Part shown: positions 1-64,000 of the stretch, piece by piece | Layout of the letters: each line of letters starts with the position of its first letter | Numbering within the stretch: position 1 is the first letter of the stretch | NCBI RefSeq assembly: GCF_030867095.1 | Contig: NC_081830.1 | Coordinates: 34,455,832 to 34,519,831 of the forward strand | Direction of reading: 5' to 3' | DNA: 64,000 nt | Source: Alligator mississippiensis | Lineage: Eukaryota; Chordata; Crocodylia; Alligatoridae | Position numbers and translations under genes: made by a program | Notes under the pieces: model-generated | What the model was told of the DNA's origin: nothing | The model's database searches: none | The model's input: the letters and a program-made list of their open reading frames with translations, nothing else

Positions 1-776
1 GACCCTTAGCGCTGGTGTTGCCCTCCTCAGCCAGGTAATCCCCCTAGTGAGGGAACTGGAGAACCAAATGGAGAAGTTCCAGAAGATCAATGTTCCTGGC
101 TGGGGCAGGCCGCTGTCAGCAGACATGCAGGCACTGGTGAGGTGGCTGAAGGAGGGCATCAGGAGATAGCTGGATCCCTTGTGGTCTGGTATGGTCCTCA
201 TGATAGCAGGCATGTGTGACCCAAGGGTGAAGGGGAGCATGTGCATTGGCAGCCCCAAAACCCTCGATCACTGGACACAGGTGCTGGTCGACAAAGTCAG
301 GGAAGCTGAAGTGCAGAGGTGAGGGGATGTGGAAGAGTGGGATCCACTTTCCCATGCCAGAACTCCCAGCACTAGCACCAGCACCAGCCAGTCTCCTCCA
401 CGCCAGCCACTGCCAATGTGGGCCATGGGCATGGCTTCAATGCTGGGGTCCAAATGCACCAGACCCCAGCCTCGGGCAGGTAGCACTGAGGCTTCGATGG
501 CTACCTATCTCACTAAGGATGTGGAGCCACTGGAATGTGGCCCCTTGGCCTACTGGGCAAGCTGCAGCCAGATGTGGCAGGATCTGACCATGCTTACCCA
601 GCAACACCTGTCCTGTCCACCAACCAGTGTCCCAAGCGAGGGTGTTCATCATGGCTGGGGATGTTGTGATACCCCACTGCACCTGCTTGGATCCTGCTTT
701 GGTGGAGCAACTGGTGTTCCTAAAGGTGAACCTCCCGCTGCTGAGGTTCCCCAAGCTCCACCTGCAGACAGACTGA
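1..776 (+). mobile_element. Decayed hAT-family transposase (3' part of the ORF)
   Basis: This is the C-terminal part of a hAT (ZBED-like) DNA transposase that enters from beyond the left edge. Conceptual translation in changing frames gives a helical stretch (LSQVIPLVRELE), then a line resembling the hAT motif before 'DPRFK' (MIAGMCDPRVKGSM, about 208-240), then the dimerisation region: YLTKDVEPLECGPLAYW (about 505-555), LSCPPTSVPSE (about 605-640) and LDPALVEQLVFLKVNLPLL (about 690-745). The frame closes at a stop at 774-776. There is an internal TAG at about 166-168 and at least two frameshifts, so it cannot encode a working enzyme. The family call rests on the C-terminal motifs and is fairly firm; the hAT subfamily is not resolved. 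Confidence 0.72.
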
Positions 777-1839
777 GTGCCACCCTCCTCACTCCATCTG
801 CACCAATTTCCTTTTTTGAGTTTTTTAAAAGCCAAGTAAAGTCCCGCTGTCAGCTGGAGGGGGCACTAACTGCATCACCAGCCAGCAGGGAAGAACATGT
901 CCCTGCTGAGCTCATTCCCCTGCCAGGATGAACTTAGAGGTATGGGATTGGGGCTGTGGGGAAGGAGGAGGCCTCCGGTCCTGGGCATGACCACTAAAAC
1001 TGTACCCTGCCAGGGTAGGGAGGCCTGGTGGGACTGCTGGTGGTGCGGCAGCCCCGTAAATGCCAGGACCAATGCTCTCCTGGTGAAATGTGGGGAGGAG
1101 GCACCATAACCTCCAGCTAATGCACGCACGCACAAAGTCCTGGCTGGGGAACACCCAGACCTGTCACATCTTTGACAGACCTGACACTTGCTGGTTGCAG
1201 TGAAGTTATGAATCTCCTGGTGAGCTCAGCTTAGCTGCCTGGGATACCAGCTTTAGGTTGAAAACCCCTTTGTCAGGCTGAGGAAGTACCTGCAGTTGGT
1301 CCTGGATGGAAGGAATAGTAAAGAAGCCAGAGTCTGGCCTGGCCCACAATGCAGGCAAGAAAGCCAGTCAGTAAAAATGGAAATGGAGGCATCAGGGGGT
1401 GAGGGACTGGATGGGGTAGGGGGAGGCACGTGTCTCTTGTTCCATATCAAAGGGGTTTGAGACAGGGCAAGAGTCACGTGTGTGCTTGTCTGGATGTACC
1501 CTGTAGCTTCAAGCATCTTTTGAAACACTAGAGCTGGTAGGAGACTCTGTGTCTTCAGAGTGCTGAAACTTTTAAATTAGAAACAGATCATATGTACACA
1601 TGTCCATACCCCAGGTCTTCAAATCATAGGTTAATGCCATAATGACTGGACTCCCATTCCAAACTCCACCTAGAAAAACCCCACATGCACTATTTGCCCC
1701 ATTCTAAATTACTTAGCCAAAGTCTATAAAATAACTTCAGCCTAACATTATTTATGGAAAAGCAAATTATAATTATTCCATTTTAGAACATGCAAAGAAT
1801 GAATTCCAGTGAAGAGTCCCAAGATTGCAATGGAAGTAG
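777..1839. other. Intergenic, no gene recognised
   Basis: About 1 kb between the hAT remnant and the first OR. It may include the 3' untranslated part of the transposon (moderately GC-rich to about 1250). No conserved coding motif, RNA gene or clear repeat boundary is visible. Confidence 0.5.
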
Positions 1840-2780
1840 TTATTTCTTCCTGGTGTAAAATATTCCATCTACCATTTTTCTCACCACATTTTTTATTTCC
1901 TTGTTTCTTAGGCTGTAGATTATTGGATTGATGAGAGGAGGAACCACAGAATACAGCACAGCATCAATGAGGGAATGGCAGTCTGAGTGCACCAGACTTG
2001 GTCTCATGTATGTAAGCATGGTAGTGCTCATAAATAAAGAGAAAACAGTCAAATGAGGCAGGCAAGTGGATAAAGTTTTATACTTGCCTTGTACCGAGGG
2101 CATTTTCAGCACAGTGATATAAAGATGTGAATGTAAGACACAAATATTGAAGCGATGAATATGGACCCAAAGACTGAACAACAGACAAAAAGCACGATTT
2201 CATTAGCATGCATATCAGTGCAAGACAGTTTCAGTAATTGTGGAATGCCACAGAAGAAATGGCTGATAATGTTGGACCCACAAAAGTGCAACCTAAAAGT
2301 ATCACCAGTGAGAAAAGCTGAATAGATCACACTGCCAATCCAGCAAACAACGGTCAACTGGAGACAGGTACTATTGCTCATGATCAATCTGTATCTCAAA
2401 GGCTGGCAGATTGCAATGTAGCGGTCATATGCCATCACTGTGAGGAAGGCCAGCTCTGCTGACATGAAGCAGATAACCAAGAAGAGCTGAGTGATGCACC
2501 CATAGAAAGAAACAGATCTGATGTTTGTTATGGCATTAACCATAGACTTGGGAGTGGTGACAGAGATGTAGCAGAGGTCTATGAATGATAAGTTTCCAAG
2601 AAAAAAATACATGGGGGTATGAAGGTTAGGCTCCACAAGTAAGGCCACAATGATAAGCGTATTTCCTATTAGGGTTGCCAGGTAAATTAATAGAAATATC
2701 ATGAAGTGTAAAATCTGTAGCTCTCGACTATCCGAGAATCCCAAGAGAAGAAACTCCATCACGGTGGTTTGGATGGTCAT
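1840..2780 (-). pseudogene. Olfactory receptor, OR14-like, single-frameshift pseudogene
   Basis: This is a seven-transmembrane odorant receptor (class II, family-14-like) of the olfactory neuron membrane. The start is the ATG at 2778-2780 (MTIQTTVMEFLLLGFS), chosen because it begins the standard OR N-terminus with an NQT-like glycosylation site and lies about 20 nt after a splice acceptor. Family motifs follow in order: GNTLII (TM1), HTPMYFFLGNLSFIDLCY (TM2), MAYDRYIAIC (end of TM3), FFCGIPQLLKLSC (loop 2), a diverged KTLSTC and PLINPIIYSLRNKEIK (TM7). The frame breaks near 2117-2124, after VSYIHIF in TM5, and resumes one frame over as TVLKMPSVQGKYK, consistent with a 1-nt loss. The rest of the receptor is in good condition, so inactivation is recent or this is a sequencing error. 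It is on the opposite strand to the other ORs. Confidence 0.88.
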
Positions 2781-2799
2781 TTTCAGCTTCAGTAGCACT

Positions 2800-2820
2800 C
2801 TGAAGAGGAAAAAACAAAGG
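2800..2820 (-). promoter_or_regulatory. Splice acceptor of the OR coding exon
   Basis: Read on the minus strand, a T/C-rich tract ends in CAG, with the AG at 2800-2801, 19 nt before the OR ATG. It matches the arrangement at the three tandem OR14-like genes, where the ATG also follows the acceptor by about 19 nt. Confidence 0.6.
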
Positions 2821-5418
2821 GAACCAGAAAAGGAAACAATCAGGAAAATATTTCCATGGCATACATACTCTTGACTGTCACTAATCATACAGGTTACCTG
2901 GCTAAATTGCTGTGTGTGCATATGTCAAATTCATGGCAACAGTAAGTGGAAACATTCATAATTCTCCGGACCTTGTAGAGTTGACATTCAAGAAGAAACT
3001 ATAGCCTTGCAGTCTTAATTTTCATTAAGAATATTAAATATAAAGCCTTAAATGTTATTTATTTTAGTCAAATCTGTGCTATCCCACAGTTGTTTTAAAA
3101 TTTCACCCTGCATAATATGAGCACAATATTGTCAGCTCATTTTTAAATTCAGCTGCTTCTCCTAGATCCCATTCACTTTCAAACTCTGCCCTCAGGACCC
3201 TGTGTATATTACAGGCCTACCCAGTTGGATAATTTAAATTCGTATACCTCTTATATTTGTATAAGTCCATATTTGGGGTCAGACATATTTAAAAGTATAT
3301 TATCATAGTTATAGACAGCAATGTATTTTCATCTGAGCACCATAATACCAGTGTCATCCTTCAGTTCACATGGTTTCTCTATGTGAATGCTATGTTGGGG
3401 TGCTGTCTGGGCAGCTGCTGATGCTGCTACTTCTGCTTGCAATGTCTGTTCCTTTGAAACGCTTTATGTTATAGAAAGAATGAAGACAGACTACATTTTC
3501 ACCTTATAGACTAATTAAATCAGATTCGTAAGCTTTTGTAAGCAGTGGTATATTCAGGGTTGTTAAATTGGGTGGCATGCAGCCCCCAAGGGTTGAATTG
3601 CAGCCCCCAGGTTCCATCTACATCCCCTGCTCTCCCCTGCCCTTTGTAGGAGATGGGGAGCCTGCAGTCCGGCAGTGCAGCAGCAGAGCTTGCAGCCAGG
3701 GACCTAAGCGTGAGTCAGGGAACTCAGGCAGTGCAGCCAGGCAGTCGTGGGAAGCAGCAGCAGCAGGGAAGAGCCACAGGGAGTGCTCATGTTCTCTGCT
3801 TATCAGGGCAGGGTGTGACAGGGTGAGCCCTTAAGGGTGGCTATGTGTGCCCCCTACTGTCCATGCTAAACTTGCCTCACTCCAGATCCCCCATGTACCC
3901 CCTTGCTGCCTCATCTGCCATGCCTTGAAAATACTATATATCAATATCAATATATATATATGTATTTATATATTGTCGGGTTTGGACAGTGTAGAGGTGT
4001 CAGGGGCCAAGGGCACTCTCAAGTTTGGAGCAGCCATAAAGTCAGGCCGGCAGGAACCTGGAGGACTGAAAGGGTTCCCCCTCCCCTTTGTGTTGTGATC
4101 CATTAGTTTCCTGATACACTCAAGAAAAAGGATGTAATTTAATAGTGAAACGAGTTCTTAGACATAAATGGGAAACCTATGAGCTATGCTAGGGGTCAGG
4201 AGAAAAGGTTCAAAGTTGGATGATAAAAGTACTTGCTCTCTATGCAAAATAAAAGCTGAATGTATTTATTCCATTATAAAAGTATCATTCCCCATTCTTG
4301 AATAAATGCATAACTTCTTATTCTAAATTCAAACTGTTCTACCTGCTCCATTAGCTATTTGATGTTATGGTCACTCAGTTGAAACATGGGTTCCTGAAGT
4401 ATATGGGCATTGGGAACACAAGCTAAAAACAATTTCCTTAATTAGCATGTGAATTACTTTTTTACTGCAGTTTTCAAAATGAAAGGGGAACAAACTGCCA
4501 CGTCCGTACTTATACTGAGCAGTGAATTATTCTGTAAGCAGTTTCAAATGGGTTATTCACTAAGAAAGCAGTTATTTATTGTATAGTGACGTCCAAATCT
4601 GTTGCAGTGTGGAAAAAAATGAAATGCTTAATGTTGATAACCTCAGTAGCAAGACTTAGTAAAGATTCAAGCAACTTATCTATAGTTAATCAGAATGGAG
4701 TTTTGACACTGAATTTGTGTTTCCACTGAACTGTTTCAGTTAAAATTCCAAACAGAATTCTGATAAATGTATTAAAAGACTAATACATCCACAAATAAAA
4801 GTGTAAAAAAATATTTTCTCTGGTGGTCTATATGATTTTTTCCCAGTGTAGTCTTTCCCCATGCACTTCCCATATGTTCCAAGTAAATAATGAAAATGTG
4901 TTAGTATGCTCTTATGTCTGTATTCCAATCAAGCTATCTACCTATTTCTGATTCTTCTAAATAAATAAGTGAACGAATAAATAAATAAGTGCATCACTAA
5001 TCAAAGCTGCATAATTGTAAGATACTTACTATGATGATGTTTGGGGATTTTCCCCATTAATTGGCATCTTTCTTATCTGGTTTCAAGATTTTTCAGGAGT
5101 TGAAGGAAATATGTCATTTCAAAGTCTGATCCTGTAACACCAGGCACCAAAAAAAAAGATATGAAAGATCTCATATTCCTCACATTAAACCTCAGAACAA
5201 AGATACTAATACCTTTTGCTCTCTGAGCATGAACTATATATAGCTAACTTAAAGCTTCACATGCAGTCTTGTGCTGTGAAAAGGAGATTTATCCAGGGCT
5301 TTTCTCCACAAGTGTTTGGGGAATCACTCTCTAGAGCCTGGTACAGCTCAGAAGCAGTCACTGAAGTAAAGAGTTACTTTGTCACCATGTGCATTTCTGT
5401 AGTTGCACCAAAACAATG
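2802..5418. other. Intergenic, AT-rich, no gene
   Basis: No coding motif is seen. About 3550-3840 is a GC-richer island with no recognised homology. About 3935-3975 is an imperfect AT-rich simple repeat (ATATCAATATATATAT-like). The remainder is AT-rich sequence of unknown origin. Confidence 0.5.
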
Positions 5419-5602
5419 TGATTCATAGATTCATAGATGTTAGGGCCAGAAGGGACCTCAATAGATCATCGAGTCCAACCCCCTGCATAGGCAGGAAAGA
5501 GTGCTGGGTCTAGATGACCCCAGCTAGATACTCATCTAACCTCCTCTTGAAGACCCCCAGGGTAGGGGAGAGCACCACCTCCCTTGGGAGCCCGTTCCAG
5601 AA
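5419..5602 (-). mobile_element. CR1 LINE, 3'-end fragment
   Basis: The left edge holds two copies of the CR1 tail unit (ATTCATAG-type, seen reversed), followed by the conserved CR1 3' UTR and the end of the RT ORF in antisense. The segment is truncated at its 5' side at about 5602. It belongs to the same subfamily as the inner CR1 at 27483-28806. Confidence 0.88.
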
Positions 5603-7429
5603 TAAAAATAAAAGTGATAAAAAAGTGAATGCAAAACCTTAGACTATTGATCTCCAGCCTTTTCTGTTCTGTGTGAAACAATACTGAGAAATTAACGTTC
5701 TGTGGATAACATCATATTTTAAGAACATAACATCATAAGAAGTACCATGCTCAATAAGATCAACGGTTCATTTTGCCCAGTGTCCTCTCTCTGACAGCAT
5801 CAGGAGTAGATGTTGTAGAGGGAGAGCATTGAACCAGATATATCTTAAATTAGTAAAAGGTGGACACAAGAGAGGGTAGTGAATAGGGATAGATCCCTCT
5901 AGATATATCTGAAGATACATATCCAACTCCGTCTCCAGTTTGCTTTCCTTGACAACCTGAAGAAAAATGTATCTGTGGAAAGCCAAATGTCAATGACCAT
6001 GAACAATACTGGAAGGTCTCATAGATGAGCCATGGGTTGGGAAACTCTGACCTGAAGAAGAGAATGTGAGTCTGGCATTTAGAGTGTCCCGAGTTATAAT
6101 TTCAAATTTATATGTATTAAAATATATATTTATTATGCATTATGGTGCCTTAGTTACTTAATTTCCCCTTGTCTTGTAGCCTGTAATCCAAATTCAATCA
6201 GTCGCTGGTTAGACTTTGAAGAAGTTGCAAGGCTTAGTTAGCCCTTGAAATAGATTAAGTCTTTGGTTAGCCCCTAATTAGTTTTTATTATGTTGCTTGT
6301 CACTGGCCATTGGTCGTGGTGGGAATTGTCACAACCCTAGCCAGACTTGTAACTACAAAAGGGCATGCTTAGGCTTTGAAAATGAAATATTTACCCCAAA
6401 AGTGGTATCTCTATTTAAAGACATATATTTTCATGCCAATAGATTCAAGCACTACTCTGCATGCTTAAAACCTATACACTTATGATGAAGACATATGTAT
6501 CTATACCTTATATAAATGTATAAAATCTTATTCTTAAACCCAAAGATATAGCCAGTGATGCTGCATTAGTAGTATCTAACCTTCTGGCCCCATGAGTCAG
6601 ATGAGTGGTGTGGAGGCTGGTGTGTGTGAAGACCCCAAGGGTCTCTTATTTAACAACAAAGGGGCTGTAGGGTCATTAATCCTCTTCAAAACCTTGGCGG
6701 AGCTTTGTGAAATATTAGCTCTGTAGGTTGGTGGATTTAAGGGTTCAGTTGGTCAGACAGGGCATGTCCACACATGCAGGCATGTGCACTTGCAGCAGCT
6801 CAAATAGAAGTGGTACAAATTTGAGCCAGGGCTTTTTGCCTCAGCGCACATGCCTGGACATGCACTTTGGTGAGGTGCAAGTTGTGCCACTTGGGACAAA
6901 ATAACCCTACCTGGCTCCTCTCAGATCTGCAGCCAGGGGGAGCTAGAGCCTGGTGCCAGCATGGGGAACATTAAATTTGCAGTGTGGGGAACATGTTTTT
7001 GTTCCCGCATCTGCCTCTTGCAGCATTTCAAAAGGATTCGAGATGCTGGAAGAGGTATGTGTGCGTTCATCTGGGCACGCTCATATTGTCCTATAGCCCA
7101 GCCCCATCTGACACCATCAGAATGCACAGAGACACAAACAGTTGAATTAAGAATGTGTATTAATAAACAACATCAACCAATATGAATATACAAACAAACA
7201 GAAAACATATGCAGGGATGTATTACAAACAGGAGAACAGATTACAAATACTGTGGACACTGGGGCGAGTAGAAAACAACAGCCTGTTACAGTGGAGACTT
7301 GTAACACTATACTGAGGATTTCTATTCTTTTCCCTCATGGGTACTCAGAACCTCAGGCTCAGGGTGGGTAACACATTACCAAATATGAATAAATGTTGAC
7401 ATAGAGGAACAATATCTTCAGGAAAGCCT
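5603..7429. other. Intergenic; weak palindromic repeat at about 6755-6960
   Basis: No gene recognised. The part at about 6755-6960 begins CAGGGCATGTCCACACATGC and later has GCACATGCCTGGACATGC, suggesting a degraded DNA-transposon relic with partly inverted ends. The rest is AT-rich and unassigned. Confidence 0.4.
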
Positions 7430-7631
7430 CCAGCAGTTCTCCAGGATATCCAGATAAGTTTCTGTGGGCTGGAAGGCCACAGTTGGGTGGGCAGGGCTCT
7501 TTGTAGCCTGAGGGCTGAGCTGCCAGTGTCTCAGCTTCCCTCTTCCAGCCCAAGACTTGTATGTGGAAGCTGGGGAAGAAATATAGTTCTGTAACTAAGC
7601 TGCATGAGCAAGCTCCCACCCTGCATGCTCA

Positions 7632-8796
7632 ATATCTGTGCTAGGCTGAGGTACGGCTGCTTCACTGCTGCCTCTGTGCTGCCTAGCAAGCGGCTGAACC
7701 TTGGGGCACCAGCCATTGGGAGGGAGGGGTACTTTTCCCCCCATGCTGAGCACCAGCTTGTTCCCCACAGGCGAGCGCAGGATAAATGGGGTATGGTCTG
7801 CATGCTGGTCCCCACCTGTACTGTGGTGCTGGAGTTGAGGCACTGGGAGTGAGCAGGCACATGGGAGCCAGTGGCAGATGGCTGCGAGTGTGGGGCCTGC
7901 ACCTGTGCCCTGGGGACAGCGTTGGCACAGCACAGAGGTGGCAGTGAAGTAGCTGCACTGCAGCCTAGTGCTGTGGGTGGGGTAGGAGGGGGGTTCATCC
8001 GTGCTGAGTAGTAGTTTTAGCCCAGCTGCTGTTGCTGTGGCTCAGCCCTGACGGGTGAGCCCAGAGCCAGCGTGGGGCCCAAGCTAGCAGCAGCGGTGAA
8101 TTACGCACTGGCTTGGTGCAGGGAAAAGTGGCCATCCCCCCTCCCTGTGGCCAGTGCCCTGTGCTGCAGCTGCTTGGAATCCATGTGGGGCTGCCTGTGC
8201 GTGCTCTCCATTGCCCCTTGGGGCAGTGGTGATGCAGCAGAGAGGTAGGACAGACCCGTCCAGGCTGCAAGAGGCTGCAGCACAGGGCGCCAGCAATGGG
8301 GAGGGGGAGTGGCTGCATTTCCCCCAGGCTGAGCACCAGCTTGTTCCCCACTGCTGCTGCTCACTCCAATTTGTGGGGCACATGGGGTCAGGCCTGCATG
8401 CTACTCTCCACCTGTACCAGGGGGCTGGGGCAGGGGCACTGGGAGTGAGCAGGTAAGTGCAGGGTCCTCTGTGCCCACTGCCATTCCCAGGCAGCAGCAG
8501 CAGCCTCCTGTCATCCAGCACACAGATTGAGGGCTTGCCCACACCCCTGGGAGGGCTGTGCCAGATTCCTCCCAGGGCTGTGGGCCCCCACTCTGTATGC
8601 AGGATGACAGCAGGCTGCCGCTGCTGCCTCAGGCCAATCTTTCCAGGCAGCAGCAGCATCCTCCTGTCATCTAGCACACAGATCCAGGAGCCTGCATCCC
8701 AAGGAGGAGTCTGGCACAGCCCCCAAAGCACTCCTGGGGGTGCAGGCACCCGGATCTGCAGGCCGGATGACAGGAGGCTGCTGCTGCTGGCAAATG
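7632..8796. repeat. GC-rich composite repeat with internal direct and inverted copies
   Basis: This is absent from units B and C at the matching place. A block at about 7690-7860 recurs at about 8265-8460: both contain GCTGAGCACCAGCTTGTTCC and end near GGCACTGGGAGTGAGCAGG. From about 8480 to 8790 a CAGCAGCAGCC / CTCCTGTCATC module occurs in both orientations. Long ORFs here are by-products of GC content. It is probably part of a non-autonomous transposon ending at about 9136. Confidence 0.55.
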
Positions 8797-9136
8797 TCAC
8801 TAGTTTTGCTTTGAACAGTTTGAGGTGCAGTTTCCCAGAAATTTCTGAACCTATCTCCTTGAAACTTGTCAGGCTTCATGCCCTCAGAAGGGGCTATCCT
8901 CCCTGAAATTTTCATCCATATCAGGCAAGAAATGACAAAGTTTAATGCATTTTCATGATTCCCCATTATAGCCTATGGGCGAAATGTCGAAACAGCGTTG
9001 AAACAGCAAAACAGTTTCAACGAAATGAAATGGAACAGTGCTTTGAAAACAAAATGCAACTTGAAATGAAACACTGTCTTGTTGAGACGGTGAAATGGAA
9101 GTTGAAATGAAATGGTGCTGTTTCGCACAGCCCTAT
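8797..9136. mobile_element. Non-autonomous hAT-like element, right part
   Basis: The segment ends in TTCGCACAGCCCTA, the reverse complement of a hAT-like terminal repeat (TAGGGCTGTGCGAA). Its first 130 bp (AGTTTTGCTTT, GGTGCAGTTTCCC, GGCAGGCTTCATGCCCTCAG-like text) match the repeat at 62083-62550, which ends with the same terminus. The left terminus was not located. Confidence 0.55.
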
Positions 9137-9689
9137 TATGCAGTTTACTTTGAGTGACCTACGTTTGGATTGAGAGTGGACCGCACAGATGTTCACCCTG
9201 AGGGAGGGGAGGCATGCGGGAAGCCTGTGCTGTTGGAAGCCTGTGGATGAGGGCTGCTGGAGAGTGTCAAGTGCAGCCAACTGCTGGAGCCAGCCCCAAT
9301 TGTCTTCCCCATATGGGAAATCACAACCCCAACCCACACTTAACCCACACCCCCTCACAGTGGCCTCTCCCTCCCACCCTGACTATAATCTTTCAGAAGA
9401 AACATGAAGCCCCTGTCTCCTCTTGTTAATTGCATATGCATGTTTCCCTGACTGCCTGCAACCTCTTATAATGCCCCACCACACATGTCAAAGCCCACAG
9501 ACCCAGGGTCTGTGCCATGTCCTGCTTGTTGCCACGCATGATTCTGCCCAGAGGTGTGGGGCATCACACATGCCTGTCTGGAGATGACTTATCAGATGAC
9601 TGTGATGGCACTGACTTTCATTCACATGAGCCATCAACCAGGTATTACCACACCCTATTGTTATGTAGCATCCTGGACTGGGCCAACAA

Positions 9690-10470
9690 CTTCTATGTAG
9701 TTGCTGAGGAGGCCATTCAGAATGCTAGAGACTCTGGGGTGCTCTAACACTACCTCTAGACCATTGAGCACTGGTTCTGTGCCCATGTCCCCAGTGGTAT
9801 CTTGTGTGAGTGGATCGTCTGGGCTCTTGGCATGATAAACAGTGGCTCCAGAACTTCTGGATGTGCCAGTCCACCTTCATGGATACCATCACTAAATTGA
9901 CCCCCTACACTGAGAGTGAGGACATCAGCATAAGATGACCTCTCATTCTGGATAATCATGTGGACATCACCATCTGGAATCTGGCCATCCCTAACATCCT
10001 CTGCTCTATCACGAACGACTTTGTCTAAGCAAGTTCAATGCAGCCACCTGGGAAGTGTGCCTGACCATCCAAAAGGTCCTGGCCAACCACCTCATCTGCC
10101 TCTTCAACCTGCAGGAGGTTGTCACCAGATTCTGCTTCATGGGCTTCCCCAACTGCATGTGGGCCATGGACAACCACATCCCCATCCTCTGCATGCCCAA
10201 AGGTGCCCAGGAGTTCATCAATCACAAAAGCTTCTTTTCCATCATCCTGAATCATGTCATTGACCACTGGGAGTGCTTCACCATTGCAGGATGGGTGGGC
10301 AACAACCATGTCAGAGTCTTCTGGAACTCCACCCTCAGCAGACGATGGGGATTGGGCGCTATGCCCACATGGGCTCCAGCATCAGCATTGGCAGCATCTT
10401 CATCCTACCTCTTATCACCAGAGTCCCAGCCTAACCACTACTGCCCAGGCTCATGAAACTCATACCTGAA
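9690..10470 (+). mobile_element. Decayed PIF/Harbinger transposase, unit A
   Basis: This is a relic of a DDE transposase (HARBI1-like). Broken-frame translation gives TIEHWF (about 9755), KQWLQNFWMCQSTFMDTI (about 9835-9890), DITIWNLAIPN (about 9965-9995), then VVTRFCFMGFPNCMWAMDNHIPILC (about 10120-10190, shown here in separate motifs) and FINHKSFFSIILNHVIDHW, ending with VRVFWNSTLSRR (about 10310-10340). This order matches the Harbinger nuclease, where GFPNC.GAIDGTHI carries the first catalytic Asp. The Asp of AMDN remains, but stops at about 9745, 9936 and 10026 and frameshifts destroy the ORF. The same relic lies at the equivalent place in unit C, so it predates the duplication. Confidence 0.75.
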
Positions 10471-10744
10471 ACACATGAACCACAGAAAGAAGCATGTCAG
10501 TTATTCCCTGAGATGGTGCCACATATCTCTGACATACCTTTGGGTGCCTCGTCCTGGAATTACTTTAGGGGCCTGTGATCAGGGGATAAATTCTAGGGTG
10601 GAACAGGGTGTCACCTGCCCAGGGAGGAGGGCAGTGTCTGGGGTGGCCCTAAACTCAGGCCCTGGTTGCCACAGTCCCACTCCCTTAGTTCACCCCTGCC
10701 TACTAGTGCTGACATCACCAGGGGCTTTTCCATTCCCCTAGTAC

Positions 10745-11639
10745 CCAGTGTGACAAGGGTGACTTCCAGGCTTGATGTTAGCTCCAGCCCACCCCTGTCT
10801 CTCAGCAAACTGCTGGCCTTGCTTTCCTGCCATGTCTTGTTGTTAAATAATTAGGATGTTAAATAGGCAGGAGGCTGCACTTTGAATGCCCCATTTGTAA
10901 TGGAGGCAGTGTTTACATGCTCCAACCACCCCTTACGTGTCCCATGCCTTGCAGATGTTTCCACCAGTGGTTTGCACTGGATCTTTCTTTATGCACACAA
11001 ACACATATACACAAACACATACTGCGATCCAAGCCCTTGGCCCTCTCTCTTGGCTCTACTGGGGTCATACACCCCTTGGGGCTCAGGTGGCTGCAGCCAT
11101 GCCTAGCCCTAGGGTCTTACACATCAACACTACCCCCTCACTGGGGCTCCACCGGGGTCTGCCATCCCATCTAGCTCAGGTGGCTTTACCCCTACCTTGC
11201 CCTCTACCCTGGAGTATTGCACCCTGTGATGCTCAGGTGGCTACAGCTGTAACTGGTACCCTATCAGGGCCATTGCGACCACAGGACTCATAGAGAGCCT
11301 GGGTGAGGCTCCACATCCCTCCTGCAACCTGGACCCTGCCTCAAGATTCCCCTGAGCCTGGGATCTCCCTGCGCATATTGAACCCACCAGGGATGTGGGG
11401 GCTGGGGTTTTCAGGTGACCCTCCTTGCCTTTCACTGGGGAGGTAACTGGCCTGGCATTTCTGGGGAGCTACCCTGCCACAGGTAGCTCCACCAAGCCAC
11501 CCTTCCCTGGCAGGATGCAGTTTCAGGTCATGCCCAGGACCAATGAGGCCGCCCCTATCCCCATAGCTTTACCCTTACCTCCAAGGTCTTCCAGGAGTAA
11601 CTCAGCCCAACATCGCCTCCTTGGCTGCTCAACTCACAC
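10745..11639. other. Unit A-specific filler, no gene
   Basis: Not found in units B or C. At about 11050-11260 a GCTCAGGTGGCT phrase recurs three times at roughly 80-100 bp spacing, suggesting a degenerate tandem repeat. No coding motif was seen. Confidence 0.4.
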
Positions 11640-12034
11640 TGCTCTTTAGCCTGGAAAAGCGCAGGCTCAGGGGTGATCTGATGGCCACCTACAAGTTTAT
11701 CAGGGGTGACCACCAGTATCTGGGGGAGCTTTTGTTCACCAGAGCGCCCCAAGGGATGACGAGGTCAAATGGTCACAAACTACTACAAGATCATTTCAGG
11801 CTGGACATAAGGAAGAATTTCTTTACTGTCTGAGCCCCCAAGGTCTGGAACAGCCTGCCACCGGAGGTGGTTCAAGCGCCTTCATTGAACACCTTCAAGA
11901 CGAAACTGGATGCTTATCTTGCTGGGATCCTATGACCCCAGCTGACTTCCTGCCCTTTGGGCAGGGGGCTGGACTCGATGATCTTCCGAGGTCCCTTCCA
12001 GCCCTAATGTCTATGAAATCTATGAAATCTATGC
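11640..12034 (+). mobile_element. CR1 LINE, 3' fragment
   Basis: This encodes the last part of the CR1 RT ORF (LEKRRLRGDLMATYKFIRGDHQYLG..., then HFRLDIRKNFFTV with a stop replacing the next codon, ending LDAYLAGIL-like). It is followed by the 3' UTR (GGACTCGATGATCTTCCGAGG) and the tail TATGAAATCTATGAAATC. Tail and UTR match the subfamily of the CR1 at 55503-57060, not that at 27483. Confidence 0.88.
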
Positions 12035-12439
12035 TGCCTTTCTGGCCTATGTTTGAAAATGGCCGCCATCATCAGTCATCTGGCAGCTGCCTGCTCCAGC
12101 CCTTAAAGTGACAGAATACTAAAGCTGCTCCATCACACCCAGGTCAATGGAACCTGTTACCTGCTCCTCCTGTCCCAGGCCCACCTCCCACTAACCTTGC
12201 TTCCACTCAAAAATGGCAAGGTTTCCTCATAGGAGGTACCACATGTGGGACCCCTGTTCTGTTTTCTCCAGGGAAGGTGCCCCAAAGTTGGACATAACAT
12301 GCCAATGGGGATTGGGTGGTAGCATCTCCCACCATACCATAGGTCATATAACAAGTTGGAGAGTTGTAAAAGCTGTCTGCAGTCCCACCTCTGACTCATG
12401 GGTGAACCAGCAGCAGTGGGGCTGGAGAAGTGTCTCTTG

Positions 12440-12570
12440 AAGTTGCCAGGGATAAATATTCTTTTGGGTGAAACTTTTTATTGGACCAGAGGCATTGTTT
12501 GGATAAAGTTAGACAGGCTTTCAGACACAAAGCATTCTCCCACATCTTGGTTGCAATGTCCTGCTTCTGC
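12440..12570 (-). repeat. Old interspersed repeat shared by units A, B and C
   Basis: The phrase TTTTTATTGGACCAG followed by GGATAAAGTTAGACA and CTTTCA occurs here, at about 21345-21400 and, more diverged, at about 38360-38405. Reversed, it resembles the 'TTGGTCCAATAAAAG' repeat found widely in reptile genomes. Presence in all three units means it predates the duplication. Class not assigned. Confidence 0.45.
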
Positions 12571-13477
12571 ACTGTAGATAAACAGTCATGAAATTGCATA
12601 AGCTCATAGAATAGAAATGTTAACATGTCCTCCATGTGCAGGGCTCCAGGGAATGGCTCCTGGCAAAGCCTTAGAGATCACATGTGGATTCCTTTTAAAA
12701 AAGATTCTGGCAGCAGTAGGTTTTTATTGACTGTGAAACCTGGAAAGAGCTACTCATGATCATCTGCAGACAGAAAGGTGTCAGAGTGTATATCTTTCTG
12801 GTTAGTCACAGTAAGAAGAAGAAAAGAGTTCTTAGATTTTTTGTTTTTTATCATTGAAGAAGATAGATAGGTAAGGAGATCAGTAAATAGATAGTTTTCT
12901 TTGCTGACCACTAATATCTTGAAGTTGGAGACAGGCACAACAAAACCTGGGAGAAACCAATGAACTCACCAGCTCAGTAAGTTTTGTTCTATGTGTTCAA
13001 TTTAAAGAAGAAGAGAATTCCAGTTCCTGCTACTTGTGGCCTTTATCAAGTACCCAATATCAAGGAAGTGAAAATTAAACTATGCTTTTTTAACATGGGG
13101 AAATTGACACACAGGTAGAGTGATTAAAAATCACAATGAGTAAAAATCAAAATGATTGACAATCCTATTGTATACCATGTTTATCTTTCCACAACAAAGA
13201 AAATTTATTTGCAATAATTCTATTAGAGCTCCTATGAGTCTGTATATTAAAACATCAAGTTAGAGTTCAAGTGCACAGCAGTTATTAAATTTACATAGGA
13301 ATGGAACTTTTGATTGCCTTGACTCTTTTGCAAAACCAAACCATCGAAATTAAAATAAAATACTTTTAAAGACAAAGTGAAAAATCCTATGAGCATCAAG
13401 GAAACAGGCAAAATAAGTAAAAAAAGAAAATTCCCAGAAAATTAATCAAACTCCGGCAGAGGTCAGGGGGGCAGAGT

Positions 13478-13492
13478 GGGGGGGGGGGGGGG
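13478..13492. repeat. Poly(G) run of 15
   Basis: Uninterrupted G tract in the 5' flank of the unit A OR. Unit B has a G-rich stretch at the matching position (about 22350-22380), and unit C has lost it. Confidence 0.8.
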
Positions 13493-14349
13493 TTGCTGTT
13501 CTTGTTGTGTGGGTTCTTTTTTTTCCCCGAGCAGTTGTTTACTTTGTTTCTGCTGCAGTAGCTCCCCATGCATGCAGTATATAGAATTGAGCTATATTCC
13601 ATTAAATGAAATGTTATGCATATTACATATGCTTTACATAAAATATAGGTTTTATGCACACACATGCATGCATACATATATATCTATATGCCATGAATAT
13701 AGTATATAATATATATTCATATTAGCAAGTATAATTATATATACAATTGCTTTTCAATTGACTCACCCACATATGTATCACATAAAGGTAACTCTATTAT
13801 GGCATCATATACAGTATTTCATAAACAAAATTCTACTCCCCCTATTTAAACCAGATCCAATTCAAGTTCCTTGCTGAAGACTTAAACAACTTGTTAATCA
13901 TGATATGCTGCATTTCAGATCCACCTCAAATTCAGACACTTATGCTAAATAGTTATGAGCATTTATGCAGAGTGTATGAAAAGCCAGTTTTGGGAAGCAG
14001 GGGCAGGGGTGGGGAGGCAAAGGAAAAAAAACACAGAACAGAGTCAAATACACTTGTAACATTTGAGAAATTAACCTGTTCTGAAATTATGGATTTACTT
14101 ACTTTCATGATACTAAAAAAACACCTTTCATGTTCTTTCATGTTTCATTTCTTAATGAAAATGTGATATTTGGCTGACATTTCATGGGCTATGCTTATGT
14201 GTATTCCACTAATCTCACATACCTTCGCTTTGCTTTGTATTTTAATGTATTGACATTGCTCCCCTGCTTACCTTTCATTTCTACCCCAATGGACTCCAGT
14301 AATTGTGCTACAACAGTCCTCTGACAGTGTTGTGTGCCTCACGGTTCTA

Positions 14350-14520
14350 GGCATGTATTTGGTAGCCGCGTTGGTCTGAGAAAAAAAGACATGCAAAAAT
14401 CTAAAATTCCTGGATCAGAAAAGCTTACCTTTTCGTAGATCAACTGAGAAATTGGTACAATAAAAGGTATAATTTCTGAAAAAAGGAGTTCTAGAATTTT
14501 GCATTTCTCACAGTGCTAGT
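14350..14520. mobile_element. SINE-like insertion private to unit A
   Basis: About 170 bp interrupts sequence that is continuous in B (about 23135) and C (about 41300). It starts near GGTAGCCGCGTTGGTCTGAG, a phrase typical of an interspersed repeat in reptile genomes, and ends near AGTGCTAG. The flanks TTCTAG and TGCTAG suggest a short target duplication. Class is uncertain. Confidence 0.5.
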
Positions 14521-14756
14521 GTTTTTACGTTTAAGACAACCTTGAGTGGCAGAGCCATGCTATTGGCCCCACTTCGGTGCTAAGAAACTGACAAAAGATA
14601 TTTCTAAAATTCCCTTATGTAGAACCATTAAAAATAGGAATGGGAAAAACCTCAAGAAGTCATTTAATTCACACTACCTGAGCCAAAGATCTGGTGGAGC
14701 AGAAAAAATATCTGCTTACATCGTATTTTAGTCCTTTTGGTTCTCTCCCTGACTAT

Positions 14757-14779
14757 TCTTCTTGCTTTTCTCTCCACAG
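14757..14779 (+). promoter_or_regulatory. Splice acceptor of OR coding exon, unit A
   Basis: A pyrimidine tract ends TTTTCTCTCCACAG, with the AG at 14778-14779, 19 nt before the ATG. The tract and the AGTGAATCAAAGACAA leader that follows are conserved in units B and C, so this is probably the 3' end of a 5'-UTR intron. Confidence 0.72.
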
Positions 14780-14798
14780 AGTGAATCAAAGACAAGGA

Positions 14799-15725
14799 AT
14801 GACCAACCAGAGCATAGTTACTGAGTTCTTACTCCTTGGATTCTTTGAAACTTGGGAGTTGCAGATTTTGCACTTTGTGGTGTTTCTAGTGATCTATCTG
14901 GCAGCCCTGCTAGGAAATCTTCTCATTATCACTGTGGTAGCCCTTGAGCAGTGCCTTCACACTCCCATGTACTTCTTCCTACTCAACTTATCTTTCCTTG
15001 ACCTCTGCTACATCTCCACCACGGTCCCCAAGTCCATGGCTAACTCCATCACCAACAGCAGACTGATCTCTTTCTCAGGTTGTGTTGCCCAAGTCTTTCT
15101 CGTTGTCACCTTGGCAGCTGCAGAGCTGGCTTTTCTCTCGGTGATGGCATATGACCGCTATGTTGCAGTCTGCCTTCCTTTACATTACAGGATAATCATG
15201 AACAGAGATGCCTGTGTCCAGATGGCTGGTTGCTGTTGGTTCATCAGTTTGTTGTACTCCATGTTGCACACTGGGAACACTTTCAGGCTGCATTTCTGCC
15301 AGTCCAATATTATTGGCCAGTTCTTCTGTGATATCCCACAATTACTGAAGATCTCCTGTTCCAATACACAGCCTAATGATATTTTGATGTTTGTCCTAGT
15401 GGCTGTTCTAGGAGCAGCCTGCTTGGCTTTAATAGTGGTGTCCTACAGCCACATCTTTTTGATTGTGCTGCAAATCCCCTCCACCCAAGGGAAGCATAAA
15501 GCTTTCTCCACATGCGTTCCACATCTCACTGTGTTCTGTTTATTTTTTGGAACTGCTACGTTTACATACACACAGCCAAGGTCAGCTTCCTCCTTGACTA
15601 AGGACCTCCTGGCTGCAGTTCTCTATTCTGTAATCCCCCCAGTCCTGAATCCCATCATTTACAGCCTGAGAAACAAGGAGATAAAAGAGGCTCTGAGCAA
15701 ATTACTAGGCAGGTCCTTTTTTTAA
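14799..15725 (+). CDS. Olfactory receptor, OR14-like (intact, 308 aa)
   Basis: G-protein-coupled odorant receptor of the olfactory neuron membrane, expected to signal through Golf; ligand unknown. The ATG at 14799 is chosen over an in-frame upstream ATG at 14694 because it follows the splice acceptor and begins the usual MTNQSIVTEF N-terminus (N3 glycosylation site). Motifs: GN at 39-40 (TM1), PMYFFL 56-61 (TM2), C95 and C177 for the loop disulfide, MAYDRYVAVC 116-125, SY 215-216 (TM5), KAFSTC 234-239 (TM6), PVLNPIIYSL 281-290 (TM7) and a short basic tail. Length is normal for the family. No lesion is visible. ELQILHF in the N-terminal part and overall text point to family 14 (the gamma-c type expanded in birds and crocodilians). 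It lies in the same orientation as the paralogs in units B and C. Confidence 0.94.
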   Translation: MTNQSIVTEFLLLGFFETWELQILHFVVFLVIYLAALLGNLLIITVVALEQCLHTPMYFFLLNLSFLDLCYISTTVPKSMANSITNSRLISFSGCVAQVFLVVTLAAAELAFLSVMAYDRYVAVCLPLHYRIIMNRDACVQMAGCCWFISLLYSMLHTGNTFRLHFCQSNIIGQFFCDIPQLLKISCSNTQPNDILMFVLVAVLGAACLALIVVSYSHIFLIVLQIPSTQGKHKAFSTCVPHLTVFCLFFGTATFTYTQPRSASSLTKDLLAAVLYSVIPPVLNPIIYSLRNKEIKEALSKLLGRSFF

Positions 15726-17530
15726 CCAAAGAAATTAAATCTTCTCCTTTATGTGTTAACACGGTGAGGTAGGACTGCCAATGCTAGAACCTATTTTTCG
15801 TTTCATAACTAGAATACACCTGTTCCCATGTTAGAAAGACTTTGCTTGACTACCAACCTCTTATTCTAATAATCAGCGTATGGGGACATTCACCTATGCC
15901 ATTTTAAGCTTCATTTAAACTTTCGTGGTTTTATACGTTTCTAAAGATTTGCAGTGAGAAGCATACCAGTGCCATTTCTTTAATGGTGTTGCATTTAATT
16001 TACACTTTCTCTTGAATGAGACAAGACATTGAATTTACTTTAACTTCTGGCAGTGCCCATACTGAATACAAACGGAGCTAGTAAAAATAGATTTCAATAT
16101 ATATTTTTAAGAAGAAAAGGACAAATGGTTTGATAAAAGTTTTCAGAAAAAATACTTTTTTGTATCTTTGTAATAGGAGTTTCAGTACAGAGGAATCATA
16201 CTTTTATTCAAGAATATTTCCGTGTCTCAGGTCCCTGCTGTGCCATTCTTTAAAATGTTACAAGCTGCAGTCCAAAGAGCAATTCACCCCAGACACAGGT
16301 CCCAAAAAAGGCCTACTTGTCATATCCATACTAATACAATTCAAGATGTATGGCTCAGGTGGGATTGAAATGGGCTATAGGCCCTGATCCTCTCCATGTT
16401 TTAAAGCCCCATGAAGAGATAGTTGCTCATGTTTATAAATTAGTGGCAAAACATTGGTTGAAAGGGGAGTTGCATAACCTACTGCCAATGTACCAATGAA
16501 CCCACTCCAGAAAAATTACTTTAAACCTTGAAATATTTCTTGTGTTTCAAAAAACCCCTCACCTGCTGTTTTCCTAACTTTATTGTGATTTTTAAAAGTT
16601 AGTTTCCTGTCCTTGTGATTTTGATTACATTGGAGGCAAGTATAATAACATAAATCCCAGTTGGTATAAGCCAGGATATAAATAAAAAGAAATAACATTT
16701 CTGTTGTCAAATCTCTTCTTTTTAAATCCTTCTCTTGATTTTCTAGAATCTGACAGGATTGATCTCATTTGGAGTTAGTACTACTGAATGGAGTGCTACA
16801 ACTTTTAAACAAATAAGCACCTTTGATATCAATATAATTTGTAAGCAGCTTCTGTACTCTTCTTCCTTTCTTTTTCCATGAGAGAAGGTGTAGGAAAAGA
16901 TTTTTAAAGGCAGAAAAGGGATTTAAGAGCCCTGTTCCCATAAAAAAAGAAAAATGGAAGCTGTTATCTGCCAACTCTAAATAGACTTTTGGTAGTATCT
17001 CTTGAATCTTATTTCATGTACTAGGGATACAAATTGTAGTGATCAGCCAACCCTTGACTAACTCAGCCAATGTCAGGGGGCAAACCTAATTTCTTTTGAG
17101 ACACTTCAGGATGAATGCTATATCCCCCTGCTGTGGGTGTGCAAAGTGCAGCTTCTCATTAACTCTGAGTTACTGCTCTAAAAGGAAGGACTTATACTAT
17201 AACCCCATAAAGGTGTGTAAGTGCCCCCATGATAGAAATAGGGAGGTGTTTAAATATCCATGGAAGATTGCCACTTGGCCTTATCATCCACCAGATCCAT
17301 TCCTGGGTTTTAGGAATTGGGTGTCTCAGGTGAAGTGTTTGGCATGTGTTGTAGTTTCTGGCCCAGAGCATTTAGAAACATCACTTTCTTTTCCCCACTG
17401 CAGAAGTCAAAAAGTGATTAACTTCTGAGAACTACTTATTTGGATTGGTTTTATGAAGGTCACTAATTGACCAAATCCTATTTCACCTTAATTCACTTAC
17501 ATGGCATTTGTGTAGCCACCTAAGTAGAAT
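15726..17530. other. 3' flank of unit A OR, homologous to unit B
   Basis: No gene. It aligns throughout with about 24342-26715 of unit B (for example TTTCAATATA / AGAAAAGG near 16100 and AATTTATTGTGAT-like text near 16590). Unit C keeps only the first part, to about 43164. The shared sequence is AT-rich. Confidence 0.65.
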
Positions 17531-17659
17531 TTGGGGCACTTATGTAGCTCCTCCCCTTTATGCTCATCGTGGAAGAGTGGAATTGCTTAGGAACACACAT
17601 ACCCTACCAAAGAACTCTGGACAGGTAGACTGCAAAGTTATCTCCTAATATCCTTGTGG

Positions 17660-18110
17660 TTTTCACACTTACCCAGGGAAATGATGTCTCAGATTTTATG
17701 CTCCCACTGACCCAGACATGAGTCAAACCTGCTCTAACTATCCAACGGTAGGCTGGGCCTGACCACCATTCTCTTGAAGTTGACCCAGTGAGTAACCAGG
17801 AGAGGAAGATGCATGAGGCCAGGGTGAGTAGGGTAAGTTAGATAGAGATTGGTTTAGTGAGATGGATGTTTCCACAGAAGGAACGGGGGCAAGGGTTTTA
17901 GGCCCCCATATCCCCCCCTCTTGGGTGCCCAGTGGATTAGTTTCAACACAAGAAAATGGAGGACGCTCTGGGAAATGCCTAAACCTTGAGCAGAGTGCAA
18001 ACTTGGGCCTGATCTGCCCAGAGCCATCCTGGTGTGCAGGAAGGTTCCCCATTCTCCTCGCAGATACTAATGAAGATGCAGGCAACAGCCACAAAGCTGG
18101 GAAAATTCCT
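17660..18110 (+). repeat. Spacer block X, copy 1
   Basis: This runs from TTTTCACACTTACCCAGGG through GCCCAGTGGATTAGTTTCAA to CACAAAGCTGGG. It is a clear paralog of 32025-33835 (TTTTCACACCTACCCAGGG ... CACACAGCTGAG), where a CR1 interrupts it after GTCAAACCTGC. It therefore provides the empty site for that CR1. No coding potential is recognised. Confidence 0.8.
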
Positions 18111-19379
18111 CAACCTGATCTCAAGTCAGGCCCCCAGGGTGCTCCAGCATGCCTTCAGATGCACAAAGGTGCAGTCCACCACCAACATCCAGCATCTGCT
18201 AAGACAATAATTAACACACTCCTTCCTGGGGGCCAGTCAGCTGGTATATGGCTTTGTGTAGCCCCAAACACACTGAGTGCTGCTTTTCTTAGACTGTGAA
18301 TTTATTAATCCAAATATTCAACTTAATTTGTCCCACCAAAGGATACCAATTTGTTTGACCCAAATCAATCAATCAAAATGGTGAATTTATTTTCTTAATT
18401 AATTAATGAAAGGTTCCGTGGTCTAAGTGTTTCTTGGATTCACAAGTTGGAACTGATACAAATTAACCAGTTTATTAATCAGGTAAGTAGTAGTAAGGTA
18501 ACAAACAATTACAAGAACACTTAACACAACTACACAACTGTTATATATTTATTTGATAAGGAATCAATCAATGGCGAAGGGCTTTTATTATACAGCAGTG
18601 CAGTGCCAGTCCTGGTGGCCTCTCTGGAGGAAGAAACCCCTTTCTTTCCTCAGAAAGAAGGCCCCTTGGGAAGGGTGATACTCACTAAGGCTGTGTTAAC
18701 TGCTACTTGCTGTACAAAGCATACCCGGGGGAAAGGTCTGGGGAGCCGACTCAGTCACAGCCGCACTCCACAGAGATCAATGGTGAGGGGAGCCCATGAG
18801 GTCTTGAACAATTCACTCAGGGTCCAAGGTATGATGCTGCTGGTCCAGCTGCTCACTCTCTCTCTCTCTGTACACAGCAACAGCACCTCAAACAAGCAAC
18901 CATGTAACAGCACCCACAACCCACAAGGCCTCTTCCATTCACAAAGCCTCAATCACTCCTGCCAGACCAAAGTATTCAAGCACTCACACCCTCAAGCCCA
19001 GTCATGAACAATCCTACACTCACGTGCACACTCATGCTCCCAGTCATGCGCTGAGTGTTGGTCACAGTGACTTTTACATAGCTGATGCACATGGCACCTG
19101 CCCTCACTGCACTCGCTACTCAAACAGGTAGGCTACTAGGGCATTCCAGCCTCTTGCCCATGCACACTACAACTAAGGTTATCTATAGTTCACTCCTTGA
19201 CCTAGTTTTCCATGCTTATGTGCAGCTATGGTACAGGCTTGTGACTTCATTGACTCAGGCCCTATTTCTGGCCCTACACTTTGAAGAGAAGGAGCCAGAC
19301 AGGCTGAGCCAGACCAATGCCTCAGTTGAAGTTTCTGCACTTTCTTCCTGGCTCTGGGGAAGGGGCAAAGGCATCCCAT
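18111..19379. other. A/B spacer, no gene
   Basis: Contains a short CT run (about 18858-18872) and sequence without recognised homology. No match to the corresponding B/C spacer was seen beyond block X, so one or both have been rearranged. Confidence 0.4.
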
Positions 19380-20255
19380 GTGGGTTCAGAGGGGTTGGGG
19401 GGCCACAGTTGTGTAGGCAGGGCTCTTTGAAGCCTGATGGCTGAGGTGCCAGTGTCTTAGCTTCCATCTCCCAGCCCTTCCAGCCTAGGACTTGAAAACA
19501 GGAGCAGGGGAAGAAAGACAGTCATTCAATTAAAGCTGCCTGAGCAAATTTTACCCAGCATGCTCCATACCTGTGGATTTCATCCCAGCCCTCCCCACCT
19601 CCACTCTGAGCCCTGACCCTCCACCTTTGTTGGGACCACTGTCAGCCTCCCCGCAAAACACCTCCTTTCCCCACTAGTACCAGCCCCCCTGGGGCAGCAT
19701 GACCCCTGCCAACCAATGCCTCAGTCCTTCCTCTGACCCAATCGTAAATCATTACCACAAGACTTTTAATATTTTCATTTTATGTTTTAAATTAAATTAT
19801 TTCTTCCATGTAGCTTCACTGGCTGAGTCCCTGGGTTTCACCACAGCCTTAGTCCCCTCTGCCTCTCTACCTCCAGCTCCATGCTCCATCTACTTCTTTG
19901 CTATCCAACTGGTTTCTATATCCAAAGTCATGTAAAATGGTTACATCTGGAAAGTCACAGTTTTGAAATCAGAGGTGGCATTAAGACTTAACATGTGATT
20001 GCTCAATGTTCATTCTAATATTAACATTACTCACTGAACTGGGATCAGGACTGGGATTGGGTTGGTGGCTCAGGCTCCAGTGGTGTTGATGCCAGCTTTG
20101 CCTTACCTCCTGACCCCACTGGCTCTTGACAGCATAGGAGGATGGGAGGGAATTGGCCCCTGGCTGAGCAGTGGTCTTCCTTCCCCTCTTTAGGAAAAGG
20201 CTATTAGAAAATACGGAACTCATTTTGGAGCAGGCACTTAAGTTTGGCCAGGTTC

Positions 20256-20285
20256 TATAATTACAAATTATAATTTGTAATTATA
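20256..20285. repeat. 30-bp perfect AT palindrome
   Basis: Positions 20256-20270 are the exact reverse complement of 20271-20285. It sits in about 53 bp that is absent from unit C at 36080, where GGCCAGG joins CTTTTGAAATTAC directly; in B the insert is bounded by CCAGG and ACAGG. Confidence 0.85.
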
Positions 20286-20649
20286 ATTTGAAATTATAAT
20301 TACAGGCTTTTGAAATTACAAATGCCAGGCTGCAGTGACTGGACAGCAAGGTACATGAACTGGACAGATTACAGAATCACAGAAGCCCGAGGTAGTGCAC
20401 AAACCATATAGAGAAGAGACCTACATTTCTTGCAAATTACTTCCCAAAATGCTGGACAGTGCATGGTTTTGTGGCCTTTTCCTCCCACCCTGAGCATAAG
20501 CTTCCAGAAGAGACAAGAAACCCCTGTCCTCTCTTGTTAATTGTATGTGTGTAATAGCCAGAACCAGAGGGATTAATAAGCAATAATATTACTTTGAGAA
20601 ATTAGCATTACTCTGCCCAAGCTCAACCCCTTGGTTTTTTATTTCTTGT

Positions 20650-20741
20650 ATCATAGTATCATAGTAGCTAGGGTCAGGAGGGACCTGAACAGATCATCTA
20701 GCCTGACCCCCTGCCTCCAACAGGAATGAATGCTTGGATTC
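20650..20741 (-). mobile_element. CR1 LINE, short 3' tail
   Basis: Antisense tail TATCATAGTATCATAGTAGC followed by the CR1 3' UTR (GGGACCTGAACAGATCATC). Only about 90 bp is present. It belongs to the subfamily of the outer CR1 at 26834. Confidence 0.82.
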
Positions 20742-23362
20742 CTTGGAATGTGCTAATTGTATTAGGTGGTCAGATCTTGTTATGGCTGACCTTTAAAAAA
20801 CCTGTTAGATCAGCTAATCTTGTAGTTTGCTTATTTTGGGGCCCAGTCAATCCCGTGATCAGTACAAACAGTTAGATTCAACACTTAGGTTAAATTGTAA
20901 CAGACAAATTCCACTTGCGGGTTGCAAACTTGCAAGCGTTGCATTAGCTAATCTTAACTGCTAGACAATTGCCTGGATGTCTCCAAGAGCATATATTTAT
21001 TACTCATGATAGTAACCCCTCTGGTTCTGGCCACCACATGCTTCCCATTCCCTTTGTCCCCAGTCAAGGCACTGCTAGGGCCAGTTTTCCCCACCCTGTC
21101 TCTTGGGGCCCAAACTGTGGGACCTCCATTCTTCTTGCTCCTGAGAAGACTCCCCAGAGCCAGACATGACAACCCAATGGGGAATGGGTGCCAGCCTCTC
21201 TCAACTAGCTTATATAACAATTTGGAGAGCTCTAAAAGCTGTCTGCAGACCCACCTGTGACTCACTGGAGAACCAGCAACAGTAGAAGTGGAGAAATGTC
21301 CCCGGAAATTGTAAGGGGCAAGGATTCATTGGGGTGATGCTTTTTATTGGACCAGTTTCATTGCTGGGATAAAGTTGGATAAACTTTCAAATACAAAGCA
21401 ATCTGCATTATCCTGGTTACAATATCCTGCTTCTGTGCTCTTGCTTAACAGACATGAATTGCATAAACTCACAGAATAGAAGTGTTAACAAGTCCTCCAT
21501 GTGCAGGGCTCCAGGGAATGACTCCTGGCAAGGCCTTAGAGATCACATGTGTTTATGTCTTGTTTTGTTTTGTTGTTTTTTTGGTTTTTTTTTTCTGGCA
21601 GCAATACTTTTCAACTGCCTGTTAAACCTGGAAAGAACTACTTGTGATCATCTGCAGATGGGAATGTGTCAGAGTTTATTTTTTTCTGCTTAGCCTCACT
21701 AAGAAGAAGAAAAGAGTTCTTTTAGATTTTGTGCTTTTGCCATCAAAGGAATTACGTAGGGAGGTCAGTAAATAGTTAGCTTTCTCTGATGATCAATAAT
21801 ATCTTCAAGTTGGAGACAAGCACGGTAATCCTTGAAGGCACCAACAACCTCACCAACACAGTAAGTCCTGTTCTTTTGATAACTTTTAAGAGGAAGATTA
21901 CTGTAGTTCCCACTACCTCTGTGCTTTACATGTGTATCACATTTCAAGGTGGTAAAACTGTCTGTGCCTCATGTTCCCTGTGTTAAAAAACATAGTTTAA
22001 AACTGATTAAAGATCATGATGATTGAAAATCAGAATTTTATAACCTCTTTATATATCCACAATGAAGAAAATTAATTTATTTGCAATGATTCCAATGGAG
22101 GCCTTCTCACTCTGTATGTTAAAATATCAAGTTTGGATTTACAAAGACATCTAAGGATTCAAATGCCCATCAGTTATTAAATGTCAATAAGAATGGAACT
22201 TCTGATTCCCTTTACACTTCTGCAAAGCAAACCACCAAATTCAAATAAAATATTTTAAGAAAAAGTGAAGTAACATATAAGTACACAGAATATAGGCAAG
22301 ATACATTAAAAAATCAAAACAAAACAAAGTCAAACTCCAGTAGTAGAGTGTTGGGGGGGACGGGGAAAGAGGGAGGGGGAGGGGCAGAATGGGAGGTTAT
22401 TTTTTGTTGTTATTGTCTGTTTTTTAAAGTTTTTTTTAAGGGTTTATTTGTTTGTTTTGTTTCTGCTATTATAACTCCCAGGTCATGCAATACAGAATTG
22501 AGCTATTCTCCATCAAAAGAAAAGATTGCATACATATAACTTATGCTTTACATAAAACTTATGATTTATGCACACATGGATATCCCTATAAGCAATTAAT
22601 CTATTATATAATATATGTCTATATTACAAAATATAATAATGTTATATGTAATTGATTTTGTAACCATTCACCTTGCTTTTTACAACATAAATTTAACTCT
22701 ATTATGGTTTCATGTAAAGAATTATATTCCCCCTATTGAAACCAGATCTAGTTCAAGTTCCTAGCTGAAGACTTAATCAACTTGTCAATCATGGTATGCT
22801 GCATTTCAGACCTACTTCCAATTCAGACATTTATGTTCAATAGTTGTTAGCGCTTATACAGAATGTACGAATGGCTAGTTTTAGAAATGGAAGAAAAAAG
22901 AAAAATAACAAAAAACCCACAGACTCACCTAAATTTGTAACCTGTGTGAAATTAATCTGCTCTGAAGATACAGATGTGTGAATTTGTATCCTTCTGATCT
23001 CACTTACCTTCACTTTACTTTGTATTCTCATAGTCTGACATTGCTCCCCTACTTATTTTTAGGTTTGTACCTCCAGCATCCAGCACTCATGTTAGACAAT
23101 GATGCTACACTGTTGTGTTCCTCGCAATTATAGTGTATTTACCTTGAAGACAAATTTCAGTGGCAGAGCTGTTATTAGCCTCCCTTGGAGCTAAGAGATT
23201 AACAAAACATATTTCTAAAATTTCCCTATGTAGAACCATAAGAAATAGGAATGGGAATAACTTCAGGAAGTCATTTAATTCACCCTACCTGAACCGAAGA
23301 TCTTGTGGAGCAGAATGTCTTATTTCATTTTATTTTATTCTTTCTGGTTGTCTTCCTGACCT

Positions 23363-23386
23363 TTCTCCGTGCTTTTCTCTCCACAG
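23363..23386 (+). promoter_or_regulatory. Splice acceptor of OR coding exon, unit B
   Basis: TTTTCTCTCCACAG with the AG at 23385-23386, 19 nt before the ATG and followed by the same AGTGAATCAAAGACAA leader as units A and C. Confidence 0.72.
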
Positions 23387-23405
23387 AGTGAATCAAAGAC
23401 AAGGA

Positions 23406-24341
23406 ATGAACAACCAGAGCATTATAACGGACTTTTTACTCCTTAGATTCTTTGAAACTTGGGAGCTGCAGGTTTTACACTTTGTGGTGTTTCTAGTGAT
23501 CTACCTGGCAGCCCTTTTAGGGAATGTCCTCATTATCACTGTGGTAGCCCTTGAGCAGAGTCTTCACACTCCCATGTACTTCTTCCTACTCAACTTATCT
23601 TTCCTTGACCTCTGCTACATCTCCACCACGGTCCCCAAGTCCATGGCTAACTCCATCACCAACAGCAGACTGATCTCTTTCTCAGGTTGTGTTGCCCAAG
23701 TCTTTCTTGTTATCACCTTGGCAGCTGCAGAGCTGGCTTTTCTCTTGGTGATGGCATATGACCGCTATGTTGCAGTCTGCCTTCCTTTACATTACAGGAT
23801 AATCATGAACAGAGATGCCTGTGTCCAGATGGCTGGTTGCTGTTGGTTCATCAGTTTGTTGTACTCTGTGCTGCACACTGGGAACACTTTCAGGCTGCAT
23901 TTCTGCCAGTCCAATATTATTGGCCAGTTCTTCTGTGATATCCCACAATTACTGAAGATCTCCTGCTCCAGTACACAACCTCATGACATTTTGATGCTTG
24001 TCCTAGCAGCTGTTTTAGGAGGAACCTGCTTTGCTTTAATAGTGGTGTCCTACAGCAACATCTTCTTGTCTGTGTTGCATCTACCCTCCACCCAGGGGAA
24101 GCATAAAGCTTTCTCCACATGCGTTCCACACCTCACTGTGTTCTGTTTATTCCTCGGCACTGCTACATTTACATACACACAGCCAAGGTCAGCTTCCTCC
24201 TTGGCTAAGGACCTCCTGGCTGCAGTTTTTTATTCTGTACTCCCTCCAGTCCTGAATCCCAACATTTACAGCCTGAGAAACAAGGAGATAAAAGAGGCTG
24301 TGAGCAAATTACTTGTCAGGGCTATTTCTTTCCCAAAATAA
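23406..24341 (+). CDS. Olfactory receptor, OR14-like (intact frame, 311 aa)
   Basis: Odorant GPCR, paralog of the unit A gene. The start at 23406 (MNNQSIITDF) follows the splice acceptor; a longer in-frame extension from 23160 is intron and upstream sequence. Family motifs are present: GN 39-40, PMYFFL 56-61, C95/C177, MAYDRYVAVC 116-125, KAFSTC 234-239. Two residues are unlike the family: R14 where ORs normally have Gly in LLLGF, and N286 giving NPNIY in TM7, where a hydrophobic residue is usual. The unit C pseudogene shares NPNIY but not R14. The frame is complete, but these changes could weaken membrane insertion or folding. Ligand unknown. Confidence 0.92.
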   Translation: MNNQSIITDFLLLRFFETWELQVLHFVVFLVIYLAALLGNVLIITVVALEQSLHTPMYFFLLNLSFLDLCYISTTVPKSMANSITNSRLISFSGCVAQVFLVITLAAAELAFLLVMAYDRYVAVCLPLHYRIIMNRDACVQMAGCCWFISLLYSVLHTGNTFRLHFCQSNIIGQFFCDIPQLLKISCSSTQPHDILMLVLAAVLGGTCFALIVVSYSNIFLSVLHLPSTQGKHKAFSTCVPHLTVFCLFLGTATFTYTQPRSASSLAKDLLAAVFYSVLPPVLNPNIYSLRNKEIKEAVSKLLVRAISFPK

Positions 24342-25307
24342 ATGAACTCTTCACTCTGACATGTTACTATGGTGAGGTGGGACTCCTAAGGCCAGATCCT
24401 ATTTTGTGTTTCATGACTGGTAATCACCTGTTCCCATTTTAGAAGGCCTTTTCTGTGACACCCAGCTTCTTATTCTAACTATCAGGGGAACAATCACGTA
24501 TGCCATTTTCAGCGTTTTAGTCATGTGATCTATATTGCTAATGATTTACACTGAGAGCCTCATTTCCTTTAAAGGTGTTCCTTTTAATTTACACTTCCTC
24601 TTGAATGAGAGAAGAAATTGAATCTGCTTTAACTTCTGGCTGTGCCTATGCTGAGTACAAGTAGTGCTAGAAAAAATGAATTTCAATATAGTTTTAGGAG
24701 AAAAGGGCAGATGTTTTGATGAATGTTTTCATGAAAATACATTTTTGGTACCTAAGCTATAATAATTTCAGTTTGGAGGAATGACACTTTTATTCAAGGA
24801 TATGTCAAAGTCCCAGGTCATTGCTTGGCTGTTACAAAACTAAAATTGATTAGAGTATTAAAAGCTGCAGTCCAAAGTGAAATTCACCCCATACACAGGT
24901 CCCGCAAAAGGCCTACTTGTCACATTCATTTTACTAAAATTCAAGATGTTTAGTTCAGGTGGGATTGAAATGGATTATAGGCCTTGAACCTCTCAGTGTT
25001 AAATATCATCGGAGGAGATAGTTGCTCACTTTTTGTAAATTAGTGGCAAAATATTATTTGAAAGGCAGGTGGCACAACCCACTGCCAACATAGCATAGCA
25101 CAAATAATTCCTGAAAATTGTAAGCCTTGTAATATTTATTGTGTTTCATAAAAACTCATCTGCTGTTTTCCCAAATTTATTGTGATGTTTAAAAGTTAGT
25201 TTCCTGTCCTTGTCATTTTGGAGATGTGTGATTCTGTGCACCGCTGATGGTAACCCAGCATATCAATAAAAAGAATCATGATTTTTGTTGTTAAATCTCT
25301 TCTTCTT

Positions 25308-25735
25308 CATAGGTTTATAGATGTAGGATCAGAAGGGACCTAAGCAGATCATCAAGTCCAACTCCCTGCCATGGGCAGGAATGAATACTGGGCTCATATG
25401 ACACCAGCTAGGTAATTATCAAGCCTCCTTTTAAAGACCCCTAAGGTAGGAGCCAGCACCACATCGCTTGGAAGCTGGTTCCAGATCCTGGTCATCCTGA
25501 CTGTGAAGTAGTGCTTCCTGATGTCTAGCCTGAACCTACTTCCAATCAACTTGTGGCTGCTTTCCTTCTTACTCCAGGAGGTGGTCAGGGGAACAGGGTC
25601 TCACCCATTCCCCTCTGGTCCCCCCTGGTAAGTTTATAGACAGCCTCTCAGCCTTCTCTTGTGAAGGTTGAACAGGTTCAGGTCCCATAGCCTCTCCTCA
25701 TAGGGTCTGCCCTGCTGTCCCCTGAAATTACTGGA
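25308..25735 (-). mobile_element. CR1 LINE, 3' fragment in unit B
   Basis: Antisense CR1 tail and 3' UTR (GATGTAGGATCAGAAGGGACC) followed by the end of the RT ORF in reverse. It is truncated 5' at about 25735. Unit A lacks it: sequence before it (TCTCTTCTT) joins TCTTGATTTTCTAGAATC at about 16735. Confidence 0.87.
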
Positions 25736-25739
25736 CATG

Positions 25740-25905
25740 GGGGGTCCAGATGGGAGCCTGGACACACACCCAGGCTTGGGCTTGCAACTCTATGGCCCTG
25801 GAGTCAGCACAAAAGATCCCCAATGCAGGGGGCTAGCTGGGAGGCTGTGCACACACCTAGGCTTGAACTTACAATTCTACGGGTCGGCAGTCAGTACACA
25901 CACCC
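25740..25905. repeat. Two-copy tandem repeat, about 83 bp unit
   Basis: Two adjacent copies each contain GGGAGSCTGKRCACACACC, CTAGGCTTG/CCAGGCTTGG and a CTCTAYGG/TTCTACGG phrase followed by GTCAG.ACA. They lie between the CR1 and the resumption of unit homology at about 25940, and are absent from unit A. Confidence 0.55.
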
Positions 25906-26833
25906 CTAGGCCACACAAGCAGGCTAGAAAAATAAACCAATTTCTTGATTTTCCAGAATCTGACAGGCATGGTCTCATTTAGAATTCATATTATTGAATG
26001 GACTGCTACAACTTTTAAACAAAGAAGTTCCTTTGATATTAATATGATTCGTAAGTAGCTTCTGAAGTCCTTCTCTTTTCTTGTTCCATGGGAAAAGTTG
26101 TAGGAAAAAGATTTTTTTCAGGCATCAAAGAGATTTAGGTGCCCAGTTCCCATACAACATCAATGGGAGCTGGTATCTAACAACTCTAATAGACTTTTGG
26201 CAGTATCTCCTTTATTAACTGGGGATATAAATTGTAGTGATCACCCATCCTTCACTTACCTGACCAGTGTGAGGGGACAATCCTAATTTCTTTTGGGGGA
26301 CATAGCAAGGAATGTTATTTCCTCATGTGGATGAGCAAAATGCAGCTTCTCACCAACTCTGAGAAACAGGACTAAAAGGGAGGAGTGATACTATGACCCC
26401 CTGAGAGTGTACAAGTGCTCCAGTTATAGAATCAGGAAGATGTTTGGACATCCATAGAGGAAAGGCACTTGGCCTTGTCATCAACCAAATACATTTCCAG
26501 GTTGTAAGAACAGGTGTCTCAGGTTAAGAGTTTGGTGTGTGTTCCAGTTTCTGATCCAGGACATTTAGAAATGTCACTTTCTTTTTCCCCCCTGCAGGAG
26601 TCAGAAAGGAATGTACTTATGAGAACTACACATTTAGATTGTTTTTGTGAAGGTCCAAATCCTGTTCCATCTTAATTCACTCATGTGGCATCTGTGTAGA
26701 CACCTAAGTGGAATGTCGGGTATTTAAGTAGCTCCTATCCTGTATGTCCATATGGAAGGGCCCTTGACATACCCAACACTTTAAGAGGTCACACAGCTTG
26801 CCAAGCCACTGGCAGGTGCAGGTCAGGACTAAT

Positions 26834-27482
26834 TATAGTTTCATAGTTTCATAGTAGCTAGGGTCAGGAGGGACCTGAACAGATTATTTAGCCTGACCCC
26901 CTGCTACAGGCAGGAATGAATGCTGGGTTCACAAGACCCCAGGAAGGTGATCATCCAGCCTCCTCTTGACTTTGCCCAAGCTAGGGGTGAGAACCACTTC
27001 CCTGGGAAGTTGGTTCCAGATTGTGGCCACTTTAACTGTAAAATATTGCCTTCTGATCACTAACCTAAACTATTCTCCATCAGTTTATTAGCATTGTTCC
27101 TTGTTACCCCAAGTGCTGCTGGGGAGAAAAGGGCTCTGCCTATTTGCTATTGATCTCCCCTGATGAGCTTGTACACAGCCACTAGGTCTCCCCTCAGCCT
27201 CCTCTTGCTGAGGCTGAACAAGTTCAGGTTCTTCAGTCTCTCCACGTAAGGCCTGTCCTGCTGCCCTCTCATCAAGCGGGTGGCCCTCATCTGAACCCTC
27301 TCCAGGCTGGCCACATCCCTTTTGAAGTGCGGTGCCCAGTACTGGACGCCGTACTCCAACTGTGGCCTAACCAAAGTCACATAAAGGGGGAGTATCACCT
27401 CTCTGGACTGGCTTGAGATGCACCTTTGGATGTATGACAAGGTATGGCTGGCCTTGCGGGCTGCGGTCTGGCATTGGCGGCT
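26834..27482 (-). mobile_element. Outer CR1, 3' segment
   Basis: This is the 3' portion of a split CR1: tail at 26834-26855, 3' UTR, then the last ~110 codons of the RT ORF in reverse (SRQCQTAARKASHTLSY...RRLRGDLVAVYKLIRGDQ, 27147-27482), with later frameshifts. The protein continues at 28807 on the other side of a nested CR1, where the upstream residues (ERDLGVIIDSKMN) are found. Confidence 0.9.
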
Positions 27483-28806
27483 CATAGGTTCATAGATTCA
27501 TAGGTTCATAGATGTTAGGGTCAGAAGGGACCTCAATAGATCATCAAGTCCGACCCCCTGCATAAGCAGGAAAGAGTGCTGGGTCTAGATGACCCCAGCT
27601 AGATACTCGTCTAACCTCCTCTTGAAGACCCCCAGGGTAGGGGAGAGCACCACCTCCCTTGGGAGCCGGTTCCAGACCTTGGCCACTCGAACTGTGAAAA
27701 AGTTCTTCCTAATGTCCAATCTGAATCTGGTCTCTGCTAGCTTGTGGCCATTGTTTCTTGTAACCCCTGGGGGCGCCTTGGTGAATAAATCCTCACCAAT
27801 TCCCTTCTGTGCCCCCGTGATGAACTTAAAGGCAGCCACAAGGTCGCCTCTCAACCTTCTCTTGCGGAGGCTGAAAAGGTCCAGTTTCTCTAGTCTCTCC
27901 TCGTAGGGCTTGGTCTGCAGGCCCTTGACCATACGAATTGCCCTTCTCTGTACTCTCTCCAGGTTATCCACATCCTTCTTGAAGTGTGGCGCCCAGAATT
28001 GCACGCAGTACTCCAACTGCGGTCTGACCAACGCCCTATAGAGGGGAAGTATCACCTCCCTGGACCTATTCGTCGTGCATCTGCTGATGCACGATAAAGT
28101 GCCATTGGCTTTTCTGATGGCTTCGTCACACTGCCGGCTCATGTTCATCTTGGAGTCCACTAGGACTCCAAGATCCCTTTCCACCTCTGTGCCACCCAGC
28201 AGGTCATTCCCTAGGCTGTAGGTGTGCTGGACAGTTTTCCTCCCTAGGTGCAGCACTTTGCATTTCTCCTTGTTGAACTGCATCCTGTTGTTTTCTGCCC
28301 ACTTGTGCAACCTATCCAGGTCTGCCTGCAGCTGTTCCCTGCCCTCCGGCGTGTCCACTTCTCCCCATAGCTTTGTGTCATCTGTAAACTTGGACAGAGT
28401 ACATTTGACTCCCTCGTCCAAGTCGCTGATGAAGACATTAAAGAGTATTGGTCCAAGGACCAAGCCCTGCGGGACCCCACTACCCACACCCTTCCAGGTC
28501 GAGACCGACCCATCTACCATGACTCTTTGGGTGCGACCCTCTAGCCAATTTGCCACCCACCGGACCGTGCAGTCATCCACATCACAGCCTCTTAACTTGT
28601 TCACCAGTATGGGGTGGGATACCGTATCGAAGGCCTTCCTGAAGTCTAAGTATACGACATCCACCCCTCCTCCTGTGTCCAGGCATTTCGTAACCTGGTC
28701 ATAGAAAGAGACTAGGTTGGTCAGGCACGATCTGCCCGCCACAAACCCATGCTGGTTTCCCCTCAGCATAATTTGCCCTGCTGGGCTCTCACAAATGTGA
28801 GCCTTG
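27483..28806 (-). mobile_element. Inner CR1 with long RT ORF, nested in the outer CR1
   Basis: 5'-truncated CR1 with an uninterrupted 394-codon ORF (28769 down to 27585) covering the RT palm and C-terminus. It has motif [16 protein letters not shown], motif [16 protein letters not shown], motif C KFTDDTKLWG (FADD in most CR1s), then the thumb and a natural C-terminus YLAGVI. The endonuclease domain is missing. The element breaks the outer CR1 between the codons for KMN and MSRQC. Its intact frame and close match to the CR1s at 47145 and 5419 mark a younger subfamily. FTDD instead of FADD may lower activity; the element is dead in any case because it is truncated. Confidence 0.93.
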
Positions 28807-29274
28807 AATGTTCATCTTGGAGTCAATAATGACTCCAAGATCCCTTTCTGCCTCTGTGCTTTCAGGAAGGGAACTCCCCAGCCTGTATGTATGCTGTGGA
28901 TTCCTTCTCCCAAGGTGCAGCACCCTACATTTGTCTATGGTGAACCCCATCCTATTCTCATCTGCCCACTTTTGTAGTCTGTCTAAATCTAGTTGCAGCC
29001 TCTCTCTCCCTTCAAGTGTGTCCACCTCGCTCCACATCTTGGTGTCATCAGCAAATTTGAACAACGTACTTTCCACCCCGTCGTCCAAGTTGCTGATGAA
29101 GATGTTAAACAGTGCGGGCCCGAGGACTGAGCCCTGGGGTACCCTATTGCTCACATCTCACCAGGTTGAGGACAACCCATCCACCACTCCTCTCTGGGTG
29201 CACCCCATCAGCCAATTTTTTAGCTATCCAACTGTGCAGGCATCAATGCCACAGCTGCTTAATTTATTGATGAA
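28807..29274 (-). mobile_element. Outer CR1, middle segment
   Basis: Reverse-strand RT coding text: NRVPQGSVLGPALFNIFISNL (motif B), FADDTKMWSEVD (motif C intact) and ENRMGFTIDKCRVLHLGRR, ending at SKMN beside the inner CR1. Upstream of motif B there are stops (CTVG*, STW*). It abuts the LTR at 29275. Confidence 0.88.
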
Positions 29275-30221
29275 TGTAGCAGGGCACTATGGTGCCTGCT
29301 ACCAGAAGTGCTGGGATAACCCTTCAGGTGCCGGTTGCTGAGGCAACCAAAGGGAGCTAATGGCTTACACCTGCCTAGCTAGCTGAAGGAAGGGGCAGGG
29401 CCTGGCCCCTATATAAAGCACAGGCAGGAGGCCAAAGGCAGCTCCCTACCAGCAGCTAAGGATATAGGAGCTCCTTGCCAGAAAGAGAGAAGCCTGAATG
29501 CCAGAGCAGCGTTGGTCACTGCGGTAGGATAGAAAACCCAGTAGGCCTGAGCATAGTTATAGCTAGTGGCTTATATTTAAGTTGTTGCTAAGAGGCTGGT
29601 GTTTATGTTACTGTTTATGTTTGTTATTGATTACACCAGTGGTTTGCGAGAGGCTATAAGGGGATTGAGGAGGCCTCATAGGGGACTCACGGTAGTGTGA
29701 GGACCCCAGCCCCAGTGAGGGCACAGTGTTAGGGGGGGAACAGACCCCAGCTCCAGAGAGGGGCGGCTGAGAAACCCCAGACGAGGGGAAAGCAGTGTGG
29801 TGAGCCCTGTGAGAGGGCAGCATTGCCGAGAAGGCCCCTGAGAGGGAGAGGGCCGCGGTATGGAGAAGGGGCAGCATTGCAGAGAAGGCCCCAGAGAGAG
29901 GTGCGGAGAGAGACAGGGCCACGAAGGGCCCGAGTGCTAGAGGGGGTATAGACCCAGACAGAACATTGTCTTTTCCATCTGCGAGGCTTGGGGCGTGGTA
30001 TTGGGGTGGAAGGAGCCACGTATAGCCCATAAGGCTTGGATACACGGAACACCCGAAGCAGGAGAACTGTGGCCAAGTAGAAGAAAGGTATCCTCCCTAT
30101 AAAAACACATATACAATCAAAGCCGTGGCGGGCGAGAATAGGAGGGTATGAATCAGAAGCTTGGCACAGTAAAGGAGGTGACGGGGGATAGCACGGTGAA
30201 CCTGATGTCCCTCCTGCCACA
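29275..30221 (+). mobile_element. Solo LTR of an endogenous retrovirus (947 bp)
   Basis: The insert begins TG (TGTAGCAGGGCAC) and ends CA (CTCCTGCCACA) and is flanked by ATGAA (29270-29274) and ATGAG (30222-30226), a 5-bp target duplication with one mismatch. Removing the insert and one flank restores the CR1 reading ...GATGAG-GATGGGGTGAG, matching the uninterrupted CR1 at 32341 (reverse strand). A TATA box (TATATAAAG) near 29411 sets the plus orientation. A GCAGCATTGC.GAGAAGGCCCC module of about 55 bp occurs twice at about 29818-29895. There is no internal retroviral gene, so this is a recombined solo LTR. Retroviral class not determined. Confidence 0.8.
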
Positions 30222-30640
30222 ATGAGGATGGGGTGAGAGACGGTGTCAAAGGCCTTCTTAAAGTCTAGAAAGACTACGTCCACAGCGACATCATCATCCA
30301 AGGATTTAGTTACTTGGTCATAAAAGGCAATCAGGTTTGTCAAGCAGGACCTGCCTTTGATGAACCCATGCTGATTGCCCCTGAGCATGATCTCCCCTGC
30401 TGGCCCCGCACAGATGTGCTCCCTGATGATTCTCTCCAAGATCTTCCCAAGCACCGAGGTGAGGCTTACAGGCCTATAGTTACTTGGGTCCTCCTTCCTC
30501 CCCTTCTTGAAAATTGGGACCACATTAGCCACTTTCCAATCCCCCCGGCACCTGGCCAGATGACCATGAATGCTCATACAACCGGGTCAAGGGCTCCACA
30601 ATGACCCCTGGCAGCTCCCTCAACACCCTTGGGTGGAGGG
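30222..30640 (-). mobile_element. Outer CR1, 5' segment
   Basis: Continues the split CR1: reverse-strand [17 protein letters not shown] (motif A), [34 protein letters not shown] and NYRPVSLTSVLGKILERII, then WKVANVVPIFKKGRKEDPS. Homology fades at about 30640, the 5' truncation. Together the three outer segments make about 1.5 kb of CR1. Confidence 0.88.
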
Positions 30641-32024
30641 CAATTAGAGAGTTAGCTGACCCCAGGGGCCAGCAGGTGAGGCTAGGCCTCATCAAGGGAG
30701 TCACCTGATTGTCAGGCAGACACCTGATTAGAGGAGGACTGGGCTTAGACAGAGTATAAGCCCTGAGAGCAGGGCTGGCAGTAACATCTTGGGAGTGGGT
30801 AGAGGAACATCACCCACAAGACGGCTGCTGTTCCTAAATGCCATCATGGAGAATAACATCTGGAGGTTAGGGTAGGAACTAAGGGGGTCGCGGAGGTTCC
30901 TGGGGAGCCAGTGTAGGGTCTAGAGCCCTGAGAAGGAGGCTGTGTGCACAGGGGCCTAGAGAAAGGCCAGGCCAGTCCAAAGAGTAAGGGGCTGAGTGTC
31001 TGTGAGTCTACTGAGGGATCAAGTGTTTGAAAGACTTAGTGGAGGGTCTGGGGGAACCCAGTGAGTAGGGCAGAATGTGGGGGCCCAGAAAATTAGGGGC
31101 TGTGTAGGAAGAGTTATGGGGGTGGGGCTCCAGGTGAGCCCAGAGAGGAGGGAAACGATCTATGAAAGGATCCAAGAAGGCAGACCCACAGAGAATAGAG
31201 GACTGGCTGTTTATGGACTAACCCTAGGAACCTTCACCGGTCCAAGCTGTTGCCAGGGTCCAGGATAGGCTGAAGGGTGAAATAGTCCACTTCAAAAGAC
31301 TGCCAGAAATGGGAGCCTGGAGTCTTGACTGGCCTGGAGGAGGGGCCAGGGTCTAGAAGAGGCCAAAATTTTCCATGGGGGGCCACAGACAAGAGGTAGG
31401 GTTCAGGTGGTAGGCAGTCCAGGATGACAACGACTAGTGCTAGGCTGTCTGAGGAGAAGGGATCAAGGACAGGTCCAAGAGTGAGTTGGGGCCAGAGATG
31501 AAGGACTTGGATGGGAGATGGAACCAGGACTATGGGGCCCAGTAATTAGCAACCCAGGAGAGGTGTAGGACATCTAGGGGAAACCCAGAGAGGGAGATGT
31601 AAGATCAGGTAAGCCTGAAAACTGGTCCTGGGTAAGATCTAAAACTGCACCCTACTGGGGAAGGTGAGGGTGGGGAACTAGAAAGCCTCAGCTCCCACTG
31701 CCTTGTGGGTTACCTGTGGAGAGGAAAGCCTAGGGGATCACACCCCAGCAGAAAAGCAGGGGGCAAGGGAGGCGAGGGCATCAGTGCCTTCTGCAGGCCA
31801 CACAGGCACTGCCCAGCCAGCTGGACACTGTGGGTGGGAGGAGCTTGCACATGGTGGCCGCCAGTACAACCAATGATCCCATGCTGTTGCCACTCTGCAT
31901 GTGGCTGCTGCTACCCACCTCCCCCACACCCACTCTACATCCAGCTGCGTGCCACCCATTTTCCCCCCTGCTCCAAATCTAGCTGCCGGGGGTACATTTA
32001 TTAAAAAGGTTAAAAACCCCTGTC
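30641..32024. repeat. G/A-rich unclassified repeat, possibly LTR-derived
   Basis: Foreign to the duplicated units. A TATAAG motif at about 30741 preceded by CACCTGATTAGAGGAGG, and the G/A-rich transcript-like sequence after it, resemble an ERV LTR or leader, but I found no TG...CA ends or duplication. About 31745-31990 is a separate GC-rich stretch of unknown origin. No coding motif. Confidence 0.35.
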
Positions 32025-33835
32025 CTAGTTATTTTCACACCTACCCAGGGAAAGAATGTCTCAGATTCTATATTCTCACTGACCCAGATGTGAGTCAAAC
32101 CTGCACTTCCCAGGGAAGTCTGGAAAGCTTTCTCTTTGAGAAAATTATCCAGGAGCACATCTGCGAGGGACCAGCAGGGGAGATCATGCTTAGGGTCAAC
32201 CAAAATGGGTTCATTCAAGGCAAATCCTGTCAGACCAACCTGGTGGCCTTCTACGACCAGGTCACAAAATCCTTGGACACAGGTGTCGTGGTAGACATAG
32301 TCTTTCTGGACTTTAGGAAGGCCTTTGACACTGTCTCTCACCCCATTCTCATTAAGAAATTAGGCGACTATGGCATTGATGCCTACACAGTCAGATGGGT
32401 TGCAAAATGGCTGGAGGGCTGCACCCAGAGAGTGGTGGTGGATGGGTCTTTTTTGACCTGGAGGGATGTGGGCAGTGGGGTTCCCCAGGGCTTGGTCCTT
32501 GGGCCCACACTGTTCAACATCTTCATTAGTGACTTGGATGAGGGGGTGAAAAGTACCTTGTTCAAGTTCACAGATGACACTAAGATGTAGGGAGAAGTGG
32601 GCACACTGGAGGAGAGGGACAGGCTGCAACTAGATCTAGACAGGTTACAGGGGTGAGTGGATGAGAAAGGATGGGATTCAATACTGACAAGTGCAAGGTG
32701 CTGCGCCTGGGGAGGAAGAACCAGCAGCATACCTACAGGCTGGGGAACTCCCTTCTAGTCAGCACAGAGGGAGAAAAGGATCTTGGTGTCATTATTGGTT
32801 CCCAAATGAACATGGGCCACCAATGTGGGGACGCGGTCAGGAAGGCCAACCGCACCTTGTCATGCATCCACAGATGCATCACGAGCAATTCCAAGGAGGT
32901 GATCCTCCCCCTCTATGCGACACTGGTCAGGCCTCAGTTGGAGTATTGTGTCCAGTTCTGGGTGCTGCACTTCAGGAGGGATGTGGACAGCATCGAGAGG
33001 GTCCAGAGGAGGGCCACTTGCATGATCAGGGGGCAGCAAGGCAGGCCCTATGAGTGGAGGCTTCGGGACTTGAACCTGTTCAGCCTCCACAAGAGAAGGC
33101 TGAGAGGGGATCTGGTGGCCATCTACAAACTGGCCAAGGGGGACCAGCAGGCTATGGGAGAGTCTTTGTTCCCCCGAGCACTACCAGAAGTAACGAGGAA
33201 TAACGGCCATAAGTTGACCAAGAGTAGATTCAGGCTACATATCAGGAGGCACTACTTCACAGTCAGGGCGCCTAGGATCTGGAACCAACTTCCAAGGGAA
33301 GTGGTGCTCATTCCTACCCTGGGGGTCTTCAAAAGGAGGCTAGACAGCCACCTAGCTGGGGTTGTTTGACCCCAGTACTCTTTCATGCCCACGGCAGGGG
33401 GTCAGACTTGATGATCTGCTCAGGTCCCTTCTGACCCTACTTACTATGAAACTAAGTACTCTAACCATGCAACGGTGGGCTGAGCCTGGCCACCCTTCTC
33501 TTGGAGCAGACTCGGTGAGGAACCAGGAGAGAAAAATAAATGAGGCCAGGGTGAACAGATGAATTCAGACAGAGGTTGGCTTAGTGAGGTGAATGCTACC
33601 CTTGAAGGGACTGCGATAAGAGTTTTCAGTCCCCCATATCTTCTACTCCTGGGTGCCCAGTACATTAGTTTCAACACAAGGAAATGGAGGATGCTCTGGG
33701 CAATGCCTAGGCCCAGAGCAGCAGGCAAACTTGGGCCTGATCTGCTCAGATTAATGCTGGTGTACAGGAATCTTCCCCACTTTCCTCACAGATACTGACA
33801 AAGATGCAGGAAGTACCAGCCACACAGCTGAGAAC
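32025..33835 (+). repeat. Spacer block X, copy 2, interrupted by a CR1
   Basis: Paralog of 17660-18110. The left part (32025-32104) and the right part (33461-33835) are continuous in copy 1. The right part keeps CTGGGTGCCCAGTACATTAGTTTC-like text and the CAGATACTGACAAAGATGCAGG segment. Confidence 0.8.
32105..33460 (+). mobile_element. CR1 LINE, 5'-truncated, inserted in block X
   Basis: RT coding text in sense: [34 protein letters not shown] (motif A), [15 protein letters not shown] (motif B), FKFTDDTKM followed by TAG (32588-32590, Trp codon in relatives), then after a short broken stretch GFNTDKCKVLRLGRKN (32671 on) through to HLAGVV (stop 33367-33369). 3' UTR and tail TACTATGAAACT follow. 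It shares FTDD with the inner CR1 at 27483. Copy 1 of block X gives the empty site GTCAAACCTGC|TCTAAC; no convincing target duplication is seen, as is usual for CR1. Confidence 0.92.
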
Positions 33836-33837
33836 GT

Positions 33838-33852
33838 TCTTTACAACAACCT
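33838..33852. repeat. Target-site duplication, left copy (VEGFA retrocopy)
   Basis: TTCTTTACAACAACC, repeated perfectly at 34959-34973. The pair brackets the VEGFA-derived insert. Confidence 0.82.
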
Positions 33853-34264
33853 TGAGGAACATTCCTTATGGAGTCCATTGTCTGTACTGAAAGTGTTGTG
33901 CTCTACCAATTCTTCATTTTAGGATTCATTTGGATTAGTGTTTTTTGTTGTTGTTGTTTTTTCCTGTGTTGGTGAGAAAGCAGGTTCCAGAAACAGGGCT
34001 GTTCCCCCTTCTCCACTGCTCACAGTCTCAGCTTGTCACATCTGCAGGTGGACTCATTTAACACAAGCTACCTTGACTTGGAAAGTGAATCTGTGTTTTT
34101 GCAGGGATATTTAAAGGTCTAGAGATCTTGTACAAACAAGTATTTTCTCCTCTCTGAGCAAGGCTCACAGTGATTTTCTTGCTTAGCTTTGACGTCTATC
34201 TTTGGTCTGCATTCACATTTACTGTGCTGTAAGAAGTTCATGTTTGCTATGAGTTGACTCTGAT
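33853..34264 (-). pseudogene. VEGFA: VEGFA processed pseudogene, 3' half
   Basis: On the minus strand from about 34264 this reads [30 protein letters not shown], then directly [17 protein letters not shown], and on through CKNTDS and NESTCRCDK to a stop at 34020-34022. This is the end of VEGF-A: exon 4, exon 5, exon 7 and exon 8 coding segments joined with no introns and without exon 6, i.e. the VEGF165-type isoform including the heparin-binding domain. Gln codons have become TAG at 34119-34121 and 34068-34070, and several cysteines are lost. About 170 bp of apparent 3' UTR follows to 33853. It is the continuation of the 5' half at 34522-34850, but on the opposite strand. The isoform and family calls are firm; the UTR call is inference. 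Confidence 0.9.
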
Positions 34265-34521
34265 GGTGCAGATCTGCCCTGGCTGGAGTTCGGGGAGATG
34301 TTGGGCATGGCCTGGGAAGTTGTCTTGCATCAGCTTCTTGTGGGCATTGCACTGGAAGCCCTTTTTTAAAGCTGCTCTCAGTGTTGGGGCTAGAAACCAC
34401 AATGGAGGCATCAATGTGAGCACACGGCCAGGCGGGGCTAGGTTGCAGGTGTGGGCACTGCAGCAGAGAGGGGAAGGTGGCGCATGGTGAAAAGCACCCC
34501 TGCTGCCCTGCACCAGGAGCC
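34265..34521 (+). other. Probable 5' UTR portion of the VEGFA retrocopy
   Basis: Lies between the inversion joint (about 34264) and the mutated VEGFA start codon. By position it should derive from the 5' untranslated region of the mRNA on the inverted (plus) segment. No independent confirmation is possible here; no coding motif was seen. Confidence 0.45.
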
Positions 34522-34850
34522 AGGAACAATCTGCTTGCTTGGATCCACTAGGGGCTCGCAGCGCTGCTCTATCTCCACAACACCAAGTTGTCACAGGCAG
34601 CTCCTACCCTGAGGGAGAAGAAACACAACTAAGTTATCAAGTTTTTTGGATGTTTATGAGCACAACTACTGCAGGACAATTGAGACCCTGGTGCACATAT
34701 TCCAGGAGCATCCTGATGAGGTGGAGTACATCTTCAGTCCATCCTGTGCGCCCTTGATGGGGTGTGTGGGCTGCTGCGGTGATGAGGGCCTAGAGTGTGT
34801 CCCTGGAGAAATGCACAATGCCACCATGGAGATCACAAGAATCAAACCCC
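34522..34850 (+). pseudogene. VEGFA: VEGFA processed pseudogene, inverted 5' half
   Basis: Encodes the signal peptide and the receptor-binding PDGF/VEGF cystine-knot domain of VEGF-A. From 34522: AGG where the start ATG is expected, then [11 protein letters not shown] (34549-34551, Trp in VEGFA), GLAALLYLHNTKLSQAAPT, a TAA at 34630-34632, VIKF, a 1-nt insertion in the T run 34642-34647, then [53 protein letters not shown] and [10 protein letters not shown] at about 34850. Exons 1 to 4 are joined without introns. Text breaks after RIKPH, exactly where the minus-strand half resumes (HQSQ). At least four inactivating changes are visible, so it is non-functional. Confidence 0.92.
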
Positions 34851-34958
34851 ACTCCTGGTACCATGTAAAGTTGAGTGCTATTAAAGAAGTATACCTTCCT
34901 TATAAAAACATCTTTTTTATTATTTTCATGAAAGACTCTAGCAATGTTTTGCAGACAA
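34851..34958. other. Unexplained 108 bp at the outer edge of the VEGFA insert
   Basis: AT-rich sequence between the end of VEGFA homology (RIKPH) and the right target duplication. It is not the next part of VEGFA coding sequence. It could be captured RNA or DNA, an unrecognised piece of VEGFA UTR, or later rearrangement. Confidence 0.4.
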
Positions 34959-34973
34959 TTCTTTACAACAACC
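34959..34973. repeat. Target-site duplication, right copy (VEGFA retrocopy)
   Basis: TTCTTTACAACAACC, identical to 33838-33852. Confidence 0.82.
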
Positions 34974-35171
34974 AAGTGCTCTCTTATCTCTCAACTGGTC
35001 TTCCTCAGTTCTGAATAACAAAACCAACTGCTCTTGTGTTTCCATTACCAGTAACTATTCTGTTAAAGAGACCATGTACTATTTCCAAAGAGGCCATAGT
35101 TATGTGGGCAGAGCTCTTTGAAGCCTGAGGACTGAGCTTCCAGTGTCTCAGCTTTCCTCTTTCAGACCTCT

Positions 35172-35234
35172 TCGGGGTCGGACTCGATGATCTATTGAGG
35201 TCCCTTCCGACCCTAACAGCTATGAATCTATGAA
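35172..35234 (+). mobile_element. CR1 LINE, about 63-bp 3' tail
   Basis: GGGGTCGGACTCGATGATC through GACCCTAACAGCTATGAATC, the last bases of CR1 in sense. Units A and B lack it: CTCTTCCAGCCC in A, CTCCCAGCCC in B. Confidence 0.85.
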
Positions 35235-36989
35235 CCCCTCCAGCCCAGGACTGGAACAAAGAAGCTGGGGAAGAAAGCCAGTCCTGCAACTAAGCTGCCT
35301 AAGTAAGCTCCCACCCAACCTGCACCATACCTGTGGATTTCATCCCAGCCCTCCTCACCCCTACTCTGAGCCCTTTCCCTCCACCTTTGATGGGACCATG
35401 GTGGACTTTCCCTACAAAAAAAAAAAAAAAAATCTTTTCCCCACTGCTGCCAGGCCCCTGGAGCACCACAACTCCTGCCAACCAGTTCCTTTATGTCCTG
35501 CCTGACCCAATCCCAATTCATTAACACCTGAGACTTCTTTTCTTATTTTCATTTTACTTTTTAAAATTCTTTTCTACTTCTTTCATTTTATAATTGAGGG
35601 TTTATTTCTTTTATTGAGCCTGAGTGGCTGACTTCCTTGATTTCACCTTATCCCCAATCTCCTCAGCCTCTCTACTTCCAGCTCAATCAGTTTCTTCTGT
35701 TGTCTGTCCTGTTTCTAACTCCATATTATTGCAGAATGGTTACATATGGCAAGTCACAGTTGTGCAGGTCAGAGATGGCATTAAGCCTTAACATTTGATT
35801 TCTTATAGTTCATTCTAATATTAATGCAGCTCATTAAACTGGGATTGAGCTAAGGATTGCTTTGGAAGTGGAGGGGAGGGCTGGGGCCGGGCTTGGGAGG
35901 TGAGGGGTGGGGATTTTTACCAGCTTCTCTTTCCTTCCTGGCCCCACCAGCCCCTGCTGGTAGAGAAGACAGGGCAGGAATTGGTCCCTGGCTGAGCAAT
36001 GGTCCCCACTTCCCTGCTTCAGAAAAGGCTTTTAGAAAATACTGAACTTGTTTTGAAGCAAGCACTTAGATTTGGCCAGGCTTTTGAAATTACAAATGGC
36101 AGGCTGCAGTGACTGGACAGCAAGGCACCTGAACTGAACAGATTACAGAATCACAAAAGCCCAAGGCAGTGCACAAACAGTACAGAGACGAGACCTACAT
36201 CTCTTGCACTTTGTTGCATCACTTTCCAAAAGCTCGACAGTACATGTTTGTGGCTACCTCCACAGCCTGTGAAGCATGCTGTATATCTCTGCACGACTGA
36301 CTCTTGCTTCTGCTGATCTACTTTGCATTGGATCTTTCTATCAGTAACTCTTGGAACACATTTGTATCTTTTTAGAGACTAAATCCTCCAAAGGTGTGGG
36401 TACGGATGTGCAGAAAGCATAGAGGAGAACCTAAGTTACAGAGTTTGCTTTGAATGATTTAAGTTTACATTGTGAATGGACTGCACAGATGTTCACCCTT
36501 TCAGGAAGCAACCACACAGACAGCCTGTGTTGGTGGAAGCCTGCTCATGGGGGTCTGGTGGAGATTGCTAAGGGCAGCCAACTGCCTGAGCCATGCCTGA
36601 TGGGCTGTCCAGCATGAAGAACCATGACCCAACCCCCACTCCCTCGTAGTGGCCTTTCCCTCCCACACTGAGCAGAAGCTGCCAGAAAAGCCAGCATCCT
36701 CTCTTGCTAATTGCATATGCATCAATTTTCCTGCCTGCTTCAAGTCTTCACTCCACCACATATGCCAAATTCCACAGAACCAGGAGCTGTCATGTGCCCT
36801 GCATTTTGCCCTCCACAATTCTGACCAGAGGTGGGGCACATCACACATACCTGTCTGGAGATGGCCTGGCAGATGGTTGTGATGGCACTGACTTTCATGC
36901 ACATAAGTCAACAGCCGGTTATAAGGCACCCTATTGTCATGAAGCAGCACGGCCTGGGCCAACAACTTCCATGTAATTAACAAGGAAGA

Positions 36990-37705
36990 GGCCATCCAGA
37001 ATGCTACAGACTCAGGGGTGCTCTGGCACTGCCTCCATACCATTGAGCACTGGTTCTGGGCCCATGCCATCAGTGGTGGCTCATGGGAATAGGCCATCTG
37101 GGCTCTTTGCATGACAAACAGTGGCTCCAGATCTTCCAGATGTGCCAGGCCATCTTCATGGACATCATGACCTAAGTGGCCCACCACACTGAGCACCAGG
37201 ATGTCAGCATAAGATGACCCCTCCTTTTGGAGAAACAAGTGGCTCTCACCATCTGGAATCTGGCCATGTCCAATAGCCTCTGATCCATCATCAAACACTG
37301 GTGTGAGCCGGTTCATAATCAGAGCAGCCATCCAGAATGTCCTGGCCAAACACTTCACCTACACCATCAACCTGCAGGAGGTTGTTGCCAGCTTCCACCA
37401 CACGGGCTTCCCCAATTGAATGGGGGCCATGGACAACAACCATATCCTCATCCTCTGCCCGCCCAAATGTGCTCAGGAGTTCATCAATCACAAGGGCTTC
37501 TTCTCCATTATCCTGCAGGGTGTTATTGACCACTGGGACCACTTCAACCACATCTTTGCAGGATTTGCGTGCGGCACCCACAATGTCACAGTCTTCTGGA
37601 ACTCCACCCACAACAGATGATGGAAAATGGGTCCTATGCTCCCAGGGTCCCCAGCATCAATGTTAGCAGCATACTTATCCCACTGCTCATCATCAGAGTC
37701 CCAGA
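36990..37705 (+). mobile_element. Decayed PIF/Harbinger transposase, unit C
   Basis: Paralog of 9690-10470. Broken-frame text: TIEHWFWAH (about 37040), a diverged DKQWLQIF / MCQAIFMDIM stretch (about 37110-37170), VALTIWNLAM (about 37240-37270), NVLAKHFTYTINLQEVVASF, HHTGFPN*MGAMDNNHILIL (about 37395-37460; the stop replaces Cys of GFPNC), CPPKCAQEFINHKGFFSIIL, QGVIDHWDHFNHIFAGFACG and VTVFWNST. The first catalytic Asp region (GAMDN) is recognisable. Multiple stops and frameshifts show it is dead. A 285-codon antisense frame over it is a shadow. Confidence 0.75.
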
Positions 37706-39344
37706 CTAACCACTCCTGCCCAGACTCATGAAGACCCAACCTGAACAGCTAAACCACAGGAAGAAGCATGTCAGTTATTGCCTAAATACACACCATATGA
37801 CTCTGGCATGTGACTTTTGGAGCCTCATCCTCAAATTGCTTTGGGGGCCCACATTCAGGGGGCAAATTCCAGGGTGGAAGGGGGTGGCCCTTGGCCTGGG
37901 GAGGTCTGAGGTGGTCCTACCCTTGGGCCCTGGGTTCTGCAGTCCAATGCCTTTGATTCACCTCTGTCTACTGGAGCTGGCATCACAAGGAAACTTTCCA
38001 TTTCCCTGGTGTCCAGGCCAATGAAACCCACACTCCACTCCTTCTGTCCCAGGTCTACTTCCCATTCCTCTTGTTCCTAATCAAGGTCTTGCTGGGGCCA
38101 GTTTTCCCTACCCTGAGTCTTGGGGCCCAACCTGTGGGGGACCCCTGTTATGCTTGCTCCTAGGAAGACTTCCCAGAGCAAGATATGACAACCCAATGGG
38201 ACTGGGTGCCAGTTTCTCCCACCATACCTAGCTTATATGACAATTGGTGAGCTCTAAAAGCTGCAGACCCACCTCTGACTCACTGGCAAACAAGCAGCAG
38301 TGGGCTGGAGAAGTGTCTCTGGAAGTTGCAAGAGGCAAGGATTCTTTTGGGGGATAGTATATTTGGACCGGCTGCATTGTTGGGATAAAGTTAGACAAGC
38401 TTTCACATACAAAGCATTCTGCATCATCTTGTTTGCAATGTCCTGCTTCAGTGCTCTTGCTTACCAGTCATGAAATTATATTACCTCACAGAATACAAAT
38501 GATAACATGTTCTCCATGTGCAGAGCTCCAGGGAATTACTCCTGGCAAGTCCTTAGAGATCATAAGTTGATTTATTTTTTTTGGCCGAGGGGCGGGGAGG
38601 TGGGGAGCAGTAGCAGCTTTTTACTGCCTGTGAAACCTGGAAAGAGTTGCTTATAATCATCTTCAGACAGGAAGGTGTCACCATTTATTTATTTTTTTTT
38701 CTGCTTAGACTCAGTAAGAACAAGAAAAGAGTTCTTAGATTTTGTGCTTTTGCCATCAAAGGAGTTAGATAGCTAAGGAAGTCAGGAAATAGATAGTTTT
38801 CTTTGGTGATCAGTAATATCTTCAAGTTGGAGACCAGCACAGTAAATCTGGAAGACACCAAGAAGCTCACCAAAAAAGTATGTTTTGTACTATTTGATGA
38901 ATTTTAAGAGGAAGTTTATTCTAGTTCCCACTACCTCTGCACCTTATCAAGTACCACATTTCAAGGTGGTGAAACTATCTGTGCCTCATGTTCCCCATTA
39001 AAAAGCATATTTTAGAGTGATTAAAAATCACAAATATTTTTAAAGAAAAAGTGAAGAGACATATGAGCAGACAGAAAATAGGCAAGATAAGTAAATAAAA
39101 AAAAAAAAGTCAAACTCCAGTAGTGGTCTGAAGGGAGGTTATTTTTTGCTGTTGTTATTTGTTGTATTGTTATATTTTTTCAGGAGGGTGGTTTATTTGT
39201 TTTGTTTTTCCTATAATAGATCCCAAAGCATGCAATACAGAATATATCTATTATCCATCAAATGAAAAATGTTATACATGTAACATATACTTTAAATAAA
39301 ATGTGATTTATGCACACACACATGCATATGCTTATAAAACATTA

Positions 39345-39990
39345 ATTTATGAGCAAATCAGCACTGTATATTGCATTTCTAGACTTGTCAAGAGCTTCTG
39401 ACAGTACAGATAGAAGTAAACTTTGGGAGAAATTGATAAATTATGGGATTGACCCTTCTCTTTTGCATTTGTTGATAGAATATTATAAAGATACATGGGC
39501 CCAAGTTAGGTGGGGATTGAAGGGTGACTTTACACACAAAAAAAATCACATACTAAAAGGGGTTAGACAAGGATGTATTTTGGCCCCTTTGTTATTTAAT
39601 CTTTACATGGATGACATTGTTGGAAATATGCAGGCTGCGCATTTTTATCCCCCAAAAATAATAGCAACCCCAATTCCTATTTTAATGTATGCAGATGACA
39701 CTGTTATACTGTCAAGAACTCCTATTGGATTACAGAGAGCAATTACAACTTTTGAGCAGCTTTGTGGACAGAAGAACTTAAAGATAAATTATGATAAATC
39801 CAAAATAATTTACTAGGGAAGTTGTTGGATGAAATATCCATGGAATATGAGGGGAACTACACTTGAAGTTGTGAAAACCTATAGATATTTGGATGTGTTA
39901 TTCACAGCTTTTCCATCATGGAAACATCATATTCAGTCAGATAAAACTAAGGCATCCCAATCTGCTGTGGCTATAAAGAAATATGAAGCC
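39345..39990 (+). mobile_element. Non-CR1 LINE fragment, reverse transcriptase palm
   Basis: RT coding sequence unlike CR1. The first frame (39349-39816) has IAFLDLSRASDSTDRSKLWE (motif A region, one catalytic Asp position altered relative to a typical AFD), ILKGVRQGCILAPLLFNLYM (motif B), ILMYADDTVILSRTP (motif C, intact YADD) and LKINYDKSKIIY. After a stop and frame change, TLEVVKTYRYLDVLFTAF continues at 39829-39960. It is 5' and 3' truncated, and found only in unit C. Clade not determined; the motif order fits a non-LTR retrotransposon. Confidence 0.8.
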
Positions 39991-40733
39991 TGCTGCCAGC
40001 CCCCATCCCCTGCCTGCTCCCCCAGCTTCCCCACAGGTGCCCCACCTGCCCCAGCTCCCAACCCTTTATTACTCATCAGGTGCTGTTAGGTGGGAGGGTG
40101 ATCCCCACTGCCCCACGCTGTATGGGGGGCTCTGCACAAGCCCACTGACCCCCCCCCCCCTCGCTCCCTCAGCCCACCCTTGGCTGCCTCTCCCAGGCCA
40201 GCTTTAAGAGAAAAAAATAGGAGAAAAGCCCTGGGGCTCACCGCTCCTGCAGTGGCCTTGGGGGGCTCATGCAGAGCCCCCCACATAGTGTGGGTCATTA
40301 GGAGGCAGCGGGGATCATCCCCACCAGCAGGAATGATGAGTTCCATGGTTTTCTTGTTTTTCTTTTCTTAAAGGACTGGAGCCACAGCGGGCAGGGAAGT
40401 CATGGGGGAGGGCTTGGGAGGGGTCGGGGGGGCTTATGAAGAGTCCCCCATGCAGTGTGGGGCAATGGGGGCAGTGGGGATCACCTCCCACCTGGCTGCA
40501 CCTGCTAAGTTGGGGCTTTTTTTTTAACAAGTGCCAGGAGCTGGGGCGGGCGGGGCAGCCATTGCTGGCCTGGGGGGGTGGTGGTGGCCTGGCTGATTTG
40601 CATATTTGGAGATTTGGCAACAGCTGAATCTCTAAATCAGATTCAAACCACTGAATCAAATCACTGTGCCCCAAATCTGCCCAATCCGAATCTGAAGGGA
40701 ATATTAGCCGCTTTGCACAGAGCTATTGGTTAT
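39991..40733. mobile_element. GC-rich hAT-like non-autonomous element
   Basis: Directly follows the LINE fragment and ends at CGCTTTGCACAGAGCTA, a diverged form of the CGCACAGCCCTA terminus seen at 9136 and 62550. It contains a GGCTC.TGCAGAGCCCCCC / GGGGATCA module in direct and inverted copies (about 40095-40140, 40258-40320, 40425-40490). The AATCAGATTC / AATCCGAATC phrases near 40635-40695 are typical of hAT MITEs. Unit homology resumes at 40734 (TATGTAACCATTCACC). Confidence 0.5.
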
Positions 40734-41514
40734 GTAACCATTCACCCTGCAGTGTACAACATACAGATAACTCTATCATGGTTTCATATACAAAATTCTA
40801 CTTCCCCTATTGAGACCAAATCTAGTCTAAATTCCTAGCTGAAGACTTATTCAACGTGTGACTCATGATATGCTGCATTTCAGATCCACCTTAACATTAG
40901 ACACATATGCTCAGTAGTGGTTAGCACTTATGCAGAGTGTATGAAAAGCCAGTTTTAAAAATGGAAGAAAAAAGGAAAATAATAATAATAAAAAAGAATC
41001 ACTTAAGTTTGTAACATTTGAGACATTAATTTGATCAAAAGTTATAGATTTATTTACTTTCATTATACTAAAAAAATATTATTTCATGTTTCATTTCTTA
41101 ATGAAAATGTGGTATTAGGCTGACATCTCATGAGCAGTGTGTGTGACTGTGTATCCCTCTGATCTCACTTGACTTTCACTTTGCTTTGTATTACCATGTT
41201 TTGACATTGTTCCCCTGCTTATTTTTAAGTTTGTACCTCCAGCATCCAGCAGATTGTCTTAAGACAATCCTGCTACAGTGTGGTGCACCTTACAGTTATA
41301 GTATATTTACCTTTAAGACAACCTTGAGCGGCAGAGCCATTAAATTGGCCCCACTTCATTGCTAGGAAGCTGATATTTCTAAAAGTTCCTGATGTAGAAC
41401 CATAAGAAATAGGGATGGAAAAACCTCAAGAAACCCTACCTGAGCCAAAGATCTTCTGGAGCGGAAAGAATATCTGCTTTCATTTTAATCTAGTCCTTTT
41501 GCTTCTCTCTCTGA

Positions 41515-41538
41515 TTATTCTTGCTTTTCTCTCCACAG
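41515..41538 (+). promoter_or_regulatory. Splice acceptor of OR coding exon, unit C
   Basis: TTTTCTCTCCACAG with the AG at 41537-41538, 19 nt before the ATG; conserved with units A and B although the gene is broken. Confidence 0.7.
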
Positions 41539-41557
41539 AGTGAATCAAAGACAAAGA

Positions 41558-42509
41558 ATGACCAACCAGAGCATAGTTACTGAGTTCTTACTCCTTGGAT
41601 TCTTTCATAATAGGGAGTTGCAGATTTTGCACTTTGTGGTGTTTCTAGTGATCTATCTGGCAGCCCTGCTAGGAAATCTTCTCATTATCACTGTGGTAGC
41701 CCTTGACCGGCATCTTCACACTCCCATGTACTTCTTCCTATTCAACTTATCCTTTCTTGACCTCTGCTACATCTCCACCACGGTCCCCAAGTCCATGGCT
41801 AACTCCATCACCAACAGCAGACTGATCTCTTTCTCAGGTTGTGTTGCCCAAGTCTTTCTTGTTGTCACCTTGGCAGCTGCAGAGCTGGCTTTTCTCTTGG
41901 TGATGGCATATGACCGCTATGTTGCAGTCTGCCTTCCTTTACATTACAGGATAATCATGAACAGAGATGCCTGTGTCCAGATGGCTGGTTGCTGTTGGCT
42001 CATCAGTTTGTTGTACTCTGTGCTGCACACTGGGAACACTTTCAGGCTGCATTTCTGCCAGTCCAATATTATTGGCCAGTTCTTCTGTGATATCTCACAA
42101 TTGCTGAAGATCTCCTGCTCCAATACACAGCCTAATGATATTTTGATTATTGTCCTAACTGCTGTCTTAGGAGGAACCTGCTTTGCTTTAATAGTGGTGT
42201 CCTACAGTCACATTTTCTTGACTGTTTTGCATATACCCTCCACCCAGGGGAAGCGTAAAGCTTTCTCCACGTGTTCCACACCTCACTGTGTTCTGTTTAT
42301 TCCTCGGCACTGCTACATTTACATACACACAGCCAAGGTCAGCTTCCTCCTTGACTAAGGACCTCCTGGCTGCAGTTTTTTATTCTGTACTCCCTCCAGT
42401 CCTGAATCCCAACATTTACAGCCTGAGAAACAAGGACATAAAAGAGGCTTTGAGCAAATTACTTGGCAGGACCATTTCTTTTACCAAAGAAATGAATTCT
42501 TGTCTTTGA
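41558..42509 (+). pseudogene. Olfactory receptor, OR14-like, 2-nt deletion pseudogene
   Basis: Third paralog of the tandem OR14-like set. The ATG at 41558 follows the conserved acceptor (MTNQSIVTEFLLLGFF). Motifs GN, HTPMYFFLFNLSFLDLCY, MAYDRYVAVC, FFCDISQLLKISC and KAFSTC are intact. Just after KAFSTC, CCACGTGTTCC replaces CCACATGCGTTCC of the paralogs, a 2-nt deletion at about 42271-42273, which sends the frame to a stop at 42358 and removes TM6 and TM7. The original frame resumes as CLFLGTATFTYTQ...PVLNPNIYSLRNKDIK to 42509. It is a single lesion in an otherwise well-preserved receptor, so loss is recent, or this could be an assembly error. Confidence 0.9.
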
Positions 42510-42522
42510 CATATTACCAGGG

Positions 42523-42781
42523 ATCCTGGTTTTCTCTGATTAAGAAAAAAAATCCCCAATTTTTGGGTTAAAAAAGTAATCCAAAATCCATATTTTTCCA
42601 TGATCAAAATGAAACACCACTATGTGTGTGTGTGTATGTATATGTATGTACAGGTATGTATGTATGTATGTATGTATATATGTATTAGTGGCATTACATT
42701 TTAATAATGGAAAAATGTGCATTTTGGGTTACTTTTTTAACTCAAATATTGTGGATTTTTTTAATCAGCGAAAACCAGGAT
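42523..42781. mobile_element. Hairpin MITE with simple-repeat loop, private to unit C
   Basis: A 259-bp insert whose first ~97 bp (from ATCCTGGTTTTCTCTGATTA) are the near-complete inverted repeat of the last ~95 bp (to TAATCAGCGAAAACCAGGAT). The loop, about 42622-42688, is (TG)n/(TATG)n. Units A and B have uninterrupted sequence here (for example GACATGTTACTATGGTGAGG in B). It encodes nothing. A full-length foldback is typical of MITEs; the parent superfamily is unknown because the target duplication is unclear. Confidence 0.8.
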
Positions 42782-43164
42782 TACTCACATATGGTGAGGT
42801 GGAACTCCTGAGGTCAGATCCTATTTTTTGTTTCATAACTAGAATATACCTTTTCCCATGTTAGAAGGAATTCTGGTAACCCCCAACCTATTATTCTAAT
42901 AATCACCTGGAGGCGGGGGATCACCATCCACTTATGCCATTTTAAGCTTCATTTAAACTTTAGTAGTTTCATATGTTGATAAGGACTTACAGTGAGAGGC
43001 ACACGAACCCCATTTCTTTTAAGGTACTGCTTTTAATTTACACGTTTTCTTGAATGAGAGAAGAAATGGAACCTACTTTTAACCTTCTGGCAGTGCCCAC
43101 ACGGAATACAGATTAAACTAATAAAAATGTATTTCAATATTATTTAGGAGAAAAGGACAAATGG

Positions 43165-44197
43165 TCAGATGGGTCAGTATCGACCTGGAAGGATGTGGGT
43201 AATGGGGTCCCGCAGGGCTCAGTCCTTGGACCTGTACTCTTCAATGTCTTCATCAGTTACTTGGATGTGGGCGTGAAGTGTACTCTGTCCAAGTTTGCAT
43301 ATGATACTAAATTGTGGGATGAAGTGCACACTCCGGAGGGTAGGGAACGAATGCAGGCAGACCTGGACAGGTTAGAAAAGCGGGCAGTACACAATAGGAT
43401 GAGGATGCAGTACAATAAGGACAAGTGCAGTGTGCTGCACCTAGGGAACAAAAATATCTAGCACATCTACTAGCTGGGAAGTGACCCTCTCAGCAGCACA
43501 GAAGCAGAAAGGGATCTCAGAGTCATAATGGACTCCAAGATGAACATGAGTCGTCAGTGTGACAAAATCATCAACAAAGCTAACCACACTTTATCATGCA
43601 TCAGCAGATGCATGACAAATAGAACCAAGGAGGTGATACTTCCCCTCTATGCGGCATTGGTCAGACTGCAGATGGAGTACTGTGTCCAGTTTTGGGTGCC
43701 GTACTTTAAGAAGGATGTGGATAGCCTCTAGAGGGTCCAGAGGAGGACCACTCATATGGTTAAGGGTTTACAGGACAAGCCCTATGAGAAGAGACTGAGG
43801 GACCTGGACCTCTTCAGCCTCTGCAAGAGAAGCCTGAGAAGTAATCTTGTGGCTGCCTACAAATTCATTAATGAGGGTGCAGCAAGGTACTGGAGATGCT
43901 CTGTTCACCAGGGCGCCCCTTGGGATAACAAGGAACAATGGTCACAAACTGACAGGGCAGATTTAGGCTAGACATCAGGAAAAACTTCTTCATGGTGAGG
44001 GTGGCCAAAATTTGGAATGGGCTTCCAACAGAGGTGGTGCTCTCCCCTATCTTGGGGGTCTTTAAGAGAAGGCTGGAGAGGCATCTGGCTGGGGTCATCT
44101 GGCCCCAGCACTCTTTTCTGCCCAGGCAGGGGGTCAGACTTGATGATCTGTTGAGGTCCCTTCTGACCCTAGCATCTATGAATCTATGAATGTATAA
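43165..44197 (+). mobile_element. CR1 LINE, 5'-truncated, at the end of unit C
   Basis: Sense CR1 from DGSVSTWKDVGNGVPQGSVLG (motif B) through KFAYDTKLWDE (motif C with FADD changed to FAYD), DSKMNMSRQCDK and LVRLQMEYCVQFWVP to broken C-terminal frames, 3' UTR and tail TATGAATCTATGAATG. Stops at several Trp and Glu codons. Unit homology ends at its 5' junction. Confidence 0.9.
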
Positions 44198-46017
44198 ATC
44201 TATAATCTAGTTCAGCATCATTGAAGCCAGTGAGGCTGAACCCAGCATGATTTTGGCTGCTTACGTTAAATGCCTAGAGATGGAAAGCACTTAGGGATTT
44301 CTCAGTGGTGGCTAAAACTAAAACCAAAAATGATGTTAAGTCATAGCAGCTAAATGAGACCTTGCAGGATTGACCAAATATGAGGAACAAAACTGTTTTG
44401 ACCAGATGGTCAGCTGGTGTAAATTGCCATTCTCCTAATGAAGATAATGGACCTCTGCTGATTTCTCACTAGCTGAGGTTCTGTTCCTATTATGTCTTGC
44501 ACAACTAACTGATGATTTCATACTGAAATATTCCCAACACACTTATACAAACAGTCCTGAAGTAGCAATGGTGCAATGATGTCAAAGACACTAGAGCGGC
44601 AATTATCTATAACTACTTACTTTTTTGTCTCTGCTGAAGAACTGCCTAATCCCAAAGGACACGAAGTGAAATCCAGTCAGTTCTATGTGGGGTGGGGGGA
44701 AGGACCCATTTCATCTATAGAGTAACACCGCTTCAGGCCATGACATTACTCCATGAGTGGGTTTGGCCCTTTGTATTTGTAGCAGAGCCATCATAATGCC
44801 TATGCTGTGTGTGGCTCAGTGAATAAATACAGAATTTGTTTCAAGTCTTGGTCATAGTGGTTAAAATCTGTTCCTTATATTGCTAGTGATTGTTTACTCC
44901 CTCATGTACACAAACTGGTAAATAGTGACTCAAATAACCCTACTGAGGTCAATAAAAGTCATCACAAAGATAATCATTTACCAATAAGAGAAGGAGGTGC
45001 ACAGTCTGGGCATTATTTATCGCTTCAGTGACTATCAACTTGAAGGCCCAGTTCTGCATCCTATTTTCACACTGATGTTCCCCTTAGGTAAACGAGACCC
45101 CTCATGGTCTGCAGGACTGTTCCATGTGACAGGGCAACATTAGGATCCTGTGTCCAGTAGCACAACCCAGTTCATGGTTATGGATTTGGCTGGAAAGTAG
45201 AAGGTAGCATCTTTTAACCTTCTTTGTTGGATCCAAGTTTCCTGTTCCTTGGGGAAGTGTGCAGTCTGGGTCAGTGCTGAAAAAACAGAAACCTTCATTG
45301 AAATTGCTGAAGTTACCCAAGACTTATACCACTGAAAATAAGACTAGGGTCTATTACTCCCTAGTTCCTATTGTTTTTATATTAAATTTGGACCAGACTT
45401 TGACCTAATAATGGCACCAACCCAAACTTTATATACTTTAACTGTCACCTACACTAAGAGGTGTCTACATTCATGTCTACTCTGCAGCAGCAGTGTGCTC
45501 TGTCAAAGATGACCACAGTCCTAGCTGTCTCCTGCTCTCATGCCACTGCCACTATTCTGTGCCCCTACTGCTCCTTCCGCTTCCTCTTTTTTTCCTGAAG
45601 CCTTCTGGGACTTGTAGCATGGGCGACTGGTGTTACCTTAGTTGGGGGCAGGGGCATGTGCCCACCCAGCAACCAGTCAGCGACTGGGAGGGGGCAGGTC
45701 TGGGAGGTGTAGTTCACTTAAAAATATTAGTACATTACTCCAGTACCTGGGTTGTGCAGTAATGCTAGGCTCTGTATAGACAAGCCTGTTGCATTTGCCA
45801 CAGAGCCAGAAATGTGGGGACCCACCTCCAGAAAACTATGTTGCCCCCTAGTAGCAGCCTTAACCCTACTCTACTCACCCACTGTGGCCTTTCAGGGTCC
45901 CACGTTAGTGTCTTGCCTGCCACATCTTGAAGTTAAAGTAAAATGGGGAGGCTGTCCTCAGAGGCCAGTGAGCTCTGGCCTTTGCCTCAGCCCTGGTTTT
46001 GCCCTCTCAAGGTGCCT
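44198..46017. other. Intergenic, no gene
   Basis: Unique-looking sequence with no conserved ORF, RNA gene or clear repeat. Not homologous to the downstream flanks of units A or B. Confidence 0.5.
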
Positions 46018-46353
46018 GTAGATTTGCGGGGATTCTGCTCAGATGCATTGTAATTATAATGCATTGGAGCAGACTCAATTAATCGAGTCTGATGGAGCGT
46101 GCTAATTACTGTGCACCAGCAGCCACTGCATCTTGTGTATTCAGTGTTCCCACACTTCAAAATGGCATGAACGAATGGTTGTTGAACGAGCTTTAGTTAA
46201 AGCATCCCCATCACCATTTTGAAGTGTGGGCCACTAAATACATGAGACACTGTGGGCACTTTAATTAGAGTGGTTCTCAGAGTGACTCTCTGAGAGCCAC
46301 TCTAATTAAAATGCCCCCGCTCTCACCCCGGAGCACATGTAAAGATGCCCTCA
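46018..46353 (-). mobile_element. MITE copy 1, about 340 bp
   Basis: Reverse-orientation copy of the element at 49929-50272. Shared landmarks include CTGTAATTA.A near one end, GCAGACT.GATTAATC.AGTCTG, a GTTCATTGAAC-like core, CTTTAATTAGAG and the terminus GCACATGTAAAGATGCCCT. Ends are diverged and the duplication is not clear. Confidence 0.68.
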
Positions 46354-47079
46354 GTCTCTGAGCCTACTTGCATAGTCTTTTTAGCTGCAGGCTCTGATCC
46401 CCAGTTTTCAGTCTTGTCCTCCAAAAACAGTGGCAGTGCCTCTCCAGGTGCTCTCTGCAGCCTCCAAACCTCCCTTCACAGCCACTTCTTGTTCTCCACT
46501 TTCAAAGTTAAACACAGGTACAAGCAAAGTACTTTAAAACTAAAATTCACTCCTAGCCTGGGTCTGTGTCACACCATCATGATAAAGAATAAATGTATAA
46601 CAAAAAAAATTTAACTTCACTGCTTGATGTTGTTAAGCTTCCTTCAGCCCCCTGTGGTCTGGTTCCCCTTCTCCAGGGCAGATCAGACTCAGACAGACCT
46701 CAGTGATGAACCTGGACTAATGAAGCCTGTAGCCAAGCTCCCTGGGTCACCTAACCCACCAGTTCTCTTTCAGGCCTGTCAATCACAGCCCTGATGTGCT
46801 TTCTATATTTGGGGTGAGTAGTCATTTTTCTTAAAGGATCTCCTAACAGTTCTTCCAGGGTCCTGGGACCAGCTGGTTGCTTCCTGGCTCTTCAGTAGTG
46901 GGATAGGGGTCCCATTACACAATGACATTGATAAAGGCTTCCATGTCCTTGAGCAGCTGTGTGGTTCTACAAGCATCTAAACCTGTTAGACATTTTTGTC
47001 AGCGTGGGGGTGGAGGTTTTTTGGGGGGGGGAGGGAGAATTTCCTTCAAATTCAAATGAAAATCAAATAGAAAACAAGC

Positions 47080-47080
<1 letters not shown>
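46354..47080. other. Intergenic, no gene
   Basis: No recognised feature apart from a G-rich stretch at about 47015-47037 just before the microsatellite. Confidence 0.5.

Positions 47081-47143
<63 letters not shown>
47081..47143. repeat. (TAGA)n microsatellite
   Basis: Nearly 16 uninterrupted tetranucleotide units, ending within a few bases of the truncated 5' end of a CR1. Confidence 0.97.
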
Positions 47144-47144
47144 T

Positions 47145-47637
47145 GATGTTTAAAGGACGCGGATAACCTGGAGAGGGTCCAGAGAAGGGCAACTCGTATG
47201 GTTAAGGGCCTGCAGACCAAGCCCTACGAGGAGAGACTAGAGAAACTTGAACTTTTCAGCCTCCGCAAGAGAAGGTTGAGAGGCGACCTTGTGGCTGCCT
47301 ATAAGTTCATTGCGGGGGCACAGAAGGGAATTGGTGAGTATTTATTCACCAAGGTGCCCCTGGGGGTTACAAGAAATAATGGCCACAAGCTAGCAGAGAG
47401 CAGATTTAGATTGGACATTAGGAAGAACTTCTTCACAGTTCGAGTGGCCAAGGTCTGGAACAGGCTCTCAAGGGAGGTGGTGCTCTCCCCTACCCTGGGG
47501 GTCTTCAAGAGGAGGTTAGATAAGCATCTAGCTGGGGTCATCTAGACCCAACACTCTTTCCTGGCTATGCAGGGGGTCGGACTCAATGATCTATTGAGGT
47601 CCCTTCCAACCCTTACATCTATGAATCTATGAATCTA
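47145..47637 (+). mobile_element. CR1 LINE, 3' fragment
   Basis: Sense CR1 starting at KDADNLERVQRRATRMVKGL with an open frame to the natural C-terminus HLAGVI (stop 47543-47545), then 3' UTR and tail TATGAATCTATGAATC. Very close to the inner CR1 at 27483-28806, and one of the younger copies. Confidence 0.92.
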
Positions 47638-47885
47638 TGTAGATGTGCTCAGTATGTCTGATAGAATACCACACACGATCTGATCCCTAATGAAGGAGTC
47701 ATAATTGTGCAAAGTCAAAATTTTGTGCTAATAGTTCTAACTGAATCACATACAGGTCAATATTTCCTCCCCATCTGCCTAAATTCTGATGAAAACATAT
47801 GCCTCGTATGTAACATATGTCCTTACTACACAATATGCTTCTAACTTATTTATGAAGGTTTCTTCCTCCTGGCTCAGGTAGATCA

Positions 47886-48871
47886 ATGGAATGGGAAAAT
47901 TACACCACTGTGACACAGTTCATTTTCCTTGGATTCTCCCTTTATCTTTAGGCAGGAGGCATAGGTCTGCATAATGTTCTCTGTTATCTATGCCCTCACC
48001 TTAGTGGAAAATGGCCTTATTGTCCTGATCATAGTGCTGGATCCCACACTCAACACTTCAGTGTATTTCTTCCTTCAGAACTTCTCCGTCCTGTATATCT
48101 GTTATACCTCCATTACCCTGCCCAAGATGCTGGTCAACTTCAATTCTGAAGAGAGAACCATCTTATTTGCAAGGTGTGCTTACAAGATGTATTTTGCCAT
48201 CTTTCTTGGGACAACAGAATTCTGCCTCCTGGCCACCATGGCATATGACTGCTACTAAGCCATCTGTTCCCCACTGCACTATGCCCTCATCATGGACCAG
48301 AGAACTGACATCTGGATGACAGCTGCCTGGTGACTCTGTGGAATAATCATGCCAGTAGGCAATAGTGTTTGGATATTCACCTTGTCCTACTGTAGGAAAA
48401 ACAAGACCAACCACAACTTCTGTGACATTTATCTTGTGCTTAAGCTTGCCTGTAGGGACACCTCCACAATCAAGGTCTCTATTTCATTCATAGATTCATA
48501 GATTCATAGATGTTAGGGTTGGAAGGGACCTCAATAGATCATCAGTGTGTTAATCACATTCTTCTCCTTCCTCTTGGTGCTAGTATCCTATGCATGTAAC
48601 GCCTCCACAGTCCTGAAGACTTCATTGCCAGAGGGAAGGCACAAAACCTTTTCTACTTGTTTTTTCTTGTCTCACTGTTATCATTTTTTTTTTTTTGTCC
48701 TTACCGGGATTATGTATGTGAGGCCAACATCCAATCATAAAGGGGATATAGACTGATTAATGGCCTTAGTTTATACTTCCTTCATTCCCATTTAGTCCTA
48801 TGATTTATAGTCTGAGAAACAAGAAGGTGAAGGAAGCTCTAAAGAGGCTGAGTAGGAAAAAGGTTTTTTAA
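47886..48871 (+). pseudogene. Olfactory receptor pseudogene, family-10-like, split by a CR1 tail
   Basis: Begins MEWENYTTVTQFIFLGFS at 47886, then a TAG and a frameshift. It resumes at about 47974 with LTLVENGLIVLIIVLDPTLN, SVYFFLQNFSVLYICYTSIT, FLGTTEFCLLATMAYDCY (DRY changed to DCY) and a TAA at 48256-48258. Further text reads AICSPLHYALIMDQRT, AAW*LCGIIM and NFCDIYLVLKLACRDTST. A CR1 tail (48486-48543) follows, then LITFFSFLLVLVSYACN, EGRHKTFSTC and IYSLRNKKVKEAL-like text to a TAA at 48869-48871. At least four lesions plus the insertion. The TM2 and TM3 wording is closest to family 10/6 type receptors; the exact family is uncertain. Confidence 0.88.
48486..48543 (-). mobile_element. CR1 tail inserted in the OR pseudogene
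   Basis: TTCATAGATTCATAGATTC followed by GATGTTAGGGTTGGAAGG and GACCTCAATAGATCATC, the reversed CR1 3' end, only about 58 bp. It separates the loop 2 part of the OR from TM5. Confidence 0.9.
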
Positions 48872-49448
48872 AAGAAACTATATGATTGTGTTAGCAGTGT
48901 CCAGAATGCTCTAGAAATAGCTTCAGTGAAAAAAACTCCACTCTACACATGCTAGATACCAAAATAGAGGTAATTTAGCTACCTTGGTACAATGCTAGGC
49001 AAATACCAAAGAGCACTCCTGAAAGAGTAACATTATTAGCTGAATTAATATGGCCACATGACCTTATATTAGTTCTAGGGGATAGTCTGTGTAAAGAGGG
49101 CTTGGCAAGCTTTAATGCAGTGCTTTCTAGTACAGTCTGGAGGCACTTTAGATTTTCATTCAGTTTCTGGTCTGCACAGTAGGTGCAATGTACTTTAAAC
49201 CACAGAAGAAAAGACTAATACCAAAACTGAGAGAGCCTTGGCAAGTGGGGTGTTTTCTCAGCCTCAGTTCCTTTGTGAATGGACATGGAAGACTGCAAAG
49301 TGGTCTCAGGAGATCTTGCCTTGGGAAAGGGTGTTGGGAGTTTCCTGTGAAACCACCTTTCTATGAAGGAACCACTTGCATTAAATTAGCCAGATTGCTG
49401 TGCTTACTTGCATGTTATCTCCCTGACTCAACACCATCATTAGATGAA
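48872..49448. other. Intergenic, no gene
   Basis: Nothing recognisable between the OR pseudogene and the next CR1 tail. Confidence 0.5.
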
Positions 49449-49563
49449 CACCTTGCTGGGGTCGTTTGACCCCAATACTCTTTCCTGCCATGGCAGGGGG
49501 TCGGACTTGATAATCTGCTCAGGTCCCTTCTGACCCTACCAACTATGAAACTATGAAACTATC
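49449..49563 (+). mobile_element. CR1 LINE, short 3' tail
   Basis: Starts within the last RT codons (LAGVV), then GACCCCAATACTCTTTCCTG, GGTCGGACTTGATAATCTGC and tail TATGAAACTATGAAACTAT. It is the subfamily of the outer CR1 at 26834, in sense. Confidence 0.9.
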
Positions 49564-49928
49564 TCAGGAAGGTGTCTGAGCCCAGGAGATCAAACCAAAT
49601 AAAGACCATAGTATGAGGTGGGGTTGATCAAGACACAATGTCCACTTTAAAAATCAGTGTGATTGAATGTCTTCCTACTCACTTTTGTGTACTTCAGCAG
49701 TAAGCCCCTTGATTTTTACCAAGGTGAGCAACAGGAGGTCCTTTAGGATGCTGGTCTATTCCTAGATGTCCATTTTGGGTGGTCCATATGGCATTTTTGG
49801 CACTTAAATTTCCAGAGGGATTCTGTTCCTGACTGTGTAGCCCTGTGTTCATGGATAGTTACAAATGCAAGCAGACATGGCATGTGCATTAGTAGCTAGA
49901 GCTTACATGTGCACCCACCATGGACATA

Positions 49929-50272
49929 CAGGGCATTTATACATGTGCTCTGGGTGGGGTGAGGGCAGGAAGGGCCTTAATTAGAGGGGCTCCAAGAGCT
50001 GCTCTAATTAAAGTGCCCAGAACATCTTGTGTATCAGTGTCACTGCACTGAAAAATGATGGCAGGGCACTTTAACTGAAGTTCATTGAACAAAATTTATT
50101 TAAAGCATCCCAGCTTCCATTTTACAGCTTGGGGACTCTAGTACATGTGATGCTGGAGTCTGGTGGACCACAGTAATTACCACTCTCCAGCAGACTTGAT
50201 TAATCCAGTCTGCGCCAACACGCTGTAATTACAGCATGTGGAGCAGCCTCACTGCACATGTATAGGCACCTG
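49929..50272 (+). mobile_element. MITE copy 2, 344 bp, with TIRs
   Basis: Ends CAGGGCATTTATACATGTGC and GCACATGTATAGGCACCTG are imperfect inverted repeats. TA precedes the left end and TA follows the right end, suggesting a TA target duplication (Tc1/mariner-like). The interior is rich in nested inverted segments such as CTTTAATTAGAG / CTCTAATTAAAG. It has no coding capacity. It is the opposite orientation to copy 1 at 46018-46353. Confidence 0.7.
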
Positions 50273-51186
50273 TAGTGACCTTATACTCCTAAAAATGGAG
50301 TTGTGATTTATACAGGCCATAAATCTGGACCCATGGAATCAAATGGAACTTCATGAATTTACATTTCCATGGATTTATTGAAATTCCATTAACTCCAATG
50401 GAATTCCACTGATTGACAGCAGTTATGTATCTGTCCCAGGGCCTCCAGTGAAATTACTTGACAAGAACTGTAGATCAGCACCCATTGCCTCCAGTGGAGC
50501 AACAACAGTTTACAGAAGCTGAAGTTTTGCCCTTTTAATTCCATTAAGCTTTATCAATTTACACCCAGTGAAGATCAGGCCTACTGAGTTCAACAGAGTT
50601 CACAATATAAATGTGCTGTATACTAACTTTAATACATTACTGCACACACCAAGGAAGAAAAGAAAAAAACCCACCATTTTGTTTTTCGGTCTTCTGAATA
50701 GACTTGTGACTTGGGGATAAAGTCCCAATGGTCACAGCAACTTGAGATACTTGAAAAACAAAACACTTCATTATTTATCATCAAGATAATTTGCCATCTG
50801 TGAGGGAAGAAAAAAGTAAGAAAAAGAAAAACAGTTTCAGTCTTTACTCTGGAGAAAGATTAGAAATACAGTGAGTGTGATTAGACACCCAGAGACTTTT
50901 CTCTCTCTATATAAAAGCTGTTCAGATTGCCACATAGTTAGTTTGGTTCTTTAAAAGGTTGGCAAGAAACAACAACTTAACAAGGTAAGTGGAATTATTT
51001 TTAAAGCAAGGGAAAATACTTAGAATCTCAGTGGGGAAAATGCATATTATAACTAAACCTTCAATGTTTGTAAGAAGAGACAACTGACAGACTATAGCTG
51101 ACTGATTATAATAATGGACCAACTTGTGTAGTACTGAAGATGAGACAAGCAGAAAAAATCACATGGGAGAAAAATAATATATTCTA

Positions 51187-51187
51187 C

Positions 51188-51245
<58 letters not shown>
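51187..51245. repeat. (CTAT)n microsatellite
   Basis: About 14 to 15 uninterrupted tetranucleotide units; same motif class (reverse complement) as 47081-47143. Confidence 0.96.
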
Positions 51246-53417
51246 ATAACCAGCATTAATATCTAATATCTAGCTACCTACATGTCCTTAGTGCTACTGA
51301 AAGCATTGTTCTAACCTATCAAAACCAACAATGTATCCATCCCTATGCCTTTATTCAACTAGCTCAACCATCCATTTCTTCATCTATATCCTTTTAACAA
51401 AAAGGAAATATAAATTCTGCAAAACATTATCTTCATTGAAGCTAGCATAGGTGAAGGTATTCAAACATCTGGAGGCTGATTCATGTTTGAACCACAGAGG
51501 AGCAGTCAATGTAACATGTTGCTACAAATAACATTGTTCTTCCATGCAAAACACACGTGCATGCACACGCACACATATGCAACAGATATAAGCAGTTAGA
51601 CTGTACATTCATATGTGTGTATGTAACCTATAGACAATTCAATGGCAAATAGGAAACTCAAAGGATGTGAGCATGCCTACAAAAGCCAATAGAACTGTTC
51701 AAGTCCTTAAAGTTAGCTATATGCTGAAGTGCCTATTGTAGGGGCAGAAGAAGTAGTGGGAGAAGGTATGATAGAGAAAGTTGATGCAACACTACTATGA
51801 GAAATGAGAGACTAGAAAGAAGGAAGATAATTCTCAAGAAATATTTACTATTTCCACTATCTCCCAGCTTTATCTGATGGCAATTCTGGTGGAATTCATT
51901 CTCTCTGTACATGGACACAAATCCAATACATTGCAGAACAGTATAAGCTTTCTGGCCATCAGAGGGATGAGTGACTAGAATAATTTTCCAAGAGGAATAG
52001 AGAGGGGAAAAAAAACCAAATTACTTTTATGATGGAGCCCAATCAGTTTATAAAAGGGATTGTATCATCTGTCTAGACACAATGATCTGGGAGATCCTTT
52101 CTAGTTCTGTGTTATTAGATGACACCATGGAAGATTTATGCTCTTATGTTCTTATGTAACTTCACAGATTTAATACAGGAAGAATTGTATGACAGTCTCT
52201 CATCTGTGTTGTGTGGGATGTTAGCTTTGGCCTTTGATGTTTAGGTTAAAATCTGTGAATATTTGGCCAAGTTATTTTGCTAAGTTGTTAACTAAACAGC
52301 CATCACAAAGCTCTAACCTCCTGACATAGAGTGATGTTTACTTCTTCAATGCCAGTAACCAAAGAAATAAGTACCCAAAATATCTACAGCCATCAAGTGA
52401 AAGAATGTGTGTTTTACACTTCATGGGATGTAGCGCTTCAACTTGATTTCACTAGTAAATGTGATAGAGTAGATAGTGTGATAGGCTGAATTCAGAAGAT
52501 CTGGAGCAAGACTATACTGTCATTTCTACCATGTGAATCTAAATGACTTTTATTGACTTTAATTGAATGACTCTTAATTAATACCATGCAAGTAAAACTA
52601 TAATCTGATTACAATTACTGTGAGTCTTCAAGCAAGTCATTTAATCTTTCTCAGACACATTACATCAGGTGCCTTAATTCTGTCTGCCTGTCTGTCTGTC
52701 TAGTCCTAAAAGTGTGACTGCATGAATGACATCAGGGTACAAGGGTTTTGATTTCTGCCTACGGTGTAAATTTGATTCAATAACGTTTTCACGCCCAACC
52801 CCAGGTGGGGTTATAGCCTTTTTCCTTCTTTTGTTTTTAATGTTTGTATACTAAAGGTCCAAAAAATATATATTTATCTATATATCTACAGATGTAGATA
52901 TATATAGATTGAACTATGTCTATGTCTATTTCTCTCTTTCTTGATAAAGTAATGGCCATCATAGCCCTTGTAAAATAAGCTGTAAAATCTGGATGGAAAA
53001 TGGTTATTTAATTTTCATAGCCATTTTCAGAAGTTCAAATGAAGTCTCTCTATATAAAGAGGCAGAATGGTTTTGTTTGTGCAGCAGTTAAGTATGAAAT
53101 CTAGGATCAAGTCTTCAGTTTTCCTGTATCACATTGGGCAACTTACTTGAAACACGTGATGAGATACTTAATTAACTTAGTCTTCTCTGATATCATCAGC
53201 TGAAATCTTGACGTCTCATTTTTACATCTTCAAAAATGCTATCACCTCTTTTATTTCACATTTCTCTGTCTTTCCCACTTAGATTTTAAGACAATTCATG
53301 CTGTTTCTTTCTAGATGTTTATACAGCGCCTGGCACGATGGAGCCTTGATCATGAGAAATTAGGGATGTGCTGAAAACCAGAAATAAACCCAAGGCATCC
53401 ATGGTGAGATGTTGCAT

Positions 53418-53434
53418 ATTTTATGCCCCTGCAG
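53418..53434 (+). promoter_or_regulatory. Possible splice acceptor of OR coding exon
   Basis: TTTTATGCCCCTGCAG with the AG at 53433-53434, 18 nt before the ATG, mirrors the spacing at the OR14-like genes. The pyrimidine tract is weaker. Confidence 0.5.
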
Positions 53435-53452
53435 GTAAAACAGTGAGAAGAT

Positions 53453-54397
53453 ATGATACAGGGGAATGATTCTGTTATAATGGAATTCATGCTCCTGGGG
53501 ATCTCCGAAAAGCCTGAGCTACAGTCTCCACTCTTCTTCATCTTCCTGATTGTCTTCATCCTCATCCTGATGGTGAACATTCTGGTTATCATCACCACAG
53601 CATGTGACCCTGTGCTTAGCACCCCTATGTACTTTTTCCTCAGGAACTTGGCTTTCATGGAGATCTGCTATACCTCTGTCACCATCCCCAAAATGCTGAT
53701 TAACCTTATATTGAAGAAGAAGACCATCTCTTTTGTTGGCTGTGGTGTCCAGTTCTACTTTTTCCTCTTCCTGGGTACTGCATTGTGTTATATTCTGGCT
53801 GTTATGGCTTATGATCGTTATGTTGCCATCTGCAACCCGCTTCAGTATGCAGCCTTCATGAGTAGGAAGGTTTGTATCCTGCTGGTATCAGGATGTTGGG
53901 TTATTGGCATATCTGTGTCCCTTAGACAAGTAGCCCTGGTATTCAGCATGCCCTTTTGTGGCTCCAAGATTATCAACCACTTCTTTTGTGATGCGCCACC
54001 TCTGTTCAGGCTTCTTTGCTCAGACATCTCTATGAATAAGGTGGAAATAGTTTTGACAAGCATCTTGATCATCATCATCCCTTTTTTACTCATCTTTTTC
54101 TCATACATTCGCATAATCACCACTATACTCAGGATCCAATCAGTAGATGGGAGGAGCAAGGCCATCAACACTTGTTCCTCACACCTCATTTCTGTTTCCC
54201 TGTTCTATGGCAGTGCCATATTTGTATACCTGAGACCCAATTCTAGTAACACACCAGGTGCAAATAAACTGCTCTCTCTCTTCTACACAGTGACCCCTGC
54301 CATTTTAAACCCAATCATTTATAGCCTGAGGAACCACCAGGTAAAAGGGGCTTTAAGAAAACTATTAGGTGGAAAGATAGCTCCTCAAAACACCTGA
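53453..54397 (+). CDS. Olfactory receptor, class II, family-10-like (intact, 314 aa)
   Basis: Odorant GPCR of the olfactory neuron membrane, expected to couple to Golf; ligand unknown. It starts MIQGNDSVIMEFMLLGISEK (glycosylation site at N5). Motifs: VN at 41-42 in TM1 (GN in most ORs), TPMYFFLRN 57-65, C97 and C179 for the loop disulfide, MAYDRYVAIC 118-127, SY 217-218, KAINTCSSH 236-244 (KAFSTC in most), PAILNPIIYSL 282-292 and a tail GALRKLLGGK. Length is normal and no lesion is visible. MEICYTSVTIPKML and the long TM5 with many Ile residues separate it from the OR14-like set and are nearest to family 10 type receptors; the exact family needs a tree. It is isolated, 5 kb from an OR pseudogene of similar type. 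Confidence 0.93.
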   Translation: MIQGNDSVIMEFMLLGISEKPELQSPLFFIFLIVFILILMVNILVIITTACDPVLSTPMYFFLRNLAFMEICYTSVTIPKMLINLILKKKTISFVGCGVQFYFFLFLGTALCYILAVMAYDRYVAICNPLQYAAFMSRKVCILLVSGCWVIGISVSLRQVALVFSMPFCGSKIINHFFCDAPPLFRLLCSDISMNKVEIVLTSILIIIIPFLLIFFSYIRIITTILRIQSVDGRSKAINTCSSHLISVSLFYGSAIFVYLRPNSSNTPGANKLLSLFYTVTPAILNPIIYSLRNHQVKGALRKLLGGKIAPQNT

Positions 54398-55502
54398 ATA
54401 ATTTTAGGTAACCTTGTATAAATTGGGAGTTACTCCTTTAGTATTAGTATCTCTTCCTCACCCCCGTGTATACTAGGAGTAACTCCATGAAATTTAATTA
54501 AGTTGACCACAGCTGCAAACCAGGTGTGTCTTTTTATTATCAATGCAATGGCATTGTATTTATATAAATCAAGAATTAGTCTATTGAATTCAACGGAGCT
54601 ATACTAGTTTGGATGAGGAATAGTGTTTGTGTTGGTGTGTGTGTGTGTATGCGTGCCTGTATGTGCATGCATGCACATGTGCATATGTGCAGTGTAAATC
54701 AGAAGGAACTTCAGATAATTCAATTGACAATAGTATAACTCTCATATATTGAGGAAAATAGTGATCCAAGGTAGAGGGGTGTATTTGCTTTGCTTCCAGC
54801 TACACCCATGCAAATCTGGAGAAAATCGTTCTAAGCCAGTATGTAGGTATGGATTTAATGTAAGTGAGATCGGCATCTATCCCATTCTATGGCGTTTGTC
54901 ATGTTCCATCTTCCAACAATAAGCTAAAACTGTACAAGGCACAAACTAGATATTCAGTCTCTCCTTACATACGTGTGTGTCATTCATATGTCCATTAACA
55001 GGTTTTCAGTTTCTCTTGAAATACAATACTGTAAGTGTGTTCAAAACCAGTGCCAAGGATATTAAATCCAATTACGGTCTTAAAGAGCTTTGAATATAAA
55101 GGTTTTGATTATCTTCTTTACTGAAGTTACTTTACACAGATCTGGAAATTTAAAGAGATGCATGCTACAGGTACACTTCTTTTAAAGCCCCATTCTACTG
55201 CTAAAGTGTTATAAAGGAGCTTTATGGTGTAAGTTGGAATCAGACCAGTGTAATTTAACTAACTTCAATGGATGACAGTCTGCTCCCTGTGAAAAATAAT
55301 TCTACTGATGTGCAATATCAGTTTAAATGGTGCAACAACTTCAGGAGACAAGACAATATGATCTATTCTGAGAAGCTAACAGCTTACAGGGTTGCAGCTC
55401 AAAATATGTATTTGATAAAAACAGTGAAATGCATCTTCAAATTCCTATTGCCTCCACCTGAAATTGTATTGCTGAATAGAAAAATATTTCCTTGATTTAT
55501 TC
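54398..55502. other. 3' flank of the OR, no gene
   Basis: AT-rich, with a (TG)n/(TGCA)-rich stretch at about 54630-54690. Nothing else recognised. Confidence 0.5.
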
Positions 55503-57060
55503 TTTCATAGATTTCATAGATTTCATAGACATTAGGGCTGGAAGGGACCTCGGAAGATCATTGAGTCCAGCCCTCTGCCCCAGGGGCAGGAAGTCAGCAG
55601 GGATCATAGGATCCCAGCAAGATAAACATCCAGATGACTTTTGAAGGCTTTCAGAGCAGGTGCTTGAACCACCTCCAGAGGCAATCTGTTCCAAACCTTG
55701 GAGGCTTGGGCAGTAAAGAAGTTCTTCCTTATGTCCAGCCTGAAACGGTCACGGAGGAGTTGGTGACCATTCGACCTTGTCAACCCTTGGGGTGCTCTGG
55801 TGAACAGATGTTCCTCCAGATCATGGTAAGCACCCCTGATGAACTTATATGTGGCCACCAGATCACTCCCGAGCCTGTGCTTTTCCAGGCTGAAGAATCC
55901 CATGGCTCTCAGCCTCTCTTCATAAGGTCTGCTTTCCTGACCTCTGATCATGCACATGGCTCTCCTCTGCACTCTCTCAAGCTTCTCCACATCCTTTTTG
56001 AATTGTGGAGCCCAAAACTGGACGCAGTACTCCAGCTGCGGCTGCACCAAGGCTGAGTACAATGAGAGGATGACGTCCTGGGATTTACTTGAGAAGCATC
56101 TGTGGATGCAAGCAAGCATTTTGCTTGCTTTACTAGCAGCAGTATCACATTGCAGACTCATGTTCATCTTGTAGTCAATCATGACCCCCAAGTCCCTTTC
56201 ATCTGTAGTGCTAGCCAGTGTAGCACTGCTGAGCCTATAAGGATGCTGCAGGTTTTTCTTCCCAAGGTGGAGAACCTTGCATTTTTCAGTGTTAAAAATC
56301 ATCAGGTTCTCATCTGCCCATTTCCTGAGCCTGTCAAGGTCAGCCTGGATCACCCTCCTGTTTTTAAGTATGGATGCTTTACCCCGGAGTTTGGCGTCAT
56401 TGGCAAACTTGGCCAGTTCGCTTCTGATACCAATGTCCACATCATTAATGAAGATTTTAAATAGTATAGGCCCAAGGACAGATCCCTGGGGACCCCACTG
56501 GTCACAGGGCACCATGATGATTGACTTCTGTCAACCACCACCCTCTGGGTCCTGTCACGGAGCCAATTCCCCAGCCAGCAGATCATGGTGTAGCTGAGGC
56601 TTTTTTTAAAGTCAAGATATATGACATGAATCTCTTCTCCTTTGTCCAGGTGATGGGTCACCTGGTCGTAGAAAGAAATGAGATTGGTTAAGCAAGACCT
56701 ATGCACAACAAATCCATGCTGGCTATCCCTCAGGATGCTGCCATCAGCCAGTCCGTTAAGAATGGTCTCTTTGATAATCTTTTCTAAGACGTTCCCTGGG
56801 ATAGAGGTCAAGCTGATGGGCCTGTAGTTTGCTGGATCCACTTTCCTCCCTTTCTTTAAGATAGGCACAACATTGACCTTCTTCCAATCAAAGATCTCAA
56901 AGATACATGCCAAGGGCTGGGCTATGATGCTAGCCAGCTCCTTGAGTACCCTGGGGTGTAAACTATCAGGGCTGGCTGACTTGAAGGTATCCTTCTGACT
57001 TGATGGATGGTAAGGAATCTTCCTCACCCGGGCCTCTGTCCCATAGTGGGCAGGGGCGTC
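55503..57060 (-). mobile_element. CR1 LINE, longest 5' extent in the window, degraded
   Basis: Tail TTTCATAGATTTCATAGA at the left, then 3' UTR and RT ORF in reverse. The downstream frame (56515 to 55604) runs from VLGPILFKIFINDVD, motif C FANDAKLRG (FADD altered) and DYKMNMSLQCDT to LDVYLAGIL. The upstream frame (57027 to 56350) has SASPDSLHPRVLKELASI, NYRPISLTSIPGNVLEKII and motif A IYLDFKKSLSYT, where the expected AFDTVSH is deleted. The frames overlap through a frameshift near 56500. Related to the CR1 at 11640-12034. Weak CR1-like sequence may extend to about 57240. Confidence 0.92.
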
Positions 57061-60000
57061 CCATGGGACTTATGAAAAACCGATGCAAAGTACCCACTTA
57101 GCAAGTTGGCTTTTTACTGGCCGTTCATTGTCAGTTGTCCCATCTGGTTTAGCAGGGGCCCAATGTTGCCCTTGCTTTTCCTCTGGCTCCCCACATAGCT
57201 TTATCGGTACAGGTCTCAATGTAGGGTTCTCAAAGAAACATAGAGGAACCGAATACTCATTGAAATGTAAACATCCCAGCACCTTCTTATGTGAACAGTT
57301 ATTCAAAATTATTCTGCTTCTGACTGTCTCAACTCATGGTTCATGATAAAGAGTTCTTACAGAAGAAAACACAATTTAAGTACTGATTAAACACGTAAGT
57401 TCAAATGTAACATCCCTATAACTGGGTTCATGGCTCAGGGGTGGGATCCCATCTGTTGAGGTCATGAGTAATAGCCTACCTGCTCAAGGGTACAGAGCCA
57501 GCTTCCAGGGATGATTGCCTGGTCCATAGGAAGTTAAAAGCTCCCGAGGAGGGGAGACTGGGGGAGAGGGAAGGCTGTAGTGCTGAGGAGGCATCACAGA
57601 GCCAGGGTTTCTCTCTACAGATTCAAGGAAGGATCACAGGTTTTGATTTAACCCTTCATTGTTTGTATATTTGTTTGTTTTATATTTGATGTTGTTTCCT
57701 GTGTGTACAGGTTTGCCCAGAAAAATGAAAAGCTGAGTGACAATTTCCTACAGTCCTCCCCACTCCCTTCTCCCACCTCAAAAAAAACCTCAGAAGCCGA
57801 CTAATCTTAAGATGCCTAAACACACAGGGAAACATATTCTATACCACCTATAAGTCATTTAAGTGAAAGGAAGTGTCTAAGGGTGGAATCCTAGTCCTTG
57901 TGTAGATGTACAAACATGAGGGTGCCAAAATGTGATCTGGAAGTGAGATTTCATTATTTCGCCTGGATGGCTAGAAGTTCCTGAAGCAACCAACAATATG
58001 TTATCTGGATGACCGAAATTTTGGCACCATTGCATTTTTTAAAATATAATTCTGTTGATTTTTAGTGGGCCAAAGTTGGGTATGTGTGCACCAAAATCAG
58101 TGATATAAGGGCACAGCTGCACCCCTAGAAAGTATGACCCACAGAGGCAGACTGTGCTATGAATTCCACAGCCATGAACAATGTTTGAATGTTAACACAC
58201 AAGGCAAGAGAAGGTCTTTAGAAAGTAAATGAAAAAGCATTCTCTGAAAATTTTGCAGGGCTACAGTAACAGGTTCAGCATCTTCCTTCTTTCATGCACT
58301 GAAAACTCTAAAGGAAGGCAAAGAGAGTCTAGCAACTAAGGGCTTGCACCCAAGTTTCAGAGCATTCCTGAGCACTGCAGCTGTAAAAGGGCAGATTCCT
58401 GTCTTGAAGAAATGCCTGGTGCTCCTATGTGTTGCTGCTCTCTTTGAACAATGGGCTCTTGGGCATTTGCTTCCTCAGCTGATGAGATTCCAAAGGACAC
58501 TGGTCCTGTATGCAGCACAGAAATATCTGGGTCCACCTCTGTGACAGTCCAGAAGTCCCTGGCATTCACTGCCAGGCACTTAGGCAGACAGGTCCTTCTG
58601 TGAACTCTCAGTGCAGCCCATGGTGAGTTTGGAAAACACATCTCTAACTCCCAAATAATGATTCTTCTTCAATGCCAAGCATGAAGTGTAGACCGAGCAG
58701 AGGGAGATGCAGGAGAGCTAGCAGGAGAGAAGGAGAAAGGCCTATGGCAGGTACCCTTACCAGCCACTGAAGTCCTGTTTTTCATTTCCCTTCTCCACAG
58801 TAAGTGAAATCATTCAAATGCCACCCTTCAAATTCCTGGAAGAGGCCACCCTTCTCCTTGTTTCTGACCAAATAAAGGATACCCTCTTCATCATGGCAGA
58901 TGGATATCCCTGAGAGTATGAAAGGAATTATTTCAGAGGCTTATAGGGTCTCATTCGGCCCCAGAATGGAGAAGTCAGGCTAAGGCTTTAATCCCCGCAG
59001 CCCTAGCTCAGCTCTTGTAGGACCTTCATCTGCTAGAGAATATATGGAAGTGAGACATGTTCCCAATCTCTAACTTAACCCTGAGCTCCACCCAGGGAGT
59101 CCTGTACTAACCCCAGCACTCACCTTCCTGTGACTTTCCATTCCACTTAACAGCCTGATGTATCCACCACCCCACTTGCTCCTTCCCTTATCCCCACCCC
59201 AAGGAGGTAAGTCCCCAAGATCCCCAAAAGGCCAGTTCTGGGGGTGGGGAGGGCATGGAGCAAGGTTGGGACAGAAATTCATGCTGAGACATGAGCAGCC
59301 AAGTCTGGGATCACTCAGGGATTGAAGTGTTGACAAAGGTCAGGAGAAGTGAGCATAATCCAGGGACAAGCTGGGTCAAGAAACCAGGAGGTCAATTCAA
59401 GAGTGAGGTCTGGGAGTAAGCCAAAGTGGGAAGCCAAGGGATCAAGCAGGGAGTACAGTTGGAGAGCAAGCTGGGTTGAGAAGCCAGGAGGTGGAGCAGA
59501 GAGAGATAGATAGCAAGATGAAAGGAACAGCAAAACAGGCCTGGGTCAGGCTGAACCCTGTTGCCTAGACACTTCCTATTTTTGTTTCTGTTTCTTAGCA
59601 TGGGTTTACATGGGGAAGTGGAGAATCAGATGACCCTGGTTGGCTACTTTTCTGACAGGGAGTGGCTGGAGGGTTAGGTCCTCCTGGCCAGCCTTGTTCT
59701 GTCTGTGAAGCAGGCCTGGATGAGCAGCTGTGTTGGTCAGGCTGAAACCATGGCTTAACAGAAACACACAGAGCTCAAGTGCAAGTCATGTATGCTGTAC
59801 TGACTGCAAGTAGACAATCTCAGCCTGGAAGTCTGGCTGGAGCACAGGTGGATTTCAGAGGAAATCACTAAACTCCCTAGTGGGACACCAGATTTGAGGA
59901 AAGGAGGGATACACTGACAATGACAAGATACTCTGTCCACCCTACATTGACAAAGCTGACCGTGGTAAAGATAGGCACTCTTTAGCAGAAACTTCTTTAG

Positions 60001-61335
60001 ATGATGCAACTTCAATCTCTTGTTTGAGAACCACTGTGAATCAGATTACAATCCACAAAAAGAGAAAAGACCTATTTTTATTCCACGTAATAGGCGCTTC
60101 ATTGCACATATGCACCATAATATGATTCTATCCCAAGCTTCTCCATCCTCTAAAAAATAATGAATGCAAAAAATAGTAAGATTCTATTCCTACTTGCCAC
60201 TTATTTATGTCTTAGCTTTTATGCTAAAGGGATTATGTGCTACTAAGTAGATGCATCAATGTTTTTTCAGGGACTTACACAGAGTGAAATAGGATCACTC
60301 TTAGATTTGTAATAGGCAGAAAAAAGGGTTTCATCCTCACTAGTGTGGATATCTGTGGTTTCCTTGAAAACACTCCTGATGGTTCTCTAATTCATTTGTT
60401 TGGGTAATAGCAGACAACCACACCCATATGGTGTCAGCCTCCTTCTTGCTGCTGACTGGACTGCAAAATAACTCCCTTCATGTGCCATTGCCATTTGTTC
60501 CCAGGGAATGTCTGTGGCATGCAGCAGGTTACCCGGGGTGGGGTAGGGGTGGTAGGGGCTAGCAACTGTGCTGGCCCCAGCAGCTTTACCTGGGGGTTTG
60601 CGGGCTAGAGAAGCTGCAGCCATGGCACTTCTGCAGCTGGGACCCTGCTAGCAGTCAGAGTGTGGCTCCAGCCAGCTAGGCTCCAGTTTTGGTGGCATAT
60701 GCTGCCACCACGTGCACCACCCCACTTTTTTGCTGAGTTAATTATTTTTTTTACCCTGGGATTTCCCCATCCCTTCCCCCCCCCCCCCCCCCGCAAAGCA
60801 GCAGTGCAGAGAGTGCCTGAATGTGCAGTGTGTGGCACCACAGATGGACTGTGCTTGTCTGGATGCCTGTGGGTTCATTCTTTCAAGCCCCTCCAATGGT
60901 CTCTCACCCTTAGTCTTTATCTCCAGCAATTCTCTGAAGTCCCCACACTATTTTCTGGGCCTTAATATTTACTTTATGGGTCTCCCTTTAACTTTCAGTA
61001 TTTTTTTTTCTCCTTAATAGGCCCTGTATAAATTTGATGGCACTTCTTTAACCATACCCTTTCTGGGCTGCCCTCTGGTAAATGTAAGACAGGCTGTGGA
61101 GGCACTAGCTTTGCTGTCAGGAAAAAGTCAGTCTCTACCAGTTCTTCCTTAATATGACCACCCACCCGCTTTATGAGCTAGCATAATTCTCCAGCAAAGC
61201 AGAAGACCTCATGGTCCAGGCCATAACAAGGCACTTCCATGACCTTCATCACCTCTTCTTCTCCACCAACACCTGCAAAGACAATGGAGTCCAAGCTGCT
61301 ATGGAAGCAACTCTAAACAAAGTACTAGCACTTTT
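57061..61335. other. Intergenic, no gene recognised
   Basis: Contains a poly(C) run of 17 at 60776-60792. G/A-rich repetitive phrasing at about 59335-59520 (AAGC..GGG..GAGAAGCCAGGAGG recurring) suggests a degraded LTR or tandem repeat. No ORF here matches a family I know. Confidence 0.45.
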
Positions 61336-62007
61336 GGTCAAGAGAGATGTATAGCAACTAACAGGGGCACATTGTTTTGGGTGGATGAGTGGTGGTGGCT
61401 GAACTTCCACATGTCTCAAGCCAACTTCATGGAGGTCTGTGCTGAGCTCGTCTACAGTCTCAAGCAGCAAGCCAACCAGAATGAGGGAGCCCTTGCTTTT
61501 GGAGAAGTGCATGACCTTCACAATCAGGAAGCTTGCAACCCGGCAAGGCTCCAGTTCATGAGCAATCAGTTTGGCACAAGCATGTCCATGGCAGGATTGG
61601 GTTTTGGTGAAGTGTACCTAGCAAGCCAGTGGGTGTTCGAACTGTGGATCTTCTGCCTCACTGACCTGCAGCAGTTTGTTGTTCATTTCAGCCACATGGG
61701 ATTTATGAACTGTATTGAGGCAACTTGGATTTCAGAAAGGAACTGTTCAGCTACCACCTCCGCATCTACATGGATCTGGAATGCACCTCTAAGTACCTTA
61801 TGCTGCACTAGAGGACACTGGGGGTCCATCCAGATGGCAGTGTGCTACATGTCCGACTTTGTCCTCTTCATCTCCATCCTGCATGGAAACTATGACATCA
61901 ATGGAAATGCTTTTCAGGAGCCCTGGAAACAAAGTGACTTGCAGGCTGGCCTGATGCTCTGGTGGTCAAACACCCAAGAGACAGCAACCTACAAAACCAC
62001 AGACTAA
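61336..62007 (+). mobile_element. Decayed PIF/Harbinger transposase, third copy
   Basis: A single 211-codon frame (61372-62007) keeps Harbinger order: WWLNFHMSQANFMEVCAELV (helical N-terminal part), MSNQFGTSMSMAGLGFGEVY (cf. NQFGVGKSTVG), LQQFVVHFSHMGFMNCIEAT (cf. GFPNC.GA.DG, first catalytic region; the Asp is lost). The remaining wording is scrambled by small indels (a KL-type segment is shifted near 61530). It differs from the copies in units A and C, so it is a separate insertion, perhaps another subfamily. Not functional. Confidence 0.62.
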
Positions 62008-62082
62008 GGAGAGGAAATAATCAATACAGACAATCAACAGCCCCAAGACAGAGACAGTCAGTTGCACAAGCACCCATGTCAT

Positions 62083-62550
62083 GAGTTTTGCCTGTCAGCA
62101 GCTAGGGGTGCAGTCCCCCCAAAACCCCTGCACCTATCTCCTTGACAGCTGGCAGGCTTTGTCGCCTCAGCAGGGGCCCCCACCCCTGCAGTTTTCACCC
62201 CCCTGTGGTGTAACACCTAGACATGACATGAGTTTTGCTTTCAAGAATTTGGGGTGCAGTTGCCCCCAAACCCTTGTGCTGATCTTCCTAAAATTTGGCA
62301 GGCTTCATACTCTCAGCAGAGGCTATTATTTTTGCAAGTTTCATCCAAATCAGATTAAAAAAAAAAGTTACAGATATTTCATTGATTCCCCATTATACCC
62401 TATGGCTGGATCTCCAAAGCAGCTCCGAAGCTTCGGAAAGCCTAAAGAAGCCAGAGCTTCAATCTGGACATGCAGTTTTGGCATCCAAAGCGTCTGAATC
62501 TTCTCTGGAACTGAAGTGCAGTCCAAAGCCTCGCACAGCCCTAGTGACTA
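62083..62550. mobile_element. hAT-like non-autonomous element with a repeated module
   Basis: A module of about 140 bp occurs twice in tandem, beginning CATGAGTTTTGC (62083 and 62226), each with GGGGTGCAGT.CCCCC and GGCAGGCTT.....CTCAGCAG. It matches a single module at 8797-8930. The right end is CCTCGCACAGCCCTAGTG, the same terminus as at 9136. No coding potential. Confidence 0.58.
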
Positions 62551-64000
62551 GCATCTTGGGGTGTAGGGTTGGGGAATTATGTTGCAGTCCCCAATTGCCC
62601 AAGTTCTCTGTAAATGACAGGCTTGTGACACTTGTGCCCAGCTGGGTGTAAGGGGCACCAGAGGGCACGGAGAATTCATACCACCCAAAGAAGGGCATAT
62701 GGGTTCCCAGAATTCCCAGGGAAGAGACTGGTGGGTAAGCCAATGGGATTCACCACAGAGATTGCTATTTCCAGTCACTTTAACTGGATATCACTGACTG
62801 CTGAGATTGGTAATGATGATGTCAGCGCTGACCTGGAAATGGCTGCTGTTGGTTGCTTCCTCAAGGGTGTCTTGCTGAAGTAGGATGTCTGGAAAAAGAG
62901 TTTTGCTGGTAACCCTTACGTAACATGTAGAGGAACAGACAAGTGTGGTAGCCCCAGTTTGGCTACAGACCCTATCACATATCCCCCGGTACTGAAAAAG
63001 GGGTTCATATGTGAGCTGAAAAAATACTTGTCAGAAATTATGATAGCCCATAGCAGAGGGTGGGTAGGCTGAGGGCAGTGCTGAGAGGCATAAAAATGTG
63101 GCACCATATGGAGGACAACCAGAATGGTCTATGTCTTTAAGGTGAGGCCAAACAGGACAAAGTCCTAGGACTGCTCCTCCAGCTGCATGCTGTACATCAT
63201 TGCCTCTGTTGTCTCCTTTACCATTTCCACTTTCTTGTGGATGGTTTATGACTTGTTCCTTGTTTGGAAGATGCTGGGCATCTTCTGGTTGACGCCCCTC
63301 CTGACCAGGTCAGAAGCATTCTCTGTAGTGCTCCATCCATGCCCGCTACTCTTTGGCCTTGGCAGTCCTTCACTCAAGAGGATTAAGCAAGTGTTGCCAG
63401 TGTCTTATTCTTCCTCTCCGTTGTGTGCCTCTTGTGCCAGGCAATCTCATACTCTAGTCTTGGGATGTCTTCACTCCCAAGGCAGTGTATGCACCAACTG
63501 CTGGGTCTGAAAAAAAAACCAGCAATTCATTTTGTAATTAATTCTTCTTGAGGTAAGATGAAGAAGTCCCCAGTGCAAATTGCAAGGCCATCCTGTTGGC
63601 TTTCTCATTCCACTGGTGGACTGTCAGCATGGTAAGTTAAAGATCTCTATTCATCTGGTCTTAGGACTTTTCCCCCAACTCTTCCCTTAAACCATTCACT
63701 TGGATTGTCTCCTCAGACCAGAGCACACAGCACTTAGAAACCCCTATGGGGGGAACTTAAAATTTATTTTGTATCATTCCCAGACTCCTCCATTTTTGCT
63801 CATGTCTCCCTGAGAATGTTGAAACTGCACTGGAAGCGTATATGTTCAGAGTGTATACTTGCCAGAAATATGTCTCATGAAGATCCATGACAGGCATTCC
63901 TGCCAATATACACGCCATCTACTGCAGGACAGGGCCATCCCAGACAACTTTGAATCATGGAAGAGGTGAGCTAGCTCTGAGATAGCCGTAGAGAGAAAAG
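62551..64000. other. Intergenic to the window edge, no gene recognised
   Basis: Several short open frames exist on both strands, but none shows a known motif. No repeat boundary was identified. Confidence 0.45.

Follow-up and report, generated by a model that had tools for sequence, protein, structure and literature searches.

The window analysed here is a stretch of 64,000 nucleotides (genome G000, contig C7, positions 34455832-34519831; 2.35 Gb assembled in 195 contigs) that holds intronless VEGFA sequence on both strands, and the question it raises is which kind of element reverse transcribed the mRNA and how one half of the copy came to be inverted. An earlier note had ascribed the copy to an L1-like LINE whose target-primed reverse transcription involved twin priming, and had read a flanking 15-bp repeat as the target-site duplication (TSD). 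The anatomy described below is direct evidence, at the sequence level, of LTR-mediated retroposition and makes an LTR origin of the retrocopy nearly certain; the spliced mRNA was probably reverse transcribed by a Ty3/gypsy-type LTR element, not a LINE, from two strong-stop primers.

The VEGFA segment is a retropseudogene derived from spliced mRNA, with one half inverted. Alignment to the spliced parent placed the 5'UTR, exons 1, 2 and 3, and exon 4 up to RIKPH in the 5' half (34460..34851, plus strand), where 329 of 388 aligned bases are identical (15% divergence). The 3' half (33852..34266) has its sense on the minus strand and comprises exon 4 from HQSQ, exons 5, 7 and 8, and ~160 nt from the start of the 3'UTR, with 357/401 aligned bases identical (11% divergence) and indels of 14 bp and 3 bp. 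Pfam searches recovered a PDGF/VEGF domain in the 5' half (E 1.3e-18) and a VEGF_C domain in the 3' half (E 2.5e-8, 34.2 bits, which is under the curated cut-off of 40). The intron-bearing parent was located exon by exon at C1:168954787-168977140, and comparison with it confirmed the opposite strands of the two halves and the lack of introns at the exon borders that had been read from the window; exons 1-2-3-4-5-7-8 are fused in the copy, while the parent lies elsewhere, as in a processed pseudogene. The two halves were also said to meet at the same codon of the parent, which is borne out by an overlap of 3 nt in the parent mRNA. Coding capacity has been lost: ATG has become AGG, exon 3 has gained 1 bp, the reading frame is interrupted by stops and the halves lie on opposite strands, so that the longest stop-free VEGFA stretch is ~80 codons. 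A genome search gave no second VEGFA retrocopy among the 43 matches listed (best 40 of 46 candidates), all matches to VEGFA parts being the parent or the window. It is hardly conceivable that the arrangement was created in assembly: there is no N anywhere in the window, including between 34264 and 34522, where a join had been considered in the earlier note, the genome is in as few as 195 contigs, the copy is 11-15% diverged from its parent and carries lesions of its own, and its flanks match paralogues on both sides.

The 15-mer TTCTTTACAACAACC is present exactly at 33837-33851 and at 34959-34973, so the perfect repeat described previously stands, with its left coordinate corrected by one base (33837, not 33838). 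It is an ordinary word, found at 9 exact places in 2.35 Gb against 13 for its reversed control, but its recurrence at so short a distance is unusual: 600-1700 bp downstream, a second copy was seen for 8 of 63780 window 15-mers, the spacing of TTCTTTACAACAACC being 1.1 kb. Its supposed role as a bracket around the insert could not be upheld. The right 15-mer corresponds to positions 117-131 of a 226-bp LTR and has LTR sequence on both sides; it falls within a dispersed repeat, which spans 34864-35089 and extends 116 bp beyond the end previously assigned to the insert. A homologue was found in all 26 other fetched LTR copies, with 1-5 mismatches (three or fewer in 24 of them). The left 15-mer (33837..33851, minus strand) is a stub of the same LTR positions, which matches 34959-34973 exactly at the place where the parent 3'UTR diverges, and of which only 33840-33849 (10 nt) are unambiguous, since TTC could belong to the flank and CC to VEGFA. 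We dropped the idea of a private LTR variant common to both 15-mers (most copies have GTAAAGAG, the window GTAAAGAA) because the differing base lies in the TTC that possibly came from the target flank.

Genome searches with the insert returned many repeat copies, in which the repeat starts between 34846 and 34864, and a longer query gave fuller copies extending to about 35087-35091. Ten copies (L013-L016, L018, L019, L022, L026, L028 and L029) continue from the LTR into a primer-binding site (PBS) and a shared internal region, whereas in at least seven others (L017, L024, L027, L033, L035, L036 and L038) a purine tract like AAAAAGGGGAGATG stands before the LTR and other DNA comes after it. These two kinds of copy, together with seven LTR pairs at a spacing of 3.9-7.8 kb, are arranged as 5' and 3' LTRs are, and the repeat at 34864..35089 (minus strand) was therefore identified as an LTR; it is complete, 226 bp long, and of the 5' kind. 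The ~108 bp that follow RIKPH and had lacked an explanation, the right 15-mer and the 116 bp beyond it form this single LTR; a reading of the ~108 bp as distal VEGFA 3'UTR was rejected. The internal region of L013 is common to 9/9 other PBS-bearing 5' LTR copies and absent from L030. A piece from inside one LTR pair matched RT_RNaseH (PF17917, 5.6e-18) and PF17919 (3.7e-13), and a piece from inside another matched the integrase core (rve, 3e-8); two of the four internal pieces tested matched no Pfam family. Paired LTRs, PBS, purine tract, RNase H and integrase together mark the driver as an LTR retrotransposon; it is a low-copy element, which we take to be of the Ty3/gypsy type from the occurrence of PF17917 and from sequence habit rather than from a tree. 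R-U5 copies of it are present at no fewer than 38 places including the window, as a lower bound.

These observations bear directly on the LINE reading, which is very improbable. Twin priming by a LINE would account for the inverted half and for the halves meeting at one codon, and direct repeats of 15 bp have a length typical of L1 according to PMC4245944. The right 15-mer is, on the contrary, part of a dispersed LTR with its homologue in every other copy fetched, PBS and LTR abut the VEGFA sequence, and no poly(A) tail is present at either end of the insert. The 3'UTR of the copy breaks off in mid-sequence, ~160 nt past the stop codon, where that of the parent goes on, so that neither poly(A) nor priming at the mRNA 3' end is seen. 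The paralogous flank described below indicates loss and not duplication at the left edge. Since the 15-mer is LTR sequence, the statistics of TSD length and inversion that would favour L1 (PMC4245944 and PMC2912911) are void here, and both the target duplication and LINE twin priming as the cause of the inversion were rejected. Simple insertion with a TSD also predicts that LTR positions 132-226 (34864-34958 on the plus strand) lie to the left of the insert, and they lie to its right.

Between the VEGFA sequence and the LTR lies an 18-nt PBS, TGGTACCAGGAGTGGGGT (34846..34863, minus strand), which is shared with other 5' LTR copies and is complementary to the 3'-terminal 18 nt of tRNA-Leu(taa), the isoacceptor with anticodon UAA. 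A 21-nt tRNA-end pattern had 4 genomic matches against 0 for its reversed control, and two of these four loci were fetched, both being tRNA-Leu with anticodon taa. In the usual tRNA numbering, A58 immediately precedes the 18 copied nucleotides, and its methylation (m1A58) normally stops plus-strand strong-stop synthesis.

The retrocopy is joined directly to sequence of the LTR element on both sides, to PBS and LTR at 34846-35089 and to the stub at 33837-33851. At the PBS/VEGFA junction the element reads to ...TGGGGT and is followed by antisense VEGFA; the parent antisense strand has ...GATGGGGTTTAATTC, so that TGGGGT is common to both (34846-34851, ACCCCA on the plus strand). Element sequence reaches PBS nt 18, and the 6-nt overlap puts the switch anywhere from nt 12 to 18. 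At the 3'UTR junction, sense VEGFA ends in ...CAAGG and continues with TTGTTGTAAAGAA, which is LTR sequence from position 117 on; the parent at this place has ...CAAGGCACCCGCC, and GG is shared. Microhomology at the switch points, here 6 nt (ACCCCA) and 2 nt (GG), is a mark of LTR-mediated retroposition. The cDNA running from the 3'UTR terminates at CCATCAG of the mRNA, within the ACCCCA stretch that the PBS primer covers.

LTR position 117, where the LTR reads GGTTGTTG, would be the start of R. One copy, L021 (C14:35402486-35402597), has sequence from just upstream of the purine tract joined to the LTR at this same GG, without purine tract and U3; of the 26 copies that were aligned to a single LTR, it alone starts exactly at GG, and its breakpoint could instead stem from a later deletion at GG. 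Five further copies (L018, L032, L033, L034 and L037) start 7-21 nt upstream of GG, at least L032 through divergence and not breakage.

Read in the sense of the element (minus strand of the window), the product consists of a complete LTR, 18-nt PBS, antisense VEGFA from RIKPH to the 5'UTR, filler, sense VEGFA from HQSQ to the early 3'UTR, and the start of the putative R. The mechanism we favour would begin with a VEGFA mRNA presumably packaged with the element, on which plus-strand strong-stop DNA, with its natural 3' end at PBS nt 18, paired its TGGGGT with ACCCCA in exon 4, from where it was lengthened as far as the mRNA 5' end. The minus-strand strong-stop DNA, with a 3' end that would be the R start, would then have moved to GG in the VEGFA 3'UTR rather than to the 3' R of the element, and its extension would have gone on up to the first primer. 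In this model, one reverse transcriptase collided with the other primer, and the halves therefore meet at one codon. Joining of the two cDNAs end to end would give the inversion, and the molecule would have integrated via its intact U3 end. A deletion joined at TTC may finally have taken away target DNA and the greater part of the other R-U5 end, leaving a stub of 10-15 nt that resembles a TSD.

An LTR-element retrocopy could also have arisen by ordinary serial template switching, in which the reverse transcriptase of the element copied VEGFA mRNA in a particle and the inversion, later or at the DNA level, followed through a switch to the nascent strand or through repair during integration, without two strong-stop primers. 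We consider this unlikely, if the most serious competitor: it accounts equally for LTR, PBS and chimaeric junctions, and further switching is suggested by the filler between the halves, but it needs the element to end at PBS nt 18, the other junction to fall at the putative R start and the halves to end within 3 nt of each other, all by coincidence.

This filler, which weighs against the two-primer mechanism, is 193 bp long (34267-34459) and resembles VEGFA solely at 34278..34335 (plus strand), a 58-bp piece like intron 1 of the parent (C1:168954990-168955044) that is out of order. Its 43-bp core was found with E 2.7e-5 in 60 kb and scored 41.1 bits, where the best of 300 shuffles reached 32.6; the piece sits upstream of the 5'UTR of the retrocopy. 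The remaining ~135 nt have no known source: the 11 nt at the inversion joint (34267..34277) matched nothing, and for the 124 nt at 34336..34459 the 60-kb VEGFA locus and the other fetched loci gave no match, while the own-genome search gave the segment itself alone, with one first-look candidate, in a search of limited reach that also missed the intron-1 match. The simplest guess for the origin of the filler is that the template was switched at the 5' end of the mRNA to another RNA.

The target site was reconstructed from paralogous segments within the window. The right flank (35090..35173, plus strand) abuts the LTR end and is paralogous to 19401-19474 and 7474-7551; the paralogy begins at 35091/35092, matching 19401 on and 7474 on, and a flank that starts directly at the LTR end is as expected of a junction made by integrase. 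The left flank (33459..33839, plus strand) is paralogous to 17732-18108 of the window at 78.7% identity, its last three nucleotides (TTC) being shared with the stub, and the paralogue runs 1.29 kb further before the right flank resumes. A dispersed repeat at 18013-18254 crosses 18108/18109 unbroken in 15/53 non-self rows (best 40 of 52 candidates), and because its copies are continuous there, the left flank of the insert is truncated, with at least 146 bp lost. The loss of target DNA at the left edge was at least ~0.15 kb and probably 0.29-1.29 kb, the latter if the other sequence of the paralogue is ancestral; a dispersed repeat at about 18278-19279 may be private to the paralogue. Within the locus one LTR is complete and the other end is truncated. 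The short stub and the lack of a normal TSD are explained by this loss of target together with ~95 nt of R-U5, joined at TTC. Duplications belonging to the element itself are 5 bp in all three LTR pairs whose flanks were inspected, one of them with a mismatch.

Two separate events, an older LTR insertion and a VEGFA retrocopy that landed beside or inside it, followed by inversion and deletion, would draw on the deletion that did happen on the left and on the position of the locus amid duplicated olfactory-receptor segments. Such a history is improbable, given that VEGFA meets the element at the very end of the 18-nt PBS, with 6 shared nucleotides, and that its other end meets the same LTR at GG.

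As for the wider significance of the single-event, two-primer reading, LTR retrotransposons may have a twin priming of their own, in which both strong-stop DNAs prime one foreign mRNA and yield an inverted host-gene copy that has the PBS at one edge and the R start at the other, with the VEGFA locus as a fossil of the reaction; we hold this general claim to be slightly better than evenly balanced. LTR-mediated retroposition as such is already known and was reportedly treated by Tan et al. 2016 (Genome Res). Among the open-licence papers listed, none described an inverted copy with the two natural strong-stop ends on one mRNA, and none reported a VEGFA retrocopy of this kind.

In two reviews (PMC5408686, PMC8232201), LTR-mediated retroposition is described as the copying of host mRNA with template switching at short similarities, which leaves an intronless copy joined to an LTR, as is seen here. 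The VEGFA copy departs from that description in being split and inverted, in having its junctions at the PBS end and at a possible R start internal to the LTR, and in having only one complete LTR. L1 twin priming (PMC4245944, PMC2912911) likewise has two DNA ends that prime one RNA, and the copy it gives is inverted and shows microhomology where the primers sat; its primers are two ends of target DNA, whereas those at the VEGFA locus would be cDNA ends of the element, and the locus has neither a LINE-type TSD nor poly(A). Capture of host mRNA by LTR retroelements is also reported in crocodilians, with KIT-ligand in CrocERV29 and nectin3 in CrocERV31 (PMC4299795). Those captures are described there as present in several copies, with open reading frames under purifying selection, in contrast to the one broken and inverted VEGFA copy, which has no element genes at its locus. 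LTR reverse transcription has two natural cDNA ends, and the junctions of the VEGFA copy fall at them or close by, which provides a specific and testable model for inverted host-gene copies. It also calls for caution, as exact direct repeats flanking a retrocopy may derive from the element and not from a target-site duplication.

Divergence within five LTR pairs of the family amounts to K2P 0.115-0.18, and the VEGFA divergence (11% and 15%) is of the same order; the window LTR differs from 19 other LTRs by K2P 0.17-0.27. Crocodilian substitution rates are about 7.9e-10 per site per year, which would date the LTR pairs at roughly 70-115 million years. Another element copy (L030:1853-3098, C1:301596317 on) departs from the family right past the PBS, as the VEGFA copy does; it may represent another capture, or else a nested insertion, and its reading frames hold no recognisable gene.

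Elsewhere in the window, a reading frame at 9995-10456 appears Harbinger-transposase-like by eye, with no Pfam match. A reverse transcriptase fragment at 39346-39816 (RVT_1, 3.2e-22) is, by eye, unlike the surrounding CR1-like copies and may belong to another LINE clade. Duplicated segments that carry olfactory receptor genes surround the locus, and genes or pseudogenes of this family (Pfam 7tm_4) were found at 2106-2924, 14682-15725, 23148-24341, 41489-42358 and 53447-54397.
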